Origin: Micromonospora sp. MP36
GTDB taxonomy: Bacteria; Actinomycetota; Actinomycetes; Mycobacteriales; Micromonosporaceae
DNA: 64,000 nt
Assembly (NCBI RefSeq): GCF_008119785.1
Contig: NZ_VSFA01000005.1
Span: 1-64,000, forward strand
Reading direction: 5' to 3'
Shown: positions 1-64,000 of the stretch, piece by piece
How the letters are laid out: each line of letters opens with the position of its first letter
How positions within the stretch are numbered: the first letter of the stretch is position 1
Made by a program: the position numbers and the translations under genes
The notes under the pieces: model-generated
What the model was told of the DNA's origin: nothing
Seen by the model: the letters and a program-made list of their open reading frames with translations, nothing else
The model's database searches: none

Positions 1-49
1 GGCGAGCGGCGCGGGCACGGGGAGGGGCGCCCCGGCCGGGGGCGTTGGG

Positions 50-919
50 TCATGGGAGGGGGCAGGGCTCTCGCCAGGCGTCCAGCGCCCGGTCCTTGCG
101 CATAGAGGCGAAGCCGTAGCCGACCGTGGTGACGCAAAACGTCGCCGGGTCGCCGGTGTACTCGACGTGGAAGACCGGCTTGTGCGCGTCGGCGAAGGGC
201 AGCAGCTTGGCGCACTCGCGCCGGCGTACGCACTCCTGGTTGACGGCGAAGTCGAAGTCGGGGGCCAGCGCGGCCACCTGCGGCACGTCACCGACCAGCC
301 CGGGGGAGAGGTCGAGCTGGCGGGCCAGGGCGGCCAGCCGCCGGTTGAACAGCAGTTGGTCGTCGAAGTCGAGTGGGAAGCCGGGCCGGTGCAGGTAGCC
401 GTCGGCGTCGTCGAGCGCCACCGCGCCGAAGCCCTTGCCCCGGCACAGCCGGAGCCGGTCGGCGAGCACCGGCTTCAGCGTGTCCCAGCGGCGGACGTCC
501 AGCCAACGGTGGTCCGGGCGGCCGGTGACCGGGCCGCCGCGCAGGTCCGCCGGGAAGCGGCTGGCGTCCGGGTCGCTCGGCGCGTACGTGCCGACGCTCA
601 CCTGGCAGACCAGCCGGCGGTCCCGGGCGCGCAGCGCGGCGGTCTCGGCGGAGGTGGTGCGGACCGGGTCGAGCAGGAAGACGTCCGCGTCGGCGGTCAC
701 GTCCAGCGGGCCGGTGAGCTGCCACTGCCACTGCCAGCGTCGGGCCAGCTCGGCCGGCCAGGGGGTGGGCGCTCCGGGCGGGACGAGCGGTCGCTCGCAC
801 CCGGGCACCGGGGCGAGCAGCAGCACCGCCATGACGGCCGCCACGCCCCGGCACAGCCCGCGGGGGAGGACGCGGGCTGGCCGGGTGCGCGGCGCGGCCG
901 GCGCCGGCCGGATCCGCAT
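50..919 (-). CDS. GH114-like (endo-alpha-1,4-polygalactosaminidase family) lipoprotein
   Basis: The protein is 289 residues if started at the ATG at 919; a longer in-frame start at 946 adds nine residues without a clear benefit. A basic N-terminus and a hydrophobic stretch end in a cysteine (LLLAPVPGC), which looks like a lipoprotein signal. The body resembles the GH114/TM1410 barrel family: W-Q-W-Q-L-T-G near the start, a conserved 'VCQVSVGTY' strand, and 'KGFGAVALDDADGY', where paired aspartates match the proposed active-site strand. Known members are thought to act on galactosamine-containing exopolymers. The substrate here is not shown. It is a stand-alone minus-strand gene with no operon partner; the next gene (CAP protein) ends about 120 bp upstream. 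Confidence 0.72.
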   Translation of the reverse strand: MRIRPAPAAPRTRPARVLPRGLCRGVAAVMAVLLLAPVPGCERPLVPPGAPTPWPAELARRWQWQWQLTGPLDVTADADVFLLDPVRTTSAETAALRARDRRLVCQVSVGTYAPSDPDASRFPADLRGGPVTGRPDHRWLDVRRWDTLKPVLADRLRLCRGKGFGAVALDDADGYLHRPGFPLDFDDQLLFNRRLAALARQLDLSPGLVGDVPQVAALAPDFDFAVNQECVRRRECAKLLPFADAHKPVFHVEYTGDPATFCVTTVGYGFASMRKDRALDAWREPCPLP

Positions 920-1042
920 CGACAGCTCCCGGGTCGCGGGCGGCACTCCGCCGCCCCCAGCCGGTACGCCGATCCGGCCGTCAGCCGGTCCGGGCGTACC
1001 TCACCCGGTCAAACGAACGCGGACCCGGTCACGACGCGCCGG

Positions 1043-2443
1043 TCAGCGCGGGGTGCCGAAGTCCTGGGTCCAGTAGGGCCCGTTGCTCCGCGCGACACCG
1101 ACACCGATCTCGGTGAACGAGCAGTTCAGGATGTTGGCGCGGTGGCCCGGGCTGTTCATCCAGGCGTCCATCACCGCGGCCGGGGTCTGCTGGTTCCAGG
1201 CGACGTTCTCGCCGTACGCCCGCCAGGCGTAGCCGACCCGGTCGAGCCGCTGGCCGGGGTCGCTGCCGTCGCTGCCGTCGTGCGACATGGTCTTGTGGTC
1301 GGCCTGGTCCTGGCTGTGCCGCTGGGCGGCCAGCATGAGCTTGTCGTCGACGGCCAGCGCCTTGCAGCCGGCCTTGGCCCGCTCCTTGTTGACCAGGTCG
1401 ACGACCTGCTGGAGCTCGGCGCTGATGCCGCTCGGCGCGGCGGCGCTGCGGGCGGCGGTGGCCGGGGGCGCGGCGCTGCGCGTCAGCTGCCGGGACGGCG
1501 CGGTGGTCCGGCTGGGCTTCGGGGCGGCCGTGCGGGTCGGGCTCGGCCGGGCACTGGTCGGGGCGGCGGTGGGGGAGGTGGGCGCCGCGAGGGCGTCGCC
1601 GGGCGCGTCCCCGGCGCTGTCCGGCACGACCGGGGCGGCGGCCACCGGCTCCTCCGCGGAGGTCGACTCGGTTCGCTGGTCACCGCCGGGCAGCAGCACG
1701 GCGGCCACGCCGAGGCTCACCACGAGGGTCGCCGCGGCGGCGGCCCCGCCGACCAGGAGGGGGCGCGGGAACCGGCGCTTCTGCCGGTGCCGGCCCGTCC
1801 CCTCGGCAGGGCTGTCGGTCACCGGCCGCCAGGCGGGCCCATCGGTGGGGTGCGGGCCAACGGCCGACACCTCCGGCTGCCAGCTGACGGTGGGTTCCTC
1901 GGTGGCGTGCCAGCCGGCGTCGGGCTCCGCTGACGGGTTCCAGGTGGCACCGGGGTCCGCTGCGGGAGGCCAGCCGGCGGCCCGCTCGAACGGGGCGGCC
2001 GGCGCGCCCGGCTCGAACGGCGGCTGCCCGCCGGTCCGGTCGGCGGCCGGGGAGTGGCCGGTCCAGGCCGGGCCGGGCAGGTAGCGCTGGTCGGTCCAGT
2101 CCGGGCCAGGCTGGGGGAGGTCACCGGTCCGGTCCGCGGCGGAGCGGAATCCGGGCCCGTCCGCCTCGGCGGGGCGGAAGCCGGTCCCGTCGGAGGTCGG
2201 CCGGGGGTCCGCCGGGGCGGCCGGCCACGGGGCGTCCGGAGCGCCGGCCGGCCAGACGCCGGTCGGCGTGTCAGCCGAGTCCGCGCCCGGCTGCTCGGGG
2301 TCGTCCCCGAACAGGTACGCCGACCGCGGCTCCGGCCGGTCGGTGAGCCAGGCCGGGCCCTCGTCGGCCGGCTGCTCGGGGCGTCGGGGAACGCCGTCCG
2401 GTTCGGTCGGGTCGGTCCAGCGATACACGCCTGTCCCCTCCAC
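1043..2443 (-). CDS. Membrane-anchored CAP-domain (SCP/PR-1-like) secreted protein
   Basis: The protein has 466 residues. The first 220 residues are Pro/Asp/Trp-rich and probably disordered, with loosely repeated Trp-containing segments. A basic patch (RHRQKRRFPRP) and one hydrophobic helix (about 230-253) follow. A Ser/Thr/Pro/Ala-rich linker leads to a C-terminal CAP domain from about residue 345. CAP hallmarks are visible: 'HSQDQA', 'GENVAW', 'SPGHRANIL' and 'YWTQDFG'. The topology suggests a cytoplasmic N-terminal tail and an extracytoplasmic CAP domain. Bacterial CAP proteins of this type (YkwD-like) are common in spore-forming actinomycetes; their biochemical role is poorly defined. The gene stands alone. 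Confidence 0.85.
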   Translation of the reverse strand: MEGTGVYRWTDPTEPDGVPRRPEQPADEGPAWLTDRPEPRSAYLFGDDPEQPGADSADTPTGVWPAGAPDAPWPAAPADPRPTSDGTGFRPAEADGPGFRSAADRTGDLPQPGPDWTDQRYLPGPAWTGHSPAADRTGGQPPFEPGAPAAPFERAAGWPPAADPGATWNPSAEPDAGWHATEEPTVSWQPEVSAVGPHPTDGPAWRPVTDSPAEGTGRHRQKRRFPRPLLVGGAAAAATLVVSLGVAAVLLPGGDQRTESTSAEEPVAAAPVVPDSAGDAPGDALAAPTSPTAAPTSARPSPTRTAAPKPSRTTAPSRQLTRSAAPPATAARSAAAPSGISAELQQVVDLVNKERAKAGCKALAVDDKLMLAAQRHSQDQADHKTMSHDGSDGSDPGQRLDRVGYAWRAYGENVAWNQQTPAAVMDAWMNSPGHRANILNCSFTEIGVGVARSNGPYWTQDFGTPR

Positions 2444-2801
2444 GGGTCGGTTGCGGGCCGGGCTGACGCTACGGGTGGGCCGCGACCTGCGGCAACGCGG
2501 CTAAGAAAGAGTTAAGGGGAACCCGACACGGAGGGTGAGGCGTTCACACATTTCCGGGCGTACAGTAAAGGCGTCCGGACAGAGCGTGTCCGCGCCTCAC
2601 GGCAGCCCCCCGACAAGTGGACAGGTCGACGTCGAGATGATCTACGGCCTGCGAGAACTTGACGAAGGAGGGGTTTAAGGCTCAATATATAGGTGTCGCC
2701 AGTCGCGCCCAGCCATGCCCGCATTTTGCTGGCAGGGCAGCCGCGAACATCATGGGCGCGCGTTGGCCGGCCTTTCCGGCAGCGCATATCAAGGAGTCAG
2801 C
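2444..2801. other. Intergenic region with divergent promoters
   Basis: No convincing gene lies in this 358-bp stretch between the minus-strand CAP gene and the plus-strand small coiled-coil gene. It is noticeably richer in A/T than its surroundings (for example near 2500-2520 and 2670-2695), as expected for back-to-back promoters. A possible plus-strand promoter is listed separately. Confidence 0.6.
2659..2691 (+). promoter_or_regulatory. Possible sigma70-type promoter for the small coiled-coil gene
   Basis: TTGACG at 2659-2664 is followed 18 bp later by CAATAT (2683-2688) within the AT-rich run CAATATATAGG. This is a rare AT-rich island in this genome, about 110 bp before the ATG at 2802. 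It is a motif-level prediction only. Confidence 0.4.
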
Positions 2802-2996
2802 ATGGCGAAGGCCCTCTACGGCCACGTAGGTGCAGCGCCCGACCGGCGCATGCTCGACGAGGTCACCCGACTGCGTGCCAGGGTTCAGGCACTGGAGTTC
2901 GAGATCACGCGTCTGCGTGCCGACAATGATCGGCTCGCGGCGGCTGCGGCGGAGGCGGACGACCTCCTCCGGCTGGCCGAGCCGGCACTGACCTGA
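2802..2996 (+). CDS. Small conserved coiled-coil protein
   Basis: The protein has 64 residues and begins MAKALYGHVG. The ATG at 2802 is chosen because AAGGAG (2791-2796) sits five bases before it; longer in-frame starts lack a ribosome binding site. After a short N-terminal block, residues about 15-55 form a heptad-like, Leu/Arg/Glu-rich helix (LDEVTRLRARVQALEFEITR), typical of a coiled coil. No catalytic motif is seen. It is followed by a strong terminator, so it forms its own transcription unit just upstream of smc. I do not assign a function. A DNA-binding or scaffold role is possible but is inference. Confidence 0.75.
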   Translation: MAKALYGHVGAAPDRRMLDEVTRLRARVQALEFEITRLRADNDRLAAAAAEADDLLRLAEPALT

Positions 2997-3309
2997 TCTC
3001 GATCCGTCGGAAAACTGAATCGCACCACCCGAAAACGCGCGCCGACACCGCAGTGCCGGCGCGCAGCTTTGTGTGTGGGTTTTTGTTTTCGCGCCGCATC
3101 TTCCGAACTGGTGAGGCGCCCCGAAATTGCCGTCGGCGACCGGAGCCGCGAATACGATCTTGCAGTTTCGGGACGCCGCCGGGAACCGGACATGACCGGC
3201 GTGGGGCGGGTCGCGTACCGGGGTCTCCCCGGCCGCGGGTTAGTCTGCGGGTTCACCAGGTCCGCGCAGCCGGCGACGGTACGGCGGCCACCGGACGAGG
3301 ATCGAGAAG
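2997..3309. other. Intergenic region upstream of smc
   Basis: This 313-bp stretch holds a rho-independent terminator for the preceding small gene (3037-3089). From about 3090 to 3309 it presumably holds the smc promoter and leader. No convincing ORF, tRNA or riboswitch was recognised. Confidence 0.6.
3037..3089 (+). terminator. Rho-independent terminator
   Basis: Perfect 8-bp arms GCGCGCCG (3037-3044) and CGGCGCGC (3057-3064) form a hairpin. It is followed by a T-rich tract (3067-3089, including TTTTTGTTTT), unusual in this GC-rich sequence. It lies 40 bp after the stop of the small coiled-coil gene. Confidence 0.8.
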
Positions 3310-6300
3310 GTGCATCTCAAGAGCCTGACGGTGAAGGGCTTCAAGTCCTTCGCCTCCGCGACGACGCTGAAGCTGGAGCCCGGGATCACCTGCGTGGTCG
3401 GCCCGAACGGCTCCGGCAAGTCCAACGTCGTCGACGCCATCGCCTGGGTGCTCGGTGAGCAGGGCGCCAAGGCGCTGCGCGGCGGCAAGATGGAGGACGT
3501 CATCTTCGCCGGCACCGCCGGCCGGGCGCCGCTGGGCCGCGCCGAGGTCACCCTCACCATCGACAACACCGACGGCGCGCTGCCGATCGAGTACACCGAG
3601 GTCTCCATCACCCGCCGGATGTTCCGCTCCGGCGAGAGCGAGTACGAGATCAACGGCGACTCCTGCCGGCTGCTCGACATCCAGGAGCTGCTGTCGGACT
3701 CCGGCATCGGCCGGGAGATGCACATCATCGTCGGCCAGGGCCGGCTCGACGGCATGCTGCACGCCAAGCCGGAGGACCGGCGGGCGTTCATCGAGGAGGC
3801 GGCCGGCGTCCTCAAGCACCGCAAGCGCAAGGAGAAGGCGCTGCGGAAGCTCGACGCGATGCAGACCAACCTCAACCGGCTCACCGACCTCACCGCCGAG
3901 CTGCGCCGCCAGCTCAAGCCGCTGGGCCGGCAGGCCGAGGTGGCCCGCCGCGCCGCCGCCATCCAGGCCAACCTGCGCGACGCCCGGCTGCGCCTGCTCG
4001 CCGACGACCTGCACACCCTGCGGACCACGCTGGATAAGGAGATCGCCGACGAGACCGCGCTGCGCGAGCGGCGGGAGCAGATCGAGGCGGAGCACACCGA
4101 GGTGCAGGCCCGGCTCGGCGAGCTGGAGAGCGCCCTCGCCGAGGACGCCCCGCTGCTCGCCGCCGCCCAGGACACCTGGTACAAGCTCTCCGCCCTCCAG
4201 GAGCGGTTCCGCTCCATCGAGCAGCTCGCCCGGGAACGGCTGCGCCACCTGAGCACCACCGGAGACGACGAGCGCCCGGGCCGCGACCCCGACCAGCTGG
4301 AGGCGGAGTCGCAGCGGGTCCGCGAGCAGGAGGAGGAGCTCCGCGCGGCGCTCACCGAGGACCAGATCCGGCTGGCCGAGGCGGTCGAGCACCGACAGGA
4401 GCTGGAACGGCAGCTCGCCGCCGCCGAGCGGGAACTGGTCGCGGCGGCCAAGGCCATCGCCGACCGCCGCGAGGGGCTGGCCCGGCTGACCGGCCAGGTC
4501 AACTCGGCCCGGGCCCGTACCACCAGTGCCGGCGAGGAGATCGAACGGCTCGCCGCCGCGCACGCCGACGCGCTGGCCCGCGCCGAGAAGGCGCAGGCGG
4601 AACTCGACGCGGTCGCCGAGCAGTCCACCGAGGCGGACCGGGACAACGCGGACCTGGACGCCCGGCACGCCGAGGCGGTGGCCGTCCACGAGCAGGCGCA
4701 GGCCGCGGTCCGCAGCCTCGCCGACGCCGAGCGGGCCGCCGAGAAGGACGCGGCCACCTGGAAGGCCCGGGAGGAGGCGCTCGCCCTCGGCCTGCGCCGC
4801 AAGGACGGCGCCGGGGCGCTGTTGGCCCGCGCCGACCAGGTGCCCGGCCTGCTGGGCAGCCTTTCCGGGCTGCTCACCGTCGCGCCCGGCCACGAGGCGG
4901 CGCTCGCCGCCGCCCTCGGCGGGCTCGCCGACGCGGTCGCCGTCAGCGGCGTGGACGAGGCCGTCGAGGCGATGCGGCTGCTCAAGATCTCCGACGCCGG
5001 GCGGGCCGGCCTGCTGGTCGGCAGCCCCGCCGGGCCCGGCATGGACGGCCCGGCCGACGCACTGCGCCCGAAGCTGCCGGACAACGCCCAATGGGCACCC
5101 GACCTGGTGGAGTGCTTCGCCGAGATCCGGCCGGCGGTGCACCGGGCCCTGCGCGACGTGGTGCTGGTCGAAGACCTGTCCGCCGCGGCCGAGCTGGTCG
5201 CCGGCAACCCGGAGCTGCGCGCGGTCACCCCGGACGGCGACGTGGTCGGCGCGTACGCGGCGGCCGGCGGGTCGGCCAAGGCGCCCAGCTACATCGAGGT
5301 GCAGGCGGCCGTCGAGGAGGCCCGGGCCAACCGGCTCACCGCCGAGCGGACCAGCGCCGAGCTCCGCGAGCAGCTCGTCGACGCGCGCGCCGAGGTGGCC
5401 GCCGCGAAGGACGCCGTCCAGCACGCGGCCGCGGCCAAGCGGGAGGCGGAGAGCCACCGCAACGCCGCCGCCCGACGGCTGGCCGAGCTGGGCGCCGCCG
5501 CGCGGTCGGCGAAGGCCGAGACCGACCGGCTCGGCGAGTCCCGGGCCCGCGCCGAGGCGGCCCGGGAACGCGACCTGCAGGCGCTGGCCGAGCTGGAGGA
5601 GCGGCTGCGGCTGGCCGAGAGCACCCCGCTCGACGCCGAACCGTCGACGGAGGAGCGCGACCAGCTCGCCGCGATGGTGCCGCAGGCCCGGCAGAACGAG
5701 ATGGAGGTCCGACTCGCCGTGCGTACCGCCGAGGAGCGGGTCTCCTCGATCGCCGGCCGGGCCGACTCGCTGGCCCGGCAGGCGAACGCCGAGCGGGCCG
5801 CGCGGGAGCGCGCGGCGGCCCGGCGAGCGGCCCGCACCCGCGGCGCGGCCATCGCCCGGGCCGTGGTGGGCGGCGCCCGGGAGGCGCTGACCCGGCTCAC
5901 CGTCTCCCTCGCCCGCGCCGAGGAGCAGCGCGACGCCGTGGCCCGCGACCGCGCCGCCCGCGAGGCCGAGCTGTCCGAGGTACGCGGCGCGGCCAAGCGG
6001 CTCGGCGGCGAGCTGGACCGACTGACCAGCCAGGTGCACCGGGACGAGGTGGCCCGCGCCGAGCAGCGGCTGCGCATCGAGCAGTTGGAGGCGAAGGCCG
6101 CCGAGGACTTCGGCCTCGACGTGGCGACCCTGGTCGCCGAGTACGGCCCGGACCAGCTCGTCCCGCCCACCGACGCGGACGTGGCGGCGGCGGAGAAGGA
6201 GGGCCAGCCGGTGCCCGAGCCGGTCCGCTACGAGCGGCCGGTGCAGGAGAAGCGGGCCGCCAAGGCGGAACGGGAGCTCGCCCTGCTCGGCAAGGTCAAC

Positions 6301-6909
6301 CCGCTGGCCCTGGAGGAGTTCGCCGCGCTGGAGGAGCGCTACAAGTTCCTCTCCGAGCAGTTGGAGGACCTGAAGGCCACCCGCCGGGACCTGCTCACCG
6401 TGGTCAAGGACGTCGACGACCGGATCCTGGAGGTCTTCGCCAGCGCGTTCGAGGACACCGCGCGGGAGTTCGAGCAGGTGTTCACCGTGCTCTTCCCCGG
6501 CGGCGAGGGGCGCCTGGTGCTCACCGACCCGGAGGACCTGCTGACCACCGGCGTCGAGGTCGAGGCCCGCCCGCCGGGCAAGAAGATCAAGCGGCTGTCG
6601 CTGCTCTCCGGAGGGGAGCGGTCGCTGACCGCGGTGGCCATGTTGGTGGCGATCTTCCGCGCCCGACCCAGCCCGTTCTACATCATGGACGAGGTGGAAG
6701 CGGCCCTCGACGACGTGAACCTGGGCCGGCTGATCACGCTGCTCGCGCAGCTGCGGGAGAAGAGCCAGCTCATCGTGATCACCCACCAGAAGCGGACCAT
6801 GGAGATCGCCGACGCGCTCTACGGGGTGACCATGCGCAGCGGGGTCACCCAGGTGATCAGCCAGCGGCTCAACCGGGCCGACGACGACGGGCAGGAGACA
6901 GACGAGTGA
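3310..6909 (+). CDS. smc: Chromosome segregation protein SMC
   Basis: SMC is the ATPase core of condensin, which organises and segregates the chromosome with ScpA/ScpB. The protein has 1199 residues, close to the usual bacterial length of about 1190. The GTG at 3310 gives the canonical N-terminus MHLKSLTVKGFKSFA. Walker A GPNGSGKSN is at residues 31-39. Two long Ala/Glu/Arg-rich coiled coils flank a hinge around residues 512-660. The ABC signature LLSGGERS is at 1098-1105, and Walker B (FYIMDE) with its catalytic acidic pair D1127-E1128 follows. Its GTGA stop overlaps the start of the HAD gene downstream, implying translational coupling. The ftsY gene, often next to smc, is here 8 kb away. 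Confidence 0.98.
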   Translation: MHLKSLTVKGFKSFASATTLKLEPGITCVVGPNGSGKSNVVDAIAWVLGEQGAKALRGGKMEDVIFAGTAGRAPLGRAEVTLTIDNTDGALPIEYTEVSITRRMFRSGESEYEINGDSCRLLDIQELLSDSGIGREMHIIVGQGRLDGMLHAKPEDRRAFIEEAAGVLKHRKRKEKALRKLDAMQTNLNRLTDLTAELRRQLKPLGRQAEVARRAAAIQANLRDARLRLLADDLHTLRTTLDKEIADETALRERREQIEAEHTEVQARLGELESALAEDAPLLAAAQDTWYKLSALQERFRSIEQLARERLRHLSTTGDDERPGRDPDQLEAESQRVREQEEELRAALTEDQIRLAEAVEHRQELERQLAAAERELVAAAKAIADRREGLARLTGQVNSARARTTSAGEEIERLAAAHADALARAEKAQAELDAVAEQSTEADRDNADLDARHAEAVAVHEQAQAAVRSLADAERAAEKDAATWKAREEALALGLRRKDGAGALLARADQVPGLLGSLSGLLTVAPGHEAALAAALGGLADAVAVSGVDEAVEAMRLLKISDAGRAGLLVGSPAGPGMDGPADALRPKLPDNAQWAPDLVECFAEIRPAVHRALRDVVLVEDLSAAAELVAGNPELRAVTPDGDVVGAYAAAGGSAKAPSYIEVQAAVEEARANRLTAERTSAELREQLVDARAEVAAAKDAVQHAAAAKREAESHRNAAARRLAELGAAARSAKAETDRLGESRARAEAARERDLQALAELEERLRLAESTPLDAEPSTEERDQLAAMVPQARQNEMEVRLAVRTAEERVSSIAGRADSLARQANAERAARERAAARRAARTRGAAIARAVVGGAREALTRLTVSLARAEEQRDAVARDRAAREAELSEVRGAAKRLGGELDRLTSQVHRDEVARAEQRLRIEQLEAKAAEDFGLDVATLVAEYGPDQLVPPTDADVAAAEKEGQPVPEPVRYERPVQEKRAAKAERELALLGKVNPLALEEFAALEERYKFLSEQLEDLKATRRDLLTVVKDVDDRILEVFASAFEDTAREFEQVFTVLFPGGEGRLVLTDPEDLLTTGVEVEARPPGKKIKRLSLLSGGERSLTAVAMLVAIFRARPSPFYIMDEVEAALDDVNLGRLITLLAQLREKSQLIVITHQKRTMEIADALYGVTMRSGVTQVISQRLNRADDDGQETDE

Positions 6910-7523
6910 GTCGGGAACGCGCGACGGCGCTCCTGGTGGACTTCGACGGCGTGCTGCGCTGCTGGGATCCGGCGGTGGCCGCCGGCGTCGAGCAGGAGTA
7001 CGGGCTCACCGAGGGCGTCCTCGGCGAGATCGCCATGTCGTGGGGGCTGCTCCAGCCGGTGCTCACCGGCCAGGTCAGCCACGCGCAGTGGATGGCCAGC
7101 GTGGCGGACGCGCTCACCCCGTCGGTGGGTGCCGAGCGGGCCCGCGCCGCGGTCGAGGAGTGGCAGCGCTACCGGGGCGAGGTCGACCTGGAGGTGCTCG
7201 CGTTCATCCGCCAGGTGCGGGAGGCGGGCGTACGGGTGGGGCTGGGCACCAACGCCACCGACCAGCTCGACGCCGACCTGGCCGCCCTGGGCCTCACCGA
7301 CGACTTCGACGCGGTGGTGAACTCCTCGGTGGTCGGGGTGAGCAAGCCGGCCAAGGAGTACTTCCAGGTGGCCTGCGCGGCGCTGGAGACGTCGCCGTCG
7401 CGGGTGCTGTTCGTCGACGACGAGGACCGGTCGGTCTCCGGCGCCCGCGCGGCCGGCCTCTCCGCGCACCGCTGGACCGGCCCCGGGGACCTGCGCTACC
7501 TGCGCGCCGCGCTGGCGTTCTGA
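6906..7523 (+). CDS. HAD-superfamily (IA) hydrolase
   Basis: The protein has 205 residues and starts at the GTG at 6906, which overlaps the smc stop by four bases. HAD motifs are present in order: motif I DFDGV (D12 nucleophile, D14), motif II around 'GLGTNATDQ', motif III lysine in 'VSKPAKEYF', and motif IV acidic residues in 'FVDDEDRS'. A helical cap lies between motifs I and II, as in subclass IA phosphatases and haloacid dehalogenases. The substrate cannot be read from sequence. The tight overlap with smc means they are almost surely co-transcribed; whether they are functionally linked is unknown. Confidence 0.88.
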   Translation: MSRERATALLVDFDGVLRCWDPAVAAGVEQEYGLTEGVLGEIAMSWGLLQPVLTGQVSHAQWMASVADALTPSVGAERARAAVEEWQRYRGEVDLEVLAFIRQVREAGVRVGLGTNATDQLDADLAALGLTDDFDAVVNSSVVGVSKPAKEYFQVACAALETSPSRVLFVDDEDRSVSGARAAGLSAHRWTGPGDLRYLRAALAF

Positions 7524-7543
7524 GCCGGGCTGCCTGACCTGGG

Positions 7544-9073
7544 CTACCGCACCACCCGCTGGAGCAGGTTCAGGGTGGCCCGGGCCAGGCGGGGATCGGC
7601 GGCCGCCGGGTCGGCGAGCACCCGGGTCCAGCCCAGCGTGCCGGCGATGAACACCCAGGCTCCGGAGGGTGCCCGGTAGAGGTGGGTGTGCTGCCGGTGC
7701 GTCTCGCCCTGCCGGGAGTAGGGGGAGTCGGCGAGCAGGGTCCGCTCCACCGCTCGGGGCTGCGGGACCCCGGGCGTCCGCTGGTCGGCCTCGCCCCACA
7801 CCACCTCGGGGATCAGGTCGCCGTCCCGGAGACCGGTGCCCGCCCAGAACCAGTGGTCGCTGGCCCGGACCACCAGCGGCGCCTGGCCGTCGATCATGCT
7901 GACGTACTGGGCGCCGATCAGTTGCTGCTCCGGGTGCCCGGCCGACCGCCACTTGACCTCGGGCGGGATCGGGCCGGACGACGGCATGGAACTCTTGGCG
8001 CACCGGACCAACCGGCCGCCGGCGCCGTAGTCGATCCGCCAGTAGCAGTTGTTGGCGGCCAGGAAGACCAGGCTGGTGCCGCCGTTGCGGGCCGCGGTGA
8101 CGGACCGGCGCATCGGCGCCGACCAGTACTCGTCGTGGCCGGGGAAGACGACGGCCCGGTACCGGGCCGGGTTCACCCGTCCGCTGTGCAGGTCCTCGCT
8201 GGTGGCGTACGTGACGTCGAGGCCCTGCCCCTCGACCCACTGGACGAAGTCGACTTCCTGGTTGGCGAGGTGCGGGATCCCGTTGCCGGCGTACGGCCGG
8301 TCGTGGCTGACCGCCCGGGCGCGGTGCCCGGTGGTCCAGCGCCCGGCGTCGTCGTAGCCGTAGTAGAGGTTGGCTCCGGTGCGCCCGTCCATCGGCCAGC
8401 CGTTGTACGCCTGCCAGGTGCTGGTGGGCAGGATCACCAGCCCGCCCGCCCGCTGCGCCGGGTCGCGCACCACGAAGGGGACCCACTGGTGCTGCCCGGC
8501 GGCACTGGCGAGCAGGGCGAGGTAGAGGCCGCTCACCAGGTCCGGGGTGACGGTCAGCCGCCAGCCGGTGCGCCACGCGCAGGAGACCGCGCCGGTGTCG
8601 GGGTCGACGTCCGGCGCGGCCTGCCGGAACCCGTCGAGCCACGGGCTGACGATCACCGCCCGGGCCCCGCTGCCGGCGTAGTGGCCGACCCGGAAGACGG
8701 TGATCTGGTAGCGCTGGGGGCGGGAGACCGAGACCCGGAACTCCAGCTCCTCGCCGGGCGCCACGCTGGTGGCGTGGACGTAGCCGGCGATCTCACCGCC
8801 CTTGTCGGTGGCGAACCGGTGCCCGGTCAGGCTGAAGTCGGCGGCACCGGATCGGGCGTTCTCCGCCACGACGGGCGGGCGGCCGGAGCCGGGGGCCGGG
8901 GCGGTCGTCGGCGCGGGCCCGGTCGGGTCTCCTGGATAGTGCGGGTCGGCGGGCGGGGTGGTCCGGGCCGGCTGGCCGCACGCCTCGCCACCCAGCAGCA
9001 CTGCCGCCCCGACCGCCCCGAGCATGCCCAGAGTGCTTCTCCGGGTGTGCGTCGTCCATGCCCCGTCGACCAT
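7544..9073 (-). CDS. Tat-exported N,N-dimethylformamidase beta-subunit-like protein
   Basis: The protein has 509 residues. The N-terminus contains a twin-arginine motif (TRRSTLGML) followed by a hydrophobic helix and a cysteine (GGEAC), consistent with Tat export, possibly as a lipoprotein. The C-terminal two-thirds matches the N,N-dimethylformamidase large-subunit-like domain seen in many actinomycete exported proteins. Recognisable segments are 'VILPTSTWQAYNGW', 'LDVTYATSEDLH' and 'FPGHDEYWS'. The name is a family label; true formamidase activity is not implied. It is convergent with the smc-HAD unit, with stops 20 bp apart. A Pro/Ala-rich linker (about 35-70) separates anchor and domain. 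Confidence 0.75.
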   Translation of the reverse strand: MVDGAWTTHTRRSTLGMLGAVGAAVLLGGEACGQPARTTPPADPHYPGDPTGPAPTTAPAPGSGRPPVVAENARSGAADFSLTGHRFATDKGGEIAGYVHATSVAPGEELEFRVSVSRPQRYQITVFRVGHYAGSGARAVIVSPWLDGFRQAAPDVDPDTGAVSCAWRTGWRLTVTPDLVSGLYLALLASAAGQHQWVPFVVRDPAQRAGGLVILPTSTWQAYNGWPMDGRTGANLYYGYDDAGRWTTGHRARAVSHDRPYAGNGIPHLANQEVDFVQWVEGQGLDVTYATSEDLHSGRVNPARYRAVVFPGHDEYWSAPMRRSVTAARNGGTSLVFLAANNCYWRIDYGAGGRLVRCAKSSMPSSGPIPPEVKWRSAGHPEQQLIGAQYVSMIDGQAPLVVRASDHWFWAGTGLRDGDLIPEVVWGEADQRTPGVPQPRAVERTLLADSPYSRQGETHRQHTHLYRAPSGAWVFIAGTLGWTRVLADPAAADPRLARATLNLLQRVVR

Positions 9074-9285
9074 CGTCGCGCTCCCGCCTCGGCGGCCCCC
9101 GTGTCCGTCGCGGCGTCCGGAGCGGACGGGTCAGCGGCGGGGACGGGCCCGGCCACGACCCGTCCACCCGCTAGACGGGTGGCCGCCGCGCCGGGTTGCC
9201 GGTGGCGGCGGACTGTGGACGGTCGGCCAAGATCATGAGAGCTGTTCGTCCGGTGCCGCTGGCCGGTCGGGGGAAGGAGCGCGGA

Positions 9286-9807
9286 TCAGTCGCCGGTGAC
9301 GCCGTCGATCCGCTCCCGGATCAGGTCGGCGTGCCCGTTGTGCCGGGCGTACTCCTCGATCAGGTGGACGTACACCCAGCGCAGGTTGAAGGTCCGCTTT
9401 TTCGGCCCCACCTCTGTGAAGGTCTCGTCGAGTGAGCGGCCGGCCGCAGCGGCCCGGGCCAGTTGGACCTCCCGGTGGTACGTGGCGAAGTCTGCCTCGG
9501 CGTCGGCGCCGCTGACGTCGTGGTCGGCGTCCGGCGTCTCCGGCGCGAAGTAGGGGTAGTCCACCTGCTGGCCGGCGAGGTTCTCCCGGAACCACCAGGC
9601 CTCCACCTCGGTCAGGTGCCGGACGAGGCCGAGCAGGGTGAGGCCGGACGGCTCGACGCTCGGGGTCTTCAACTGCTCGGCGATCAGGCCCGCACACTTC
9701 AGCAGCAGGGTGTCGCGGTGGTAGTCGAGCCAGCCTTCGAGCATGGTGCGCTCGTCGCCGACGTAGGGCTCGTTCTTCCGGGTGATCTCCGGTGCTCTCC
9801 AGGTCAT
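9286..9807 (-). CDS. DinB/DUF664 family protein
   Basis: The protein has 173 residues from the ATG at 9807 (MTWRAPEITRK); two upstream in-frame ATGs (9816, 9837) are possible. The sequence is typical of the DUF664 branch of the DinB four-helix bundle: 'MLEGWLDYHRDTLL' in helix 1, 'GLVRHLTEVEAWWF' with a putative metal-ligand histidine, and 'LRWVYVHLIEEYARHNGHAD', whose H...H pair completes the usual three-histidine site. Relatives include thiol (mycothiol) S-transferases and many uncharacterised proteins. No operon partner: a palindromic element lies just upstream. Confidence 0.8.
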   Translation of the reverse strand: MTWRAPEITRKNEPYVGDERTMLEGWLDYHRDTLLLKCAGLIAEQLKTPSVEPSGLTLLGLVRHLTEVEAWWFRENLAGQQVDYPYFAPETPDADHDVSGADAEADFATYHREVQLARAAAAGRSLDETFTEVGPKKRTFNLRWVYVHLIEEYARHNGHADLIRERIDGVTGD

Positions 9808-9862
9808 GCCCGCCATCCTGGCGAGCGCGTCCGGCACCGGCGACCCGATTACGCGGCATTGC

Positions 9863-9906
9863 GAAGGGGCCCCTTCACCACGCCAGGCGTAAGGAAGGGG
9901 CCTTCC
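9863..9906. repeat. Dispersed GGGGCCCC-type palindromic element, putative terminator
   Basis: A 14-bp perfect palindrome GAAGGGGCCCCTTC (9863-9876) is followed by a second inverted repeat GGAAGG-GG-CCTTCC (9893-9906). The element directly follows the universal stress protein stop at 9908 on the minus strand. Related elements occur at 20938-20986, 29641-29692 and 55201-55227, always between genes. Confidence 0.6.
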
Positions 9907-9907
9907 G

Positions 9908-10399
9908 TCAGGGCACCACCACGACGGGCCAGCGGCCGGCCCGCACCAGGCGGGTGGCGACCGAGCCGACCAGGCGGTGCCCGGCCTGCTCGGACGCCCC
10001 GACCACCACCAGGTCCGCGCGGGTCTCGTCGGCCGCCGCGCAGAGTTCGGTGTACGCGTCCCCGCGCCGGCAGAGGAAGGTGACCGGCAGGCCCAGTTCC
10101 TCGGCGCCGCGGCGGCACTCGGCGCGCAGTTCGGCGGCCAGTTCGTCGTGGGTCTGCTGGACCGCCCCGGCCACCACCCCGGTCATGATCCCGGCGTACG
10201 GGACCGGGGAGCTGACGAACACCACCACCAGGCCGGAGCGCTGCCGGCGGGCCAGCCCGGCCGCGTACGCGGCGGCCCGCAGCGAGGTGCGGGTGCCGTC
10301 CACGCCGACCAGCACCACCCGGGGGCCGTCCGTGCCGCGTTCGAACGGCAGCGGCCGGGCCTCCGGGCCGTACTTCTCACGCTCGACGGATGCGCTCAT
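9908..10399 (-). CDS. Universal stress protein (UspA family)
   Basis: The protein has 163 residues, a single Usp domain. The first strand 'VVLVGVDGTRTSLRAA' carries the conserved early Asp. The C-terminal ATP-binding signature G-x2-G-x9-G-S appears as 'GASEQAGHRLVGSVA', so this is the nucleotide-binding type. Usp proteins are stress-linked; the specific role here is unknown. The ATG at 10399 overlaps the stop of a 27-codon micro-ORF as ATGA. The micro-ORF in turn starts three bases after the MFS exporter gene. AGGGAGG inside the micro-ORF provides the ribosome binding site. Expression is therefore probably coupled to the upstream exporter. Confidence 0.88.
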   Translation of the reverse strand: MSASVEREKYGPEARPLPFERGTDGPRVVLVGVDGTRTSLRAAAYAAGLARRQRSGLVVVFVSSPVPYAGIMTGVVAGAVQQTHDELAAELRAECRRGAEELGLPVTFLCRRGDAYTELCAAADETRADLVVVGASEQAGHRLVGSVATRLVRAGRWPVVVVP

Positions 10400-10479
10400 G
10401 CCGTCGCCTCCCTACGGTCGGCGAAGCCATGCGGCATCGACGCGCTGAGCTGGCTGATTCGCTCGCTCCGCTCGCTCAT
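10396..10479 (-). CDS. 27-codon micro-ORF coupled to the stress-protein gene
   Basis: The reading frame from the ATG at 10479 begins MSERSERI and ends REATA before TGA (10396-10398). That TGA overlaps the ATG of the universal stress protein gene (ATGA). It starts three bases after the MFS gene stop and contains the downstream gene's AGGGAGG. A second micro-ORF of identical length and similar beginning sits at 56826-56909. I infer a translational bridge; whether a stable peptide is made is unknown. Confidence 0.5.
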   Translation of the reverse strand: MSERSERISQLSASMPHGFADRREATA

Positions 10480-10482
10480 GGG

Positions 10483-12102
10483 TCACTCCTGGATGCCGGT
10501 CCGGACCACCGGGGCGCCGCCGCCGGCCGCGACGGTCGACTCCCGCTCGATCTCGGCGGAGAGGGGGTCGCCGTTGTGCCGGCGCAGCGGTACTTCCTTG
10601 ATGAAGACGACCGCGATCAGCGCGATCAGCCCGAACGGGGCGGCGGCCAGGAAGATGTCCCCGGCACCGTGCCCGTAGGCGGCCTCGACGACCGCCCGGA
10701 TCGGGGCGGGCAGCGTGTGCACGTCGGGCAGGGTGCCGCCGCTGCCCGAGCTGGACGCCTTGATGCCGAGTCCGGCCAGCCCCTCGGCGAGGTAGTCCTT
10801 GACCTTGTGGCCGAGCACCGCGCCGAGCGCGCTCACGCCGATCGCGCCGCCGAGGCTGCGGAAGAAGGCGACCACCGAGCTGGCCGCGCCGAGTTCGTGC
10901 GTGCCGACCGTGTTCTGCACGGCGAGCACCAGGTTCTGCATGGTCATGCCCAGCCCCAGGCCGATCAGCGCCATGAAGATGGCGATCCGCCAGTACGGGG
11001 TGTCGGCCCGCAGCGTGCCCATCAGGGCGAAGCCGACGGTGAGCAGGGCGGAGCCGGCGACCAGGTAGCGCTTCCAGAGGCCGGTGTTGGTGATGATCCG
11101 GCCGACCACCGTGGAGGCGACCAGCAGACCGCCGATCATCGGCAGGGTCATCAGGCCGGACATGGTCGGGCTCTCGCCGCGGCTGATCTGGAAGTACTGG
11201 CCGAGGAAGACCGAGGCGCCGAACATGCCCACGCCGACCGCGATGCTGGCGACCACGGCGAGGCTGATGGTGCGGCTGCGGAACAGTCGCGGCGGGATCA
11301 TCGGCTCGCTGGCGCGCTGCTCCACCCGGATGGCGAGCGCGCCGAGCAGCACCGCGCCGGCCACCATGACGGCGCTCTGCCAGGAGATCCAGGCGTACCG
11401 GTCGCCGGCGAGGGTGACCCAGATGAGCAGCAGCGAGACCGCTGCCGTGATGAGGGTGGCGCCCCACCAGTCGATCTTCGCCGGGCGCTTCACCACGGGC
11501 AGGTGCAGGGTCTTCTGGAGCACGATCAGGGCGAGCGCGGCGAACGGCACGCCGACGTAGAAGCACCAGCGCCAGCCGAGCCAGTCGGTGTCGACGATCA
11601 CGCCACCGATGAGCGGGCCGCCGATGGTGCCGACGGCCATCACGGCGCCGAGGTAGCCGCTGTAGCGGCCGCGCTCGCGCGGGGCGATCATCGTCGCCAT
11701 GATCACCTGGGCGAGGGCGGTCAGGCCGCCCGCGCCGACGCCCTGGAGCACCCGGCAGGCAATGAGCTGACCGGTGGACTGGGAGAGCCCGGCCAGCACC
11801 GAGCCCAGCACGAAGATGCCGAGGGCGAGCTGGACCAGGAGCTTCTTGCTGGTCAGGTCGGCGAGCTTGCCCCAGATCGGGGTGGTCGCGGTGGTCGCCA
11901 GCAGTGTGGAGGTGACCACCCAGGTGTACGCGGACTGGCCGCCGTGCAGCTCGGTGATGATCCGCGGCAGCGCGTTCGAGACGACCGTGGAGGAGAGGAT
12001 CGCGACGAACATGCCCAGCAGCAGGCCGGAGAGTGCCTCCAGGATCTGCCGGTGGGTCATGTCGCCGGCGGTCGCCCGGGTGGGCGCTGTCGCCTGGGTC
12101 AT
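10483..12102 (-). CDS. MFS drug exporter, DHA2 (14-TMS) family
   Basis: The protein has 539 residues. The ATG at 12102 is preceded by GGAGG at a good distance, giving MTQATAPTRA. DHA2/EmrB-QacA features are visible: 'LDxxVVxxALP'-like 'LSSTVVSNALPRI' in helix 1, 'WVVTSTLLATTATTPIWGKLAD' (motif A region after helix 2), and 'RVLQGVGAGGLTAL' (helix 4 motif). About 14 hydrophobic segments extend to residue 510. These proteins export drugs or antiseptics using proton motive force. The MarR regulator gene lies immediately upstream on the same strand. Two palindromes in the gap between them suggest MarR-controlled, drug-inducible expression. It is followed by the micro-ORF and usp. Confidence 0.9.
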   Translation of the reverse strand: MTQATAPTRATAGDMTHRQILEALSGLLLGMFVAILSSTVVSNALPRIITELHGGQSAYTWVVTSTLLATTATTPIWGKLADLTSKKLLVQLALGIFVLGSVLAGLSQSTGQLIACRVLQGVGAGGLTALAQVIMATMIAPRERGRYSGYLGAVMAVGTIGGPLIGGVIVDTDWLGWRWCFYVGVPFAALALIVLQKTLHLPVVKRPAKIDWWGATLITAAVSLLLIWVTLAGDRYAWISWQSAVMVAGAVLLGALAIRVEQRASEPMIPPRLFRSRTISLAVVASIAVGVGMFGASVFLGQYFQISRGESPTMSGLMTLPMIGGLLVASTVVGRIITNTGLWKRYLVAGSALLTVGFALMGTLRADTPYWRIAIFMALIGLGLGMTMQNLVLAVQNTVGTHELGAASSVVAFFRSLGGAIGVSALGAVLGHKVKDYLAEGLAGLGIKASSSGSGGTLPDVHTLPAPIRAVVEAAYGHGAGDIFLAAAPFGLIALIAVVFIKEVPLRRHNGDPLSAEIERESTVAAGGGAPVVRTGIQE

Positions 12103-12134
12103 CGTGATTGCCTCCGGAGCAGGTCGGGGGATGG

Positions 12135-12176
12135 GTTGCCTCAGGCAACCGTAGGACCTTGGTTGCCTCAAGCAAC
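12135..12176. promoter_or_regulatory. Two tandem MarR-type operator palindromes
   Basis: GTTGCCTCAGGCAAC (12135-12149) is a perfect 7-bp inverted repeat around one base. GTTGCCTCAAGCAAC (12162-12176) is the same with one mismatch. Their centres are 27 bp apart. They lie 33-74 bp upstream of the MFS start and downstream of the marR stop. Motif form and position fit a MarR operator on the exporter promoter; this is inference. Confidence 0.7.
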
Positions 12177-12214
12177 AACCGGGTGAGCGCCGAAGCTATT
12201 CCGGGACGCCCAGA

Positions 12215-12652
12215 TCAGAAGGTCTCGTTGAACTTGTGCATCAGTCGGGCGAAGTCCTCGACGTCCTGTTTCGGCCAGCTTTCCATCGTACGCCGGATCT
12301 GCCCGAGTCGGGCCGCCCGCGCCGCGTCGAACCGGCGGGTGCCCTCCTCGGTGAGGCTGAGCTGGGCGGCCCGCCGGTCGGTCGGGTCCGGGTCGCGCCG
12401 GACCAGGCCCAGCCCCTCCAGGCCGTGGATCTGCCGGCTGAGCGTGCCCTTGCCGATGCCGAGCCGCGCGGCCAGATCGGTGAGCCGGATCGAGCCGCAC
12501 CGGCGCAGCCAGAGCAGCAGCCCGTACGCGTTCGGCTCCAGGTTGGGGTGGACCTCCCGGGCGATCTCCCAGGACAGCGCCCGGCCGCGGCGCAGCAGCG
12601 CGGTCAGCTCGTGCTCCACCGCGCGCAGGGTCTCCGGCAGGTGATCGTCCAC
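12215..12652 (-). CDS. MarR-family transcriptional regulator
   Basis: The protein has 145 residues. A winged-helix core is evident: 'YGLLLWLRRCGSIRLTDLAARLGIGKGTLSRQIHGLEGLGLVRR' is the helix-turn-helix with recognition helix, followed by the wing 'DPTDRRAAQLSLTEEGTRRF'. MarR proteins are dimeric repressors relieved by small aromatic ligands or drugs. The exporter gene directly downstream, separated by two palindromic boxes, is the obvious target. The gene is preceded closely by phoD (13 bp), so it may be transcribed from the phoD promoter as well as its own. Confidence 0.9.
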   Translation of the reverse strand: MDDHLPETLRAVEHELTALLRRGRALSWEIAREVHPNLEPNAYGLLLWLRRCGSIRLTDLAARLGIGKGTLSRQIHGLEGLGLVRRDPDPTDRRAAQLSLTEEGTRRFDAARAARLGQIRRTMESWPKQDVEDFARLMHKFNETF

Positions 12653-12665
12653 GGAGGAAGCGTAC

Positions 12666-14402
12666 TCACGCCGGCTCGCTGAGCGGCTGCCGCGCCACGG
12701 TACGCAGGTGGCCGTCGCTGGTGGTGCCCTCGATCACCACCTCGGCCGACCGGCCCCGGTGGGTCAGCGTCGCCACCGCGTTGCCGAAGTACGGCCCGGC
12801 CAGCTTCCGCCACCGCACGGCCGAGCGGGGCACCCCGGCCGAGCGGGCCAGCGCGCGGGCGGCCCCGGCCGGCCCGGGATTCCAGCCGAGCCGCATCAGC
12901 GGGCGCATCCCCGCCGGCACCTGGTTGTGGATCGGGGAGCAGGTGAGCTGGTGCACCGGGGTGCGGACGCTCCGGTCGGCGAACCTGGCCCGGGCCACGT
13001 ACGAGTGGTGCACGTCCCCGGAGAGCACGCTGATCGAGGCCGGCGCCGGGTACGCCGGACCGGCGCCCACCCGCGCCCCGGGCCCGGCGGGCGTCCCGCT
13101 GCCCAGCCGGGCGAACAGTTCGGCCAGGGCGTCGAAGGAACGCCGGAACGCGCCCCAGTGCTCCAGGTCACAGGCCCGCCGGATCCGCTCGGAGAGCCGC
13201 GCCACCCAGGGTCGGTGGGAGTCGGCGAGCTGCTCGTTCCACGTCTCGACGTGGTGGATGCCCGGCGGCAGCAGCCAGGGCAGCGACGCGCCGACGACGA
13301 GGTGGTCGTAGACGCCGTGCGCCCGGTCGAGGAACCAGGACCACTCGCCCGGCGGCAGCATCGCCCGGTGGCCCGACTCCAGCACCCGGCTGGAGCGGTT
13401 GTCCAGCATGACCAGCCGGGTCCGCCCCAGGTCCAGCGCGTAGCTCCACTGATACTGCACGGCCCGCCAGCGCTCGGTGTCGTGCGCGAGATCGGCCTCC
13501 TTGTCGATCCGCTCGCCGAACTCGTGCAGCACCCCGGTGGCGTCCTCCGCGGCGGTGACCTTGGCGTACACCGGGTCGGCGGCGATCTCGTCCGGGGAGA
13601 GATTGCCCAGGTGCTGGTAGACCCAGTAAGAGGCGAGCCCGCTGCGGATCCGCTCCGCCCACCACGGCTGCACGCGCACGTCCGCCCGCCACGAGGCCGA
13701 GGTGTTCCAGTCGTCGATCACCTCGTGGTCGTCGAAGATCATCACGCTGGGCACGGTGGAGAGCAGCCAACGGATCTCCGGGTCGCGCCAGGACTCCAGG
13801 TAGAGCTTCGTGTATTCGTCGAAGCTCACCACCTGGGTGGCCGGGGCGCCCGTCGGCCGGCGCCGGCGCCGCTTGAGCAGCCGGCGCACCGTCGGCGAGG
13901 TGATGTCCGCGTAGACCTGGTCGCCGAGGAGCACCAGCAGGTCGGGCCGGGCGGCGTCCGGGTCGGCCATCAGCCGCCGGGCGTACGCGTCCAGCGCGTC
14001 CGGGGGCAGCTTCCGGGCGGTCGCGTGCTGGGTGGTCTCCCGGCACGAGCCGAAGATCAGGGTCACCGGCTGGTCCCGGTCGTCCGCCGCCCGGGTACGG
14101 ATCACGCTGGGCGGGAAGCCGCTCTCCGGAACCGGCCAGGCGACCTCGTCGTCGACCAGCACCTCATAGGTCGTGGCGCTGTCCGGGGTCAACCCCGCCA
14201 CCACCACGATCGCGTAGTGGTGGTCGTACGCCGAAAAGGTCGGGGCGCTGCCTGTGGCGCCGTCGGCCGTGCGGACGGTGACCACCGCGGGCGCGCTGGT
14301 CTCCACCCAGACGGTCGCCCGCGTGCCGACGACCCGCCGCAGCAACGGACCGATGAGCAGGCGGGAGCTGGGCACGGGCACCTCCGAGGGGAAACGATTC
14401 AC
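12666..14402 (-). CDS. PhoD-like alkaline phosphatase/phosphodiesterase
   Basis: The protein has 578 residues. An N-terminal immunoglobulin-like/PhoD_N segment ('IGPLLRRVVGTRATVWVETSAPA') precedes the metallophosphatase domain. Metal-site motifs are visible: 'LIFGSCRETTQ', 'LLVLLGDQVYAD', 'VMIFDDHEVIDDWN' and 'SISVLSGDVHHSYVAR'. No clear signal peptide or Tat motif is seen at the start, unlike classical secreted PhoD, so this copy may be cytoplasmic. It could act on phosphodiesters, but the substrate is not defined. Transcription runs on into marR 13 bp downstream. Confidence 0.85.
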   Translation of the reverse strand: MNRFPSEVPVPSSRLLIGPLLRRVVGTRATVWVETSAPAVVTVRTADGATGSAPTFSAYDHHYAIVVVAGLTPDSATTYEVLVDDEVAWPVPESGFPPSVIRTRAADDRDQPVTLIFGSCRETTQHATARKLPPDALDAYARRLMADPDAARPDLLVLLGDQVYADITSPTVRRLLKRRRRRPTGAPATQVVSFDEYTKLYLESWRDPEIRWLLSTVPSVMIFDDHEVIDDWNTSASWRADVRVQPWWAERIRSGLASYWVYQHLGNLSPDEIAADPVYAKVTAAEDATGVLHEFGERIDKEADLAHDTERWRAVQYQWSYALDLGRTRLVMLDNRSSRVLESGHRAMLPPGEWSWFLDRAHGVYDHLVVGASLPWLLPPGIHHVETWNEQLADSHRPWVARLSERIRRACDLEHWGAFRRSFDALAELFARLGSGTPAGPGARVGAGPAYPAPASISVLSGDVHHSYVARARFADRSVRTPVHQLTCSPIHNQVPAGMRPLMRLGWNPGPAGAARALARSAGVPRSAVRWRKLAGPYFGNAVATLTHRGRSAEVVIEGTTSDGHLRTVARQPLSEPA

Positions 14403-14521
14403 CTTCTCCTACCCGGCCGGCGGGTTCGGCACGCCTGGCTGCGGCGAGCGTACCCGCAGCTCCACCGCGTGCGGAGGCGGTGAGCGGGACGCCGCCGCCG
14501 GCATCTGACAGGATTTCGGGC

Positions 14522-15721
14522 ATGAAGGAATACCTCCTCGTCATCATCGCCCTGCTCGGCGTGCTGATCATCGGCGGCCTCAGCCTCGTGGTGCCCCGGC
14601 TGCGCCGGCGCCCCGAGCCGCCGCTGCCGAGGACGGAGGTCGAAACCCGGGCCGAGGAGGACCTGGCTGGCCCGCCGGTCCAGGCACCCGAGGCGGAGAT
14701 GTCCACCGGGGTCCTGGTCGAGCCGCCGCCGGTGGTGGAGGTGCCGCCGGTGGTCGAGGTGCCGCTCGAGGTGCCCGAGCCCACCGCCGGCCGGCTGGTC
14801 CGGCTGCGCTCCCGGCTGTCCCGCTCGCAGAACGTCTTCGGCCGGGGCCTGCTCGGCCTGCTCAGCCGGGAACGGCTGGACGAGGACGCCTGGGAGGAGA
14901 TCGAGGACAGTCTGATCACCGCCGACGTCGGCATCGAGGCCACCCGGGAGATCGTCGACCGCCTCCGGGAGCGGACCCGGGTGCTCGGCACGCGGTCCAC
15001 CGGGGAGTTGCGCGACCTGCTCGCCACCGAGCTGGTCACCGCCCTCGACCCGACGCTGGACCGGTCGCTGAACGCCGACCCCAAGGTGGGGATGCCTGGG
15101 GTGGTGCTGGTGGTCGGGGTCAACGGCGCCGGCAAGACCACCACCTGCGGCAAGATCGCCCGGGTGCTGATCGCCGATGGGCACACCGTGCTGCTCGGCG
15201 CGGCCGACACCTTCCGGGCCGCCGCCGCCGACCAACTGGAGACCTGGGGCAGCCGGGTCGGCGCGGAGACCGTCCGCGGGCCCGAGGCCGCCGACCCGGC
15301 CAGCGTCGCGTTCGACGCGGTCAAGCGGGGCATTGACACGCAGGTCGACACCGTGCTGATCGACACCGCCGGCCGCCTGCAGAACAAGGTCGGCCTGATG
15401 GACGAGCTGGGCAAGGTCAAGCGGGTGGTGGAGAAGCACGGCCCGATCGACGAGACCCTGCTGGTGCTCGACGCCACCACCGGCCAGAACGGCCTGGAGC
15501 AGGCCCGGGTCTTCACCGAGGTGGTGAACGTCACCGGCGTGGTGCTGACCAAGCTCGACGGGACCGCCAAGGGCGGCATCGTGATCGCCGTGCAGCGCAA
15601 GCTCGGCATCCCGGTCAAGCTGGTCGGCCTCGGCGAGGGCCCGGACGACTTGGCCCCGTTCGAGCCGGCGCAGTTCGTCGACGCGCTGCTCGGCACCGAG
15701 CCGCTCGCCCGGGACGCGTAG
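14522..15721 (+). CDS. ftsY: Signal recognition particle receptor FtsY
   Basis: FtsY is the SRP-receptor GTPase that docks ribosome-nascent chains at the membrane with Ffh. The protein has 399 residues from the ATG at 14522. It opens with a transmembrane helix (MKEYLLVIIALLGVLIIGG) and an acidic/proline-rich linker, the usual actinobacterial form. The NG domain follows: G1 GVNGAGKTTT (P-loop lysine 205), 'AADTFRAAAADQL', G3 'DTAGRLQNK', G4 'TKLDGTAKGG' and the C-terminal 'GLGEGPDDLAPF'. A gene overlapping the next by seven bases is absent; the kinase-like gene begins eight bases later, so they are likely co-transcribed. Its partner ffh lies at 24833. Confidence 0.97.
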   Translation: MKEYLLVIIALLGVLIIGGLSLVVPRLRRRPEPPLPRTEVETRAEEDLAGPPVQAPEAEMSTGVLVEPPPVVEVPPVVEVPLEVPEPTAGRLVRLRSRLSRSQNVFGRGLLGLLSRERLDEDAWEEIEDSLITADVGIEATREIVDRLRERTRVLGTRSTGELRDLLATELVTALDPTLDRSLNADPKVGMPGVVLVVGVNGAGKTTTCGKIARVLIADGHTVLLGAADTFRAAAADQLETWGSRVGAETVRGPEAADPASVAFDAVKRGIDTQVDTVLIDTAGRLQNKVGLMDELGKVKRVVEKHGPIDETLLVLDATTGQNGLEQARVFTEVVNVTGVVLTKLDGTAKGGIVIAVQRKLGIPVKLVGLGEGPDDLAPFEPAQFVDALLGTEPLARDA

Positions 15722-15728
15722 CCTCGAC

Positions 15729-16592
15729 GTGACGACTGACGATCGCGCCTACGCGGGGTGGCGCGACCCCAGCCACCCGTCGCCGCGCCTCGGGAGACCG
15801 TACGTGACTTCGCAGGAGATCCCGCTGCACGGCGGGAACGTGAGCACCGTGGTCCGGGTGGGCGACACGGTCCGGCGCAACGCCGGCCCGTGGACCCCCT
15901 CGGTGCACGCCCTGCTGCGGCACCTGGAATACGTCGGCTTCACCGGCGCCCCTCGCGCCCTCGGCATGGACGAGCGGAACCGGGAGGTCCTGTCGTACCT
16001 GGAGGGGGAGTGCGGGGAGTATCCGCTCGCCCCGCACTGGGTCACCGACGAGGCCCTGGTGACCGTGGCGACCATGCTGCGGATATTCCACGACGCCCAG
16101 TACGGCTTCAACCCGCCGCCGGGGGCGGTCTGGCGCTCGTTCGGCCCGCCCCCGCCGGACACCGAGGTGATCTGCCACCACGACGCCGCCCCGCACAACG
16201 TGATCTGGCGGCCGGACGGCACGCTCGGGCTGATCGACTTCGACCTGGCCTCGCCCGGTGCCCGGATCTACGACGTGGCCTACGCGGCCTGGACCTGGGT
16301 GCCGATCTTCTCCGACCGGGACTCCATCACCCTCGGCTGGAAGCACCCCGACCGGCCCCGCCGGCTGCGGCTGTTCGCCGACGCGTACGGGCTGATCCCG
16401 CGCGATCGGCACCGGCTGATCCGCACCATCCGCAAGCGGATCGTCGACCACGTCGAGGGCATCCGGCGGATGGCCGCCGCCGGCGACCCGGCGTTCGTCC
16501 GGATCGTGCACAAGGGCCACCTCCGCCGCCCGATGCGCGACCTGCGGCTGCTCGACTACGAGCGGCACGCCCTGGAGTACGCCCTGCGCTGA
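15729..16592 (+). CDS. Aminoglycoside phosphotransferase (APH)/choline kinase-like protein
   Basis: The protein has 287 residues, with a GTG start at 15729, eight bases after the ftsY stop. The kinase catalytic loop is seen as H-x-D-x4-N ('HHDAAPHNVIW'), followed by 'GLIDFDLASPG', whose aspartate binds Mg-ATP (DFG equivalent). This is the APH fold. Members phosphorylate antibiotics, choline, homoserine or sugars; chromosomal copies of this kind next to ftsY are not reliable indicators of resistance. It ends the transcription unit: a strong terminator follows at 16608. Confidence 0.85.
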   Translation: MTTDDRAYAGWRDPSHPSPRLGRPYVTSQEIPLHGGNVSTVVRVGDTVRRNAGPWTPSVHALLRHLEYVGFTGAPRALGMDERNREVLSYLEGECGEYPLAPHWVTDEALVTVATMLRIFHDAQYGFNPPPGAVWRSFGPPPPDTEVICHHDAAPHNVIWRPDGTLGLIDFDLASPGARIYDVAYAAWTWVPIFSDRDSITLGWKHPDRPRRLRLFADAYGLIPRDRHRLIRTIRKRIVDHVEGIRRMAAAGDPAFVRIVHKGHLRRPMRDLRLLDYERHALEYALR

Positions 16593-16607
16593 CCTCGCTC
16601 TCCTCGC

Positions 16608-16645
16608 AAAGAGTGGCCGGTTCCTCCCCGGGACGGCCACTCTTT
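16608..16645 (+). terminator. Rho-independent terminator
   Basis: Perfect 12-bp arms AAAGAGTGGCCG (16608-16619) and CGGCCACTCTTT (16634-16645) enclose a 14-base loop. The hairpin begins 16 bp after the stop of the phosphotransferase gene and insulates it from amtB. Confidence 0.85.
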
Positions 16646-16672
16646 CCGTTTCCCCCGCCATGATCGACGTTC

Positions 16673-16709
16673 TTCACACGCCGGAAACAACCCGTCACGC
16701 GTGCGAAAT
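16673..16709 (+). promoter_or_regulatory. GlnR-type nitrogen regulatory box upstream of amtB
   Basis: Two half-boxes fit the actinobacterial GlnR consensus gTnAC-n6-GAAAc: TTCAC-n6-GAAAC at 16673-16688 and GTCAC-n6-GAAAT at 16694-16709, offset by 21 bp. In Streptomyces, GlnR activates the amtB-glnK-glnD operon under nitrogen limitation, and the same operon starts 115 bp downstream here. The call rests on motif and context. Confidence 0.65.
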
Positions 16710-16823
16710 CGAGCGGTGTCGGTGCAGGAAACAGCCGCCGAGCAAGCTTCCGCGCAACCGGCTGACGGGCGACGCTGCCAGGACTCAGTCGGAGGGAGGA
16801 CATCCACACCGAGAGGAGGCAGC

Positions 16824-18549
<1,726 letters not shown>

Positions 18550-18560
18550 GGACGCCCCCG

Positions 18561-20936
18561 ATGACCTCGTTGATCAAGGAGAACGCGTCCGGACACCCCG
18601 GGAACGGCGACGCGAACCCCTTGGTCAACGAGGTCGTCGGCGTACCCGGGGGAATCGGGGCGGAGGCGCGGGCGGCGCGGGCCGAGGCGATCGACGTCTG
18701 GTTGCGGTCGGTGTTCCCGCAGCGGGCGGGGCTCGCGCTGGTCGCGGTCGGCGGACTGGGGCGGCGGCAGTGCGCACCGTACGGCGACGTCGACCTCGTG
18801 CTGCTGCACGCCGGGGTGCCCGGCATCGACGAACTGGCCGCCTCGCTCTGGTATCCGATCTGGGACGCCGGGCTGCGGCTCGACCACTCCGTCCGCACCG
18901 TCGCCGAGGCGCTCTCCGTCGCCCAGGACGACGTCAAGGTCGCCCTCGGCCTGCTCGACGCCCGCCACGTGGCCGGCGACCCGGGCCTCGCCGACCAGCT
19001 CGTGTCCACCGCCACCGACCACTGGCGGCGTACCGCCGTCCGGCAGCTCCCGCGCCTGCGGGAGATCACCGCCGCCCGCTGGGAGACCCACGGCGAGCTG
19101 GCCTTCCTGCTGGAGGGCGACCTCAAGGAGGCCGCCGGCGGGCTGCGGGACGTGGGCATCCTGCGGGCCATCGCCACCGCCGGGGTGACCGACGCGCTGC
19201 GCCCCGCTGTGCACGCCGCCCACCGGCGGCTCCTCGACACCCGGGACGCGCTGCACCAGCAGGTCGGCCGCCGGGTCGACCGGCTCGTCGCCCAGGAACG
19301 CGACGGCGTCGCCGCGCTGCTCGGGCTGCGGCAACTCTCGCTCGACGGGTCCGGCGCGCCTGGCGGGGGTGCGGTGGCCGACGGCGACGCGTTGCTGCGC
19401 CGGGTCGCGGGGGACGCCCGTACCGTCAGCCACGCCCTCGACGACGCCTGGCGGGCCGCCGACCGGCTCCGCTCCGGCCGCCGCCGCGGTGCCGACGGCC
19501 GCCCGGTGCGCCGCCCCGTCGCCCGCGACGTCGTCGATCACGACGGCGAGTTGGTCCTCGCCCGCACCGCCATCGGCGCCCGACCCGACCCCAGCCTGTC
19601 CCTGCGGGTCGCCGCGGCGGCGGCCATCACCCGGCTGCCGATCGCCCGGGCCACCTGCGAGTGGCTGGCCGCGTACTGCCCGCCGCTGCCCGCGCCCTGG
19701 CCGCCGGCCGCCCTGGCCGCGCTGATCACCCTCCTCGGGGCCGGTCCTGGCCTGGTGCCCGCTTGGGAGACCTGCGACCGGTACGGGCTGGTCGACCGCT
19801 GGCTGCCCGAGTGGACCCGGCTGCGCAGCCTGCCCCAGCACAACCCGGTGCACCGGTTCACCCTCGACCGGCACCTGGTGCAGACCGCGTACGAGGCGAG
19901 CCGGCACACCCGCGAGGTGGACCGCCCCGACCTGCTGCTGCTCGGTGCGCTCCTGCACGACATCGGCAAGGGGTTGGGAGGCGAAGGTGCCGCCGGGCGG
20001 GCCGGCAGGCACGAGCCCGCCGGCACCTTCGTAGACCACAGCAGCGTCGGGGCGCCGATCGCCGAGGCGGTGGCCACCCGGATCGGGCTGCCCGAGGCCG
20101 AGGCCGGACTGATCGGCAACCTGGTCCGGCTGCACCTGCTGCTGCCCGACGTGGCGACGCGGCGCGACCTGTCCGACCCGAAGACCGTCGCCGGGGTCGC
20201 CGCGCAGGTCGGCGACACCACCACCCTGGAACTGCTGCACGCCCTGGTCCGGGCCGACGCCGCCGCCACCGGGCCGGCCGCCTGGTCGGACTGGAAGGGG
20301 CGGCTCGTCGCCGAGCTGGTCGCCCGGGTGCGTACCGCGCTGGACAGCGGCGTGCTGCCGGCCCCGCCCGCCCCGGACCCGGCGCTGGTCGCGGGGCCGC
20401 TGCCGGTCGTACACGTGGGGGAGGACCGGGTGTCGGTGGCCGCGGCGGACCGGCGCGGCCTGCTCGCCACGGTGGCCGGCTGCCTGGCCCTGCACCGGCT
20501 GGAGGTGATCTCCGCGGACGCCTCGACGGTCGACGGGCGAGCCCTGGTCGAGTGCCGGGTGCAGCCCCGCTACGGCCTGGCGCCCGATCCGGTCGCGCTC
20601 ACCGCCGACCTGCGCCGCGCGGTCGCCGGCGACGTCTCGGTCACCCAGCGGCTGCGCGGCCGGGCCCTCGCCGCCCGCGGGCAGGGCGCCGCGCCGCGGG
20701 TGGTCTGGCACCGCACGGCGGCCACCGACGCGGTGCTGCTGGAGCTGCGCGCCGCCGACGCGGCGGGCCTGCTCTACCGGGTCACGTGCGCCCTCGACGA
20801 GGCCGGCGCCCAGGTACGGGCGGCCCGGATCTCCACCCTCGGCGCCGACGTGGTGGACGTGTTCTACCTGGTCGGCGGCGCGCCCTCGGAGTCGGACCGG
20901 GCCCGCGTCGAGGCCACCGTCCTCGCCGCCGTGTAA
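18561..20936 (+). CDS. glnD: PII nucleotidyltransferase GlnD
   Basis: GlnD modifies and demodifies PII according to nitrogen status. In Streptomyces and Corynebacterium the modification is adenylylation rather than uridylylation, so the same is likely here. The protein has 791 residues. Order of domains: nucleotidyltransferase with GGLGRRQ (64-70) and catalytic D76/D78 in 'YGDVDL'; helical linker; HD hydrolase domain with H466-D467 in 'LLHDIGKG'; and two C-terminal ACT domains (from about residue 605, 'VHVGEDRVSVAAADRRGLLATVAG', and about 710) that sense glutamine. It closes the amtB-glnB-glnD operon. Confidence 0.94.
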   Translation: MTSLIKENASGHPGNGDANPLVNEVVGVPGGIGAEARAARAEAIDVWLRSVFPQRAGLALVAVGGLGRRQCAPYGDVDLVLLHAGVPGIDELAASLWYPIWDAGLRLDHSVRTVAEALSVAQDDVKVALGLLDARHVAGDPGLADQLVSTATDHWRRTAVRQLPRLREITAARWETHGELAFLLEGDLKEAAGGLRDVGILRAIATAGVTDALRPAVHAAHRRLLDTRDALHQQVGRRVDRLVAQERDGVAALLGLRQLSLDGSGAPGGGAVADGDALLRRVAGDARTVSHALDDAWRAADRLRSGRRRGADGRPVRRPVARDVVDHDGELVLARTAIGARPDPSLSLRVAAAAAITRLPIARATCEWLAAYCPPLPAPWPPAALAALITLLGAGPGLVPAWETCDRYGLVDRWLPEWTRLRSLPQHNPVHRFTLDRHLVQTAYEASRHTREVDRPDLLLLGALLHDIGKGLGGEGAAGRAGRHEPAGTFVDHSSVGAPIAEAVATRIGLPEAEAGLIGNLVRLHLLLPDVATRRDLSDPKTVAGVAAQVGDTTTLELLHALVRADAAATGPAAWSDWKGRLVAELVARVRTALDSGVLPAPPAPDPALVAGPLPVVHVGEDRVSVAAADRRGLLATVAGCLALHRLEVISADASTVDGRALVECRVQPRYGLAPDPVALTADLRRAVAGDVSVTQRLRGRALAARGQGAAPRVVWHRTAATDAVLLELRAADAAGLLYRVTCALDEAGAQVRAARISTLGADVVDVFYLVGGAPSESDRARVEATVLAAV

Positions 20937-20937
20937 G

Positions 20938-20986
20938 GCAGGCCCCGGTTGACGCGTCACGTCGTCACGGGGCCCCTTCCCGACAC
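20938..20986. repeat. Dispersed GGGGCCCC-type element, putative terminator
   Basis: Immediately after the glnD stop, an AAGGCAGGCCCC segment is followed by a GACG...CGTC stem and GGGGCCCCTTCC (20969-20980 region). It resembles the elements near 9863, 29641 and 55201. It probably ends the nitrogen operon. Confidence 0.45.
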
Positions 20987-21066
20987 CCCGATACGTCCTG
21001 GAGCGTAGGCAGGGTGCCGCTCGCGGGGCGACGCTGCGCGACCCGCTGAGCGGCACGCTCGGGGGT

Positions 21067-21958
<892 letters not shown>

Positions 21959-21969
<11 letters not shown>

Positions 21970-22780
21970 TTTCCGCGCCGAGCTGGTCAAGCTGGTCCGC
22001 CGCCCGGCGACCTGGCTGCTGCTGGCCATCACCCTGGTCCTCGCGGTGACCTTCACCTACGTCTTCCCGTACGCCAGCATCGCCGGTGGGACGAGCGGGC
22101 CGAACACCGACCGGACCCTGCCGATGCTGCTGCCCGACCGGCTGGTCGGGAACTCGCTCGGCGGCCTGCCGGTCTTCCTCGGCTCGATCGTGCTGATCCT
22201 CGGGGTGCTCACCGTCGGCGGCGAGTACGGCTGGGGCACCTGGAAGACGGTGCTCTCCCAGGGCCCGTCCCGACTGGAGGTGTACGCGGGCAAGCTGCTC
22301 GCCCTCGCCGCCGCCGCGCTGGCCGTGGTGCTCGCCGTCTTCGTGGTCGGGGCGGTGTCCAGCGTGCTGATCGCGCTCGCCGAGGGGCAGTCGGTGCACT
22401 GGCCCGCGGCCGGCGACCTGCTCACCGGGCTCGGTGCGGGGTGGCTCATCGCGACGATGTGGGCCATGCTCGGTGCCGTGCTCGCCGTCGCCCTGCGGTC
22501 GGTGGCGCTCCCGGTCGGGCTGGGGCTGGTGTGGATGCTGGCGGTGCAGAACCTGCTCGCCGCGATCGCCGCGCCGCTGCTGGACTGGGTGGCCCAGGCG
22601 CAGAAGGGGCTGCCGGGCCCGAACGCCGGGTCGCTGGCCGCGGCGCTGGGCGCGCCCGGCGACACCCCCGGCGTCGCGGCGACGGTCGGGGGCGGGCAGG
22701 CGGCGCTCGTGGTCGCGGCCTATCTGGTCGCCTTCGCGGTGGTCGGCGGGGTGCTGCTGCGCCGGCGGGACATCGGTTGA
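21959..22780 (+). CDS. ABC-2 type transporter permease
   Basis: The protein has 273 residues with about six transmembrane helices, the usual ABC-2 permease size. The start at 21959 overlaps the ATPase gene by 11 bases. The first helix follows 'FRAELVKLVRRPATWLLLAI', a typical N-terminal pattern. A large loop (about 40-70, Gly/Thr/Leu-rich with 'LPDRLVGNSLGGLPVFLG') precedes helix 2. The substrate is unknown. The kinase gene begins 20 bases after its stop, so transporter and two-component system form one operon. Confidence 0.88.
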
Positions 22781-22800
22781 GGCTGGCGGGGAGGGACGAC

Positions 22801-23928
22801 GTGGACCGGAACCGGAGCGGCTGGGGCGACCGGCTCTTCGACGCCCTGGTCGCCCTGGCCCTGGTCGCCTTCGGGCTGCTCGGCACCGGGCCGGCCGGCC
22901 TCAACCAGGGGATGGGCACCGGTCGGGCGACGTATCCGCTGGTCGTGGTGGCCGCGCTCGCCCTGGCCGGGTGCCGGCGATGGCCGCTGGCCGCCCTGGC
23001 GGTGGTCACCGTGGCCACCACGGCGTACCTGGTGCTCGGCTACCCGTACGGGCCGATCCTGATCTCGTTCTTCGTCGCGGTCTACACGGTGGCCGCGTAC
23101 CGGCCGCTGCGGCCCGCGGCGGTGGCCTGCGGCCTCGCCCTGGCCGTGCTGCTGGTCCACGTCTTCGTGGGCGTCCGGTCGCTCGGCCTGCTCGGCCTGA
23201 TGCCCGCCGCCGCCTGGGTGGTGGTGCCGTTCGCGGTCGGGACCACGGTGCGGCTGGGCCGGGAGAGCACGGCTCGCAACCGGGTGGACGAGGCCCGCCG
23301 GCTGGCCGACGCCGAACGGCTGCGGGTGGCCCGGGAGGTGCACGACGTGGTCGGGCACGGCCTCGCCGCCATCCACATGCAGGCGGAGATCGCGCTGCAC
23401 CTGCTCGGCAAGCGGCCGGAGCAGGCCGAGGCGGCGCTGACCGCGATCAGCCGCACCAGCAAGGAGGCGCTGGACGAGCTGCGGGTCACCCTCACGGTCG
23501 TCCGGCGGGACGAGGCGGTCGACGAGCGGGCGCCGACCCCCGGCCTGGCCCAGCTCCCGCAGCTGCGCGAGCGGCTCGCCGGTGCCGGGGTGCCGGTGAC
23601 GGTCGAGGTCGACGGGGAGCCCCGCGCGTTGCCGGTCGCGGTGGACCTGGCCGCGTACCGGGTGGTGCAGGAGGCGCTGACGAACGTGCTGCGCCACGCC
23701 GGCCCGGCCACCGCCACGGTCCGGCTCCGGTACGCGCCCACCGAGGTCACCGTCGAGGTCACCGACACCGGTCGGGGCGCCGGCGCGCCGCCGCGCGGGA
23801 CCGCCGGCTACGGCCTGGCGGGCATGCGGGAGCGGGTCACCGCGCTGGGCGGGTCGTTCACCGCCGGCCCCGTCTCCGCCGGCGGCTTCCGGGTGTACGC
23901 GACACTGCCGCTGGAGGAGGCTGAATGA
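22801..23928 (+). CDS. Sensor histidine kinase, NarL/DesK-type (HisKA_3)
   Basis: The protein has 375 residues. The GTG at 22801 has GGGGAGGG about six to eight bases upstream and gives an N-terminus followed by four to five transmembrane helices (about 12-150). The dimerisation domain carries the phospho-acceptor H181 in 'VAREVHDVVGHGLAAI', the HisKA_3 H-box. The ATPase domain shows an N-box ('VQEALTNVLRHAGPAT') and G-box ('DTGRGAGAPP', 'GYGLAGMRERV'). Little extracytoplasmic sequence is present, so it may sense membrane state, as DesK or BceS-like kinases do. It overlaps the response regulator gene as ATGA. Confidence 0.92.
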   Translation: MDRNRSGWGDRLFDALVALALVAFGLLGTGPAGLNQGMGTGRATYPLVVVAALALAGCRRWPLAALAVVTVATTAYLVLGYPYGPILISFFVAVYTVAAYRPLRPAAVACGLALAVLLVHVFVGVRSLGLLGLMPAAAWVVVPFAVGTTVRLGRESTARNRVDEARRLADAERLRVAREVHDVVGHGLAAIHMQAEIALHLLGKRPEQAEAALTAISRTSKEALDELRVTLTVVRRDEAVDERAPTPGLAQLPQLRERLAGAGVPVTVEVDGEPRALPVAVDLAAYRVVQEALTNVLRHAGPATATVRLRYAPTEVTVEVTDTGRGAGAPPRGTAGYGLAGMRERVTALGGSFTAGPVSAGGFRVYATLPLEEAE

Positions 23929-24581
23929 TCAGAGTGCTGCTCGCGGACGACCAGGACCTGGTCCGGATCGGGCTGCGCGCCCTGGTGGAGAGCGAGGACG
24001 ACCTCGCGGTGGTGGGGGAGGCGGCCGACGGGCTCGCCGCCGTCGAGCTGGCCCGCCGGGAACGCCCCGACGTGGTGCTGATGGACGTCCGGATGCCCGG
24101 CGTCGACGGCATCGAGGCGACCCGGCGGATCGTCGCCGACCCCGGGCTGGCGGGCACCCGGGTGGTCGTCCTGACCACCTTCGAGCTGGACGAGTACGTC
24201 TTCGACGCGCTCCGGCACGGGGCCAGCGGCTTTTTGACCAAGGACACCCGCCCGGCCGAGCTGCTCCGCGCGATCCGGCTGGTCGCCGAGGGGGAGGCGC
24301 TGCTGTCCCCGTCGGTGACCCGGCGGGTGGTCCGGGAGTTTGCCACCCGGCCGGCCCGGGTGCCCCGCCCGCACCCGCGGCTGGACACCCTCACCGACCG
24401 GGAACGGGAGGTGGTGGGGCTGGTCGGCGAGGGGCTGAGCAACGCCGAGATCGCCGAGCGGCTGGTGGTGAGCCCGGCCACCGCGCGTACCCACGTCAGC
24501 CGGGCCATGGTCAAGCTGGGCGCCCGGGACCGGGCCCAGCTGGTGGTCTTCGCGTACCAGTCGGGGCTGGTCGTGTCGTGA
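23925..24581 (+). CDS. Response regulator, NarL/LuxR family
   Basis: The protein has 218 residues: a receiver domain with acidic pair near residue 8-9 ('LLADDQDLV'), phospho-acceptor D54 in 'VLMDVRMPG' and K104-like lysine in 'GFLTKDTRP'; then a C-terminal LuxR helix-turn-helix 'LTDREREVVGLVGEGLSNAEIAERL...TARTHVSRAM'. The start overlaps the kinase stop (ATGA). It likely regulates the ABC transporter genes upstream in the same operon, which is inferred from linkage. Confidence 0.94.
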   Translation: MIRVLLADDQDLVRIGLRALVESEDDLAVVGEAADGLAAVELARRERPDVVLMDVRMPGVDGIEATRRIVADPGLAGTRVVVLTTFELDEYVFDALRHGASGFLTKDTRPAELLRAIRLVAEGEALLSPSVTRRVVREFATRPARVPRPHPRLDTLTDREREVVGLVGEGLSNAEIAERLVVSPATARTHVSRAMVKLGARDRAQLVVFAYQSGLVVS

Positions 24582-24832
24582 TCGGTCGCGGATAGCCGGT
24601 TCATGTCGCTGTACGCGATTCGTATACCTCATCAAGTTCGAACGCCCTGATGGGCGGTTTCCCCGGGGGCGGCGGGCCACCGGCCGGATCCAGAGACCGG
24701 GTGGCGGGACCACGGCCTCCCCTCGGGTCGGCCGGCGGGAAGCACTGGCGAGGTGGGACCGTTACCCTTGCGGGTAGCCGGCCGTCTGCGTGCCGGCTGA
24801 TTGTGCCCGCCGACGACAAACGGGATGTTCGT

Positions 24833-26389
24833 GTGTTTGACACCTTGAGTGACCGCCTGTCCGGGATCTTCACGAAGCTCCGCGGCAAGGGTCGGCTCAC
24901 CGACGCCGACATCGACGCCACCGCGCGCGAGATCCGCATGGCGCTGCTGGAGGCCGACGTCGCCCTGCCGGTGGTCAAGGGCTTCATCGCGAACGTCAAG
25001 GAGCGGGCCCGGGGCGCGGAGGTCTCCCAGGCGCTCAACCCGGCCCAGCAGATCATCAAGATCGTCAACGAGGAGCTGATCGCCGTCCTCGGTGGCGAGG
25101 GGCGCCGGCTCCAGTTCGCCAAGCAGCCGCCGACCGTGATCATGCTGGCCGGTCTCCAGGGTTCCGGTAAGACCACCCTCGCCGGCAAGCTGGCCCGCTG
25201 GCTCAAGGCCCAGGGGCACCAGCCGCTGCTGGTCGCCGCCGACCTCCAGCGTCCCAACGCCGTCGGGCAGCTTCAGGTGCTCGGTGGCCGGGCTGGCGTC
25301 GAGGTGTACGCCCCGGAGCCGGGCAACGGCGTCGGCGACCCGGTGCAGGTGGCGCGCGCGTCGATCGAGCACGCCCGGCGGGCGGCGCGGGACATCGTCA
25401 TCGTCGACACCGCCGGTCGGCTCGGTATCGACGCCGAGATGATGCAGCAGGCCGCGGACATCCGTGACGCCGTCCAGCCGGACGAGGTCATCTTCGTCAT
25501 CGACGCGATGGTCGGCCAGGACGCGGTCCGCACCGCCGAGGCGTTCCGCGACGGCGTCGGCATCAGCGGCGTGGTCCTCTCCAAGCTCGACGGCGACGCC
25601 CGCGGTGGCGCCGCGCTCTCCGTCCGTGAGGTCACCGGGCAGCCGATTCTGTTCGCCTCCACCGGCGAGAAGCTGGAGGACTTCGACGTCTTCCACCCCG
25701 ACCGGATGGCCAGCCGGATCCTCGGCATGGGCGACGTCCTCACGCTGATCGAGCAGGCCGAGGCGGCCTTCGACGCCGATCAGAAGGAGAAGATGACCGC
25801 CAAGCTGATGGGCGGGGAGACCTTCACCCTGGAGGACTTCCTCGATCAGCTCATCGCGGTCCGGCGGATGGGTCCGATCGCCAACGTGCTGGCCATGATG
25901 CCCGGCATGGGGCAGATGAAGGACCAGCTCGCTGAGCTGGACGACAAGCACTTCGACCGGGTCACCGCGATCATCCGGTCGATGACCCCGGCCGAGCGGG
26001 CCAACCCGAAGATCATCAACGGTTCCCGGCGGGCTCGCATCGCCAATGGCTCGGGCGTGGCCGTGATGGACGTCAACCAGCTGCTCAACCGCTTCGCCGA
26101 CGCGCAGAAGATGATGAAGCAGATGGGCGGCATGATGGGCTTGCCCGGCGCCGGTCGGCGCAAGGCGACCAAGTCGCCAAAGAACAAGCGCAAGGGCGGC
26201 AAGGGCGGCGGCCGGCCGCGTACCGGGGCGGGGCTGCCGGGCGGCGGCTTCCCGGGCGGCATGCCGCAGCTCCCGCCGGGCCTGGACCCGGGCGACCTGG
26301 CGGGCGCCCAGGGCCTGCCGCCGGGCTTCAAGCTCCCGAAGATCGACTTCAACAAGCTCGGCAAGGGGGGCGACAAGCGCCCTCGCTAG
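24833..26389 (+). CDS. ffh: Signal recognition particle protein Ffh
   Basis: Ffh binds signal sequences and 4.5S RNA and delivers translating ribosomes to FtsY. The GTG at 24833 gives VFDTLSDRLSGIF and a protein of 518 residues; upstream in-frame starts would add non-homologous residues. N domain residues 1-95; G1 'GLQGSGKTT' with lysine 113; 'ADLQRPNAVGQL'; G3 'DTAGRLG'; G4 'SKLDGDARGG'. The Met-rich M domain follows ('NVLAMMPGMGQMK', 'MMKQMGGMMG'), with the RNA-binding 'SRRARIANGSG' motif. A Gly/Pro/Lys-rich tail of about 75 residues extends it. The 250-bp gap upstream contains no recognised 4.5S RNA. Confidence 0.97.
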   Translation: MFDTLSDRLSGIFTKLRGKGRLTDADIDATAREIRMALLEADVALPVVKGFIANVKERARGAEVSQALNPAQQIIKIVNEELIAVLGGEGRRLQFAKQPPTVIMLAGLQGSGKTTLAGKLARWLKAQGHQPLLVAADLQRPNAVGQLQVLGGRAGVEVYAPEPGNGVGDPVQVARASIEHARRAARDIVIVDTAGRLGIDAEMMQQAADIRDAVQPDEVIFVIDAMVGQDAVRTAEAFRDGVGISGVVLSKLDGDARGGAALSVREVTGQPILFASTGEKLEDFDVFHPDRMASRILGMGDVLTLIEQAEAAFDADQKEKMTAKLMGGETFTLEDFLDQLIAVRRMGPIANVLAMMPGMGQMKDQLAELDDKHFDRVTAIIRSMTPAERANPKIINGSRRARIANGSGVAVMDVNQLLNRFADAQKMMKQMGGMMGLPGAGRRKATKSPKNKRKGGKGGGRPRTGAGLPGGGFPGGMPQLPPGLDPGDLAGAQGLPPGFKLPKIDFNKLGKGGDKRPR

Positions 26390-26455
26390 CGTGTCGGTGA
26401 CGGCGGGCGACATGATCAGCACCTAGGGTCATGTCGCCCCCTGGAAGGAGATGTC

Positions 26456-27034
26456 ATGACCGCGGCGCCGATCCTGCCCGAGCGGCACGAGTGGACGGTC
26501 GACGACCTCGGCGACCTGCCGAAGGACCTTCCGTACGAACTGATCAACGGAAGGTTGATCGTGCCGGCGCCGACTGCCGTGCACTAAGAGCTTTGTGTCG
26601 AGCTGCTGCTCGCGCTTCGAGTCAACTGCCCGCCGGAGTACCTGGTCAGCATCGACCTGTCGATGCGGGTCGACCGACGCAACGAGCCGCGTCCCGACGT
26701 GGTCGTCATCCGCCGCAAGCACGCCGACCGGTCGCCCGTGCCGGTCGAGGACGCGCTGCTCGCCGTGGAGGTCGTCTCGCCGACCTCCACCTTCCGCGAC
26801 ATGTATGACAAGGCCAAGGTCTACGCACACGCCGGGGTCCGCTCGTACTGGGTGGTCGACCCGCTCCAGGAGCGCATCACGCTGACCGAGTACGCACTCG
26901 GCGCGGGCCGCGAGTACGACCAGCTCACCCACACCGAGTACCTGTTCGTCACCGAGCGGCCGTGGAAGGTCTCGGTCGATCTGCCCGCCCTCACCGCCCG
27001 GCGGAACGACCTGCTCGCCACCGACGAGGAGTGA
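26456..27034 (+). pseudogene. Uma2-family (DUF820) nuclease-like gene interrupted by a stop codon
   Basis: The ATG at 26456, with GGAAGGAG upstream, opens a 193-codon frame that is continuous except for TAA at codon 44 (26585-26587). Before the stop: 'HEWTVDDLGDLPKDLPYELINGRL', the usual Uma2 N-terminus. After it, in the same frame: 'RPDVVVIRR', 'AVEVVSPTST', 'DKAKVYAHAGVRSYWVVD', the PD-(D/E)xK-like core. In the intact relative at 60650 the aligned residue is glutamine ('DHQSVE'), so a CAA to TAA change is the simplest explanation. Either the gene is dead or the second part is expressed from an internal start. It is a stand-alone gene between ffh and the amidohydrolase. Confidence 0.85.
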
Positions 27035-27052
27035 TCGGGTAGGACTGTGCAC

Positions 27053-28132
27053 ATGGCTCTGCATGTGCGCGGTGTGCTCCTGCCCGACGACGAGGTCCGG
27101 GACATCTGGCTGGTCGGCGACCGGGTCACCTTCGAGCCGGTGCCCGGCGCGGAGACCGTCGCCGACGGCGGCTTCGTGCTGCCCGGCCTGACCGACGCCC
27201 ACTGCCACATCGGCATCGCCCGGGGCGGCGCCCCGATCACCTCCCTCGACCAGGCCCGGGAGCTGGCCCGCACCGACCGGGACGCCGGGGTGCTGGCGAT
27301 CAGGGACGCCGGCTCGCCCTACCCGTACCCGGAGCTCGACGACGACCCGGAGCTGCCGCGACTGGCCCGCGCCGGCCGGCACGTCGCACCGCCGAAGCGC
27401 TACCTGCGGGACATCGGGGTGGAGGTCGGCGCGGCCGAGGTGGCCGCGACGGTGGCGGCGCAGGCCGCCGCCGGCAACGGCTGGGTCAAGCTGGTCGGCG
27501 ACTGGATCGACCGCGGGGTGGGCGACCTCGCCCCGGCCTGGGACGCCGACACCATGACGGCGGCCGTCGCCGCCGCGCACGCTGCCGGGGTACGCGCCGC
27601 GGTGCACACCTTCTCCGAGTCGGCCGTGGAGATCATGGTGCGGGCCGGGGTGGACTCGGTGGAGCACGGCACCGGACTCAGCCTGGACCTGATCGACCTG
27701 ATGGCCCGCCAGGGCACCGCGCTGGTCCCCACAATGATCAACATTCAGACCTTCGGTCACATCGCCGACCAGGCCCGTGCCAAGTTCCCCGGGTACGCCG
27801 ACCACATGCTCGCCCTGCGCGACCGCTTTCCCGAGGTGGTCCGGGCCGCGCACGAGGCGGGCGTGCCGATCTACGTCGGCACCGACGCGGGCGGCGGCAT
27901 CGACCACGGGCTGGCCGCCGAGGAGATGCTGCTGCTGCACGAGCGGGCCGGCATGTCCACCGAGGACGTCCTCGCCGCCGCCTCCTGGCGCGCCCGGGAG
28001 TGGCTCGGCTTCCCCGGCCTGGTCGAGGGGGGCCTCGCCGACCTGGTCGTCTATCCCGAGGACCCGCGACGCGACCTGCGCGTGGTCCGCACCCCGTCCC
28101 GCATCGTCCTGCGCGGTCGCGTCCTCCGCTGA
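27053..28132 (+). CDS. Metal-dependent amidohydrolase
   Basis: The protein has 359 residues from the ATG at 27053; AGGA at 27041-27044 is eight bases upstream, whereas the GTG at 27047 would be only two bases away. Amidohydrolase metal ligands are seen in order: 'GLTDAHCHIG' (HxH), lysine in 'GWVKLVGDW' (candidate carboxylated bridge), 'AAVHTFSE' and 'DSVEHGTGL' histidines, and 'VGTDAGGGIDHG' aspartate. These fit imidazolonepropionase/prolidase-like members of the superfamily. The substrate is unknown. It follows the broken Uma2 gene by 18 bp. Confidence 0.85.
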   Translation: MALHVRGVLLPDDEVRDIWLVGDRVTFEPVPGAETVADGGFVLPGLTDAHCHIGIARGGAPITSLDQARELARTDRDAGVLAIRDAGSPYPYPELDDDPELPRLARAGRHVAPPKRYLRDIGVEVGAAEVAATVAAQAAAGNGWVKLVGDWIDRGVGDLAPAWDADTMTAAVAAAHAAGVRAAVHTFSESAVEIMVRAGVDSVEHGTGLSLDLIDLMARQGTALVPTMINIQTFGHIADQARAKFPGYADHMLALRDRFPEVVRAAHEAGVPIYVGTDAGGGIDHGLAAEEMLLLHERAGMSTEDVLAAASWRAREWLGFPGLVEGGLADLVVYPEDPRRDLRVVRTPSRIVLRGRVLR

Positions 28133-28232
28133 CCCGCCTCCGGTCGACGTCCCCGGGGTGGCCCGGCGCGACACGGCCCGTGCCGGCTCCCGGGCGCACC
28201 GACGGCGTGGGCGGAGCATAGGATGTGCCCTC

Positions 28233-29639
28233 ATGGCACGCGTGCTCACTCCCCGTGCGGAGGACTTCCCCCGCTGGTACCAGGACCTGATCGCCAAGGC
28301 GAAGCTGGCCGACAACGGCCCGGTGCGGGGCACCATGGTCATCCGACCGGCGGGCTACGCCATCTGGGAGCGGATGCAGGCGGAGATGGACGCCCGGATC
28401 AAGGCGGCCGGCGCGGAGAACGCGTACTTCCCGCTCTTCATCCCAGAGAGCTACCTCAAGCGTGAGGCCGAGCACGTCGAGGGCTTCTCGCCGGAGCTGG
28501 CCGTGGTCACCCACGGTGGGGGCAAGCAGCTCGCCGAGCCGGTGGTGGTCCGCCCCACCAGCGAGACGGTGATCGGCGAGTTCATGGCCAAGTGGATCGA
28601 CTCGTACCGGGACCTGCCGCTGCTGCTCAACCAGTGGGCGAACGTGGTCCGCTGGGAGCTGCGCCCCCGGATCTTCCTGCGCACCAGCGAGTTCCTGTGG
28701 CAGGAGGGGCACACCGCGCACGCGACCCGCGAGGACGCCCGCGCCTACGCCCGCCGGATCCTGCACGAGGCGTACGAGGACCTGATGGTCAACGTGCTCG
28801 GCATCCCGGTGGTGGTCGGCCTGAAGACCGCCCGCGAGCGCTTCGCCGGCGCGACCGCCACCTACACCTGCGAAGGCATGATGGGCGACGGCAAGGCGCT
28901 GCAGATGGGCACCAGCCACGAGCTGGGCCAGAACTTCGCCAAGGCGTTCGACATCAGCTTCTCCTCGGCCGAGGGTGGCCGGGAGCACGCCTGGACCACC
29001 TCCTGGGGCACCTCGACCCGGATGCTCGGCGGTCTGATCATGTGCCACGGCGACGACAACGGCCTGCGGGTGCCGCCGAAGCTGGCGCCGGTCCAGGCGT
29101 ACGTGATGATCGTCAAGGACGGCGAGGGCGTCGGCGAGGCGGCGGCCAAGCTCCGCGACGCGCTGCGCGACGCCGGTGTCCGGGTCGCGCTGGACGACCG
29201 CACCGACACGGCCTTCGGTCGCCGGGCCGTCGACGCCGAGCTGCGTGGCTACCCGGTCCGCGTCGAGGTCGGCCCCCGTGACCTGGCCGCCGGCAACGCG
29301 GTGGTGGTCCGGCGTACGGACGGCTCGAAGGCCGCGACGCCGGTCGCCGACGTGGTCGGCGCGGTCCTCGCCGCGCTGGAGGCGGACCAGCAGGTGCTGC
29401 ACGACCAGGCGCTGGCCAACCGCGAGTCCCGCACGCAGGACGTCGCCACGCTGGCCGAGGCGCTCGAGGCGGCGGCCACCGGCTGGGCCCGGGTGCCGTG
29501 GTCGGCGGTCGGCGTCCAGGGCGAGGCCGAGGCGAACGCGCAGGGCGTCACCGTCCGGTGCCTGCTGCGGGCCGACGGCTCGGTGCCGGACTCCGAGGAC
29601 GAGCCGGACCTGGTCGCCATCCTCGCCCGCGCCTACTGA
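28233..29639 (+). CDS. proS: Prolyl-tRNA synthetase, archaeal/eukaryal type (ProS type 3)
   Basis: The enzyme charges tRNA-Pro with proline. The protein has 468 residues and lacks the large editing insertion of the bacterial-type enzyme, placing it in the short archaeal-like class. Class II motifs: motif 1 region 'YAIWERMQAEMDARI', motif 2 'RWELRPRIFLRTSEFLWQEGHTA' in part, and motif 3 'GGLIMCHGDDNGLRVPP'. The proline-binding 'RPTSETVIG' is present, and the chain ends in tyrosine as in this class. TAGGAT at 28219-28224 lies eight bases before the ATG, so the transcript may be nearly leaderless. Confidence 0.95.
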   Translation: MARVLTPRAEDFPRWYQDLIAKAKLADNGPVRGTMVIRPAGYAIWERMQAEMDARIKAAGAENAYFPLFIPESYLKREAEHVEGFSPELAVVTHGGGKQLAEPVVVRPTSETVIGEFMAKWIDSYRDLPLLLNQWANVVRWELRPRIFLRTSEFLWQEGHTAHATREDARAYARRILHEAYEDLMVNVLGIPVVVGLKTARERFAGATATYTCEGMMGDGKALQMGTSHELGQNFAKAFDISFSSAEGGREHAWTTSWGTSTRMLGGLIMCHGDDNGLRVPPKLAPVQAYVMIVKDGEGVGEAAAKLRDALRDAGVRVALDDRTDTAFGRRAVDAELRGYPVRVEVGPRDLAAGNAVVVRRTDGSKAATPVADVVGAVLAALEADQQVLHDQALANRESRTQDVATLAEALEAAATGWARVPWSAVGVQGEAEANAQGVTVRCLLRADGSVPDSEDEPDLVAILARAY

Positions 29640-29640
29640 G

Positions 29641-29692
29641 GGGTAAGGAAGGGCCCCTGCGCAACGCCTGCGGTAGCGGAGGGGCCCCTGCG
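29641..29692. repeat. Dispersed GGGGCCCC-type element, putative terminator
   Basis: Directly after the proS stop lie AAGGAAGGGCCCCTGCG (29645-29661) and a second GGGGCCCCTGCGG (29681-29693), with a short GCCTGCGG spacer between. It shares the AAGGAAGGGGCC core with the element at 9863-9906. Confidence 0.5.
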
Positions 29693-29711
29693 GACAGCCT
29701 GGGGTGGTGGC

Positions 29712-30359
29712 ATGCGCTTCGAGCCGGGCCGGTTGATCATGCACCGGAACGTGCGGCACGGCCGGATCGGTTGGGTCCGGCCGGCGCGGGTGGTCCTCGA
29801 CGACGAGCGGGGGCTGTTGCTCTGGGTCGCCCGGGACACACCGGTCGCGCACGAGGTCACCGAGGCGGGGCTGGGTATGCGGGCGGTGCCGTTCGCAGAG
29901 TGGATCACCTCGTCCTACCGGCTGGCGCAGGGGCGGTGGAACGGGCCACCGGTGCTGAAGTTCCTGCCCACCGGCGCGGCCCACTCCGTCTGGTGGTTCC
30001 GCGACGCCGGGGGCAGGTTCAGCAACTGGTACGTCAACCTGGAGGAGCCCGGCGTCCGGTGGGACGACGGCGCGGTGGCCGGGGTCGACATGACGGACCA
30101 GGACCTCGACGTGGTGGTGCACCCGGATCTCAGCTGGGAGTGGAAGGACGAGGAGGAGTTCGTCGAGCGGCTCGCCTTCCCCGAGCACTACTGGGTGCCC
30201 GACGAGAAGGCGGTCCGGGCTGAGGGGGAGCGTGTGATCGCCCTCGCCGAGGCGGGCGAGTTCCCGTTCGACGGCACCTGGTGCGACTTCACCCCGCCCG
30301 CGGAATGGGATGTACCGGACGGGCTGCCGCCCGGCTGGGACCGGCCGCCGGTGCGCTGA
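29712..30359 (+). CDS. DUF402 (FomD-like) protein
   Basis: The protein has 215 residues. The DUF402 signature is visible: 'WWFRDAGGRFSNWYVNLEEP', 'VDMTDQDLDVVVHPDLSWEWKDEEEF', with acidic residues that bind a divalent metal in FomD-type nucleotide hydrolases. 'WCDFTPPAEWD' close to the C-terminus is typical of the actinobacterial branch. Members act on nucleoside phosphates or CMP-conjugates in fosfomycin biosynthesis, but no such pathway is nearby. It begins 19 bp after the GC palindrome following proS and ends 240 bp before rpsP. Confidence 0.8.
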   Translation: MRFEPGRLIMHRNVRHGRIGWVRPARVVLDDERGLLLWVARDTPVAHEVTEAGLGMRAVPFAEWITSSYRLAQGRWNGPPVLKFLPTGAAHSVWWFRDAGGRFSNWYVNLEEPGVRWDDGAVAGVDMTDQDLDVVVHPDLSWEWKDEEEFVERLAFPEHYWVPDEKAVRAEGERVIALAEAGEFPFDGTWCDFTPPAEWDVPDGLPPGWDRPPVR

Positions 30360-30598
30360 GGGTGTCCTACGTCACCCGGCCGTTGACTTCCGGGTTCCCG
30401 TGCGGGTCCGGGGTGAGAGATCCGGGCCGGATCTGGCAGAATGGGTCGCTGGTATCCGGCGCGCGTCCGGCGCCCTCTAACCCGGGCACGTCGCCAGTCC
30501 ACCGAGCAGTCTCCGGCCCAACCCCACTGTGCCGGTCGGCGCTCACCCGCACACCGCCCGTACCGGGCCGGTGAGATCGCAACAGGAGCGAAACAACT

Positions 30599-31048
30599 GT
30601 GGCCGTAAAGATCCGGCTCCTGCGGATGGGTAAGATCCGCAACCCGCAGTACCGCATCGTCGTCGCCGACTCGCGCACCAAGCGTGACGGTCGCGCGATC
30701 GAGTTCGTCGGTGTGTACCAGCCGAAGGAGGACCCTTCGGTGATCGAGGTCAAGTCGGAGCGGGTCCAGTACTGGCTGTCCGTCGGCGCGCAGCCGAGCG
30801 AGGCGGTGCAGCGCCTGCTGGAGCTGACCGGTGACTGGCAGAAGTTCAAGGGCCTGCCGGCCCCGGCGCCGCTGAAGGTCGCCCCGGAGCGGGCCGACCG
30901 CAAGGCGGCGTACGAGGCCGAGGCGAAGGCCGCCGCCGGCCTGGCCGAGACCCCGGCGCCGGCCAAGAAGGCCGCCAAGGCGCAGGCTCCGGCCGAGGCG
31001 CCGCAGGCCGAGGAGCAGACCGGTGCCGAGTCCGGCGAGCAGGCCTGA
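30599..31048 (+). CDS. rpsP: 30S ribosomal protein S16
   Basis: The protein has 149 residues from the GTG at 30599, with CAGGAG upstream. The S16 core is residues 1-80 ([21 protein letters not shown] in part, '[13 protein letters not shown]'). An Ala/Glu/Lys-rich tail of about 60 residues, common in actinobacteria, completes it. S16 assembles the 30S body. It leads the conserved rpsP-khpA-rimM-trmD-rplS cluster; the 239-bp upstream region holds the presumed promoter. Confidence 0.97.
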
Positions 31049-31049
31049 C

Positions 31050-31283
31050 ATGGCGCTGCGTCCCGCCCTGGAGCACCTGGTCAAGGGGATCGTCGACCAC
31101 CCGGACGACGTCCGGGTGCGGATGGTCGATTCCCGTCGGGGTAAGCGGCTCGAGGTCCGCGTGCACCCGGAGGACCTCGGCACGGTGATCGGGCGGTCCG
31201 GCCGGACCGCCAAGGCGCTGCGCCAGGTGATCGGCTCCATCGGTGGGCGCGGGGTGCGCGTCGACATCGTCGACTCGTACTGA
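31050..31283 (+). CDS. khpA: KH-domain RNA-binding protein KhpA
   Basis: The protein has 77 residues. The ATG at 31050 lies one base after the rpsP stop. It is a single KH domain with the GxxG loop in 'VIGRSGRTAKALRQVI', followed by 'VRVDIVD'. KhpA binds RNA and partners with KhpB (Jag) in cell-elongation and sRNA functions in Gram-positives. Its stop overlaps the rimM ATG by one base, so it is translated from the rpsP operon. Confidence 0.95.
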   Translation: MALRPALEHLVKGIVDHPDDVRVRMVDSRRGKRLEVRVHPEDLGTVIGRSGRTAKALRQVIGSIGGRGVRVDIVDSY

Positions 31284-31825
31284 TGCTTCTCATCGTCGGC
31301 CGGATCGGCAAGCCGCACGGGATCCGCGGTGAGGTCACCGTGGAGGTGCGGACCGATGAGCCCGAAGCACGGTTCGCCCCGGGCATGGTGCTGCGCACCG
31401 AGCCCGGGGCGGTCGCGCCCGAGGCCCCCGGGGCCTACCGGGTGCCGGCGGAGTTGACCGTCGAGTCGGCGCGCTGGCACCAGGGGCGGCTGCTGGTCGC
31501 CTTCGAGGGCGTGCTGGACCGCAACGTCGCCGAGGCGCTGCGCGGCACTCTGATCGGTGTGGACAGCGCCGCCGTCGCCCCGCCGGAGGACCCGGAGGAG
31601 TTCCACGACCACCAGCTGGTCGGCCTCGCGGTGGTCAACCCGCAGGGCGAGCGGCTGGGCGAGGTGGCCCGGATCGACCACGCTCCCGCCTCCGACCTGC
31701 TGGTGCTGCGGCGTCCCGAGGGACGGACGGCGCTGATCCCGTTCGTCAAGGCGATCGTGCCCGAGGTCGACCTCGCGGGCGGGCGCGTGGTGGTCGACCC
31801 GCCCGGCGGGCTGCTCGACCTCTGA
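31283..31825 (+). CDS. rimM: Ribosome maturation factor RimM
   Basis: RimM helps fold the 30S head during assembly. The protein has 180 residues. The N-terminal beta-barrel begins '[23 protein letters not shown]', a diagnostic sequence. The C-terminal PRC-barrel includes '[14 protein letters not shown]' and '[31 protein letters not shown]' in part. The ATG overlaps the khpA stop by one base. The gene trmD starts 16 bases downstream, as in most bacteria. Confidence 0.96.
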
Positions 31826-31841
31826 CTGGAGCCACCCCTTC

Positions 31842-32618
31842 ATGCGCGTCGACATCGTGTCGATCTTCCCGGAGTACTTCGCCCCGCTCGACCTGTCGCT
31901 GATCGGCAAGGCCCGGGCGAGCGGCACCCTGCGGCTGGCCGTGCACGATCTGCGGAACTGGACCCACGACGTGCACCGCACGGTCGACGACACGCCGTAC
32001 GGCGGCGGGCCCGGCATGGTGATGCGGCCGGAGCCGTGGGGTGAGGCGCTTGACGCCCTCGTCCCCGTGGACGGCGACCCGCGGCCCCGGCTGCTGGTGC
32101 CCTCCCCGGCCGGCGTCCGGTTCACCCAGGCGATGGCGCACGAGTTGGCCGCCGAGCCGCACCTGCTCTTCGGCTGCGGCCGGTACGAGGGCATCGACCA
32201 GCGGGTGCTCGACCACGCGGCGACCCGGATGCGGGTGACCGAGGTCTCCCTCGGCGACTACGTGCTCTTCGGCGGCGAGGTGGCGGTGCTGGTCATCCTG
32301 GAGGCGGTCACCCGACTGCTGCCCGGGGTGCTCGGCAACGCCGGCTCGCTGGACGAGGAGTCGCACGCCCACGGGCTGCTGGAGGCGCCGATGTACACCA
32401 AGCCGGCGACCTGGCGCGGGCACGAGGTGCCCGAGGTGCTCCGCTCCGGCGACCACGGGCGGATCGCCCGCTGGCGGCGCGACGAGTCCCTGCTGCGTAC
32501 GGCGGCCCGCCGCCCCGACATGATCGCCGCACTGCCGCCGGAGAGCCTGGACAAGCGGGACCGGGCAGCGTTGGACCGGGGCGGATTTCAGCTGCCGCCG
32601 GGGGATGTGGCAAAGTAG
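31842..32618 (+). CDS. trmD: tRNA (guanine-37-N1)-methyltransferase TrmD
   Basis: TrmD methylates G37 of tRNAs reading CNN codons, preventing +1 frameshifting. The protein has 258 residues. The start '[12 protein letters not shown]' and the deep trefoil-knot SAM site are clear: '[14 protein letters not shown]', '[13 protein letters not shown]', '[16 protein letters not shown]' and 'LPGVLGN'. The catalytic Asp is expected in '[14 protein letters not shown]'. It is part of the rpsP operon. Confidence 0.97.
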
Positions 32619-32632
32619 AGGGGTTGCCGCAT

Positions 32633-32651
32633 CCGTCCACGCCGTGGACGG
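32633..32651 (+). other. Hairpin in the trmD-rplS gap (possible attenuator)
   Basis: CCGTCCAC (32633-32640) and GTGGACGG (32644-32651) form a perfect 8-bp stem with a three-base loop, 14 bp after trmD. It lacks a T-tract. It may modulate read-through or protect the rplS mRNA; the remaining leader to 32761 holds no ORF. Confidence 0.45.
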
Positions 32652-32761
32652 CTGCGAGGACCCTCGACCGGGGTCGGCGCCGCCGGCCACCACCCGGGGG
32701 TCAGAATCACCCATTCGCGCATCGACTGACGGTGCGCCGTGAGCCTCACGAGGACGCAGCG

Positions 32762-33121
32762 ATGAACATCCTGGACGCCCTTGACGCCCAGTCGAAGCGC
32801 GTTGACATCCCCGACTTCCGTGCCGGTGACACCGTCAAGGTGCACGCGCGGGTTGTCGAGGGCAACCGGTCCCGGGTCCAGATCTTCCAGGGCGTCGTCA
32901 TCCGTCGCCAGGGTGACGGCCTGCGCGAGACCTTCTCGGTCCGCAAGGTCAGCTTCGGCGTGGGTGTCGAGCGGACCTACCCGATCAACAGCCCGGCGAT
33001 CGACCGGATCGAGGTCGTGACCCGCGGTGACGTGCGGCGCGCCAAGCTCTACTACCTGCGCGAGCTGCGTGGCAAGAAGGCCAAGATCAAGGAGCTGCGC
33101 GAGAAGCAGCCGGCGAGCTGA
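32762..33121 (+). CDS. rplS: 50S ribosomal protein L19
   Basis: The protein has 119 residues. It begins '[19 protein letters not shown]' and carries the L19 signatures '[13 protein letters not shown]', '[13 protein letters not shown]' and '[12 protein letters not shown]', ending '[15 protein letters not shown]'. L19 sits at the 30S-50S interface. It closes the rpsP cluster and is followed by a very stable terminator (33246-33287). Confidence 0.98.
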
Positions 33122-33245
33122 ATTTCCGTTCGCCACGCCGCCTGACCTGCCCGTATGTCGTATCGACCGGAGTGCATTACCCTGGTCGCACGGGCGCAGG
33201 GGGGCGGCGCACCACGCGTGCTCGACGCGGTGGCACAGCGGTCCA

Positions 33246-33287
33246 CTACCGCCCGTGGGGTCTCCCGGCGAGACCCCCGGGCGGTAG
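33246..33287 (+). terminator. Terminator after rplS
   Basis: Outer arms CTACCGCCCG (33246-33255) and CGGGCGGTAG (33278-33287) continue into inner arms GGGGTCTC and GAGACCCC around a small loop, giving an 18-bp stem with little interruption. It is followed by CGTCGTTTCC. It separates the ribosomal cluster from the signal peptidase genes. Confidence 0.8.
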
Positions 33288-33314
33288 CGTCGTTTCCGCG
33301 GACCGGGGAGTGGC

Positions 33315-34196
33315 ATGGCGCAGATGCTTGACGAGGACGGCACCGTCGATCCGTGGCGCCGGCGGTCCCGGCGCTCCCGTCGGCAGCTGCCCCTCTGGCA
33401 GGAGTTGCCCCTGCTCCTGGTGGTCGCCTTCTGCCTGGCGGTGCTGATCCGCACCTTCCTGCTCCAGGCGTTCTTCATCCCCTCCGGCTCGATGGAGAAC
33501 ACCCTGCTCATCGGCGACCGGGTGCTGGTCAACAAGGTCGTCTACGACGTCCGTGACCCGGCCCGGGGCGAGGTCGTGGTCTTCCGGGGCACCGACCGGT
33601 GGGTGGCCCAGGAGACCCCGGCGCCGCCGACCAACTTCGTCGGCAAGGTCGGCCGCACGCTTGGCGACCTGGTAGGGATCAGCCGGCCCGGCGAGAAGGA
33701 CTTCATCAAGCGGGTCATCGGCGTCCCCGGCGACCGGATCTGGTGCTGCGACAACGGTCGGGTCGTGGTCAACGGAGTGCCGCTGGACGAGCGGGCGTAC
33801 GTGTCGGAGGACTCGCCGGCCGAGCTGCCGCCGAACCCGAAGGAGTGCCGCTCCCGGCAGTTCACCGAGATGGTCGTACCCCCGGGGCAGATCTTCGTGA
33901 TGGGCGACCACCGGCTGGTCTCCCAGGACGCCCGGTGCCAGGGCCCGGTGCCGATCGACAACGTGGTGGGGCGCGCCTTCATGATCGTGTGGCCGTCGCA
34001 GCGGTGGACCACCCTGCCGGTCCCGCAGACCTTCGCCGACCTGCCGCGACCCAACGCCGCGCCGGCCGGACCGGTGCCGGTCGATCCCGACCCGGTGGGG
34101 GGTGTCGTCCTGATCCTCCCGGTCACGGCCGCGCTCTCCGTTCTCGCGAGTTCAGGGCGACTGCGTCGCGCCCGGGGACGTAGGCTCCTCCCGTGA
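33315..34196 (+). CDS. lepB: Type I signal peptidase (first of two)
   Basis: The protein has 293 residues and cleaves signal peptides of exported proteins. A basic N-terminus precedes one transmembrane helix (about 31-49). The catalytic serine S59 is in 'IPSGSMENTL' and the catalytic lysine K132 in 'DFIKRVIGVPGD'; box E 'VMGDHR' is present. A hydrophobic segment near the C-terminus (about 265-282) suggests a second membrane anchor, as in several Streptomyces Sip proteins. The stop overlaps the start of the second peptidase (GTGA), so the pair is coupled. Confidence 0.95.
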   Translation: MAQMLDEDGTVDPWRRRSRRSRRQLPLWQELPLLLVVAFCLAVLIRTFLLQAFFIPSGSMENTLLIGDRVLVNKVVYDVRDPARGEVVVFRGTDRWVAQETPAPPTNFVGKVGRTLGDLVGISRPGEKDFIKRVIGVPGDRIWCCDNGRVVVNGVPLDERAYVSEDSPAELPPNPKECRSRQFTEMVVPPGQIFVMGDHRLVSQDARCQGPVPIDNVVGRAFMIVWPSQRWTTLPVPQTFADLPRPNAAPAGPVPVDPDPVGGVVLILPVTAALSVLASSGRLRRARGRRLLP

Positions 34197-34825
34197 TTGA
34201 CGAGCAGACCGAAAAGCCGCGCAGCTCCTTTTGGAAGGAGCTGCCCATCCTCCTGGGCGTGGCGATCCTGGTCGCAGTGCTGGTACGTGCCTTCGTGCTG
34301 CAGACCTTCTTCATCCCGTCCCCGTCCATGGAGAACACCCTCAAGATCGACGATCGGGTGCTGGTCAACAAGCTGGTCTACGATTTCCGCTCACCCCACC
34401 GGGGCGAGGTGATCGTCTTCAAGGCGCCCACCGACTGGAGCGGCAACCCGCAGGGCGAGGACTTCATCAAGCGGGTGATCGGCGTCGGCGGTGACCACGT
34501 GGTCTGCTGCGACCGCAGTGGCGGCAACGAGCGGCTGGTGATCAACGGCAAGCCGCTCGACGAGCCGTACATCTTCCCCGGCAACAAACCCGCCGACCAG
34601 GACTTCGACATCACCGTGCCGGACGGCCGGCTCTGGGTGATGGGTGACCACCGGGAGGCCTCCGGCGACTCGCTGGAGCACTGGCAGCAGTCGGGCGAGG
34701 ACATCAATGAGGCCACCATCCCCGAGGACCGGGTGGTCGGCCGCGCCTTCACGATCTTCTGGCCGGTCAGCCGGGCGACCTGGCTCACCGTGCCGAAGCA
34801 GTTCGACGGGATTCCCAATCCCTGA
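34193..34825 (+). CDS. Type I signal peptidase (second of two)
   Basis: The protein has 210 residues and starts with the GTG at 34193 overlapping the previous stop. One N-terminal transmembrane helix (about 16-34), S45 in 'IPSPSMENTL', K93 in 'DFIKRVIGVGGD' and 'VMGDHREASGDS' make it catalytically complete. It lacks the C-terminal anchor of its neighbour. The two share the same core, so they are a tandem duplication; multiple adjacent signal peptidases (SipW-Z) are known from Streptomyces in the same rplS-rnhB neighbourhood. Confidence 0.95.
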   Translation: MIDEQTEKPRSSFWKELPILLGVAILVAVLVRAFVLQTFFIPSPSMENTLKIDDRVLVNKLVYDFRSPHRGEVIVFKAPTDWSGNPQGEDFIKRVIGVGGDHVVCCDRSGGNERLVINGKPLDEPYIFPGNKPADQDFDITVPDGRLWVMGDHREASGDSLEHWQQSGEDINEATIPEDRVVGRAFTIFWPVSRATWLTVPKQFDGIPNP

Positions 34826-34873
34826 CCCCGGAGGGCGTGGGCGTTCGTCGGACGCGTCTGGCAGGCTTGGGCG

Positions 34874-35359
34874 GTGACCGTCTACACCCCTCGTCGCGCC
34901 GCCCGGGTGCTGCTCGTCGACGCGTCCGACCGGGTGCTGCTGTTCGCCGGCACCGACCCGGGCCGACCGGGGCACGCCTACTGGTTCACCCCCGGCGGGG
35001 GGCTGGACCCGGGGGAGAGCCCGGCCGCGGGCGCGGCCCGGGAACTGGCCGAGGAGACCGGGCTGCGACTTACCCCGGCCGAGTTGGGCGCACCGGTCTG
35101 GTCGGAGACGGTCGAGTTCCCGTTCGACGGCGTCTGGTACCGCCAGCAGCAGGAGTTCTTCCTGGTCCGGGTGCCCGCCTGGGAGGTCGACACGGCGGGC
35201 TTCAACGAGGTCGAGCGGGCCAGCGTCTCCGGCCACCGCTGGTGGTCGCTGGCGGAGCTGTCCGCCACGACCGAGCGCTGTTATCCGCCGGACCTGCCGG
35301 ACCGGCTCGCCGCCGCGCTGGCCGAGCACCGGCCCGCCGCCGGAGGTGGGTCGTGCTGA
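34874..35359 (+). CDS. NUDIX hydrolase
   Basis: The protein has 161 residues with a GTG start at 34874. A complete Nudix box GX5EX7REUXEEXGU is seen as 'GGGLDPGES...AARELAEETGL'. Nudix enzymes hydrolyse nucleoside diphosphates linked to other groups; the substrate is not evident. 'WYRQQQEFFLVRV' and 'HRWWSLAELSATTERCYPPDLP' resemble a common actinobacterial subgroup. It overlaps rnhB by seven bases. Confidence 0.92.
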   Translation: MTVYTPRRAARVLLVDASDRVLLFAGTDPGRPGHAYWFTPGGGLDPGESPAAGAARELAEETGLRLTPAELGAPVWSETVEFPFDGVWYRQQQEFFLVRVPAWEVDTAGFNEVERASVSGHRWWSLAELSATTERCYPPDLPDRLAAALAEHRPAAGGGSC

Positions 35360-36237
35360 CGCCCCCGCGCACGGTGGTGCGCCGCGAGGGCGGCCTCTAC
35401 GCCCTCGAACGGGCCCTGCAACGGCGAGGCTTCCGGCACGTGGCCGGCGCCGACGAGGCCGGCCGCGGCGCCTGCGCCGGCCCTCTGGTGGCCGCCGCCG
35501 CGGTGCTGCCCGAGGGGCGGCGTGGCGAGATCGACGGGCTGGCCGACTCCAAGCTGCTCACCCCCGCCAGCCGGGAGCGGATCTACGACGAGGTGGTGGC
35601 GCGGGCCCTGGCGTACGCGGTGGTGGTCATCCCGGCCGACGAGGTCGACGCGCGCGGGCTGCACGTGTGCAACCTGGCAGCGATGCGCCGGGCGCTGGCC
35701 TCGCTCACCACCCGCCCCGAGTACGTGCTGACCGACGGGTTCGGCGTCGACGGGCTGGACGTGCCGGGGCTGGCGGTCTGGAAGGGGGACCGGGTGGCCG
35801 CCTGCGTGGCGGCGGCGAGCGTGCTGGCCAAGGTCACCCGGGACCGGATCATGGTCGAGCTGGACGAGCGGTACCCGGGCTACGGCTTCGCCGAGCACAA
35901 GGGCTACATCACTCCCGAGCACACCGCCGCGCTGCGGGAGCTCGGGCCGTGCCGGGAGCACCGCTTCTCGTACGTGAACGTGGCGGCCGTCTCCGGCCGG
36001 GACGGGCAGCCGCCCCGCTCCCGGCGGCCGGCTGCCGGTAGCCCCGGCGAGGCGCTCGTCGGCGGCCCGATCGCGGCGCTCTTCGGTGATCCGGCGGAGG
36101 CGCCCGGCGGGAGCCCGGACGAGCCGATGGAGCGCTCCGGCGCGCCAGGGGGTACCGTCGGCGTGGCGTTGGGGGAGCGGGCGCGACCTCCGGCGCCGGT
36201 GGGGGAAGATGTGGTCATGGAAGGCGGAGTGCGATGA
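35353..36237 (+). CDS. rnhB: Ribonuclease HII
   Basis: RNase HII removes ribonucleotides from DNA. The GTG at 35353 overlaps the NUDIX stop by seven bases and has GGAGGTGG upstream; it gives 294 residues. Catalytic acidic residues are in 'GADEAGRGACAGPLV' (D, E), 'LADSKLLTPASRE' and 'VLTDGF', with a later Asp in 'KVTRDRIM'. Core homology ends near 'SYVNVAAVSG' (about residue 215). The remaining 80 residues are Pro/Gly/Ala/Glu-rich and probably disordered, longer than the usual enzyme. The stop overlaps the next gene's ATG. Confidence 0.95.
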   Translation: MLTPPRTVVRREGGLYALERALQRRGFRHVAGADEAGRGACAGPLVAAAAVLPEGRRGEIDGLADSKLLTPASRERIYDEVVARALAYAVVVIPADEVDARGLHVCNLAAMRRALASLTTRPEYVLTDGFGVDGLDVPGLAVWKGDRVAACVAAASVLAKVTRDRIMVELDERYPGYGFAEHKGYITPEHTAALRELGPCREHRFSYVNVAAVSGRDGQPPRSRRPAAGSPGEALVGGPIAALFGDPAEAPGGSPDEPMERSGAPGGTVGVALGERARPPAPVGEDVVMEGGVR

Positions 36238-36557
36238 GCGCGGAAGATCTCGAGAAGTACGAGACCGAGATGGAGCTGCAGCTCTACCGGGAGTACCGCG
36301 ACATTGTCCGCCAGTTCTCCTACGTGGTGGAGACCGAGCGCCGCTTCTACCTGGCCAACCAGGTCGACCTGCACGTCCGCAACTCGGACGGCGAGGTCTA
36401 CTTCGAGGTGGAGATGCACGACGCCTGGGTGTGGGACATGTACCGTCCTGCGCGATTCGTCAAGAATGTCCGGGTGATGACGTTCAAGGACGTCAATGTG
36501 GAAGAGCTCGAAAAGCCCGACATTTCGCTTCCCGCAGACTCCGGATTCGGCGGCTGA
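36234..36557 (+). CDS. DUF2469 protein
   Basis: The protein has 107 residues and is highly acidic at the N-terminus (MSAEDLEKYETEMELQLYRE). Its sequence matches the actinobacteria-specific DUF2469 family, always found directly after rnhB; function unknown. The ATG at 36234 overlaps the rnhB stop (ATGA). 'YVVETERRFYLANQVDLHVR' and 'VWDMYRPARFVKNVRV' are the conserved blocks. A terminator follows. Confidence 0.93.
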   Translation: MSAEDLEKYETEMELQLYREYRDIVRQFSYVVETERRFYLANQVDLHVRNSDGEVYFEVEMHDAWVWDMYRPARFVKNVRVMTFKDVNVEELEKPDISLPADSGFGG

Positions 36558-36561
36558 CCCC

Positions 36562-36588
36562 GGCGGGCGGGCCGACGCACCGCCCGCC
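36562..36588. terminator. Bidirectional terminator between DUF2469 and the oxidoreductase gene
   Basis: Perfect 9-bp arms GGCGGGCGG (36562-36570) and CCGCCCGCC (36580-36588) with a 9-base loop sit between two convergent genes whose ends are only 42 bp apart. Confidence 0.7.
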
Positions 36589-36599
36589 ACCACGGCGGA

Positions 36600-37706
36600 T
36601 CACTCCGCCAGCACCACCACCTCGACCCGCTGCACCAGGTTGTTGGCGAAACCACCCCGGTTCCACGGCTGCTCCACCGGCTGGGTGCGCCCGGAGGCGT
36701 CGGTCGCCCGCGCGCCCAGCGCGTAGCGCCCCGGCGTCGGGTGCCACTCGACGTGCCAGCGTCGCCACGCCCACTCACCCCCGGTCGGCCCGTCCAGGGT
36801 CGCCGGCACCCACGTCGTACCGCCGTCGAAGGTCACCTCCACCGCCGTGACCGGGGCGTGGCCCGACCAGGCCCGACCGTCCACCATGCACGGACCGGCC
36901 CGCAGCACCCGGGTGCGCGACATGAAGTCCGGGAAGCCCGGCGGGCGGACCAGAGCCCGGGGCTCGATCCGGGTCACCGGCACGCCCGGGTCGTCGGCGT
37001 CCTGCCGCAGCCGGTACGCCACGGCGTTCTGGTAGCCGTCGAACGGCTCCGTCACCACCCGCACGTTCCGCAGCCACTTCACGTGCGCCATGCCGTACCA
37101 GCCGGGCACGATCAGCCGCAGCGGCGCGCCGTGCTGGGGCAGTAGGGGAGCACCGTTCATCTCGTACGCGAGCAGCACCTCCTCGCGCAGCGCGTCCGCG
37201 ACCGGCAGCGCCCGCTGGTAGTCCTGCTCAACGCCGCGCTCCACGCCGTGGTCCGCCCCGGTGAACACCACGTCCACCGCGTCGGCGGCGAGCCCGGCCT
37301 CGCGCAGCAGCGGCGCCAGCGGCGTACCGGTCCACTCCGCGTTGCCCACCGCCTCCACCAGCCACGGCTGGCTGACCGGTCGCGGGTGCAGCAACGCCCG
37401 CCCGTTGCCGGCGCACTCCAGGGTGACCCGGTGGGTGACCCGGGGCCGCTCCCGCAGCGCGGCCAGGTCCAGGGCGAGCGGCTGCCGCACCGCGCCGTCG
37501 ACGGTCAACGTGTGCGCCACCGGGTCCACGTCCGGGATGTCGTAGTGGATGAGCAGGTAGTGCAAGCCGGCCGGGGTCACGTCGTAGCGGAGCGCCTCCA
37601 GCGGGATCCCGTGGTTGCGCGCGGCCAGTTGGAGTTCCTCGGCGCTGATCGCCTCGCCCGGCCCGGCCACCCGGGAAGGGCGGCTGACGTCGTCCACAGT
37701 GGTCAT
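36600..37706 (-). CDS. Sulfite oxidase-like molybdopterin enzyme
   Basis: The protein has 368 residues. An oxidoreductase molybdopterin-binding domain (about 40-235) carries the molybdenum-ligating cysteine C98 in 'VTLECAGNGR', and 'GYGM/PGWYGMAHVKWL'-type residues. The C-terminal Mo-co dimerisation domain (about 260-360) is seen in 'VTAVEVTFDGGTTWVPATL' and 'GGFANN'. No heme domain or signal peptide is present, so it is probably a cytoplasmic sulfite-dehydrogenase-like enzyme with another electron acceptor. The start overlaps the methyltransferase stop as ATGA, so the two are co-translated. Confidence 0.9.
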   Translation of the reverse strand: MTTVDDVSRPSRVAGPGEAISAEELQLAARNHGIPLEALRYDVTPAGLHYLLIHYDIPDVDPVAHTLTVDGAVRQPLALDLAALRERPRVTHRVTLECAGNGRALLHPRPVSQPWLVEAVGNAEWTGTPLAPLLREAGLAADAVDVVFTGADHGVERGVEQDYQRALPVADALREEVLLAYEMNGAPLLPQHGAPLRLIVPGWYGMAHVKWLRNVRVVTEPFDGYQNAVAYRLRQDADDPGVPVTRIEPRALVRPPGFPDFMSRTRVLRAGPCMVDGRAWSGHAPVTAVEVTFDGGTTWVPATLDGPTGGEWAWRRWHVEWHPTPGRYALGARATDASGRTQPVEQPWNRGGFANNLVQRVEVVVLAE

Positions 37707-38377
37707 CTCGGCTCCCTCGGGTCGGCCAGGGACGGCTCACGCCGGTCGTGGCCGACGAACTCGAACATCCGCACGCCGGCCGCCAGCGAACGGGGCGTAC
37801 CGGTGAACCGGTGCACGCCCACCCACACCCCGTCGGCGGGGCGGCTCACCGCGACCGGGGTGAACCCCGCCTCGGCGAACCAGTCGCAGATGGTGCGCAC
37901 CAGATCCGGCTCCCGACGGTGCCGGGTCCAGAAGACCGTGCCGCCGGTGGCGCAGAGCGCGGCGCAGTGCCGCACCGTGGCCCGGATATCGGCGTCGACG
38001 ATGTTGCCGAACACCCCGCACACCAGCACGAGGTCGGCCGGGACGAGGTCCGCGTACCGGTCGGTCAGCGCCGCGTCTCCCGCCACCACCTCCACCCCGG
38101 TGAGGCCGGCCTCGGCGACGGCTGCCCGGGCCACCGCGACGTTGCGCTGATCCAACTCGACCAGCCGGGCGATGACGTCGTCCCGCCGGGGATGGGCGGC
38201 GAGCACCGGGATCAGATCCCGCCCCTGGCCGGCGCAGAGACTGATCACCCGCAGCGGACCGGCCGGCGCAACGTCCAGCGCGTCCCGGATCCGGCCCCGC
38301 AGCTCGGCGAGACGTCGGGACAGCGCCGAGTCGGGCTGGTCGTAGTCGGCATGCCAGGCGTACCAGTCCTTCGTCAC
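37703..38377 (-). CDS. Class I SAM-dependent methyltransferase
   Basis: The protein has 224 residues from the GTG at 38377 (VTKDWYAWHADYD). No ribosome binding site precedes it, but TATGCT sits about ten bases upstream, so the mRNA may be leaderless. Motif I is 'RVISLCAGQGRDLIPVLA'; motif II acidic 'ARLVELDQRNV'; 'VVAGDAALTDRY' and 'ADLVLVCGVFGNI' complete the SAM fold. The acceptor is unknown. Overlap with the sulfite-oxidase-like gene suggests a shared process, which is inference. Confidence 0.85.
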   Translation of the reverse strand: MTKDWYAWHADYDQPDSALSRRLAELRGRIRDALDVAPAGPLRVISLCAGQGRDLIPVLAAHPRRDDVIARLVELDQRNVAVARAAVAEAGLTGVEVVAGDAALTDRYADLVPADLVLVCGVFGNIVDADIRATVRHCAALCATGGTVFWTRHRREPDLVRTICDWFAEAGFTPVAVSRPADGVWVGVHRFTGTPRSLAAGVRMFEFVGHDRREPSLADPREPR

Positions 38378-38508
38378 GCGGCCAGCATAGGGGCCGCCGC
38401 TTACCAGATCCGTCCCGCGCACGGGAGCCATCCACAGCTCACCCGTCGTCCACAGTCACCGCGCCCGCCGGTCGCGGCGACACCACTTGTGACGGCAGGC
38501 TGGTCGAC

Positions 38509-39165
38509 GTGTCGAGCCTGCTACGCCGGGCCACCACGGCCCTCGGACTCCTGCTGCTGGTCGTCCCAGTCCCCGCCGGGCCGCGACCGGCCGCGGCCTC
38601 CGCCGGGGCCACGTTCGCCCCACCATCCGACCGGGCGGCGCCCCGACCGCTGCCGCCCACCGTCCCCGCCGGGGACCCTCGACCGCCGGCCGACCCGGCG
38701 TCACCCGGCCCATCCGGCGTCGCGCGATTCGGCTGGCCGCTCGCCGGCACCCCCCGACCGGTACGCCGGTTCGACCCGCCGCCGCAGCCGTGGCTGCCCG
38801 GCCACCGCGGCGTCGACCTGGCCGCCGCCCCCGGCGTCGACCTGGCCGCCGCCCCCGGCGTCGAGGTCCGCGCCGCCGGCGCCGGGATCGTGCTCTTCGC
38901 GGGCCCGGTGGCCGGGCGCCCCGTGGTCACCGTCGGGCACGCCGACGGGCTACGCACCACCTACGAACCCGTGGACCCCCGCCTCCCGGCCGGCACCCCG
39001 GTCGGTGCCGGCACGCCGATCAGCAGCCTGCGCGCCCGCCACCCCGACTGCCCGGCCGCGGCGTGCCTGCACTGGGGGCTGCGCCGGGGCGAGGAGTACC
39101 TCGACCCGCTGGCCCTGCTCGGGCTCGGCCCGGTCCGGCTGCTGCCGCTCGACGGCAGACCCTAG
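38509..39165 (+). CDS. M23-family (LytM-like) peptidase with local duplication
   Basis: The protein has 218 residues, with a signal peptide (residues about 1-30, AxA site near 'AAASA') and a Pro-rich linker. The M23 fold is marked by 'GWPLAG', the zinc motif HxxxD in 'GHRGVD' and the second motif around 'CLHWGLRRGEEYLDPL', a CLHWG variant common in actinomycetes. Such enzymes cut peptidoglycan cross-links or activate other hydrolases. The octapeptide VDLAAAPG occurs twice in tandem just after the first zinc ligands; the 24 bases are identical at 38812-38835 and 38836-38859. The stop overlaps the convergent aminotransferase gene end by four bases. Confidence 0.88.
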   Translation: MSSLLRRATTALGLLLLVVPVPAGPRPAAASAGATFAPPSDRAAPRPLPPTVPAGDPRPPADPASPGPSGVARFGWPLAGTPRPVRRFDPPPQPWLPGHRGVDLAAAPGVDLAAAPGVEVRAAGAGIVLFAGPVAGRPVVTVGHADGLRTTYEPVDPRLPAGTPVGAGTPISSLRARHPDCPAAACLHWGLRRGEEYLDPLALLGLGPVRLLPLDGRP

Positions 39166-40337
39166 GCCAGGAGGGCGGGGAGACGCGCGGCCAACCGGTC
39201 GTACTCCTCGGGGGTGTTGTAGACCTGGCCGCACAGGCGCAGCCAGCCCTGACCGTGCCACGAAGCCACCGAGACCTCGGCGGCGAGCCGTTCCGCGATC
39301 CGGGCACGCAGCTCCCGGGCCGCATCGATCGTCGGGGCGGCGCCCGGCGGCAGCGGGACGAGCCGCATGGCGACCGCCGGTCCGCCGGGCTCCAGCAGGT
39401 CGGCCGGCGCCACCCCGAGCGCGTCCCCGACCACCCGTTGCCCGTACGCGGCCAGCGCGGCATTGTGCGCGCGTACCCGGTCCAGGCCCAGGGTACGCAG
39501 GGTGAACAGGCCCACCGGGGCGGCCAGCCAGGCGGTGTAGTCCAACGTCGCCTGCCACTCCACCCGAGTGGGAAAGCCGCTGTCCTGCTCCCAGGAGACC
39601 ACCAACGGTTGGATCCGCTCCCGCCACCCCTCGGCCACCACCAGCGCGGCGGTGCCCCGCGGCGCGTACGCCCACTTGTGCAGGTTGCCCACCCAGAAGT
39701 CCGCACCGATCGAAGCCACACTGATCGGCAGCATGCCCGGAGCGTGCGCCCCGTCGACCAGCACCGGCACCCCGTGCTCCCGAGCCACCCCGACGATCGC
39801 CGCCGTCGGGAAGAGCCGGGCGGTGGGCGAGGTGATCTGGTCCACGATCAGCAGCTTGGTACGCCCGGGACGCAGCCCGGCCCGGATGATCTCCACCACC
39901 TCCTCGTCGGAGGCGGTCAGCGGCACCGGCAGGGTCCGGGACACCGCCCCGGTCCGCCGGCACTCCCGCGCCACCGAGAAGGCGACCGCCCCGTACCCGT
40001 GGTCGGTGGTCACCACCTCGTCGCCGGGGCGGAGGCCGAGCGACTGGAGCACCACGGCCACGCCCGTGGTGGCGTTGCCCACCAGCGCCGTACCGTCCGG
40101 GTCGGCGCCCAGGAAGGTGGCCAGATGCCGCCGGGTGTGGGCGATCCGATCGACGAGGCCCTGGGTGAAGAAGCGGAGCGGGTTGGCCTCCATCTCGTCG
40201 CGCAGGCGCTGCTGGGCCCGCTGCACGCCGATCGGCACCGCGCCGAACGACCCGTGGTTGAGATGGCTGACCGACGGATCGAGAGAGAAGAGCAGCCGAG
40301 CACCGGGGATCGGCTCGGGCGGCTGCGGGACCGTCAT
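39162..40337 (-). CDS. Class V aminotransferase-like PLP enzyme (isopenicillin N epimerase type)
   Basis: The protein has 391 residues. Fold-type I PLP features: 'LNHGSFGAVP' N-terminus, phosphate-cup 'GNATTGVAVV', 'LIVDQITSPTARLFP', PLP-ring aspartate D195 in 'VLVDGAHAPGM', and the Schiff-base lysine K221 in 'GNLHKWAYAPRG'. This combination matches the isopenicillin-N-epimerase/selenocysteine-lyase-like group. The reaction is not known. It is transcribed away from yraN and after xerC, 85 bp apart. Confidence 0.9.
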   Translation of the reverse strand: MTVPQPPEPIPGARLLFSLDPSVSHLNHGSFGAVPIGVQRAQQRLRDEMEANPLRFFTQGLVDRIAHTRRHLATFLGADPDGTALVGNATTGVAVVLQSLGLRPGDEVVTTDHGYGAVAFSVARECRRTGAVSRTLPVPLTASDEEVVEIIRAGLRPGRTKLLIVDQITSPTARLFPTAAIVGVAREHGVPVLVDGAHAPGMLPISVASIGADFWVGNLHKWAYAPRGTAALVVAEGWRERIQPLVVSWEQDSGFPTRVEWQATLDYTAWLAAPVGLFTLRTLGLDRVRAHNAALAAYGQRVVGDALGVAPADLLEPGGPAVAMRLVPLPPGAAPTIDAARELRARIAERLAAEVSVASWHGQGWLRLCGQVYNTPEEYDRLAARLPALLA

Positions 40338-40422
40338 CCGTTGATCGTAGCCCGCCGTGGATCATCAACTCGCGGTTCGCCGCGAGGCCCTGCCGTGGTC
40401 GACCGGCGGAGCTCTCCCGCCG

Positions 40423-41610
40423 TCAGGCCCGCGGGTGCGCCTGCCGGTACGCCGCGCGCAGCCGCTCCACCGAGACGTGCGTGTAGATCTGGGTGCTAGC
40501 CAGCGACGAGTGACCGAGCAACTCCTGCACGGCCCGCAGGTCCGCCCCGCCCTCCAGCAGGTGGGTGGCCGCGGAGTGCCGCAACCCGTGCGGGGTGGTG
40601 CGGGGCAGGCCGGCGGCCTCGGCGTAGCCGGCGACGATCCGACGGGCGGTGGTCGGGTTGAGCCGCCCGCCACGCGCCCCGAGGAGCAGCGCGGCCCCCG
40701 AACCGGGGCCGGCCAGGGCGGGGCGGCCCTGGCTGAGCCAGGCGTCCAACGCGCGCTGCGCCGGCACCCCGTACGGCACGGCCCTTTCCCGGCCGCCCTT
40801 GCCCAGCACGCGTACCACCCGACGGGCGTGGTCGACGTCCGTGACGTCCAGGCCGCACGCCTCGCTGATCCGTACCCCTGTGCCATAGAGCAGTTCGAGC
40901 AGCACCCGGTCGCGAAGCAGCACGGCGTCGTCGCCCCCGGGACTCCCCTGGGCGGTCGCGTGGGCGGTCGCGGTGCCCTCGTCGACTCCGTCCCGGGTGG
41001 TGCCCGCTATTCGGCCGGAGCCTCCGGTCGGCCTGGCGCCGCCGGTCGTCCCAGTGTCGCCGGTCGGCCCGGCGCCGTCGGCCGGCCTGGCGGCGGTGGT
41101 CGGCCTGGCGGTGGTCCGTCCGCCGGTGGTGGCCCGGACTTCCGGGGCGCCCAGCCGGACGACGTCCTGGTCGGCGGCCCGAACATGCGGGGCGTCCATC
41201 AGAGCGGCGGCCTGGTCGGCCCGCAGGACCGTGGGCAGCTCCCGGTGGGCGCGGGGACTGGTCAGCGGGGCGGCCACGTCGGCGGTGAGCAGACCGGCCC
41301 GGTGGGCCCACCCACTGAAGGTGCGGGCGACGGCGGCCCGGCGGGCCAGCGAGGTCCGCGCCGCACCCATCGTCCGCTGCTTCGCCAACCAGCTGCGCAG
41401 CACCGCGAGGTCCAGCTCCGCCAGGTCAGCGCAGCCCATCCGTACCGCGTGGTCGAGCAGGGACACCAGGTCCGTCACGTACGCCCGCACGGTGTGCGCG
41501 GACCGGTTGCGTACCCCGGCCAGATGGTCCGCGAAGGCGTCCACGGCCTCCCGCATCTGCGGTGGCAGCGCCTCGTGCGCCGCCCGGGTGCTGTGCCGCT
41601 CGCCGCTCAT
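40423..41610 (-). CDS. xerC: Tyrosine recombinase XerC with a low-complexity insert
   Basis: XerC with XerD resolves chromosome dimers at dif. The ATG at 41610 (MSGERHSTRAAH) gives 395 residues, about 80-90 more than usual. The SAM-like core-binding domain spans about 18-110. The catalytic domain has R in 'GTGVRISE', K in 'LGKGGRERAVP', H-x-x-R in 'HGLRHSAATH', H in 'LGHSSLASTQ' and nucleophile Y in 'QIYTHV'. Between them, at the join of the two domains, residues about 142-228 (DNA 40927-41187) form a Thr/Gly/Pro/Arg-rich segment with little order. All catalytic residues remain, so the protein is probably active. Confidence 0.93.
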   Translation of the reverse strand: MSGERHSTRAAHEALPPQMREAVDAFADHLAGVRNRSAHTVRAYVTDLVSLLDHAVRMGCADLAELDLAVLRSWLAKQRTMGAARTSLARRAAVARTFSGWAHRAGLLTADVAAPLTSPRAHRELPTVLRADQAAALMDAPHVRAADQDVVRLGAPEVRATTGGRTTARPTTAARPADGAGPTGDTGTTGGARPTGGSGRIAGTTRDGVDEGTATAHATAQGSPGGDDAVLLRDRVLLELLYGTGVRISEACGLDVTDVDHARRVVRVLGKGGRERAVPYGVPAQRALDAWLSQGRPALAGPGSGAALLLGARGGRLNPTTARRIVAGYAEAAGLPRTTPHGLRHSAATHLLEGGADLRAVQELLGHSSLASTQIYTHVSVERLRAAYRQAHPRA

Positions 41611-42100
41611 CGACGCCTCCGTCCCCGCCCCGAGGTCGTCGCGGGTTCGATCAGCCGGCAGGGCGGCGCGTCGGCGTGCCACGGGATGCCTCCACGACTC
41701 CGGCGGCCCCTGCTGTCGGCGGACACCGGACCAGCCTACGGGCGCGACCGCCGGCGAGCACCCCACGCCGCCAGTCACGCCCGTCACCAACCACGGGGTG
41801 TCACGCCGCCCGCGCGGCACCATGCGGGGCGGACCGACGGGGCGGGGACGCCGCCAGCCGCAGGTCGGGGTGGCTGACCGGGGCCTGGACAGGGGAAACT
41901 GGCCATACGAAGAGGACAGTGGCAGCGCCGGCCGGGCCTTTCGGGTGGGCGTCGCTGCCGGCAGGCGCCGCCGCCAGGGCGGGCGGCCGGGGTGCCCCGT
42001 GGCGGGACAGGTCCCGGCACGGCGGCGCGGAAGGGTGACTCGCGAGTCGGATACAGGCGTCGGTCCAGGCGAGCGACGCGAGCGGGAGGAGGAACCGGGC
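41611..42100. other. 490-bp intergenic region between xerC and a small plus-strand gene
   Basis: No gene is supported; open frames here lack start signals and coding character. It holds the xerC promoter region. Near its right end is a perfect palindrome GACTCGCGAGTC (42037-42048) followed by GGATACAGG (GATACA as possible -10). GGGAGGAGG (42084-42092) follows and serves the next gene. Confidence 0.55.
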
Positions 42101-42442
42101 GTGGGTGTGGATGCCGTCCTCTACCGGCTGGTGCGCGCCGGGCCCGCGCGTCACCGGCCGTCGTACGTCGCGTCGGAGGTGGTCGCAGACCCGGACGACG
42201 TGCTGCTGGACCTGCTCAAGCGGGTGCGGGGCGGGGGTCGTACGCCGCTGCTGGACCGGGTCGACCCGCTCGGCGAACTGGTGGTGGACGCCGAGGCGAC
42301 CCCGCAACTGCTCGCCGAGCTGCGCTGCCTGGCCGAGGTGGCCCGGACGCCCGCGGAGGTCACGCAGATCCGCCGGTTGGCGCTGCTCGCGCGGCGTTGC
42401 CTGGAGAGGCGGGACGTCGAGATCCGCTTCGAGGGCGACTGA
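42101..42442 (+). CDS. Hypothetical 113-residue protein
   Basis: The GTG at 42101 has GGGAGGAGG eight bases upstream. The protein (MGVDAVLYRLVRAG start) is predicted helical, with Arg/Leu-rich stretches and no membrane segment, zinc site or catalytic motif. G/C-rich third positions support real coding. It converges on the dprA remnant, whose end is six bases away. I do not recognise a family. Its position between xerC and the competence locus suggests it may be a lineage-specific neighbour rather than part of the insertion. Confidence 0.6.
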   Translation: MGVDAVLYRLVRAGPARHRPSYVASEVVADPDDVLLDLLKRVRGGGRTPLLDRVDPLGELVVDAEATPQLLAELRCLAEVARTPAEVTQIRRLALLARRCLERRDVEIRFEGD

Positions 42443-42448
42443 GCTCGG

Positions 42449-42793
42449 TCACGTCGGTGTGCCCGTGCTGCTGGCGGCACGGCCCGCGTTCTTGTCGGGC
42501 GGCGCCAGGGCGTAGCCGGCGTCGCGGCGTACCACCATGGCCAGCTCCTCCAACATGGACAGCTTCCGCATGGCCGTGCGGAGCCACCCCGACGCGGGCC
42601 GCGACCCTCTCCAGGCTGACCGCCTTCCGCCGGGGCAGCGCCTCCAGCACCTGGGTCGCCTCGTCGTCGAGCTGGTCCCGCAGGCGTTCGGGTGCCCGGG
42701 CCGGCGGTGCCAGGTCGTATCCGATCCGCCCACCTCCTCGAGCACGTGCGCGACCCCGGTGACCAGCCGGGCCTTGGTGTGCTCGCGCAGCAG
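42449..42793 (-). pseudogene. dprA: dprA remnant (3' end, frameshifted)
   Basis: Reading on the minus strand right after the recombinase stop, the same frame gives '[22 protein letters not shown]', matching the end of the DprA Rossmann domain. The similarity then continues in another frame as 'RIGYDLAPP...[13 protein letters not shown]...[14 protein letters not shown]'. It returns to the first frame as '[29 protein letters not shown]' (broken here by residue omissions). The last two parts are the DprA winged-helix domain. The N-terminal two-thirds is missing and two compensating frameshifts are present (near 42718-42730 and 42575-42585). DprA loads RecA on incoming single-stranded DNA; this copy cannot be functional. 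Confidence 0.8.
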
Positions 42794-43385
42794 TCAGCCC
42801 CTCCACGCGATGTCGACCGTGGACGGATCGAAGTACGAGCTGCCCGGTGTCCAGCCGGGCGGCCGGCCGTTCCGGGTGCGGTGGATCGTCACCGTCATCA
42901 GCGTGTCAACGGCCGCCCGGCGCCGGTGCAGGTCGAGCGCTTCCCACGCCTCGCCCGGGTCGGCTGCCCCGATCAGGCCGGCCAGCGTGTCGTCTCGCCC
43001 CGTGGCGGCCATCTGCTGTTCAAGCTCGGCGAGCCGGGCGCGCAGCCGCTCGGAGCCCTCGCGCAGCTGCCGGACGTCGATCGCGCCGTCGGCGTACGCG
43101 GTGGCCAGCCCGTCGAGCCGCTCGCGCAGCGCGGCGGCGTCCAGCTGCAGCGCGGCTGAGTCGGGCCGGTGCCGGCCGGCGAGCAGCTCAGCGACGTCAG
43201 GCCGGGACAGCCGCTCGACCACGATCGCGCCGACGTACGCGTCCAGCTCCGTGGCGTTCCGGCTGACGCACCGACTCGCCTTGCAGGTGTACGACGGAAC
43301 GCCCCGCCGGGCGCTGTTCTGCAGCGTCGCCCGCATCGGCTCGCCGCACACGCCGCACAGCGCCAGACCGGACAGCAGCCACCGA
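42794..43385 (-). pseudogene. C-terminal half of a large serine recombinase
   Basis: About 197 codons remain, beginning '[18 protein letters not shown]', the start of the recombinase zinc-ribbon (CxxC, then '[20 protein letters not shown]' with its cysteines), followed by a coiled coil '[12 protein letters not shown]' and '[12 protein letters not shown]' before TGA. The catalytic serine resolvase domain and the recombinase domain are absent. The 5' edge abuts the last codons of yraN and the 3' edge abuts the dprA remnant. It is a relic of a phage or integrative element of the phiC31/TG1-type integrase class. Confidence 0.85.
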
Positions 43386-43739
43386 GGCGCCCTTCAGGTG
43401 CTCGACCCGGGCCGGACCGGCGGCGGGCAGCCGGACTTCGAGGACGTCGAAGCGGATCTCGTCGGCGCTGGTGCCGGTCTCGGCCAGCCACCGGGCGGCC
43501 AGGCCGCGCAGCTGACGCGCCTTCGCCGGCACCACCGCCTCGGCCGGGCTGCCGAAGTCCTTGCTCCGGCGGGTCTTCACCTCGCAGAACGCGAGCACCT
43601 CGCCCTCCCAGGCGATGACGTCGATCTCGTCGTCGGGGCAGCGCCGGTTCCGGGCGACTGGGCGCAGCCCCACCTCGATCAGGTGCCGGACCGCGCACCG
43701 CTCGCCGTACGCGCCGACGGCGTGGTTCCGCTTCGTCAT
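43197..43739 (-). CDS. yraN: YraN/UPF0102 nuclease-fold protein with a foreign C-terminal tail
   Basis: The ATG at 43739 gives [14 protein letters not shown]. Residues 1-118 are a normal YraN: '[29 protein letters not shown]', where D-x(n)-E-x-K fits a PD-(D/E)xK nuclease core, and '[16 protein letters not shown]'. The family normally ends shortly after 'VEHLKGA' with F and stop. Here, at about 43385, the natural end is replaced by recombinase DNA, and the frame runs on for 62 unrelated codons (out of frame with the recombinase) to 43197. The fold core is intact, so activity may be retained. YraN's cellular role is not established. Confidence 0.85.
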
Positions 43740-43961
43740 GCCGCCCACCGTGCGGCCCGGCCGTCCGGGACGCGGGTCCCGAGCCGGCCGCCTGTGGACG
43801 ACGGGGCGTCCTGTGGACGGGCGGACCATCATGCCTCCGCCGTGTTAGGGAGCGTCGCCGGAATGTGTCCCGTTATGCGCTGGTATCCACCCCTGACCTG
43901 CGGAAATGTCATTCTGGCGGCCGGTGGCGTGCGGGACGCCGGGTCGCATACCGTGCCGGTC

Positions 43962-44870
43962 GTGGACGGACGACGGAGCTTTCCTGAAGATCAGCAGGGG
44001 CCGCGCTGGAGCGACCCCGGGTACGCCGATCCGGACTGGCGCGCCGCTGGCGAGCCGCGCTACCGGGCCGACGATGTCTCGGCCCCCGAGCAGCGCTCCG
44101 GCGGCGAGAGCCGGTACGCCGACCCGGCGCGGTTCGGTGCGGCCGACCCGCTGGGCGACGACACCGAGAGCTACCGGCGGTCGCGCCGGCTGGACGACTC
44201 GGGGGAGATCTCCGGCGGGCTGCCGGGCGGCCGACGGGCGGTCCGTGAGGCCGGCGATCCGTACGGCGGGGCGTCGCGGGACGGTGCGGGGGATCCGCTC
44301 GGGGCCGACCTGCGGCACCCCGGTCCGCTCGCCGGCTACCCGATCGTCGAGCCGGCCCGTCCGGTCGAGCCCGTGTCCGCCGGCCCGGCACCGCTCACCG
44401 TCGGGGACCGGCCGGGACACGGTGCGCCCACGCCGCTGATCGTGGGGGAGCGGCCCGTCGGGGCCGCTCCGGAGGTGGTGGGCGGGCCGGTGCCGCACCC
44501 GCTGGAGATGCCGACCGGCCCGATGCCCTCGGTGGCGCCGCGGCTGGACGGACCGCCGCCCGGCGACGGTGTCTACCGGACCCGCCGGCCGGCGCTCGCG
44601 GTGCTGCTGACGCTGCTGGTGCTGGTCCTGGAGGTTCCGGCGGTGCGGGTGCTGCTGCGGGGCGTGGTGGGTGACCCGGTCTCCACCTCGCACGTGGTGG
44701 TGGGCATGTTCCTGGTGGTCGGGCTGCCGATCTTCGGCGCCGGCCTGTACGGGCTGCGCACCGGCGGCCTGGCCCTCGCCGACGGCAGCCGTGGCTGGCT
44801 GCGGCCGCCGACGGCGTACCTGACAGTCGGGTTGGTGCTCTTCGTCGCGGCGGCGCTCGCCGCCCGCTGA
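43962..44870 (+). CDS. Hypothetical membrane protein with Pro/Asp-rich N-terminal region
   Basis: The protein has 302 residues from the GTG at 43962; a GTG nine bases earlier is possible. No ribosome binding site is seen, but CATACC lies about 12 bases upstream, suggesting a leaderless mRNA. Residues 1-205 are acidic, Arg/Pro/Gly-rich and probably disordered with loose 'YADP' repeats. Three hydrophobic helices follow (about 208-228, 238-262, 280-300). No known domain is recognised. It lies divergently from yraN and upstream of rpsB. Confidence 0.7.
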
Positions 44871-45194
44871 CCTCCCGCGCGGCAAGATCCACACCGGGTC
44901 GCCGAGCTGGCGCGATCAACTCGCGTGCCATACCCCCACCTCGGCGACCTGGAGTCGAGGGCAGGACGGGCGTTCCCGCACCCCGGGACCGGCGTACGCG
45001 GAAAGGGCGTACACTGGTCGACTGGCGACCGCCTCGCGCGGTCGACCTCGCGCGCCTTCTCCACGGACACCCTCGTGGGGCGACGGCCTCCCTGGTCCCG
45101 ATCTTGATCGGGCCCGTCACGGCCGGCGACCGGGCGCCAGGACGCCCGGCCGCCGGCCGGGCGGGACAACCAGGGATCGCAAGGAGTACCCATC
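44871..45194 (+). other. Intergenic region and rpsB leader
   Basis: This 324-bp region contains the rpsB promoter and leader. TACACT at 45010-45015 (GGGCGTACACTGG) is a good -10 match; a clear -35 is not seen. The inverted repeats GGGCGCC/GGCCGGCG near 45131-45165 are GC-rich and could form leader structure. The rpsB ribosome binding site AAGGAG is at 45181-45186. Confidence 0.5.
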
Positions 45195-46022
45195 ATGGCC
45201 GTCGTGACCATGCGTCAGCTGCTGGAGAGCGGTGTCCACTTCGGGCACCAGACCCGGCGCTGGAACCCGAAGATGAAGCGCTTCATCTTCACCGAGCGCA
45301 ACGGTATCTACATCATCGACCTGCGCCAGACCCTCGACTACATCGAGAAGGCGTACGACTTCGTGCGCAACACGGTGGCCGAGGGCGGCAGCATCCTCTT
45401 CGTCGGCACCAAGAAGCAGGCTCAGGAGGCCATCGCCGAGCAGGCGACCCGGGTCGGCCAGCCGTACGTGAACCACCGTTGGCTCGGCGGCATGCTGACC
45501 AACTTCCAGACGGTGTACAAGCGGCTCCAGCGGATGAAGGAGCTGGAGGCGCTGGGTGACCTGAGCGGCACCGCCGCCGGTTACACCAAGAAGGAGACGC
45601 TGCAGCTCTCCCGCGAGAAGGACAAGCTGTCCCGCACCCTGGGTGGTCTGCGGGACATGCAGAAGCTCCCGGCCGCGGTCTGGGTGGTCGACACCAAGAA
45701 GGAGCACATCGCGGTCGACGAGGCCCGCAAGCTGGGCATCCCGGTGATCGCCGTGCTCGACACCAACTGCGACCCGGACGAGGTCGACTTCCCGATCCCG
45801 GGCAACGACGACGCCATCCGCTCGGCCGAGCTGCTGACCAAGGTCGTCGCCGCCGCGGTCGCCGACGGTCTGATCGCCCGCTCTGGCCGCCGCCGGGGCG
45901 CCGACGAGAAGCCCGAGCCGGGCCAGGTTGGTGCCGACGAGCCGCTGGCCGAGTGGGAGCGCGAGCTGCTCGAGGAGCCCAAGAAGGGCGACGAGCAGCC
46001 GGCGGCCGCCGCCGCGGAGTGA
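45195..46022 (+). CDS. rpsB: 30S ribosomal protein S2
   Basis: The protein has 275 residues from the ATG at 45195 with AAGGAG nine bases upstream. S2 signatures '[23 protein letters not shown]' in part, '[18 protein letters not shown]', '[15 protein letters not shown]' and '[28 protein letters not shown]' in part are present. The C-terminal tail of about 45 residues is Glu/Ala-rich, typical of actinobacteria. S2 binds the 30S platform with S1 and S21-type proteins. The gene tsf follows 135 bp later in the conserved rpsB-tsf pair. Confidence 0.98.
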
Positions 46023-46157
46023 TCGCGCCGTCGCGTCCCCACCGTCCGATTTTCCGGCCGGTGGGGCGCGGCGGGTACGCCGGGCACATCCGGCCCGGAT
46101 CCGGGTAACCGGGACCCAGACCATCCCACCGCAGTCTCAAGACCCGAAGAGAGAGTC

Positions 46158-46985
46158 ATGTCCAACTTCACCGCCGCGGACGTCAAGAAGCTCCGCGACC
46201 TCACCGGCGCCGGCATGATGGACTGCAAGAAGGCGCTGACCGAGGCCGAGGGCGACTTCGACAAGGCCGTCGAGATCCTGCGCGTCAAGGGTGCCAAGGA
46301 CGTCGGCAAGCGGGCCGGTCGCACCGCCGCCAACGGCCTGATCGCCCACTCCGGCCAGGCGCTGCTCGAGCTCAACTGCGAGACCGACTTCGTCGCCAAG
46401 AACGACGCCTTCATCGCGCTGGCCCAGCAGCTGGTCGAGCACGGTGTGGCCAGCGGCGTCTCCTCCGCCGAGGAGCTGCTCGCCAGCACCCTCGACGGCA
46501 AGACCGTCGCCGACCTGGTCCAGGAGCAGTCCGCCAAGATCGGCGAGAAGCTGGTGCTCAACCGCTTCGCCAAGCTCGACGGCACCACCGCGGTCTACCT
46601 GCACCGCAAGAGCCAGGACCTGCCGCCGGCCGTGGGTGTGCTGGTGCAGTACGCCGGCAAGACCGACGAGGCCGCCGACGCGGACGCCCGCGGCGTGGCC
46701 ATGCAGATCGCCGCGATGCGGCCGAAGTACCTGACCCGGGACGAGGTCCCGGCGGACGTCGTCGACTCCGAGCGGCGGATCGCCGAGCAGACCGCCCGCG
46801 AGGAGAACAAGCCCGAGGCGGCGCTGCCGAAGATCGTCGAGGGCCGGGTCAACGCCTTCTTCAAGGACTTCGTCCTGCTGGAGCAGGCGTCGGTCGCCGA
46901 CAACAAGAAGACGGTGAAGCAGCTGCTGGCCGAGGCCGGCATCGAGGTGACCCGCTTCGTCCGGTTCGAGGTCGGCCAGGCCTGA
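46158..46985 (+). CDS. tsf: Translation elongation factor Ts
   Basis: EF-Ts recycles EF-Tu by GDP release. The protein has 275 residues. Signature 1 '[16 protein letters not shown]' (about 13-28) and signature 2 '[15 protein letters not shown]' (about 73-87) are intact, and the C-terminal dimerisation core follows. The start '[19 protein letters not shown]' is standard for actinobacteria. A stem-loop terminator follows at 47032. Confidence 0.98.
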
Positions 46986-47031
46986 GCCGCCGCACCGGGC
47001 GCATGCCGCGCCCGTGCGTAGGGAAGACATC

Positions 47032-47079
47032 GACGAGGAGGCCGCTGGTGTACGTGACAGGCACCGCGGCCTCCTCGTC
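47032..47079 (+). terminator. Terminator after tsf
   Basis: Perfect 14-bp arms GACGAGGAGGCCGC (47032-47045) and GCGGCCTCCTCGTC (47066-47079), extended inward by a GGTG/CACC pairing, form a very stable hairpin 47 bp after tsf. No T-tract follows, as is common in this group. Confidence 0.78.
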
Positions 47080-47150
47080 ACATAGGGTCGGCAGCGGCAG
47101 GTACGCGGGACGCGGCGCACGCGCGGTGCGCGACGGAAGGGGCGGGGCGG

Positions 47151-47918
47151 ATGACGCAGGTTGTGAGTGACCGGAGCCTGGCGGCGGATGATCCGACCGC
47201 CCCACCGCCGGGCCGGGCCCGCCGGGTGGTGCTGAAGCTCTCCGGTGAGGTCTTCGGCGGCGGCGCGATCGGCGTCGACCCGGACGTCGTGCAGGGTATC
47301 GCCCGGCAGATCGCCACCGTGGTGCGCCGCGGCGTGCAGGTCTCCGTGGTGGTCGGCGGCGGCAACTTCTTCCGCGGCGCCGAGTTGCAGAAGCGCGGCA
47401 TGGACCGGGCCCGCGCCGACTACATGGGCATGCTCGGCACGGTGATGAACTGCCTGGCCCTCCAGGACTTCCTAGAGAAGGAGGGCATCGAGACCCGGGT
47501 GCAGACCGCGATCACCATGGCCCAGGTCGCCGAGCCGTACATTCCGCTGCGGGCGATCCGGCACCTGGAGAAGGGCCGCGTGGTCATCTTCGGCGCCGGC
47601 GCCGGCATGCCGTACTTCTCCACCGACACGGTCGCCGCCCAGCGGGCGTTGGAGATCCGCGCCGACGTGGTGTTGATGAGCAAGAACGGCGTGGACGCGG
47701 TCTACACGGCGGACCCCCGTATCGACCCGACGGCGAGCAAGCTCGACTCGATCACCTTCTCCGAGGTGCTGCGCCGCAACCTGCGGGTGGCCGACGCCGC
47801 GGCGTTCAGCCTCTGCATGGAGAACGGCCTGCCGATGCTGGTCTTCGGCGCCGAGGGCGACGACACCATCGTGCGTGCCGTCAGCGGCGAGAAGATCGGC
47901 ACCCTGATCACCGCCTGA
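47151..47918 (+). CDS. pyrH: UMP kinase
   Basis: PyrH phosphorylates UMP to UDP with ATP. The protein has 255 residues. Amino-acid-kinase motifs: '[13 protein letters not shown]' near residue 26, '[13 protein letters not shown]', '[17 protein letters not shown]', '[16 protein letters not shown]' and '[13 protein letters not shown]'. About 23 extra N-terminal residues precede the core. A GTG-start at a later position is conceivable, but the ATG at 47151 follows GGGGCGG. The gene frr follows after 81 bp. Confidence 0.96.
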
Positions 47919-47999
47919 GCGGCCTTGAGCCGGCAGCGGCCCTCCGGACACCACAGCAGCACAGCCCACGACGAGCAACAGAAGGAGGCGAGGAGACCG

Positions 48000-48557
48000 G
48001 TGATCGACGACACCCTCCTCGAGGCCGAGGAGAAGATGGAGCGTGCCATCGAGCACGCCAAGGAAGAGTTTGGCGGCATCCGCACCGGTCGCGCCAACGC
48101 CGCGATGTTCTCCCGGATCGTCATCGACTACTACGGCAGCCCCACGCCGCTGCCGCAGATGGCGTCCATCGCGGTCCCCGAGCCGCGCATGGTGATCATC
48201 AAGCCGTACGACAACTCGCAGCTGGGCGCCATGGAGAAGGCGATCCGCGACTCTGACCTCGGCGTGAACCCGAACAACGAGGGCAACCAGCTGCGCATCC
48301 TGCTCCCGCAGATGACCGAGGAGCGGCGCCGCGAGATGATCAAGGTGGCCCGGCACAAGGGCGAGGAGGCCAAGGTCGCCGTCCGCAACATCCGCCGCAA
48401 GGGCAAGGAAGAGCTGGACCGCCTGGTCAAGGACGGCGAGGTCGGCGAGGACGAGGGCCGGCGCGCCGAGAAGGAGCTGGACGACCTGACCCAGCGTTTC
48501 GTCGCCACGGTCGACGAGCTGGTCAAGCACAAGGAGAACGAGCTGCTCGAGGTCTGA
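48000..48557 (+). CDS. frr: Ribosome recycling factor
   Basis: RRF splits post-termination ribosomes with EF-G. The GTG at 48000 gives [14 protein letters not shown] and 185 residues, the normal length, with an AAGGAGG about 20 bases upstream and GAGGAGA nearer. Conserved blocks: '[25 protein letters not shown]' in part, '[21 protein letters not shown]' in part, '[21 protein letters not shown]' in part. A long in-frame upstream extension to 47925 is not conserved. Confidence 0.97.
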
Positions 48558-49029
48558 GCGCCCCGACATCTGCCACGGCACCGGCGTGCCGTCGCCCCGC
48601 ATACGACAACTCCAGCTCGGCTGGCGGCCATGATTCGGCCCCCGCGCCGCTCGGCGGCGCTCCGGACCGAATGAAGGCCGGTCTGACGCCGCGCCGCTGC
48701 GACGACTTCTGCTCGGCGCGTCTGACGCCGCGCCGCTACGACGACTTCAGTTCGGCGCGTCTGACGCCGCGCCACGATCTGAAGCCATCGCTGAAGCCGG
48801 CGCTGGAGCTGTCGCGGGCGGCGGGCCCGGTGCCGTTGCCGTGGTGGGCCATCGTCCGCCGTACCGGCCCCCTGGGTGCAGTAGGCTCGGCACGATTCCC
48901 GCCACCACCGGGTGAACAGCGGGGATCGACCGGCGAACGGGTCGGTCAACCGAAACAGTCGCGCGTGTAGGGGATGATTTTGATCTTGCGTCATGTGGTG
49001 GCTCCCGTACCGCTTTCGCTCGGTACGTG
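48558..49029 (+). other. Intergenic region between frr and cdsA with 39-bp repeats
   Basis: This 472-bp stretch has no conserved gene. It holds two and a half copies of a 39-bp repeat (listed separately) and the presumed cdsA promoter. A 99-codon open frame (48671-48970) runs through the repeats, but its sequence is just the translated repeat plus unpatterned residues, so I do not call it a gene. Confidence 0.6.
48681..48773. repeat. 39-bp tandem repeat, 2.4 copies
   Basis: Units start with GTCTGACGCCGCGCC at 48681, 48720 and 48759. Units 1 and 2 differ at only a few positions (GCTGCG/GCTACG; TGCTC/AGTTC). The third copy breaks off after 15 bases. A period of 39 keeps a reading frame, but no gene is evident. 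Confidence 0.85.
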
Positions 49030-50481
49030 ATGTCCCACCTCGACCCCTACGGCGCCGCCGAGCCGCGTGGCTGGGACCGGCCGGGCTCGCTGCCCTGGCC
49101 GGAGGCCGACCTCGAGCCGGGGCCGTGGCGACGGCCCGGCGCCCCTGAGGCGTACGCCGAGGCGCACGGCCGTCCCCATCCCGTCGCCGATCCGTACGCC
49201 CCGCCGGTCGACGGGTACGACGGGCCGCCCGGCCGCCGGCCGTACGAGGAACACCCGGTCCGGGACCGCGACGAGCGCGGCTACCGGGACGACCAGGGCT
49301 GGCACGACGCGCAGGACTGGCGCGACCGCGGCCGGGGCCACCGGGAGCCGTACCCGGAGGACCCCCGGGACCTGGGCCCCGTCCCGCGGCATCACGGCGA
49401 CCGGGGCGAGCCCGGCCCCGACCCGCGCGACCGGGGCTACGACGGGTCTCCGGCTGGGCGACCCGGCGTGCCGCACGACGAGTACCCCACCGCCCAGATC
49501 GCCCCGGTGGGCGACGACTCGACCGCCCAGTTCGCGGCGGTACGCGATGAACCGAACACCCAGCTCGCGGCGGTCGGGGACGAGCCGGCGCCGCCGGCCG
49601 GTCGGCGCCCGCGGGGCCGCCGGCGGGCCAGCGCCGATCGGCCCGCGACCGCCCAGTCGAAGTCGGGCCGGGCGGGCCGTAACCTGCCGGCCGCGATCGG
49701 CGTCGGGCTGGCTCTCGGCGCGGCGATCGTGGTGCCGCTCTTCTTCTACCTGCCGGCGTTCCTCGCCGTGATCGCCGCGGCGGTCGGGATCGGCAGTTGG
49801 GAGATGGCCCGGGCGGTTCGTCACAGCGGGGCGCACCCGCCGCTGGTGCCGCTGATCGCCGGGGGCGTGATCACCGTCGGGCTGGCCTGGTTCGCCGGCC
49901 CGGACGCGCTGAGTCTCGGCCTGCTGGTCACCGTGCTCGGCACGATGATCTGGCGGTTGGGTGACGGCCCCGGCAACTATCAGCGGGACCTGACCGCGGC
50001 CACCCTGATCGCGGTGTACGTGCCGTTCCTCGGCGGCTTCGCCGCGATGCTGGCGGCCGCCCCCGGTGACGGGCACCTGCGGGTGCTGGTCACCCTGGTC
50101 GCCGTGGTGCTCTCCGACACCGGCGGGTACGCGGCTGGCGTCGCCTTCGGCAAGCATCCGATGGCCCCGACGATCAGCCCGAAGAAGTCCTGGGAGGGCT
50201 TCGCCGGCTCGGTGACCGCGGCCGCGGCCGGCAGTGCCGTGCTGCTCTGGTTGCTCTTCGACGTGGCGCCCTGGTGGGGCGCGCTGTTCGGGGTGGCGAT
50301 CTCCTGCGCGGCGGTCCTCGGTGACCTCGCCGAGTCGATGATCAAGCGGGATCTCGGCGTCAAGGACATGAGCAATCTGCTCCCCGGGCACGGCGGCCTG
50401 ATGGACCGGCTCGACTCGATCTTGTTCGCGGTGCCGACGGCCTACCTCCTGCTGGTGATCTTCGTACCGGTGGTGGGCTGA
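49030..50481 (+). CDS. cdsA: Phosphatidate cytidylyltransferase with long disordered N-terminus
   Basis: CdsA makes CDP-diacylglycerol for phospholipid synthesis. The protein has 483 residues from the ATG at 49030 (an adjacent GTG at 49027 is possible). The first 215 residues are Asp/Arg/Pro/Gly/Tyr-rich and have no homology to the enzyme. The membrane domain (about 216-480) has eight or so helices and the CDS signature in '[21 protein letters not shown]'. '[18 protein letters not shown]' is a second family block. Long hydrophilic N-termini are typical of actinobacterial CdsA. It sits in the frr-cdsA-rlmN order. Confidence 0.93.
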
Positions 50482-50585
50482 GGGATGAGTCACGTGGGTG
50501 GGCGCGCATCCACCGGCCGGTCAGGGCCGATTCGGCCCCTACGGACGGGTGCGCCCCGCTCCGGGCGTGTCAGACTGGACGCGCC

Positions 50586-51734
50586 ATGACGAGTCTCCCC
50601 CTGATCTCCGTAGACCCCGACGCTCGCGGCCGCCGCCCGGCGATGCCGCCCCGCCACCTCGCCGACCTGGACCTGCCGGGCCGGCAGGCGCTCGTCGCCG
50701 AGCTGGGGGAGCCGGCGTTCCGCGCCAAGCAGGTGTCGAACCACTACTTCGGCCGCCTGGTCCGCGACCCCGCGCAGATGACTGACCTGCCGGCGGCCAC
50801 CCGGGAGCGGCTGGCCACCACGCTGCTGCCCACCCTGCTCACCCCGGTACGCGAGTTGGCCTGCGACGACGGCGCGACCCGCAAGGCACTCTGGCGGCTG
50901 CACGACGGTTCGCTGGTGGAGAGCGTGCTGATGGGCTACCCGGACCGGGTCACCGTCTGCATCTCCAGCCAGGCTGGCTGCGGCATGGCTTGCCCGTTCT
51001 GCGCCACCGGCCAGGCCGGGCTGACCCGCAACCTCTCCACCGCCGAGATCGTCGACCAGGCGGTCTACCTCGCCGGGGTGGCTGCCTCGGGGGCGGTGGC
51101 CGGCTCGCCGCCGCGCCTGTCGCACGTCGTCTTCATGGGCATGGGCGAGCCGCTGGCCAACTACTCCCGGGTGGTGGCGGCGATCCGGCGGCTGGTCGCG
51201 CCGGCCCCGGAGGGGCTCGGCCTGTCCCAGCGGCACATCACCGTTTCCACGGTCGGGCTGGTCCCGGCCATCCGCCGACTGGCCAGCGAAGACCTCTCGG
51301 TGACTCTTGCGTTGTCGCTGCACGCCCCCGATGATGAGCTGCGCGACGAACTAGTCCCGGTCAACCAGCGCTGGAAGGTGTCCGAGGTGCTGGACGCGGC
51401 TTGGGAATACGCGGCCACGACGGGGCGTCGCGTGTCCATCGAGTACGCGATGATCAAGGACGTGAACGACCAGCCGTGGAGAGCCGATCTGCTCGGCCGG
51501 CTGCTGACCGGCAAGCTGGCCCACGTGAACCTCATCCCGCTCAACCCGACGCCGGGCAGTCGCTGGGACGCCAGCCCGAAGCCGGTCGAGCGGGAGTTCG
51601 TCCGGCGGTTGCGCGACGCCGGGGTGTCGACCACAGTGCGGGACACCCGGGGGCGCGAGATCGACGGCGCGTGTGGGCAGCTGGCCGCCGCCGAGGACAG
51701 GGACACCGACCCACCGGGCAGAGCAACGGTGTGA
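50586..51734 (+). CDS. rlmN: Dual-specificity 23S rRNA/tRNA methyltransferase RlmN
   Basis: RlmN is a radical-SAM enzyme that makes m2A2503 in 23S rRNA and m2A37 in tRNA. The protein has 382 residues. The [4Fe-4S] site is C132-x3-C136-x2-C139 in '[15 protein letters not shown]'. The SAM-binding '[12 protein letters not shown]', '[14 protein letters not shown]' and the methyl-carrying second cysteine near '[14 protein letters not shown]' (C-terminal) are present. A Pro/Arg-rich N-terminus precedes the core. Short intergenic gap to the DivIVA-like gene. Confidence 0.95.
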
Positions 51735-51765
51735 CCGGGCGTAGCGAACGAGACCAGGAGACATA

Positions 51766-52950
51766 GTGGCGAGTCAGGGTCAGCGTTTCCGGCGTAAGGC
51801 GCTCCGCCGGGGTTACAAGGTCGACGAGGTGGACGCCTTCCTGGACCGGGTGGAGGCGACGCTCGCCGGCCAGCCGGTCGGCGCGCCCGTGGCTTCCCAG
51901 GAGGTCCACGACGTCGTCTTCCGGGTCCGGTTCAACGGCTACGACGAGTGGCAGGTCGACCTGCACCTCGACCGGGTGGAGCGGCAGTTGGCCGAGCTGG
52001 AGGAGCGCGGCGGCACCCCGGGCGGGCGCGTCCCTGACCCCCGAATGGCTGACCGGCTCGGCCCGCCGATGCGCGACGACCGGGGCCTGTCGCCGGTGCC
52101 GCAGCCGCCGATGCCGCCCCGAGGGATGCCCGCCCAGCCCGGCCCGCCCGACCGCTACGGCAGCCGCTACGACGAGCCCGTCGGGGGCGGCCGCTACGAC
52201 GAGCCCGTCGGGGGCGGCCGGTACGACGAGCCCGTCGGGGGCGGCCGCTACGACGAGCCCGTCGGCGGCGGCCGCTACGACGAACCGACCGGCGGCGGCC
52301 GCTACGACGAACCGACCGGCGCCTTCGCCGGCGGTTACGACGGCCCGCGCGGGTACGACGCCCCGCGTGGTCCGGCCGGCCCCGGACCGATGGGTCCCAA
52401 CGCCCCGATGGGGCACGGCGGCCCGCCCTCCCGTGGGCTGCCCCCAGGCCCCGGCGGGTACGGCCCGGACGACCGGTTCGACGGTTTCGAGGCCGGCCGG
52501 CGCGGCCGCCCCGACATGACCGCCGAGATCCGGATGCCTGACCGGGACCTGCGTGACCCGCGCGGCCGCGGCCCGGCCGGCCCGCCGCCCGTGCCCCAGC
52601 AGGGCTTCGGGGGTGGCCCGGCGATGTCCGGCCCGCCGATGGCCGGTCCGCCCGTGGCGGGGCCGCCGATGGTCGGCCCGCCGATGGCCGGCCCGCCCGG
52701 CAGTGAGCTCTACCGGGTGGACCAGATCCGCCGCAGCTTCCAGGTGCGCCGCTTCGGCAGCGGGTACGACCCGGACCAGGTCGACCGGTTCTTCGAGACC
52801 CTGCTCGGTGGCATGCAGGGCCGCAACCCGATGCCGGTGAACCCGAATGACCTGGACACCCTGCGCTTCGGGCTGGTGCCGGGCGGCTACTTCGAGGCCG
52901 AGGTCGACGCCGCCCTCAAGGACGTGCAGGACATCCTGCTCGGCCGCTGA
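51766..52950 (+). CDS. DivIVA-domain repeat protein
   Basis: The protein has 394 residues. Three copies of a DivIVA-type motif can be seen: residues 7-33 ('RGYKVDEVDAFLDRVEATL'), residues 54-76 ('NGYDEWQVDLHLDRVERQL') and near the C-terminus ('FGSGYDPDQVDRFFETLLGG'). The middle is Pro/Gly/Arg-rich and includes six copies of RYDEP(V/T)GGG (from residue 134) and several MAGPP repeats. DivIVA proteins sense negative membrane curvature and organise polar growth. This domain arrangement resembles the DivIVA-motif repeat proteins annotated near rlmN in actinobacteria; the exact role is unknown. Confidence 0.8.
   Translation: MASQGQRFRRKALRRGYKVDEVDAFLDRVEATLAGQPVGAPVASQEVHDVVFRVRFNGYDEWQVDLHLDRVERQLAELEERGGTPGGRVPDPRMADRLGPPMRDDRGLSPVPQPPMPPRGMPAQPGPPDRYGSRYDEPVGGGRYDEPVGGGRYDEPVGGGRYDEPVGGGRYDEPTGGGRYDEPTGAFAGGYDGPRGYDAPRGPAGPGPMGPNAPMGHGGPPSRGLPPGPGGYGPDDRFDGFEAGRRGRPDMTAEIRMPDRDLRDPRGRGPAGPPPVPQQGFGGGPAMSGPPMAGPPVAGPPMVGPPMAGPPGSELYRVDQIRRSFQVRRFGSGYDPDQVDRFFETLLGGMQGRNPMPVNPNDLDTLRFGLVPGGYFEAEVDAALKDVQDILLGR
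52165..52326 (+). repeat. 27-bp tandem repeat encoding RYDEPVGGG, six copies
   Basis: Six in-frame 27-bp units encode RYDEPVGGG four times and RYDEPTGGG/RYDEPTGAF twice. Third-position changes (CGC/CGG, GGG/GGC, GAG/GAA) show units have begun to diverge. Copy number may vary between strains. Confidence 0.9.
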
Positions 52951-52965
52951 TCCGCAGACGACGAC

Positions 52966-52996
52966 GAGGGCCCGCCCCGGTTGGGGGCGGGCCCTC
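52966..52996. terminator. Bidirectional terminator
   Basis: Perfect 13-bp arms GAGGGCCCGCCCC (52966-52978) and GGGGCGGGCCCTC (52984-52996) with loop GGTTG lie between the convergent DivIVA-repeat gene and the DUF2631-like gene. Confidence 0.85.
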
Positions 52997-53025
52997 GGGC
53001 GTATCGGTCGAGCGCGAGCGCCGGG

Positions 53026-53250
53026 TCAGGACCGCAGGCCGCTGCGGCGCAGCACCGCGTCGCCGAGCACGATGGCCAGCAGCAGCGCGGCGATCCCGAG
53101 CAGCCAGATGTCCTCGACCTTGCCCTCGTGGTTGCCGCAGAGCGCCATGATCACCAGCACCACCGCCGACAGCACCGCCCCGATCCGGCCGGCCTTGCGG
53201 TGTCCGGGCTTGTGCTGATCTGGAGCGGTTACCGGCTCGCTTCCTGCCAC
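53026..53250 (-). CDS. Small membrane protein, DUF2631-like
   Basis: The GTG at 53250 (revealed as CAC on the plus strand), with AAGGA upstream, gives 74 residues. After a 20-residue hydrophilic start, two helices (about 22-37, 47-66) are separated by 'GNHEGKVEDIWLLG'; the end is 'DAVLRRSGLRS'. The pattern resembles DUF2631, an actinobacterial family found near rlmN and dxr. Function unknown. Longer in-frame readings have no conserved residues. Confidence 0.7.
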   Translation of the reverse strand: MAGSEPVTAPDQHKPGHRKAGRIGAVLSAVVLVIMALCGNHEGKVEDIWLLGIAALLLAIVLGDAVLRRSGLRS

Positions 53251-53339
53251 TGTCGGTCCTTCCCTCGCGATCGGATCTCCGGTTAGTCTGGCACGCCCCG
53301 TACCGGGGCTGGCGCAGGGTCCGACCTGATGGGGGACAC

Positions 53340-53480
53340 ATGGCCCGCGAGGACGACCGCGAGCTGTACAAGCGGGCGCAGCAGGCCTGGGAAGCGGAGG
53401 ACTGGCCGCGCGCCGCGGAGCTGTGGGAGCGCCTGGCGCGCCGGTATCCGGACATCCCGACGGGACCGGTACGGGGCTGA
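53340..53480 (+). CDS. 46-residue TPR-like small protein
   Basis: The ATG at 53340, with GGGGGA six bases before, starts 'MAREDDRELYKRAQQAWE'. The rest 'DWPRAAELWERLARRYPDIP' completes a helix-turn-helix with tetratricopeptide-like spacing (A-x-x-x-Y-P). GC-rich wobble bases support coding. It is divergent from the DUF2631-like gene and 124 bp before the MBL-Rieske gene. A protein-binding role is possible but unproven. Confidence 0.6.
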   Translation: MAREDDRELYKRAQQAWEAEDWPRAAELWERLARRYPDIPTGPVRG

Positions 53481-53604
53481 ACCGCCCGGGCCGGTGGACC
53501 CGCCGCACGGGGCGGAAGGGCTCTACCGGCGTCGCGGGACGGGGACCACACTGCCTCCGGTAGCGTCGTTACGTACACCTGATTGCCTTTCGAGGGGGAC
53601 TGCG

Positions 53605-55185
53605 GTGCGAGTTACCGGTACGGGACATGCCAGCATGCGGATCGACACGGCCGCGGGCAGCATCCTGTGCGACCCGTGGGTCAATCCGGCCTATTTCGCC
53701 TCTTGGTTCCCTTTCCCGGACAATTCGCAGCTCGACTGGGAGTCCCTCGGTCAGGTCGACTACCTCTACGTGTCGCACCTGCACCGGGACCACTTCGACG
53801 TGAAGCACCTGCGCGACCGCATCTCGAAGGACGCGACCGTCCTGCTGCCCGAGTTCCCCACCTCCGAGATGGAGGACGAGCTGCGGGCGCTGGGCTTCAC
53901 CAAGTTCCTCAAGGCGCCGAACGAGCAGGTCGTGGAGCTGCCCGGCGGCCTGAAGATCATGATCCAGGCGCTCACCAGCCCGACCGACGGCCCGATCGGC
54001 GACTCCTCGCTCTGGGTCGAGTACGACGGGGTGCGGCTGCTCAACCAGAACGACGCCCGCCCGGCCGACCTGAGCGTCTTCGCCGAGTTGGGCCACGTGC
54101 ACGCGCACCTGCTGCAGTTCTCCGGCGCGATCTGGTACCCGATGGTCTACGAGCTGCCGCAGGCGGCGAAGACCGCGTTCGGCAAGCAGAAGCGGGACCG
54201 GCAGTTCGACCGCACCTGGCGCTACATCAACGACCTGAACGCCGACCACGTCTTCCCGATCGCCGGCCCGCCCTGCTTCCTCGACGACACGCTGTGGCAG
54301 TTCAACGACATCTTCGGCGACGAGGGCAACATCTTCCCCGACCAGTCGGTCTTCCTCGAGGAGTACGCGAAGGTCGGCGGCACCAACGGCATCGTGCTGC
54401 TGCCGGGCAGCGTCGCCGAGGTCACCACCGAGGGCGCGACCACCACCCACCCGGTGCCGGTGGCCGAGTTCTTCGCCAACAAGGTGGCCCACCTGGAGGA
54501 GATGCGGGAGCGCAAGCGCCCGATCATCGAGGCGGAGAAGCTGTCCTGGCGGCACCCCGAGGTCGACGTGCTCGGCGAGATGAAGCGCCGGATCGAGCCG
54601 CTGCTGGACGAGTCGATCTACCTGGCCAAGGGCGTCGGCGGCCCGGTCCGCTTCGACCTGGTCGGTTACGACGGGGAGAGCGTCGAATCCATCGTGGTGG
54701 ACTTCCCGGGCAAGGAGGTCCGGCCCTACGCGGACGAGAAGGTCCGCTACCGGTTCCGTACCGAGCGGGCGCTGATCGAGCACCTGCTGCACATCGGCGA
54801 GGTGGACTGGGTCAACTCGCTCTTCCTGTCCTGCCGCTTCTCGGCGGCCCGGATCGGCCAGTACAACGAGTTCGTCTACGCGTTCTTCAAGTGCCTGTCC
54901 GAGGAGCGCCTCCAGTACGCGGAGGGCTGGTACGACGAGCACGAGCGGGCCGTCGACGCGGAGGACATCACGCTGGACGGCTGGGTGGTGCAGCGGCGCT
55001 GCCCGCACCTGAAGGCGGACCTGAGCCGGTTCGGCATCGTCGACGGTGACCAGCTCACCTGCCAGCTGCACGGCTGGCGGTTCGACCTGGCCAGCGGCCG
55101 CTGCCTGACCAGCGTCGGCCACAAGATCCGCGCACACCGCGCCGACGCCGACACCCCGGCCCCCGCCGGCGAGGCGATCAGCTGA
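53605..55185 (+). CDS. MBL-fold hydrolase fused to a Rieske domain
   Basis: The protein has 526 residues from the GTG at 53605 (GAGGGGG about eight bases upstream). The metallo-beta-lactamase part carries H58-x-H60-x-D62-H63 in 'VSHLHRDHFD' and resembles UlaG-like phosphodiesterases; 'SLWVEYDGVRLLNQNDARP' supplies another ligand. The C-terminal Rieske [2Fe-2S] domain has C466-x-H468 ('CPH') and C486-x2-H489 ('CQLH'). CMP-Neu5Ac hydroxylase unites the same two folds (Rieske first), so an oxygenase-like redox reaction is conceivable. The substrate is not known. Confidence 0.85.
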   Translation: MRVTGTGHASMRIDTAAGSILCDPWVNPAYFASWFPFPDNSQLDWESLGQVDYLYVSHLHRDHFDVKHLRDRISKDATVLLPEFPTSEMEDELRALGFTKFLKAPNEQVVELPGGLKIMIQALTSPTDGPIGDSSLWVEYDGVRLLNQNDARPADLSVFAELGHVHAHLLQFSGAIWYPMVYELPQAAKTAFGKQKRDRQFDRTWRYINDLNADHVFPIAGPPCFLDDTLWQFNDIFGDEGNIFPDQSVFLEEYAKVGGTNGIVLLPGSVAEVTTEGATTTHPVPVAEFFANKVAHLEEMRERKRPIIEAEKLSWRHPEVDVLGEMKRRIEPLLDESIYLAKGVGGPVRFDLVGYDGESVESIVVDFPGKEVRPYADEKVRYRFRTERALIEHLLHIGEVDWVNSLFLSCRFSAARIGQYNEFVYAFFKCLSEERLQYAEGWYDEHERAVDAEDITLDGWVVQRRCPHLKADLSRFGIVDGDQLTCQLHGWRFDLASGRCLTSVGHKIRAHRADADTPAPAGEAIS

Positions 55186-55200
55186 CCCCCGCCTGGCGTT

Positions 55201-55227
55201 GAGCAGGGGCCTTGAAGGCCCCTGCTC
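55201..55227. terminator. Bidirectional terminator, member of the dispersed GGGGCC palindrome family
   Basis: Arms GAGCAGGGGCCTT (55201-55213) and AAGGCCCCTGCTC (55215-55227) are perfectly complementary around one base. The hairpin occupies nearly the whole 45-bp gap between two convergent genes. Confidence 0.85.
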
Positions 55228-55230
55228 ACC

Positions 55231-56829
55231 TCAGCGGCCCAGGTCGGCGAGGATGCGCTGGGCGGCGTTGTGGCCGGCCGCGCCGATCACGCTGCCGGCG
55301 GGGTGGCAGCCGGCACTGCCCGCGTACACCCCGTCGACGCCGGTGGCGTACGGCATCCGGTCGGTGAACGAGACGGTGTTGTCGACGTGGTGGATGTGAC
55401 CGCCGGTGATGCCGAAGTGCGCCTCGATGCCGGGCGGGGGCAGCGGCACCGCGTCGGCGATCAGGTCGCCGGTGCCGGGCGCGTACCGCTCGCAGACCGC
55501 CACCAGCTTGTCGACGTAACCGGGCAGCGCCTCGTCCCAGGTGGTGCCGGCCAGCTCGTACGGGACCGACTGCACGAACAGGGCCGAGGAGTGGTGCCCG
55601 GCGTCGTCGGCCAGCGACGGGTCGACCGTGGTGTGCAGGTACCACTCGATGGTCGGCTCCTCCGGCAGCCGCCCGGCCTGCACGTCCGCCCACATGGCGC
55701 GCAGCGCGGCCATCGGCGACTCGCCGCCCTGGCCGACCAGCGATGCCGAGCCGGGGAGTAGGTGGATGGTGGAGCCGAACGGGTTGGGCGCGTCGGTCGG
55801 CAGGCAGGAGAACCGGGGCAGGCCGCGCAGTGCCAGGTTGAGCTTGAGCGTGGTGCCGGGACGGCGGACCGCCGCCATCCGCGCGGCCAGCGGCGCCGGG
55901 AGCGCGCCGTCGGGCAGCAGCTGAATCAACCGGTACGGGTCGCAGGCCCCGAGCACCACCGCGGCGGTCACCTCCCGCCCGTCGGCGAGGACCACACCGG
56001 ACGCCGCGCCGCCGGCCAGCGTGATCCCGGTGACCGGCGTACCGGTCCGGATGCGGGCCCCGGCGGCGCGGGCGGCCTCGGCGAAGGTCCGGGAGACGGT
56101 GCCCATGCCGCCCTGGGCGATCATCCAGGTGCCACCCGACCCGGGCAGCCGGCACATGTTGTGCACCAGGAAGTTGTGCCCGGTGCCGGGGTCGTCCGGG
56201 CCGGCGTTGAGGCCGGAGAGGCCGTCGGTGACCGCGTACATGCTGACCAGCAGCTCGGAGTGGAAGTCGAAGCGGGCCAGGTAGTCGGCGACCGAGCCGC
56301 GGACCAGGTCGACGAAGGCCTGCCGCAGGGCTGGTCGGACGTACCGCTCGGCGGTCTCCTCCACGGGTAGCGGCTCGGTCAGCCAGGCCGGCGCCAGGTC
56401 CTCGCGGAGCTGGGCCAGCTCGGCCTGGAGCGCGTCGTCGGCGGCCGCGTCGGCGGGGGAGAACATCTCCGCGAGCTGCCGCCGGCTCGCCGCGGCGTCG
56501 CTGCCGAAGAGGAGGTACGGCGCGCCGAGCCCGCCCGGGGTGGGCAGGAAGTAGTGCGGGTCGCGGCGCAGCACCGGGATGCTGACGTCGAGCGTGGCGA
56601 GCAGCTCCGGCGGCATCAACCCGAGCAGGTACGAGCCGGTGGAGTGGCGCAGGCCGGGCACCTTGGGGAACGGGCTCTCCGTCCGGGTGGCCCCGCCGAT
56701 CACCTCGGCCGCCTCCAGGACCAGCACGTCGAGGCCGGCGCGGGCCAGCAGGATGGCCGAGACCAGACCGTTGTGGCCGGAGCCGACCACGACGACGTCG
56801 GCGCGGGACGGCAGCTCACTCTCGCTCAT
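55231..56829 (-). CDS. FAD-dependent oxidoreductase, phytoene desaturase/PYROXD2-like
   Basis: The protein has 532 residues. The FAD beta-alpha-beta motif is 'VVVVGSGHNGLVSAILLARAG' in part, with 'LEAAEVIGGATRTE' as the second strand. The C-terminal FAD block includes 'FTDRMPYATGVDGVYAGSAGCHPAGSVIGAAGHNAA' in part. The family includes phytoene desaturase-like amine oxidases and PYROXD2. No carotenoid genes are nearby, so its substrate is open. The ATG at 56829 overlaps the stop of a 27-codon micro-ORF as ATGA; a TetR gene lies just upstream in the same direction. Confidence 0.9.
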   Translation of the reverse strand: MSESELPSRADVVVVGSGHNGLVSAILLARAGLDVLVLEAAEVIGGATRTESPFPKVPGLRHSTGSYLLGLMPPELLATLDVSIPVLRRDPHYFLPTPGGLGAPYLLFGSDAAASRRQLAEMFSPADAAADDALQAELAQLREDLAPAWLTEPLPVEETAERYVRPALRQAFVDLVRGSVADYLARFDFHSELLVSMYAVTDGLSGLNAGPDDPGTGHNFLVHNMCRLPGSGGTWMIAQGGMGTVSRTFAEAARAAGARIRTGTPVTGITLAGGAASGVVLADGREVTAAVVLGACDPYRLIQLLPDGALPAPLAARMAAVRRPGTTLKLNLALRGLPRFSCLPTDAPNPFGSTIHLLPGSASLVGQGGESPMAALRAMWADVQAGRLPEEPTIEWYLHTTVDPSLADDAGHHSSALFVQSVPYELAGTTWDEALPGYVDKLVAVCERYAPGTGDLIADAVPLPPPGIEAHFGITGGHIHHVDNTVSFTDRMPYATGVDGVYAGSAGCHPAGSVIGAAGHNAAQRILADLGR

Positions 56830-56909
56830 GCGGCCGCCTCGCTCCGCTCGGTGGCCGCATGAGGCTCCACGGCACTGCGCCAGATGATTCGCTCGATGCG
56901 CTCGCTCAT
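56826..56909 (-). CDS. 27-codon micro-ORF coupled to the oxidoreductase gene
   Basis: From the ATG at 56909 the frame begins MSERIERIIWRSAVEP and ends RSEAAA before TGA (56826-56828), overlapping the oxidoreductase start as ATGA. It begins 11 bases after the TetR stop. Length and opening residues match the micro-ORF at 10396-10479. Confidence 0.5.
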   Translation of the reverse strand: MSERIERIIWRSAVEPHAATERSEAAA

Positions 56910-56920
56910 GCTCGGGCAGC

Positions 56921-57658
56921 CTAGTGGCGCGCGCCTCCCTCGGGGAGGGCGTCGCCGGGTTCGGCCGGGCGGAACTGGCGGAGCTGGCTGATCAACTCGG
57001 TCTCGAAGAGCGCCTCCGGCTCGTCGACCGCCCAGCCGAGGTGGCCGAAGACCTCCATGGCGACCAGGCCGTAGAGCCGGGTCCAGGCGGACAGGAAGGC
57101 GTACGCGACGTCGATCGGCAGCGGGCCGTGGTTGGCCGCCAGCGGGGCGAGGTGCCCGCCGAGCCGTTCCTGGAGCAGCTCCGCCGGTGGGGTGGGCAGC
57201 GGCCGGCCCCGGGTGAGTTCCACGAACGGGGTGAGGAAGACCGCGCCGAGGCGCGCCCCGGGGTGGTCCGGGTCGCCGCACCCGTCGGCGAACTCGATCA
57301 TCCCGGGGACCGGGTTGCCGAAGATCAGGGTGAACTCGGCGGGGTGCCCCACGGCCCAGCGCCGCAGGGCTCGGCACATCTCGAGGAGCTGCCCGGCCGG
57401 GTCGGGACCGGACCTGTCCCGGGCCGCCTCGACCTCCTGGCGCAGCTCGTCGTACAGGTCACCGGCGAGCCCGACGACCAGCGCTTCGAGGCTGGGGAAG
57501 TACCGGTAGATCGCCGGGGCGGTCATGCCCATGTCCCGGGCGATCGCCCGCAGCGAGACCGCCTCGATCCCGCCGGTCACCAGCAGTCGCCGTGCCCCGT
57601 CCTTGATCTCGGACAGGGTCGCCGTACGCAGGCGTTCCCGCCGGGTGGGTGCGGTCAT
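56921..57658 (-). CDS. TetR-family transcriptional regulator
   Basis: The protein has 245 residues. The N-terminal helix-turn-helix is 'ARRLLVTGGIEAVSLRAIARDMGMTAPAIYRYFPSLEALV' in part. The C-terminal TetR_C domain is rich in Leu/Ala, for ligand binding. A perfect 10-bp inverted repeat lies between it and the divergent MMPL transporter gene. This is the classical arrangement of a repressor controlling itself and an efflux gene. The C-terminal tail is short and acidic. Confidence 0.92.
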   Translation of the reverse strand: MTAPTRRERLRTATLSEIKDGARRLLVTGGIEAVSLRAIARDMGMTAPAIYRYFPSLEALVVGLAGDLYDELRQEVEAARDRSGPDPAGQLLEMCRALRRWAVGHPAEFTLIFGNPVPGMIEFADGCGDPDHPGARLGAVFLTPFVELTRGRPLPTPPAELLQERLGGHLAPLAANHGPLPIDVAYAFLSAWTRLYGLVAMEVFGHLGWAVDEPEALFETELISQLRQFRPAEPGDALPEGGARH

Positions 57659-57681
57659 CCGTCAGCCCCCTTGACCGGAGC

Positions 57682-57710
57682 GAACGCCGTTGACATAGTA
57701 AACGGCGTTC
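57682..57710. promoter_or_regulatory. TetR operator overlapping the MMPL promoter
   Basis: GAACGCCGTT (57682-57691), a 9-base spacer and AACGGCGTTC (57701-57710) form a perfect palindrome between divergent tetR and mmpL genes. It covers TTGACA (57690-57695), which with TCAAAT (57713-57718, 17-bp spacing) makes a plausible promoter for the transporter. A bound TetR would block it. Confidence 0.75.
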
Positions 57711-57768
57711 ACTCAAATGATGCGTGCTTACCGGATACGACCTTAACGGTTTGGTGAGGGGGAAGGCG

Positions 57769-59949
57769 ATGTTCGCCTGGTGGGGGCGGGTGGTCGTACG
57801 CGCTCGGTGGGCGGTGCTGACCGCCGCCGCGGCGCTCGTGGTGGTCGGCGCCACCTGGGGCGCCGGGGTTTTCGGCGAGCTGACCGGGGGCGGTTTCGAG
57901 GACCCGGCCAGCGAGACCAGCCGGACCGCCGCGCGGATCACCAGCGAACTGGGCCGGCAGGGCGCCGACGTGATCGTGCTCTGGTCCAGCGACACGGCCA
58001 CGGTCGACCAGCCGGCCTTCCGCGACCCGGTCAACGCCACGGTGGCCGGGTTGCGCGGGCGGCCCGAGGTGACCAGCGTGACCACCTGGTACGACAGCCC
58101 CGCCCCGGCGCTGGTCGCCACCGACCGGCGGGCCACCTACGCCCTCATCCGGCTCACCGGGGCGGACGACGACGCGCGGGCCGGGCAGTTCGAGGCGCTG
58201 CGCTCCGCACTGGACGCACCCGGGCTGCGTACCGAGGTCGGCGGCGCGGTCGCCTTCCAGCACTACGCCAACACGCAGACCACCGAGGACATCACCCGCG
58301 CCGAGACGCTCTCCATGCCGGTGCTGCTGGTGCTCCTCGTGCTGATCTTCGGCGGACTGGTCGCCGCCACCACCCCGCTGCTCATCGGCGGGCTGGCCAT
58401 CCTGGGCGCCTTCGTCGCGGTACGCCTGGTCAACCTGTTCACCGACGTGTCGATCTTCGCCATCAACATCATCACGCTGATCGGTCTCGGCATGGCCGTC
58501 GACTACGCCCTCTTCGTGGTCAGCCGGTTCCGCGAGGAACTCGCCGCCGGGCACGACACCGGCGAGGCGATCCGCCGCACCATGGCCACCGCCGGCCGGA
58601 CGGTGCTGGTCTCCGGGCTCACCGTCGCCCTGGCCCTGGCCAGCCTGCTGATCTTCCCGCAGGCCTTCCTCCGCTCGATGGGGCTCGGTGGCGTGGCCGC
58701 CGTCCTGGTCGCCATGCTGGCCGCGTTGACCGTGCTGCCGGCCCTGCTCGCGGTGCTCGGGCGCCGGATCGACGCGGTGCGCGTACCCCGGCCGAGGTGG
58801 CGTGGGGCGCGGCGCGCCGGGCCGGCGGAGGCCGGCGCGGGCGGCGCCTGGGCCCGGATCGCGCGGAGCGTGATGCGCCGCCCGGTGCGCTACCTGGTCG
58901 GGGTCGCGGTGGTGCTCGCCGTGCTGGCCACGCCGTTCCTGCGGATCACCTTCGGCGGCTTCGACGAGCGGGTGCTGCCGGCGGACGCCGCGCCCCGGGT
59001 GGTCTCCGAACGGATCGCCGCCGAGTTCCCCGGCGGCCAGGTCGCGCCGATCGACGTGCTGGTCTCCGGGGCGCCGGCCCAGGCGGCGCGCGGCTTCGCC
59101 GACCGGATCGCGGCGGTGCCCGGGGTGACCGGGGTGCAGGTCGCCGCCCAGCGGGGGCAGAGCACGCTGCTCTCGGTGAGCTACCCCGGTGAGCCGACCG
59201 GCGACACCGCCCAGCGGGTAGTCCGCGACCTGCGCGACCTGCCCGGCCCGGCCGGGGCCGAGGTGCTGGTCGGCGGGCGGCCCGGCGCCGACCGGGACCT
59301 GCTGGACAGCCTCGGCGACCGGCTGCCCTGGATGGCGCTGCTGATGGCCGCCGCCACGCTGGTGCTGCTCTTCCTCGCCTTCGGCTCGGTGGTGCTGCCG
59401 GTCAAGGCGGTGCTGATGAACCTGCTCTCGATCGGCGCGTCGTTCGGCGTGGTGGTCTGGATCTTCCAGGACGGCCACCTGGCCGACCTGCTCGGCTTCA
59501 CCCCGACCGGCTTCATCGAGCCGAGCAACCCGATCCTCATGCTCGCGGTGCTCTTCGGGCTGGCCACCGACTACGAGGTGTTCCTGCTCTCCCGCGTGCG
59601 GGAGGAGTGGGACCGCACGGGCGACAACACGACCGCGGTGGCCGGCGGCCTCCAGCGCACCGGGCGGATCATCACCGCCGCCGCGCTGCTGCTGATCATC
59701 GTGGTGGCCGGCTTCACCACCGGCGGCATGTCGTACATCAAGCTGATCGGGGTCGGCATGATCGTCGCGATCGTGGTCGACGCGACCCTGGTCCGGGCCC
59801 TGCTGGTGCCGGCCACCATGCGTCTGCTCGGCCGCTGGAACTGGTGGGCGCCCGGCCCGCTGGCCCGGATCCACCGCCGCTACGGCATCCACGAGGCGGC
59901 GGAGCCCGTCCCGGTCCTCGCCGGCGCGCATTACGATGCCTCGGCATGA
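57769..59949 (+). CDS. MMPL/RND-family transporter
   Basis: The protein has 726 residues. The ATG at 57769 has GAGGGGGAAGG upstream; an in-frame GTG at 57724 would add 15 residues. Two MMPL domains, each with five or six helices around a periplasmic loop, are present: 'MPVLLVLLVLIFGGLVAATTPLLIGG' in part, 'DYALFVVSRFREEL' and, in the second half, 'MLAVLFGLATDYEVFLLSRVREEWDRTG' in part, the conserved D-Y motifs of proton relay. MMPL proteins export lipids or drugs. It is probably repressed by the divergent TetR. The GNAT gene overlaps its stop (ATGA). Confidence 0.93.
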   Translation: MFAWWGRVVVRARWAVLTAAAALVVVGATWGAGVFGELTGGGFEDPASETSRTAARITSELGRQGADVIVLWSSDTATVDQPAFRDPVNATVAGLRGRPEVTSVTTWYDSPAPALVATDRRATYALIRLTGADDDARAGQFEALRSALDAPGLRTEVGGAVAFQHYANTQTTEDITRAETLSMPVLLVLLVLIFGGLVAATTPLLIGGLAILGAFVAVRLVNLFTDVSIFAINIITLIGLGMAVDYALFVVSRFREELAAGHDTGEAIRRTMATAGRTVLVSGLTVALALASLLIFPQAFLRSMGLGGVAAVLVAMLAALTVLPALLAVLGRRIDAVRVPRPRWRGARRAGPAEAGAGGAWARIARSVMRRPVRYLVGVAVVLAVLATPFLRITFGGFDERVLPADAAPRVVSERIAAEFPGGQVAPIDVLVSGAPAQAARGFADRIAAVPGVTGVQVAAQRGQSTLLSVSYPGEPTGDTAQRVVRDLRDLPGPAGAEVLVGGRPGADRDLLDSLGDRLPWMALLMAAATLVLLFLAFGSVVLPVKAVLMNLLSIGASFGVVVWIFQDGHLADLLGFTPTGFIEPSNPILMLAVLFGLATDYEVFLLSRVREEWDRTGDNTTAVAGGLQRTGRIITAAALLLIIVVAGFTTGGMSYIKLIGVGMIVAIVVDATLVRALLVPATMRLLGRWNWWAPGPLARIHRRYGIHEAAEPVPVLAGAHYDASA

Positions 59950-60644
59950 TGATCGCCTCGACCGACCGGCTGGTGGTCCGCGACTGGACCGACGCGCCCG
60001 ACGACCTGGCCCGGATCTACGACATCTACTCGCGGGACGAGGTGATGCGCTGGCTGGGCGGGGGCAAGGGGCGGATGACCGACCCGGCCGAGGCGGCGGA
60101 GCGGGTACGCGGCTGGCGGGAGCGCTACGACGAGTACGCGGGCCGGTGGGGGATTTGGGCGATCGAGCCGCGCGAGGCCGGCCGGGCGGCCGGTAGCGTC
60201 CTGTTGAAACCGCTGCCCGGGCGGGACGGGGTCACGCCGACCGACGACATCGAGGTGGGCTGGCACCTGCACCCCGACTCGCAGGGCTACGGCTACGCCA
60301 CCGAGGCGGCCCGGGTCGTGCTGGACCGGGAGTTCGCCACCGGCACCCGGCAGGTCTACGCGGTGGTGATGGCGGGCAACGAACCGTCGATGGCGGTGGC
60401 CCGCCGGCTCGGCATGACCTACCTCGGCGTCCGCACCGACTGGTACGGCGGCGTCGACCTGGAGACCTTCGTCCTCGCCGGCCGGACTGAGCGGCTTCTC
60501 GCGCAGGCTGCGTCACATGTCGCGCCAACTTCAGTACGCCCGCCGGTGCCCTGGGAACTGCTGGCGCACAGGCTGTGCGATCCGGCCGGGTGCGGGGCGG
60601 CGCGACTAGGGTGGTGGGTAGCACGATGTCCGCTGAGGGGGTGA
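59946..60644 (+). CDS. GNAT-family N-acetyltransferase
   Basis: The protein has 232 residues. The ATG at 59946 overlaps the MMPL stop. RimJ-type GNAT sequence: 'TDRLVVRDWTD', acetyl-CoA-binding 'LHPDSQGYGYATEAARVVL' and 'GNEPSMAVARRLGMTYLG'. The fold is complete near residue 180 ('LETFVLAG'). The last 50 residues (Pro/Cys/Arg-rich) run into the region before the next gene and show no family resemblance, so the native stop may have been lost. The substrate is unknown. Confidence 0.85.
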   Translation: MMIASTDRLVVRDWTDAPDDLARIYDIYSRDEVMRWLGGGKGRMTDPAEAAERVRGWRERYDEYAGRWGIWAIEPREAGRAAGSVLLKPLPGRDGVTPTDDIEVGWHLHPDSQGYGYATEAARVVLDREFATGTRQVYAVVMAGNEPSMAVARRLGMTYLGVRTDWYGGVDLETFVLAGRTERLLAQAASHVAPTSVRPPVPWELLAHRLCDPAGCGAARLGWWVARCPLRG

Positions 60645-60649
60645 GTCCG

Positions 60650-61315
60650 ATGGCCCAGGCCGCTTTCGCGTCGGAGCCGGCGCCGCAGCACGGGGAGCCG
60701 TCGTTCGACGTGCTGCGCTGGCACGACGAGCCGTGGACCGCCCAACTCGCTCTTGAGCTGTTGCCGGAGACCAACGGCCCCAAGGTCGAGGTCCTGAGCG
60801 GAAGCGTGATCGTGACACCACATGCGGGAATCGACCACCAGTCGGTCGAGCGTGAACTGCCCTACCTGCTGCACCGGGCCGCCCGCAGGGCCGGGCTGTG
60901 GGTCTATCCGGAGATCAACCTGGTCTCGGGCAAGGACCTCTTCATCCCGGACATCGCGGTGCTCCGGTCCTCCGGCGGTGGCCGGTCCGCCGTCGACATC
61001 CGGCAGGCGGTGCTGCTCGGTGAGATCGTGTCGCCGGGCAACCGGTGCAAGGACGTGATCGACCGGCCCCGCGAGTACGCCGCCGCCGGCGTCCCCTTCT
61101 TCCTCCGGGTCGACCTGCGTAACCGGGTCCCCGCGATGGCGCTTTATGAGCTGGCGGAGGGGGAGTACCGCCCGCTCGCCGCCGCCGCGGCCGGTAGCAC
61201 CTTCGTCATGAAGCAGCCGTTCGAGTTCTCGGTCGATCCGGCCGATCTCCTCGACGAGGAGTCCCCGATCGAGGACGAGGAGTCCCCGGTCGAGGGACCG
61301 GACGACGCAAACTGA
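60650..61315 (+). CDS. Uma2-family (DUF820) endonuclease-like protein
   Basis: The ATG at 60650, with GAGGGGG about nine bases upstream, gives 221 residues; an in-frame ATG at 60626 is possible. The nuclease-like core is visible: '[15 protein letters not shown]' (E), '[13 protein letters not shown]', '[10 protein letters not shown]' (PD), '[18 protein letters not shown]' (E-x-V/I and K) and '[13 protein letters not shown]'. This is the PD-(D/E)xK-type fold of Uma2. The tail after about 190 contains '[13 protein letters not shown]', two copies of an acidic motif. It is an intact relative of the broken gene at 26456. Confidence 0.85.
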
Positions 61316-61358
61316 GGCTCCCAGCCGACGCTCAGCGGCGCTGGGGAAGAATGGGCGG

Positions 61359-62570
61359 GTGAGTTCTCCCCGCGACCTTGTTCTGCTCGGCTCGACCGGC
61401 TCGATCGGTACCCAGGCCATCGACATCGTCCGGCGCAACCCGGACCGGTTCCGGGTGGTCGCACTCGGCGCCGGTGGCGGCAACGTGGATCTGCTCGCCG
61501 CGCAGGCTCTGGAGTTGGGCGTCGAGGTGGTCGGCGTGGCGAAGGCGTCCGCCGCCCAGGATCTCCAGCTCGCCTTCTACACCGAGGCCAGCCGGCGCGG
61601 CTGGGCCACCGGCGACTTCAAGCTGCCCAAGATCGTGGCCGGCCCGGACGCGATGACCGAGCTGGCCGGGTGGCCCTGCGACGTGGTGCTCAACGGGGTG
61701 GTCGGCTCGCTCGGGCTCGCGCCGACCCTGGCCGCGCTGCGCGCCGGGCGTACCCTCGCGCTGGCCAACAAGGAGTCGCTGGTGGCCGGCGGCCCGCTGG
61801 TGAAGGCCGCGGTGCGACGGCCGGGGCAGATCGTCCCGGTGGACTCGGAGCACTCGGCCCTGGCGCAGTGCCTGCGCGGCGGCACCCGAGGGGAGGTACG
61901 CCGGCTCGTGGTGACCGCCAGCGGCGGGCCGTTCCGGGGCCGGCGGCGGGACGAGCTGACCGAGGTCACGCCGGAGCAGGCCCTGGCCCACCCGACCTGG
62001 AACATGGGCCCGGTCGTCACGATCAACTCCGCCACCATGGTCAACAAGGCCCTGGAGGTGATCGAGGCGCACGAGCTGTTCGACGTGCCGTACGCCGACA
62101 TCGAGGTGATGGTGCACCCGCAGTCGGTGATCCACTCGATGGTCGAGTTCACCGACGGTTCCACCCTCGCCCAGGCCAGCCCGCCGGACATGCGGCTGCC
62201 CATCGCGCTCGGCCTGGGCTGGCCGGACCGGGTGCCGGGCGCCGCCGCCGCGGTCGACTGGACCAGGGCGCACAGCTGGGAGTTCTTCCCGCTCGACGAC
62301 GCCGCCTTCCCGGCGGTCGCCCTGGCCAAGGCGGCCGGGCAGGCCGGGCGCTGCCGGCCGGCGATCTACAACGCGGCGAACGAGGAGTGTGTGGCGGCGT
62401 TCGTCGCCGGGCGGCTGCCGTTTCTCGGCATCGTCGACACCCTCCAGCGTGTGCTGGAGGACGCTCCCGATTTCGCCGAACCAGGTACCGTCGAGGACGT
62501 GCTCGCCGCCGAGTCGTGGGCACGGGGGTACGCCCAGGAGATCATCTTCGGGTCGGTGGAAGGAGCTTGA
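61359..62570 (+). CDS. dxr: 1-deoxy-D-xylulose-5-phosphate reductoisomerase
   Basis: DXR makes MEP, the committed step of the non-mevalonate isoprenoid pathway. The protein has 403 residues from the GTG at 61359. The NADPH site '[14 protein letters not shown]' is at residues 10-23. '[10 protein letters not shown]', catalytic 'VDSEHSAL', 'TASGGPFRG', '[21 protein letters not shown]' in part and '[12 protein letters not shown]' complete the active site. Its stop overlaps the rseP start by one base. The ispG gene follows, so two MEP enzymes flank the protease, a conserved actinobacterial arrangement. Confidence 0.97.
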
Positions 62571-63811
62571 TGGCATACCTGCTCGGGATGGTGCTCTTCG
62601 CTCTCGCGATCCTCATCTCGGTGAGCCTGCACGAGGCGGGGCACATGCTCACCGCCAAGGCTTTCGGGATGAAGGTCACCCGATACTTCGTGGGCTTCGG
62701 CCCGACGCTGTGGTCGTTCAAGCGGGGCGAGACCGAGTACGGCATCAAGGGCATTCCGCTCGGCGGCTTCTGCAAGATCGTCGGGATGACCCCGCAGGAC
62801 GACGACGTCGAGCCGGCCGACCAGCCGCGCGCCATGTGGCGGTACCCGGTGTGGAAGCGGACGATCGTCATGTCTGCGGGCTCCATCACCCATTTCGCGC
62901 TGGCGCTGGTCGCGATCTGGCTCGCGGCGATCTTCATGGGCCTGCCGAACCCGGCGTTGCAGGGCAAGCCGCTCGCCGCGTATGTCAAGGTCACCGACTG
63001 TGTGGTCACCGCGAACGAGCAGCGCGAGTGCAAGCCCGGTGACCCGGCCAGCCCGGCCCGGCAGGCCGGCCTGCGGGACAACGACCGGATCGTCGCGGTG
63101 AACGGGACGGCCGTGCCGACCTACGCCGACCTGGTCAAGAAGATCCGTGAGCTGCCGGTCGGCCCGGCCACCATCACGTACGAGCGGGACGGGGTGACCG
63201 GCGAGACCAAGGCCGACCTGGCCGCCGTGCAGCGCACCCCGATCGACAAGCCGGACGCCGCCCCGGTGACCGTCTCCGCGCTCGGCGTCGCCGGTCCGGT
63301 GCCGCCGCCGGGCGTCCCGCTCATGGTCAAGTACGGCCCGGTCGACGCGATCGGGGAGACCGCCCACTACACGGGCGACCTCGCCGTCGGCACGTTCGAG
63401 TCGATGAAGCGGATCCCGGAGAAGGTGCCGGCCCTGTGGACCGCGGTCACCGGCGGCGAGCGGGACGTCGACACCCCGATCAGCGTCGTCGGCGCCACCC
63501 GGCTCGGTGGTGAGGCGGTGCAGCACGACGCCTGGGAGCTGTTCGTCAGCCTCTTCATCGGCCTGAACTTCTTCATCGGCGTGTTCAACCTGCTGCCGTT
63601 GCTGCCGCTGGACGGCGGCCACATCATCATCGCCTGGTTCGAGCGGGTCCGGTCGTGGATCTTCGCCGGGCTGGGCCGCCCCGACCCGGGTCGCGTCGAC
63701 TACCTCAAACTCATGCCCATCACGTACGCGGTGATCCTCATCGGTGGCGCGTTCACGCTGCTGACCGTCACCGCGGACATCTTCAACCCGATCACGCTTT
63801 TCTCAAGGTGA
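62570..63811 (+). CDS. rseP: Site-2 intramembrane metalloprotease RseP (M50)
   Basis: The protein has 413 residues from the ATG at 62570. Zinc motif H21-E22-x-x-H25 is in 'VSLHEAGHML' and the second ligand Asp in 'LLPLDGGHII'. A PDZ domain with 'PARQAGLRDNDRIVAVNG' lies between (about 160-240). Four transmembrane segments are evident. In actinobacteria this protease (Rip1-like) cleaves anti-sigma factors in membrane and iron stress responses. Co-transcription with dxr and ispG is conserved but functionally unexplained. Confidence 0.95.
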   Translation: MAYLLGMVLFALAILISVSLHEAGHMLTAKAFGMKVTRYFVGFGPTLWSFKRGETEYGIKGIPLGGFCKIVGMTPQDDDVEPADQPRAMWRYPVWKRTIVMSAGSITHFALALVAIWLAAIFMGLPNPALQGKPLAAYVKVTDCVVTANEQRECKPGDPASPARQAGLRDNDRIVAVNGTAVPTYADLVKKIRELPVGPATITYERDGVTGETKADLAAVQRTPIDKPDAAPVTVSALGVAGPVPPPGVPLMVKYGPVDAIGETAHYTGDLAVGTFESMKRIPEKVPALWTAVTGGERDVDTPISVVGATRLGGEAVQHDAWELFVSLFIGLNFFIGVFNLLPLLPLDGGHIIIAWFERVRSWIFAGLGRPDPGRVDYLKLMPITYAVILIGGAFTLLTVTADIFNPITLFSR

Positions 63812-63820
63812 GTGCCTGAA

Positions 63821-64000
63821 GTGACCGCTGTCAGTCTCGGTATGCCGCCCGTACCGCCGCCGCCGCTCGCCCCGCGTCGGGCCAGCCGCCAGATCATGGT
63901 CGGCCCGGTGCCGGTGGGTGGGGGCGCGCCGGTCTCCGTGCAGTCGATGACCACCACCCTGACCGCCGACGTCAACGCGACGCTGCAGCAGATCGCCGAG
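63821..64000 (+). CDS. ispG: 4-hydroxy-3-methylbut-2-enyl-diphosphate synthase, 5' part
   Basis: IspG (GcpE) is an iron-sulphur enzyme of the MEP pathway. The first 60 codons from the GTG at 63821 are in the window. '[20 protein letters not shown]' and '[20 protein letters not shown]' are the conserved start of the TIM barrel. The gene begins nine bases after rseP and continues beyond the window, so the [4Fe-4S] domain is not seen. Confidence 0.93.

Follow-up and report, generated by a model that had tools for sequence, protein, structure and literature searches.

A dispersed, probably mobile MIRU-like repeat at start codons of Micromonospora and other actinobacteria

Two micro-ORFs that bridge unrelated genes in a Micromonospora genome are, at the DNA level, copies of a repeat of about 80 bp that is dispersed in that genome, and the copies are alike in DNA sequence and structure more than in the peptide they encode. 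We consider it very probable that both sites carry a mobile repeat, resembling the MIRUs (mycobacterial interspersed repetitive units), which sits at RTGA start codons and whose coupled ORF restarts the ribosome on the following gene. The features that we discuss lie in the window, the whole stretch of 64,000 nt that was analysed (Table 1). An earlier note had pointed to two 27-codon micro-ORFs on the minus strand, each with a TGA overlapping the next ATG, and their positions, lengths and peptides hold when read from the sequence. As it also had it, they start 3 and 11 nt past the stop of the previous gene and their neighbours are unrelated, Pfam assigning MFS_1 and Usp at the first site and TetR and an FAD/amine oxidoreductase at the second. 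The two copies align over all 84 nt with no internal indel; their shared opening, GAGCGAGCGNANCGAGCGAATCA, has two matches in the window at up to three mismatches and none in any of 100 shuffles. Elsewhere in the window (positions 52159-52310) there is a 27-bp tandem repeat of 5.6 copies with 93% matches.

Table 1. Features at the two sites in the window
Feature	Positions	Strand	Basis or remark
Site 1 micro-ORF, 27 codons, MSERSERISQLSASMPHGFADRREATA then stop	10396..10479	-	TGA overlapping next ATG
Site 2 micro-ORF, 27 codons, MSERIERIIWRSAVEPHAATERSEAAA then stop	56826..56909	-	TGA overlapping next ATG
Site 1, probable MIRU-like element of about 80 bp at the Usp gene start codon	10400..10479	-	copy of genome-wide repeat; 28 of 30 orthologous loci without full element
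Site 2, probable MIRU-like element of about 80 bp at the FAD oxidoreductase gene start codon	56830..56909	-	orthologue comparison
Site 1 left hairpin	10457..10479	-	covariation over other copies
Site 1 right hairpin, imperfect, Usp start codon in 3' arm	10395..10433	-	columns 47-85, i+j=132; RNA fold
Site 2 left hairpin	56887..56909	-	sequence and covariation over other copies
Site 2 right hairpin, near-perfect, FAD gene start codon in 3' arm	56825..56863	-	alignment columns 47-85, covariation, RNA fold
Site 1 AGGAG, Shine-Dalgarno-like, now 5' of micro-ORF	10486..10490	-	read from sequence
Site 2 TAGGCT, -10-like box, 8 nt before micro-ORF ATG	56918..56923	-	sequence, orthologues
Universal stress protein (Usp) gene, downstream of site 1	9908..10399	-	Pfam PF00582
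MFS transporter (MFS_1), upstream of site 1, start uncertain	10483..12171	-	Pfam PF07690
FAD-dependent/amine oxidoreductase gene, downstream of site 2	55231..56829	-	Pfam PF01593, PF01266
TetR regulator, upstream of site 2	56921..57658	-	Pfam PF00440, PF13305

The genome that holds the window (Micromonospora, 9.17 Mb in 339 contigs) contains 29 matches to the 25-nt opening at up to three mismatches. A sequence-only model of 86 columns returned at least 77 matches at E<=0.01, the number being a minimum because 150 of 22,985 first-look candidates were scored, and the DNA around these matches holds at least 76 distinct copies, all of which were analysed. Within the genus, 26 of 37 genomes contain the exact pattern, and none of 24 genomes from other families of the order does. 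Among the matches listed, it is also found in Plantactinospora, Phytohabitans, Catellatospora, Nocardia, Nocardioides, Aeromicrobium, Kitasatospora, Streptomyces, Nonomuraea, Microbispora, Actinoallomurus and Actinopolymorpha, as well as others; 22 such carrier genomes have between 1 and 86 copies at up to two mismatches. The reversed pattern is absent from the window's own genome, from all order relatives checked and from all 22 carriers. In a sample of the phylum, made up of 246 mostly small genomes, our own was the one genome with the exact pattern. The distribution across actinobacteria is thus patchy. A search of plasmid and phage collections with one 86-nt copy (distant mode, E<=0.001) found no match, and none of five loci matched an Rfam family at the gathering threshold. 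The dispersed cassette of the earlier note is borne out by the genome-wide copies and by presence and absence at orthologous start codons.

Tandem copies with micro-ORFs in succession occur at a period of 80 bp (L033, L062 and L091) or 77 bp (L088, L103 and L114), and in a Catellatospora genome (G354) at 68-71 bp; periods of 80, 77, 71 and 68 are what a chain of ATGA/GTGA overlaps would give, and 69 does not obviously match. At three other loci (L018, L022 and L024) a remnant of the right end of the element lies just 5' of the copy, as if the element had landed on the start codon of another element.

Comparison with element-free orthologues shows that, at each of the two window sites, about 80 bp are inserted precisely at the start codon. 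The comparison was read by eye over the best 30 loci per site, drawn from 77 and 54 matching genomes. At the first site the element is present in 2 of these 30, the window itself and a relative (G080) whose two downstream proteins are both 96% identical to ours; two further orthologues (L207 and L211) may retain a remnant of the right end. At the second site the same two genomes have the element, 4 loci have different short insertions at that codon, and 24 have none. An element-free orthologue of this site reads ...CACTAGGCTGCCCGGGC directly followed by ATGAGCGATGCGAGTGAGCTG, and the window reads ...CACTAGGCTGCCCGAGC, then the element from ATGAGCGAGCG to GCGGCCGC, then ATGAGCGAGAGTGAGCTG. Genome-wide, 58 of the 76 copies directly abut an ORF of at least 80 codons. 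The old start signals of the gene now precede the micro-ORFs: a Shine-Dalgarno-like sequence lies 5' of 95 of 147 copies, as against 22 of 147 at a position fifty nt upstream, and TANNNT at leaderless distance precedes 8 of 147 copies and 1 of 147 controls. Many element-free orthologues of the second site have the TAGGCT box at the same spacing from the gene's own ATG, and the start at this site may be leaderless. Elements of several types seem to share start codons as hot spots. Two orthologues of the FAD oxidoreductase (L171 and L178) carry a 57-bp unit twice in tandem at this start codon, in frame with the gene, forming an N-terminal extension with a GAGCGNAGCGAGG core, and a third (L185) has one; the 57-bp unit is apparently a different short start-codon element. 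Further short repeated units of about 26-33 nt, each starting ATGAGCG, lie at start codons in L190 and in L005 (around 1500-1620).

Two sense-strand hairpins of the element are under compensatory constraint, and the right one usually encloses the downstream start codon. The left hairpin, of 23 nt, consists of R1-Y23, T2-A22, a tandem G.A, G5-C19, C6-G18, a second tandem G.A, G9-C15 and C10-G14, closed by a GNA loop; in the second window copy the pair C10-G14 is broken by a T at position 14. GCGNAGC mini-hairpins are known to be specially stable, and sheared tandem G.A pairs have a preference for context. Across copies, the first and last bases of the left hairpin form a Watson-Crick pair in 144 of 152 (AT in 87, GC in 57), the exceptions being A.C (6) more often than G.T (2). 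In 24 of 132 copies the start base on the left is not the one on the right, and in 22 of these 24 telling copies the base of the left RTGA matches Y23 of the element itself and not the start base of the host. Among 101 variant 25-mers, all eight double changes at left-stem partners restore Watson-Crick pairing (four at 6-18, three at 9-15, one at 5-19), and the 60 non-partner combinations together have four double changes. These 25-mers were taken from the listed matches of our own genome and the 22 carriers (for the carriers, only from among the matches listed), and the set omits the conforming rows but one, as well as the second window copy with its T at position 14. At the inner pairs of the left stem, wobbles of the T.G type outnumber mismatches of the C.A type by 30 to 6. 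With this bias, and because the G.A pairs exist on the sense strand alone, the structure should act at the level of the mRNA, of single-stranded DNA of the sense strand, or of both.

With both hairpins scored over 60 copies, 91.7% of the cells are paired, compared with a shuffled mean of 82.3, and 117 cells are changed on both sides, compared with 33.5; neither value was reached in 500 shuffles. Sliding the register reduced pairing to 20.7-48.3%. On one of the five measures, the count of pairs altered at both partners, 9 of the 500 shuffles reached the observed value. In the right hairpin (columns 47-85) 10 of 16 pairs have changes on both sides, and the right start base covaries with its arm; three of the right-stem pairs often fail, in 30, 21 and 14 of the 60 copies. 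The innermost pairs are favoured in this test, as 65 of 100 same-length copies were picked by a recognisable right core, and 60 of those 65 were used, with four Streptomyces copies that have another right half and the tandem locus L344 left out. When 131 coupled copies were folded, 3.1 of the 4 bases of the downstream RTGA were paired, as against 1.5 after shuffling, and this pairing is weaker in other lineages (2.25 against 1.27 in the 26-codon class, 1.8 against 1.18 in the 23-codon class). The RNA fold z-scores of the window copies are -2.45 and -1.11. As isolated DNA, the left hairpin has an energy no better than that of shuffles and the energy model picks another register, so that energy folding by itself supports the hairpins weakly. 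The register chosen by the DNA energy model (i+j=26) was rejected on two grounds: C15 is mostly constant although base 11, with which it would pair, differs in 16 of 101, and Y23 changes along with R1 whereas there is hardly any variation at A4.

What is kept along with the structure is an open reading frame coupled to the gene; the peptide is not kept. In our genome the repeat ORF terminates in RTGA in 66 of 76 copies, running directly onto the 58 ORFs of at least 80 codons, via a further short RTGA-linked ORF in 7 and otherwise in 1; the RTGA lies three codons 5' of the gene start in two of the 66 (L361 and the second copy of L344). Six of the 76 read on for at least 60 codons (L026, L347, L352, L354, the second copy of L024 and L358), L358 doubtfully, with 74 codons and a right end without a start codon, and three have no left RTG; the closest RTG, up to about 16 nt away, was counted as the left start. 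The coupled ORF measures 14 to 36 codons and has 27 codons in 44 of 66 copies. At L344 two tandem copies are merged into one ORF of 54 codons that still ends ATGA on the gene. In the loci of several genomes, 132 of 152 exact matches (19 from our own genome, 133 from others) are coupled; the rest comprise 14 long ORFs, not each of them checked, 4 with other stops, 1 TTGA and 1 at a contig end. The pattern used outside our genome demands a left RTGAGCG, so that left starts are selected for there, and the own-genome model was likewise built from copies with an RTGAGCG left end; the copies are related, and the frame counts are not independent. In three copies (L343, L349 and L353) a 4-nt loop in the left hairpin is offset by a compensating shift, so that the middle is read in another frame and the ORF still ends RTGA. 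In four Nocardia loci (L092, L097, L123 and L139), from four species, the opening runs in frame into an ORF of about 350 codons with like N-termini, probably one inherited N-terminal extension.

The earlier note had offered a conserved short peptide as an alternative, and a functional micropeptide (MSERSERI...) selected for itself is consistent with N-terminal residues that recur in many genera, with a frame that stays open and with the pair-restoring changes that are synonymous (T6-A18, A9-T15). This reading nevertheless fares badly and is in our view very improbable: three of the eight left-stem double changes (G6-C18, C9-G15 and C5-G19) alter residues yet keep the pair, the frame-shifted copies read the middle of the peptide in another frame, repeat ORFs of 14-17 codons exist, and the tails differ by lineage. 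Selection on a peptide gives no account of the covariation of the start base with codon 8 (144 of 152), and four repeat peptides matched no Pfam or NCBIfam family up to E=10. The MIRU-type copies described below are read in two different frames (L261, L263, L266 and L286 in one, L284 and L287-L291 in the other), which also argues against a conserved peptide. That the resemblance arose by chance among GC-rich, low-complexity gene starts could draw on the repetitive character of the sequence, with its GAGC units, but has a negligible probability given the empty window shuffles, the silence of the reversed pattern in our genome, the order relatives and the 22 carriers, and a covariation score that 0 of 500 shuffles reached. 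A fixed, non-mobile regulatory RNA hairpin, evolved independently at many genes as a means of tuning translation, would explain why strand-specific hairpins enclose the start codon and why T.G-type wobbles exceed C.A-type mismatches by 30 to 6 in the inner left stem; we hold it unlikely, because near-identical copies stand at unrelated genes of one genome, tandem copies exist, and presence and absence are patchy at the orthologous start codons of both window sites.

The reading that we prefer, a mobile MIRU-like repeat, has a precedent. MIRUs are widely used in tuberculosis strain typing. The earlier note knew of no named element of this kind, a statement that does not stand in view of what a passage of a 2025 review (PMC12548453, citing Supply 1997) says of MIRUs, namely that they appear mobile, insert at start codons and have an ORF coupled at -4. 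According to excerpts of two other papers, they measure 40-100 bp and occur at 41 places in one genome (PMC2734929), and those of senX3-regX3 are confined to M. leprae and the M. tuberculosis complex (PMC4213456). Like MIRUs, the present element is a short interspersed repeat at start codons, at both window sites, and has an internal ORF with a -4 overlap to the next gene, in our own genome and in other genera; tandem copies occur in both, and both are said to appear mobile.

We also searched 201 genomes in the family of a Nocardia with a MIRU-type core pattern. It had a match in 31 genomes, four of which stood out with 6, 7, 21 and 31 matches; since the reversed pattern had one match each in 13 of the 201, most of the 31 are at noise level. 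In the genome with 21 matches, a repeat has a histidine kinase gene on one side and, on the other, the gene of a response regulator, a regX3 orthologue (closest solved relative RegX3, 2oqr, E 3e-143); as this is where MIRUs are described, we take these repeats as MIRUs. Of 27 MIRU-type copies, 21 have an ORF from DTGA to DTGA, by a test that accepts any DTGA within 75 nt upstream, and 17 of the 21 ORFs are 50 or 53 nt long. The core GAGCGNAGCGA, with its tandem G.A pairs and GNA loop, is seen in these copies as in ours and is probably common to the present element and MIRUs, although the MIRU-type copies were fetched by a pattern that contains it. Unlike those single-hairpin copies, the present element is mostly 80 nt long and has an added left hairpin, RTGAGCGAGCGNAGCGAGCGAAYCA; length alone does not exclude a MIRU, given the 40-100 bp in the excerpt of PMC2734929. 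Also unlike MIRUs, it is found outside the mycobacteria (Micromonospora, Catellatospora, Nocardia, Actinoallomurus, Streptomyces and Nocardioides). The present repeat is therefore a longer, two-hairpin, non-mycobacterial variant of the MIRU kind and would work like a MIRU. A literature search judged on titles and the beginnings of abstracts turned up no MIRU-like element outside the mycobacteria, and the terms Micromonospora, Streptomyces and Mycobacter- are absent from the main text of the RepRanger paper (PMC12306157).

As to what moves the element, a Y1 transposase was considered and rejected: the domain (PF01797, E<=0.001) was not detected in 6 of 11 carrier genomes, nor in 3 of 4 MIRU-type genomes, and no copy of the element lies at the loci of the eight Y1 matches in our genome, one of which (L155) has a loose core match with one mismatch and no element. 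REP and IS200/IS605-type elements have imperfect hairpins that are specific to one strand and stand on a short target motif. The present element shares these features but differs in that no Y1 (HUH) partner was found, Y1 being the nuclease family searched; the covariation of R1 with Y23, and of the right start base with its arm, is compatible with pairing-guided single-strand transposition in the style of those elements. Rickettsia palindromic elements are compatible with the reading frame of the host and lie in frame inside proteins. Here, too, a palindromic repeat is compatible with the frame of a gene, but it precedes the gene with a stop-start overlap and reads on in 6 of 76 copies.

We propose that the element would move by transposition and insert exactly at the RTGA start codon of a gene, its left RTG taking over the old Shine-Dalgarno sequence or leaderless -10 box. 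The ribosome would then start at the element, translate the micro-ORF and in so doing open the right hairpin, stop at the TGA that overlaps the displaced start codon, and restart on the gene. Possibly, the right hairpin hides the start of the gene until the micro-ORF has been translated, and the hairpins may double as handles for movement. Insertion at a start codon would be nearly neutral, because the ORF of the element would hand the ribosome on to the downstream gene by reinitiation. More speculatively, and with considerable doubt on our part, MIRUs could belong, as one branch, to a family of hairpin elements that is found across the actinobacteria and homes on start codons by base pairing: an internal CTCAY or CTCGC arm would pair with RTGAG at the target, the left RTGA would go along with the element, a single-strand nuclease would move the sense strand, and the same hairpin would then hide the start until the ORF is translated. 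Soil-actinobacterial relatives, rich in structure, with pairs of loci with and without the element in closely related species and with their compensatory changes, make both the movement of MIRUs and their siting at start codons testable. For annotation, actinobacterial proteins that start with MSERSER... or VSERSERT... may carry the repeat as an N-terminal extension or follow it.
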